Assembly: GCA_017996595.1 (NCBI GenBank)
Contig: JAGOGT010000099.1
Location: forward strand, 1-5,432
Length of the DNA stretch: 5,432 nucleotides
Direction: 5' to 3'
Source of the DNA: Candidatus Cloacimonadota bacterium
GTDB lineage: Bacteria > Cloacimonadota > Cloacimonadia > Cloacimonadales > Cloacimonadaceae
Below are positions 1-5,432 of the stretch, piece after piece. The position numbers and the translations under genes were made by a program. Position 1 is the stretch's first letter, and each line of letters opens with the position of its first letter. Below the pieces are notes generated by a model that worked only from the letters and a program-made list of their open reading frames with translations, did no database searches and had not been told where the DNA came from.

Positions 1-1504
1 TGCCAGGATAGGCATCTGTGAAAGTGAGGATGTCCGGATTGGGAACGGTTTGAATATTCAGGCCATTACGATACACCCTGTAACCGCTGAGAGCACGGCT
101 GTCAAAGTATTGGGGACGCTGCCAGGTGCAAACTACATGTTCGGGCAGTTGGAACACGGCATTAAAGCTCTGCGGTGCGGGCAGAGGGATGATTGTAGGT
201 GTGGCAGGACTGGTAACGGTAGTGCCTGCAAGGCCGTAATGATCCACAGGGGTGATCTGGAAGGTTAGCGTAGCTCCCAGGTCGGCAGTGGTGATCTGAT
301 AGCTGCTTGCCGTGGCACCATTAATCGGAGTGGGAGTACCACCGCTATTGCGGAACCATTGCATCTGGGAGCTGCCCTCGATGTGTCCCTCCGGATCGGT
401 GTAAGTATAAATTCCGGTAAGGGTTTGATCTATCACGGGAGGGCCGGTGATCACCACATCATTCACAAGGGGCGGGGTATTGGTAAATGCCGTACCTGTC
501 ATCATAACCGTTATCACCGGATCATCCGGGAAATTGCTATTGATGGTGAGCGTACCTTCATAAACCTGAGCAGCGGTGGGATTGAAATCCACTTCGATCT
601 CCTGCAGGGTGAAGGGTTGCAGGCTAAAATTATTTACGCTGGGCACAAAAGCGGGATTACTGCTGGTAATGGTTCCGCTTACCACCATGTTATTGGCATT
701 AGCAAGGGTTAAGGGCAAAGTATTGGTGGTATTAATCGAAGTATCGGGGAAAAGCAAGAGATCTGTGGAAACCGGCTCGGTAGGCATCAGGTTATTCATC
801 GCGTACTTTTTCCCTTGCAGAATCTCTTTGGTGGTGGTATTTTGCAGCCAGATCACCAATTCCAGATCGTCAAGGGGCCAGGCAGCCTGAGTGGTGAAAT
901 TCAACGTAACCGTGGTGCTTTCGCCAGTGGCTAGATTAATGGGGGTACCATTTTGATTTGGAGACATCAGCCGGTTTACGTTTTCCACCGTGGTTTGGTT
1001 GAACCAGTTCTGCGGAATTCCAGATTGGGTAATGCTCGCATGCAACACTACATTGGTATTGGTATCATCTTCCGGCTTGGCCACATTCACGGTGATCGTC
1101 CAGTTATTGTTCTGGCCTGCACCAAAAGCGGAAAGGGTGTAATGCGAGGGAACTGCCATGCGGGCAGTTACCCTGGGCAGATATTGTGAATACATGGATG
1201 AAGTGCCCGAACCTCCGGCAAGTCTGTTCAAGCCATCAAAAAGAGCGGTAGGATAGCCAGTGATGGCATAGTAAGAGTTTCTTGCATTGGAATAAGTGTT
1301 GGCATAGCTATCGCCATTATGGTTCTTCACAATGGCAACAGGTTGGCCGTTAGTGAGCAAATCATGTGCACCCATTGCCGCACCGGGACAATATTGGCAC
1401 CAGGTGCCTGTGGCGATCTCCACCACAACGAGTTCACGGGGAACTGCATTCAGGGCAGCAATGATGCCCATCAGCAGCAGCAGGAATAGCAAGCTTTTTT
1501 TCAT
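1..1504 (-). CDS. Secreted Omp28/thioredoxin-like protein with Ig-like and FN3 domains (3' end outside window)
   Basis: The reading frame is open from an ATG at 1504 to the left edge, giving 501 residues with no stop, so the C-terminus is missing. Residues 1-20 form a classical signal peptide: MKK, a leucine-rich core, and a probable cleavage after LNA. Residues 25-100 resemble the Omp28/thioredoxin-like fold: a VVVEIATGTWCQYCPG stretch carries a CxxC motif (Cys36, Cys39), and GYPTALFDG (83-91) supplies the expected Pro before a strand. Residues 120-225 are the beta-rich remainder of that module. About 226-325 look like a HYDIN/ASPM-type Ig domain. About 326-425 are a second Ig-like domain with the pattern Y-x-Y-x-D-x-E-G. 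From about 430 an FN3 domain begins (TW-x-x-P, then GYRVYRNG). By family habit such proteins are exported to the cell surface and often end in a type IX sorting domain, which cannot be checked here. An AGAGG ribosome site lies 9 bases before the ATG. The substrate and the redox role are unknown. Confidence 0.85.
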   Translation of the reverse strand, partial: MKKSLLFLLLLMGIIAALNAVPRELVVVEIATGTWCQYCPGAAMGAHDLLTNGQPVAIVKNHNGDSYANTYSNARNSYYAITGYPTALFDGLNRLAGGSGTSSMYSQYLPRVTARMAVPSHYTLSAFGAGQNNNWTITVNVAKPEDDTNTNVVLHASITQSGIPQNWFNQTTVENVNRLMSPNQNGTPINLATGESTTVTLNFTTQAAWPLDDLELVIWLQNTTTKEILQGKKYAMNNLMPTEPVSTDLLLFPDTSINTTNTLPLTLANANNMVVSGTITSSNPAFVPSVNNFSLQPFTLQEIEVDFNPTAAQVYEGTLTINSNFPDDPVITVMMTGTAFTNTPPLVNDVVITGPPVIDQTLTGIYTYTDPEGHIEGSSQMQWFRNSGGTPTPINGATASSYQITTADLGATLTFQITPVDHYGLAGTTVTSPATPTIIPLPAPQSFNAVFQLPEHVVCTWQRPQYFDSRALSGYRVYRNGLNIQTVPNPDILTFTDAYPG

Positions 1505-1529
1505 GAATCCAATCCTCTTAAGCTGTAAT

Positions 1530-1572
1530 ATTATACAAGTCTCCTTAAAGTGTAGGTGCAATATAATGTCAA
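1530..1572 (-). promoter_or_regulatory. Candidate promoter elements for the secreted Omp28-like gene
   Basis: Read on the minus strand, a perfect TTGACA lies at 1572-1567 and a perfect TATAAT at 1535-1530, both between the gdhA terminator and the start codon at 1504. They are 31 bases apart, so they cannot be the two halves of one sigma70 promoter. Either the TTGACA works with a poor -10 near TTTAAG (17-base spacer), or the TATAAT works alone with a weak -35. The position after a terminator supports a separate transcript for this gene. Which hexamer is used is not resolved. Confidence 0.4.
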
Positions 1573-1610
1573 GAAGTTTTACAGATTTTCCGATATTATT
1601 TTTCTCCCAT

Positions 1611-1642
1611 AAAAAAACCCGGCACCTGAAAAGGCACCGGGC
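1611..1642 (-). terminator. Rho-independent terminator of gdhA
   Basis: On the minus strand, CCCGGTGCCT (1641-1632) pairs with AGGTGCCGGG (1627-1618) around a 4-base loop. That gives a 10-bp stem with two tandem G-U wobbles. It is followed by seven U (A tract at 1617-1611 on the plus strand). Read on the plus strand, the same two central pairs become C-A mismatches, so the structure is clearly better as a minus-strand terminator. It starts about 30 bases after the gdhA stop codon and separates gdhA from the downstream secreted-protein gene. Confidence 0.88.
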
Positions 1643-1670
1643 TTTTTTTATCTAATGGACTTAGGTGATT

Positions 1671-3008
1671 TTACACTAATCCCTGATCGCACATGGCGTT
1701 TGCTACTTTCAGGAAGCCGGCAATATTGGCACCCTTCACGTAGTTTACATAGCCACTGGCATCTTTACCATTGGTACGGCAGGCTTCGTGGATATTCTTC
1801 ATGATGTCGTGCAAGCGGGCATCCACTTCGCTGCGGTTCCAGCCAAGGCGCATGGAGTTCTGTGTCATTTCCAGTCCGCTGGTAGCCACGCCGCCGGCAT
1901 TGGCAGCCTTTCCGGGAGCAAAGAGGATCTTGTGATTCAAGAACACATTCACCGCTTCGGGAGTGCTGGGCATATTGGCAGCTTCGCAAACGCAGAAGCA
2001 TCCGTTCGCCATCAGGGTCTTGGCATCGTTTTCGTCCAGTTCGTTCTGAGTGGCGCAGGGGATGGCCACATCCACTTTCACTTCCCAGGGACGCTTGCCA
2101 GGGAAGAACTTGGCATTAGGATACACGTCGGCATAGTCGGAAACACGGTCGTTATTGGAAGCACGCAGCTCCAGCAGGTATTGCACCTTGTCGCCGCTGA
2201 TTCCCTCTTCATCGAGGATATAGCCGTCGGGACCGGAGATGGTTACAACCTTGCCGCCCAGTTCATTGATCTTTTGCGCTGCGCCCCAGGCCACATTACC
2301 AAAACCGGAGAGGGCTACACGCAGTCCCTGGAAGGTCTTGCCCTGGGTTTTCAGCATTTCTTCGGTGAAATAAACCACGCCAAAGCCGGTGGCTTCGGGA
2401 CGGATAAGGCTTCCACCCCAGTTGATGCCTTTGCCGGTTAAAACGCCGGTGAATTCATTGCGAAGCTTTTTATACATGCCAAAGAGGTAACCAATTTCAC
2501 GTCCGCCCACACCGATATCACCGGCGGGAACGTCCGTATCGGGGCCGATATAACGGAAAAGTTCAGCCATGAAGGCCTGGCAGAAACGCATGATTTCAGC
2601 GTCGCTCTTGCCCTTGGCGTCAAAATCAGAACCGCCCTTACCGCCGCCCATAGGCAGAGTGGTAAGGCTATTTTTGAAGATCTGCTCAAATCCGAGGAAC
2701 TTCAAAATCGAAAGATTGACGCTGGGGTGAAAACGCAATCCGCCCTTGTAAGGCCCGATAGCGCTATTGAACTGCACGCGGTAACCGCGGTTTACATGCA
2801 CTTCACCCTTGTCATCCTGCCAGGGTATGCGAAAAATAATTACGCGTTCCGGCTCTACGATACGTTCCAAGATGTTGGCTTTCACAAAACGGGGGTTACT
2901 TTCGTAAACTTCCCATACAGTTTCGACAACTTCTTTTACTGCTTGCAAGAATTCGGGTTGTCCCGGATTCTTGGCTGCGACTTTGGCCATGAAATCGTGA
3001 ATGGTCAT
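1671..3008 (-). CDS. gdhA: Glutamate dehydrogenase, hexameric type, NAD-type coenzyme site
   Basis: The product catalyses reversible oxidative deamination of glutamate to 2-oxoglutarate and ammonia in the cytoplasm. From the start at 3008 it is 445 residues, matching the roughly 450-residue bacterial hexameric enzymes end to end. Numbered from that start, the substrate domain shows GPYKGGLRFHP (Lys88), the catalytic Lys124 in PMGGGKGG and Asp164 in PAGDIGVGGRE. The Rossmann domain has GFGNVAWG (235-242), and ISGPDGY follows its second strand. APGKAANAGGVATSGLEM closes the active-site side. Phe236 and Pro260 match the NAD-specific Clostridium symbiosum enzyme and not the Ser-rich pattern of E. 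coli NADP GdhA, so NAD use and a catabolic role are inferred. An ATG at 3020 would add four residues but overlaps the Shine-Dalgarno sequence. The gene has its own terminator and is transcribed divergently from the TM1266-like gene. Identity is very secure; coenzyme preference is inferred. Confidence 0.97.
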   Translation of the reverse strand: MTIHDFMAKVAAKNPGQPEFLQAVKEVVETVWEVYESNPRFVKANILERIVEPERVIIFRIPWQDDKGEVHVNRGYRVQFNSAIGPYKGGLRFHPSVNLSILKFLGFEQIFKNSLTTLPMGGGKGGSDFDAKGKSDAEIMRFCQAFMAELFRYIGPDTDVPAGDIGVGGREIGYLFGMYKKLRNEFTGVLTGKGINWGGSLIRPEATGFGVVYFTEEMLKTQGKTFQGLRVALSGFGNVAWGAAQKINELGGKVVTISGPDGYILDEEGISGDKVQYLLELRASNNDRVSDYADVYPNAKFFPGKRPWEVKVDVAIPCATQNELDENDAKTLMANGCFCVCEAANMPSTPEAVNVFLNHKILFAPGKAANAGGVATSGLEMTQNSMRLGWNRSEVDARLHDIMKNIHEACRTNGKDASGYVNYVKGANIAGFLKVANAMCDQGLV

Positions 3009-3018
3009 TCCATCCTCC
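3008..3018 (-). promoter_or_regulatory. Ribosome binding site that fixes the gdhA start
   Basis: On the minus strand a perfect GGAGG occupies 3018-3014 and lies 5 bases before the ATG at 3008. The in-frame ATG at 3020 shares its G with this motif and has only an A/T-rich stretch upstream, so it lacks a ribosome site of its own. Translation is therefore expected to start at 3008. Confidence 0.8.
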
Positions 3019-3040
3019 ATTTATTTTTTGTTTTTTTGCC

Positions 3041-3068
3041 AATTAATTGATCATCAGTTTTATGTCAA
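3041..3068 (-). promoter_or_regulatory. Candidate gdhA promoter
   Basis: On the minus strand a perfect TTGACA lies at 3068-3063. With a 16-base spacer the -10 position reads TTAATT (3046-3041), only a 3 of 6 match to the sigma70 consensus, about 33 bases before the start codon. The same octamer CTTGACAT occurs upstream of the secreted-protein gene at 1573-1566. The -35 call is reasonable; the -10 call is weak. Confidence 0.4.
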
Positions 3069-3070
3069 GC

Positions 3071-3097
3071 ACAGAAAAAGAGGAAAGGCTTTTCTGT
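3071..3097 (-). promoter_or_regulatory. Inverted repeat abutting the gdhA -35 element, possible operator
   Basis: ACAGAAAA (3071-3078) and TTTTCTGT (3090-3097) are perfect 8-bp inverted arms around an 11-base, purine-rich centre. The repeat ends 2 bases upstream of the gdhA TTGACA on the minus strand, a normal place for an activator or repressor site. It is not followed by a U tract, so it is not a terminator. No binding protein can be named. Confidence 0.3.
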
Positions 3098-3117
3098 TGC
3101 TTCTTTCTTACCCGGAT

Positions 3118-3152
3118 TGCGGATGCATTGCGCATGAACTGCGGATGGCATT
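3118..3152. repeat. Imperfect direct repeat TGCGGATG(G)CATT
   Basis: TGCGGATGCATT at 3118-3129 recurs as TGCGGATGGCATT at 3140-3152, differing by one inserted G. The starts are 22 bases apart, roughly two helical turns, upstream of the gdhA promoter. This could be a paired protein site or chance; nothing further supports it. Confidence 0.3.
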
Positions 3153-3260
3153 AGTGTTTCACGCGCTATGTATCCGTTTTGCCGCTAAGTAGCAAAGCCC
3201 TGGAATTTACTCCCTGCATAGAACCATGTAGCCGCTTTGTATAGCACTGCTTATCATCCT

Positions 3261-3288
3261 CCAATGAATTTCATTGGTGGTTCATTGG
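3261..3288. repeat. TTCATTGG palindrome plus an extra half-site
   Basis: CCAATGAA (3261-3268) and TTCATTGG (3270-3277) form a perfect 8-bp inverted repeat around a single T. A second direct copy of TTCATTGG follows at 3281-3288. Three copies of one octamer within 28 bases of noncoding DNA look like an operator with an added half-site. The distance to gdhA (about 250 bases) and to the plus-strand gene (about 370 bases) is large for a classical operator. Confidence 0.4.
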
Positions 3289-3393
3289 CGGCTGTGTACC
3301 AAGGTTGGAAAGGGATTTATGGAAGCTGTGGACAATCCGAATAATAATGGCTCTCTTTCAATTCAAGTGGGTAATTTGCTCCCGTCAAGCTGA

Positions 3394-3460
3394 TTGGAGT
3401 TCAAAGCGCTTAAACACATAATAAGCTTATCTCTTTGTATGATAGCGCTTTGGACTTCAA
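3394..3460 (+). repeat. Hairpin repeat unit 1 (forward orientation)
   Basis: TTGGAGTTCAAAGCGCT (3394-3410) pairs along its full 17 bases with AGCGCTTTGGACTTCAA (3444-3460). As plus-strand RNA the two imperfect positions are G-U wobbles (3397 with 3457, 3401 with 3453). The loop is 33 nt and contains the perfect palindrome ATAAGCTTAT (3421-3430). There is no U tract after it, so it is not a standard terminator. It is homologous to unit 2 in inverted orientation, sharing both arms and the bases just inside them (GCTTAAA on one side, TGAT before AGC on the other). It is possibly a REP/BIME-like or other nonautonomous mobile hairpin. Confidence 0.75.
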
Positions 3461-3481
3461 ACAGCAGTGATATTTGTCTGC

Positions 3482-3548
3482 ATGAAGTCCAAGCGGCTAA
3501 TCAAGCTAATAGCATTGTTATAAATCATTTAAGCCGCTTGAACTCCAT
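3482..3548 (-). repeat. Hairpin repeat unit 2 (inverted copy of unit 1)
   Basis: Read on the minus strand, ATGGAGTTCAAGCGGCT (3548-3532) pairs with AGCCGCTTGGACTTCAT (3498-3482) around a 33-nt loop, exactly the geometry of unit 1. Stem columns 12, 13 and 14 differ from unit 1 (AGC becomes GCG), and the opposite arm changes to match. The outermost pair is also swapped, T-A to A-T. The two wobble columns, 4 and 8, are identical to unit 1. A 21-bp spacer separates the two units. Unit 2 ends 104 bases before the TM1266-like start codon. Confidence 0.75.
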
Positions 3549-3652
3549 TCCTTAAGCATGCGGTTTCTACCTACTTAGTTTGAAAGAAAGCCATAAGAAT
3601 AACACTGGACAAAAATTTGAGTTAATGCAAAGTTGTGCCAAGGAGGTAAGTT

Positions 3653-3901
3653 ATGACTTACAAAGTAGTTCTGGTAAAGATCGATCATCGCAGCAGCGAA
3701 GCCACCAAGGTGCAGGATATCCTCACCCAATACGGCTGCAACATCAAGGTGCGCCTTGGTTTACATGAAGTTTCCCAGGAATTCTGTGCCAATGACGGAC
3801 TGGTAGTATTGGAAGTGGAAGGAAAGGATACGGATATTCAGGATATGCTGCAAGCCCTGAAAAAAGTGGACTTCGTAAAGGCGCAATTAATCGAGATGTA
3901 G
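3653..3901 (+). CDS. TM1266-like small protein, possible [FeFe]-hydrogenase system regulator
   Basis: This 82-residue protein is cytoplasmic, with no signal peptide or membrane segment. Its predicted order is strand (3-10), helix (14-27), strand (29-36), strand (48-56), helix (59-71), strand (73-80). That is the beta-alpha-beta-beta-alpha-beta, ACT/NikR-C-like fold of the TM1266 family. Family members are often annotated as iron-only hydrogenase system regulators. The most distinctive stretch is IKVRLGLHE followed by C45 and DGLVVLEV. Cys29, His38 and Cys45 are conceivable metal ligands, but this is inference. No helix-turn-helix or ribbon-helix-helix segment is present, so it would act as a ligand-sensing or partner protein and not bind DNA alone. 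The start is firm: AGGAGG at 3641-3646, 6 bases before the ATG. The gene stands alone, divergent from gdhA, and no hydrogenase gene lies in the window. The family call is moderate; the function is unproven. Confidence 0.75.
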   Translation: MTYKVVLVKIDHRSSEATKVQDILTQYGCNIKVRLGLHEVSQEFCANDGLVVLEVEGKDTDIQDMLQALKKVDFVKAQLIEM

Positions 3902-3902
3902 A

Positions 3903-5006
3903 TTATTTCCAGCGGTATGATCCCAGCGATCCCCGCAGCGCATAAAAGATGAATTGCAGTGGGAAAATGAGGATCTGGAGCGGGTACAGAACGCCGAGAT
4001 AAGGCCTTTTGATCAGCTTTAAGTGGCTGATCACCAGCGTTATCTCGGCGCTTGTTTTGATCAGCAAAGAAGCCTTCAGCAGGGTGCCGGCCTTGCCAGA
4101 ACACAGCCTCGGCAAATTGGCATAGAAGAGGCAGAAATAAAGGAAGATAAAGGCCGAGAGGGCTTTCACCCACCAGGGATGATGCTTGAATTTGGAAGCG
4201 CGGCGGATGTTGGTATGAAAATGCTGGCTGGCGCTGCTGCCATCCACGGAGCAAACCTGCATCGACGGAGAAGGATTGTAAGCGGCTTTGCGGATATTTG
4301 GCATCATCTTCATCAGTAACAGATCATCAGCGCCCGAAGCCAGGTGGCCGATGCCGGAAAAACCTCTGCTCTTATAAAACAACTCTTTGCGATACACCAT
4401 ATTACATGCACTGCTGGTGATGGGAATGCGGAAGTATAAACCCGCGGCAGCCAGGGCATAATAGACGCTGCGTTCGAAGTTTTTCAGGCGCAGGGTGCTG
4501 CCGGAAGGCGTGCGGCGCATTACGGAATAGGACAACAGGTAATCGGTTTCGGGATCTGCAGCGCGGTTGATTTCCTGCAGCCAGGTGGAAGGGAGGATGC
4601 AATCGGCATCGCTGAAAGCCAGCAGATCGTATTTAGCGGCTTCGATCCCCTTTTGCAATGCAGCTTTCTTCCCAATCAGCCCTGGAAGCTCATCATAAAA
4701 ATCTATCACCCTAAGCTTGGGGCAGATTGTTTGCGTAGCCAGAAACTGGGCGCTGCCATCCTGGGAATGATCATTGATAAGGATCAATTCATAGCTTTCG
4801 GAGGGATAATCCAGCCTGGCGAGAGATTCCAGCAAGAGGAGTAATTTGGTTTGCTCATTGCGGGCGGGAATAATCACGGAAATGGGCTGAAAAGCACTTG
4901 GTTCAGGTTTGGCGGCGGTTCTTTGCCCCAAGGCCAGCGCGCCGTGACGCACCAGCATCAGAAATGTGGAATAGATAAGCGTGATGAGGGCAAAGAGCTT
5001 ATCCAT
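3903..5006 (-). CDS. Membrane-anchored family 2 glycosyltransferase
   Basis: This 367-residue protein is complete. One membrane segment (about 4-20) precedes a GT-A catalytic domain. It begins PISVIIPARNE (41-51), continues ELILINDHSQDGS (Asp79, nucleotide-sugar binding), has the DXD motif as SDAD (Asp133, Asp135), and carries the presumed catalytic base in GADD (Asp227-Asp228). HTNIRRASK (264-272) sits where processive enzymes carry Q/RxxRW, and the Gln and Trp are absent, which argues against a polymer synthase. Hydrophobic stretches near 282-300, 308-327 and 337-356 form a C-terminal membrane anchor. This architecture transfers a sugar from an NDP-sugar to a lipid or envelope acceptor on the cytoplasmic face; donor and acceptor cannot be told. 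The start lies 4 bases after the dnaX-like stop and has no visible Shine-Dalgarno sequence, so translational coupling is likely. Its stop lies 1 base from the convergent TM1266-like stop. Confidence 0.9.
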   Translation of the reverse strand: MDKLFALITLIYSTFLMLVRHGALALGQRTAAKPEPSAFQPISVIIPARNEQTKLLLLLESLARLDYPSESYELILINDHSQDGSAQFLATQTICPKLRVIDFYDELPGLIGKKAALQKGIEAAKYDLLAFSDADCILPSTWLQEINRAADPETDYLLSYSVMRRTPSGSTLRLKNFERSVYYALAAAGLYFRIPITSSACNMVYRKELFYKSRGFSGIGHLASGADDLLLMKMMPNIRKAAYNPSPSMQVCSVDGSSASQHFHTNIRRASKFKHHPWWVKALSAFIFLYFCLFYANLPRLCSGKAGTLLKASLLIKTSAEITLVISHLKLIKRPYLGVLYPLQILIFPLQFIFYALRGSLGSYRWK

Positions 5007-5010
5007 CGGC

Positions 5011-5432
5011 TTAGTTCAAGATCGAATCGGTGGCTTCGATATAGCTGGCCAGTTCGGGATTTTCGGCTTTGAGATCATCGATGCTGCGGCGACGGATATC
5101 CACTTTGGTAGGTTTGGCTCCTTCCAGAAGCTGCAATTCCACATGCACCGGAGTGATAAAGACATCGGCCATGATAGCCTGCAGCTTATCCAGATTGCTT
5201 TTCAGGGAACCGTGGTGAGTGCTGCTTTCGGTGCTAAGTTTTATGCCCCGGGTGGTGATTTCGGTGCTTTTTAGCTGATCCAGGGCCACACCGGTAAGTT
5301 GGCTGATTTTCTTCACCCTTTGCAGGATGCGCGGCCAGGCATTTTTTAAGTTCTCCTCGGTGAATTCCAGCTTTGCCGGCGCTGCTTCTTCCTTGGGAAC
5401 GGCAGTATGAACAGCCTGGCTTGGTTCCACCC
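5011..5432 (-). CDS. dnaX: DNA polymerase III gamma/tau subunit, C-terminal part (5' end outside window)
   Basis: The frame is open to the right edge. A GTG at 5430 is almost certainly internal and not a start. The visible 140 or so residues begin with a Pro/Ala/Glu-rich linker (about 1-21 of the visible part). A compact domain follows: FTEENLKNAWPRILQRVKK is the typical opening of the clamp-loader C-terminal domain (helix with W-x-x-I-L-x-x-V-K). An amphipathic strand/helix stretch follows to about residue 100, and the end ENPELASYIEATDSILN resembles the usual family ending (NP, then a helix and a short hydrophobic tail). The full protein would load the beta clamp and organise the replisome; the AAA+ ATPase part would lie beyond the window. 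The downstream glycosyltransferase follows after 4 bases. The call rests on this low-complexity-flanked domain alone, so some other linker-plus-helical protein is possible. Confidence 0.65.
   Translation of the reverse strand, partial: VEPSQAVHTAVPKEEAAPAKLEFTEENLKNAWPRILQRVKKISQLTGVALDQLKSTEITTRGIKLSTESSTHHGSLKSNLDKLQAIMADVFITPVHVELQLLEGAKPTKVDIRRRSIDDLKAENPELASYIEATDSILN

Follow-up and report, generated by a model that had tools for sequence, protein, structure and literature searches.

What are the two inverted hairpins that lie in the long spacer between a glutamate dehydrogenase gene (minus strand) and an open frame of 82 codons (plus strand) in a Cloacimonadota genome, and by what process did they arrive there? 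The stretch of DNA analysed here (the window; 5,432 nucleotides) is one complete contig (G000:C157) of a 1.4-Mb, 60%-complete assembly, referred to below as the own genome (G000). A first-pass annotation, made from the letters of the window, had described two 67-nt units that stand head to head, 21 nt apart, each with 17-nt arms and a loop of 33 nt. Direct reading bears this out, and a repeat search returns identical arms (Table 1). Our analysis suggests that the two units are very probably REP-like hairpins in a head-to-head, REPIN-like arrangement, and that their spread is likely due to a RAYT. This Y1 HUH transposase is predicted to act on DNA that is single-stranded and folded, where it would bind the hairpin and cut it.

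Table 1. Coordinates of the hairpin pair and of its neighbours in the window.
Feature	Position	Strand	Details
Unit A, 67-nt hairpin	3394..3460	+	Arms 3394-3410 / 3444-3460, loop 33 nt; covariance-model match 78.9 bits
Unit B, inverted partner of unit A	3482..3548	-	Arms 3482-3498 / 3532-3548, loop 33 nt; covariance-model match 66 bits
Spacer between units A and B	3461..3481	.	21 nt
GCTG, external stem of unit A, 5' half	3389..3392	+	Inverted repeat 3389-3410 / 3444-3465
Outer 25-nt inverted repeat, left half	3349..3373	+	Also at one side or more of the C84, C89, C83 and C72 copies
Outer 25-nt inverted repeat, right half, imperfect	3568..3592	-	Repeat comparison among own-genome copies
Glutamate dehydrogenase gene (gdhA), neighbour	1671..3020	-	PF00208 and PF02812
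82-aa ORF, neighbour, no Pfam match	3653..3901	+	ORF list and Pfam search

Read in the same sense, the 5' arms of the two units are TTGGAGTTCAAAGCGCT and ATGGAGTTCAAGCGGCT. As had been claimed, they differ at stem columns 1, 12, 13 and 14 with a change of the partner base at all four, so that the inner stem of unit B is not that of unit A; both units have G.T at column 4 and T.G at column 8. Besides being inverted repeats, the arms of each unit are also near direct repeats of the quasi-palindrome TTGGASTTCAA, which accounts for the wobbles at these two columns. The given strand of unit A is the one that folds with G.T wobbles only; its helix is extended outward, beyond an A.A mismatch, by an external stem of GCTG and CAGC (3462-3465). 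RNA folding yields -25.7 and -27.0 kcal/mol for the wobble strands of the two units versus -19.5 and -19.7 for the opposite strands, and DNA folding -13.0 and -14.9 versus -9.9 and -12.2; the shuffle z-scores of the folds range from -3.2 to -7.0. RNA and DNA calculations concur that each unit folds best from one strand and, the units being inverted, either strand of the window holds one good and one mismatched hairpin, in agreement with the first-pass annotation. Alternatively, the entire pair can form one long hairpin of -59.9 kcal/mol as RNA.

The surroundings of the pair contain several further features. An inverted repeat downstream of gdhA (1609-1651) resembles an intrinsic terminator, and the minus strand of 2-1561 encodes a partial 520-aa protein with an AIR9 Ig-like match and weaker Omp28 and ASH-type matches. 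A diverged counterpart of this protein adjoins gdhA in G006, and a short tandem repeat array (CTCACTGTGCGAAGCACTCTCACTGC...) adjoins gdhA in the same genome (G006:C418, L253, 1130-1440). Another repeat-like sequence, around CCTCCAATGAATTTCATTGGTGGTTC, is found at 3255-3285; a similar one is located downstream of a unit in L039, and similar text, CCTCTGATGGATTTCATTGAAGGTTC, occurs near another copy, at C140.

The units are members of a repeat family. Queried with the pair, the own genome returns 19 places; a query with a single unit gives 30 matches at E≤1, the weakest ones being partial. A covariance model (R1) built from 61 distinct units detects, with 150 of 687 first-look candidates scored, at least 72 distinct unit places at E≤0.01. 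These are spread over 38 contigs of the 60%-complete assembly; the list itself has 102 rows, of which 30 repeat a place on its opposite strand. Since the unit recurs this often, the window hairpins are far beyond chance. The search with such a model in host and relatives, which the first-pass annotation had proposed, thus reveals further copies. Across 117 genomes, with 44 candidates scored per genome, the model finds units in at least 24, the own genome included, all of them from one family; in the other families no unit match was found at this depth. Among the relatives, G004 belongs to the same genus as the window and G034 to the same family. The distribution within one genus is patchy: G004 and G006 contain dozens of units, and the covariance model found none in the congeners G001, G002, G005 and G007, the last of which is a single contig. 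G034 (82% complete) has 43 unit matches and G009 (99% complete) between 12 and 15.

An exact-pattern scan with one genome per species recovers at least 107 stretches. Among the 80 listed, all stretches with two or three matches are from Cloacimonadota, while other phyla have one match each; these isolated single matches look like chance. Viral carriage was considered and rejected: the exact pattern occurs on nine viral contigs, where its site reaches 18.4-24.6 bits, and these look like chance matches as well; two weaker matches on viral contigs, 16 and 13 bits, lie away from that site. In a separate case, a stretch of 632 bp that includes a hairpin pair is 98.4% identical across two genera (G000:C116:1-632, L021, and G009:C70, L368:3235-3865) and its likeness then ends within the stretch compared; this may reflect either a recent transfer or a misbinned or chimeric contig.

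At the level of the single unit, members of the family are hairpins of 64-68 nt with 17 stem pairs and a nearly invariant core, TTGGAGTTCAA / TTGGACTTCAA. The loop measures 30-34 nt in 95 well-matched units of G000 and G004 (32 nt in 48 and 33 nt in 27), a range that is partly set by the filter behind these loop and column tables (core match of at least 16/18, length 64-68). With no length filter, i.e. with 5-200 nt permitted between the two foot motifs, 69 of 71 hairpins at G000 loci and 32 of 35 at G004 loci, in total 101 of 106, still measure 64-68 nt. Across the 95 units there is hardly any variation in columns 2-10, with a wobble at column 4 in 93 units and likewise at column 8 in 93; columns 11-17 vary in paired steps, and 34 different inner-stem sequences are present. 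The units end in characteristic feet: of 112 units, 107 have GGAG on one strand, and on the opposite strand 89 have GAAG and 17 GTAG; each of these faces a foot containing CT. These counts, as well as the pair tallies below, come from our own unit finder (lengths 62-70, core match of at least 14/18). Beyond the core, and separated from it by a mismatch, lies one more short stem whose sides vary in step; this external stem has a mean of 3.04 pairs in 113 units, compared to 1.91, and at most 2.22, with shuffled partners. There is also a divergent subfamily with the arms CTGGAGTCGAT / ATGGACTACAG and irregular pairs at columns 4 and 9.

Covariation was assessed in the 61 distinct units against a shuffle control, which is inflated by relatedness, and a slid control, which is without that fault but favours a structure read from the same sequences. 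Paired cells amount to 98.2% versus 84.9% in shuffles, the covariation score is 0.351 versus 0.113 in shuffles and 0.081 in the best slid version, and 141 cells are changed on both sides versus 47.6, a value that no shuffle matched. The weakest measure is the number of pairs changed on both sides, 8 of 17 versus 5.7, which 12 of 500 shuffles matched.

The arrangement of neighbouring units is nearly uniform. Among the adjacent pairs of the own genome, 27 of 28 are '+-' and none '-+', the 28th being one ambiguous '++', and in G004 all 19 are '+-', this being the count of orientation pairs suggested by the first-pass annotation; in this tally one overlapping false unit (L048:1556) caused the true pair at C82 to be counted as singles. 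In G004, G006, G009 and G062 together, 33 of 39 neighbours are '+-' and the others are 2 '-+', 2 '++' and 2 '--' (covariance-model rows after removal of opposite-strand duplicates). The spacers of the 28 adjacent own-genome pairs measure 14-36 nt. The GGAG foot, on the wobble strand, forms the outer ends of a pair, and GAAG or GTAG, on the other strand, lies inside. Furthermore, the two partners have unlike inner stems in 28 of 28 pairs in the own genome and 19 of 19 in G004. This bears on the covariation that had been noted within the single locus: the paired changes stand, but the column changes in the window are mostly the difference between the unit types A and B that pair together, and not independent compensations.

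The position of the units and one empty site bear on their mobility. Of 42 elements in the own genome, 37 lie between genes, compared to 20% of random windows, which answers the proposed check for intergenic bias; an ORF was here any plain open frame of at least 100 aa, and the five overlaps concern frames of 103-131 aa. One single unit (G000:C84:3466-3532), together with its external stem, is located in a short spacer between two conserved genes; it is missing at the same intergenic site in G001, G002, G003, G004, G005 and G007, and G006 carries a different, unrelated insert there. The C84 unit is one clean insertion of a single unit. Hence the empty site that the first-pass annotation called for exists for one single unit and was obtained for no pair: upstream of gdhA, the window and the relatives set against it do not share their gene order, and the neighbours of two C84 pairs and two G004 pairs are non-syntenic.

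Around some copies a further repeat is seen. In the window and at C83, the pair stands between the halves of an imperfect outer inverted repeat of 25 nt, GGCTCTCTTTCAA..AAGTGGGTA, which C84, C89 and C72 have on one side; L313 and L300 contain two weaker matches at a distance of 0.1-0.3 kb from units. The outer repeat could be either a MITE end or a co-amplified flank.

Which enzyme could have moved the units? In G004, a Y1/HUH gene for 188 amino acids (G004:C26:568-1134; found in databases under the name HGW-Cloacimonetes-3) lies between two copies of the hairpin pair, and a second, frame-broken RAYT copy (G004:C12:14850) lies between a unit and a pair. G011 possesses two RAYTs (C13 and C12), 47-49% identical, which are flanked by units of the same size with other inner stems; a G006 RAYT with 42% identity has hairpins at its flanks that agree in size but not in core; and G070 contains a RAYT remnant with units just upstream. 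The G004 protein matches PF01797 (Y1_Tnp) with 34.6 bits (cut-off 23) and the NCBI REP transposase model NF047646 with 54.7, which is below the curated cut-off of 80; all 52 aligned homologues match NF047646 at E≤1e-5, and some database relatives are annotated as 'REP element-mobilizing transposase RayT'. As a single sequence the protein finds no PDB chain at E≤0.1. A profile of its homologues has one sole match at E≤0.01, the TnpA-REP structure 4er8, and the predicted fold (pLDDT 89.5) also has 4er8, a REP transposase bound to a REP hairpin, as best Foldseek match (E 8.8e-8), at a sequence identity of 18%. The residues H60 and H62 (NHYH) and Y120 (YIHQNP) are invariant across the homologues.

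The association of RAYTs with flanking hairpins was evaluated by comparing left and right flanks at 30 of 33 listed RAYT loci, 14 of 20 other Y1 loci and 16 of 19 GDH loci; RAYT loci were excluded if either side had less than 150 nt, and control loci if they did not exceed 3300 nt, and the gene limits of the controls were taken as the middle of the fetched stretch. A hairpin repeat is common to both flanks at 25 of 30 RAYT loci versus 0 of 16 GDH loci, one of which has a shared flanking repeat without a hairpin. At five of the 30 RAYT loci this comparison found no shared flanking repeat. Of the other Y1 loci, 10 of 14 share a flanking repeat, 8 of them with a hairpin. Shared flanking repeats are expected of mobile elements, and the test argues against chance but does not single out RAYTs, because other Y1 loci are also often flanked in this way. 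Moreover, in a scan of 42 loci, hairpins with GGAGT/GGACT feet are found at a minority of the RAYT loci (G004:C26, G011, G006, G070 and two of a far family), the remaining loci having hairpins of other sequence or none, and a generic hairpin scan of 11 RAYT loci yields varied flanking hairpins. Four RAYTs of the same family (L365, L366, L367 and L363, from G004:C28, G007, G001 and G016) are flanked by AT-rich hairpins of a different type, with cores such as TTTAACTC / GAGTTAAA; at the G007 locus the shared flanking repeat reaches up to 0.5 kb.

RAYT genes and units do not always coincide. A strong RAYT match (E≤1e-30) is present in 4 of the 24 unit-bearing genomes (G004, G006, G011 and G014); the G014 gene lies at a contig end, and no flanking unit-like hairpin was found there. 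The searches found no Y1/RAYT match in three unit-bearing genomes: the own genome (60% complete), G034 (82%) and G009 (99%). The REP-associated Y1 transposase that had been proposed is therefore seen beside units in relatives, and the search of the window's own genome found none. Repeats are places where fragmented assemblies break, but G009 is 99% complete; units thus either outlast a local RAYT or manage with none. The presence of Y1 genes was rejected as a simple predictor of units: G034 and G009 bear units and have no Y1 match, and many unit-free genomes have Y1 genes. Taken together, the copies, their inverted pairing, the covariation and the empty site support the repeated copying of a structured element, which the first-pass annotation had offered as one reading (a REP/BIME or a hairpin transposed as a single strand), and so do the intergenic bias and the flanking Y1 (RAYT) genes in relatives.

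Can other mechanisms account for the pair? If the units were a regulatory RNA (an attenuator, a UTR element or a protein-binding RNA) under selection in the transcripts of neighbouring genes, pairing by G.U on one strand only, strong covariation and an intergenic position would be well explained. Yet a transcript across both inverted units would contain one good and one mismatched hairpin, the genes next to the copies vary in kind and in orientation, one unit is a clean insertion, and the occurrence is patchy among congeners, from dozens in G004 to none found in the single-contig G007. In addition, Rfam 15 yields no family match in the window above the gathering score, by which the described RNA families are rejected too. 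We consider a regulatory RNA very improbable. The pair could also be cargo in a MITE of 244 bp, with 25-bp ends (the outer repeat in Table 1) that served as cutting sites for an unrelated DDE transposase. In favour of this, five copies of the subtype have the outer inverted repeat next to them, the window pair and C83 on both sides, and the low-complexity flanks at C83 both read ATTTTTTTT, which could be a target duplication. However, among the own-genome loci scanned it occurs only beside these copies, apart from the two weaker matches; one single unit was inserted by itself; and in other genomes pairs occur, as do RAYT genes flanked by pairs. This makes the MITE model extremely unlikely.

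Equally remote is the idea that the units are the ends of a classical IS200/IS605 element, or of a non-autonomous derivative, and not a REP system. The enzyme superfamily is the same, and among the relatives 41 of 60 genomes have Y1 genes, but the unit-flanked Y1 proteins best match the REP transposase model and 4er8; they carry Y-x-x-x-NP and not the Y-x-x-x-Q given for class 1 in the motif table of PMC6006769. Inverted pairs are found at dozens of sites, instead of one left and one right end per element, and only one of 20 fetched Y1 loci has even a weak unit match nearby (L087, 18.3 bits). Two further assignments were rejected. Integron attC sites have RYYYAAC / GTTRRRY boxes at the hairpin ends, and the unit ends read TTGGAG / CTTCAA. 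A canonical GTAG REP fails on both foot and loop: GTAG is the foot in only 17 of 112 units, and the loops have 30-34 nt and are not short. For these two reasons the units are not filed there; the class that suits the pair best, in its likely way of working too, is that of REP/REPIN-RAYT systems taken broadly.

In this broad class, the REPINs of Pseudomonas fluorescens SBW25, as described by Bertels & Rainey 2011 (PMC3116915), are similar in many respects: they are likewise mostly extragenic, inverted REP doublets with a spacer, show compensatory changes in the hairpin, are linked to RAYT genes and have two alternative folds, a long hairpin or a 'clover'. Compared with that description, the Cloacimonadota family differs in its units of 64-68 nt with loops of 30-34 nt, in partners that are unlike in the inner stem in every tallied pair, in its lower copy number and in its phylum. 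The GTAG-tagged REPs of Di Nocera et al. 2013 (PMC3733652) share alternative complementary stem residues, G.T pairs and inverted dimers, which are 20-100 bp apart and in some families heterodimers. In the terms of that paper, the layout with GGAG at the outer ends is 'head-head' and the one with GTAG/GAAG inside 'tail-tail'. The foot differs, however (mainly GAAG in Cloacimonadota, with GGAG on the other strand), and table 1 of the paper gives stems of 5-13 bp versus 17 pairs here, and loops of 2-20 bp, one self-complementary inner region having up to 27, versus 30-34 nt.

With the REP/TnpA-REP system of E. coli (Corneloup et al. 2021, PMC8266576; 4er8) the Cloacimonadota system shares the enzyme fold with HUH and tyrosine motifs and, in that account, irregular stem pairs; the E. 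coli gene is also flanked by inverted REP pairs of unlike type (PMC6006769). The Cloacimonadota enzyme differs by its NHYH and YIHQNP motifs and its low identity to 4er8, and the main hairpin type by its lack of GTAG and its long loop. By its Y motif, the nearest described enzyme group is TnpA-Y1 subclass 2.6, or RAYT group 5, reported mostly from Bacteroidetes (Quentin et al. 2018, PMC6006769). As described there, this subclass shares YIH[QN]NP and its members are likewise flanked by atypical structures without GT[AG]G, with copies elsewhere in the genome; in this comparison by motifs alone, the HUH motif is NHYH in Cloacimonadota and NH[LIV]H in subclass 2.6, whose motifs also include WQ. 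Caldithrix abyssi, from a phylum of the same superphylum, has a REP-like, high-copy intergenic palindrome, which we liken by its description in PMC5317091 only. In the literature compared, REP-RAYT systems are described mainly from Proteobacteria, Cyanobacteria and Bacteroidetes, and in the open-licence literature we found no description of RAYTs, repetitive extragenic palindromes or REP transposases in Cloacimonadota.

The loop deserves separate consideration; its 30-34 nt exceed the lengths given for REPs in the literature compared. In the window's family, the shared flanking repeat contained hairpins at nine RAYT loci. The best hairpin has a loop of 31-33 nt at five of them (G004 C26, C12 and C28, and both G011 loci), and G006 and G001 have such a loop in a lesser listed hairpin; the loops measure 42 nt in G016, where a separate scan yields a 75-nt hairpin with a loop of about 31 nt, and 13, 13 and 3 nt in G007. 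Of 17 RAYT loci of other families, 12 have a best hairpin whose loop does not exceed 24 nt; at two loci this loop measures 31-32 nt and at three 48-57 nt. Loops of about 32 nt are thus common in the window's family, and they occur outside it as well. Near the RAYTs of G004:C26, G011, G006 and G070, 24 of 25 hairpins with GGAGT/GGACT feet have 61-64 nt between the feet (unfiltered scan, duplicates of one locus counted once). At one class-level RAYT, both flanks contain a short hairpin of identical core, GGAGTTCACCT CTTTTC GGGTGGACTTC. We read the long loop as an expansion from a short REP with a conserved core, and infer this direction of change.

It is conceivable, though on balance doubtful, that in one Cloacimonadota family the RAYT-REP system moved to a new architecture: an 11-nt foot core read as sequence, a freely covarying middle stem, and a measured loop of 30-34 nt common to REPs with unlike cores, the loop length being read or needed by the RAYTs. 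The units would then be a distinct REP class with obligate unlike partners, and the measured loop might, for instance, hold two subunits or a second contact.

How, then, could a RAYT act on such a pair? According to PMC8266576, TnpA-REP binds a folded single strand via the foot tetranucleotide and stem irregularities and ignores the reverse strand; its cut falls at CT, chosen by a guide as shown for one enzyme. In our model, which extends this to Cloacimonadota, the RAYT would read the core, and the two irregular pairs at columns 4 and 8/9 may serve as marks of strand or shape. By analogy with TnpA-REP, the NNAG foot would guide cleavage at the CT of the opposite foot. The inner stem would need only to pair and could drift in compensated steps; unlike partners would keep the pair from turning into one perfect long palindrome. 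We lean slightly towards the outer GGAG strand as the recognised one. The copy in the window may have been mobilised in trans, or by a RAYT that was lost or is missing from the incomplete assembly.

The long loop has a practical consequence: the RNAMotif rules given in PMC6006769 ask either for a loop of only 2-5 nt or for a short second stem that a bulge of 1-3 nt connects, and would miss this feature. REP-RAYT is a known case of a single-strand transposase that lives with a population of short hairpins. Here, one genus includes unit-rich genomes, genomes in which no units were found and other RAYT-hairpin types, so that gain, loss and specificity can be closely compared, and the covarying middle stem together with the nearly invariant core provides a map of what the enzyme probably reads and what it probably needs folded.
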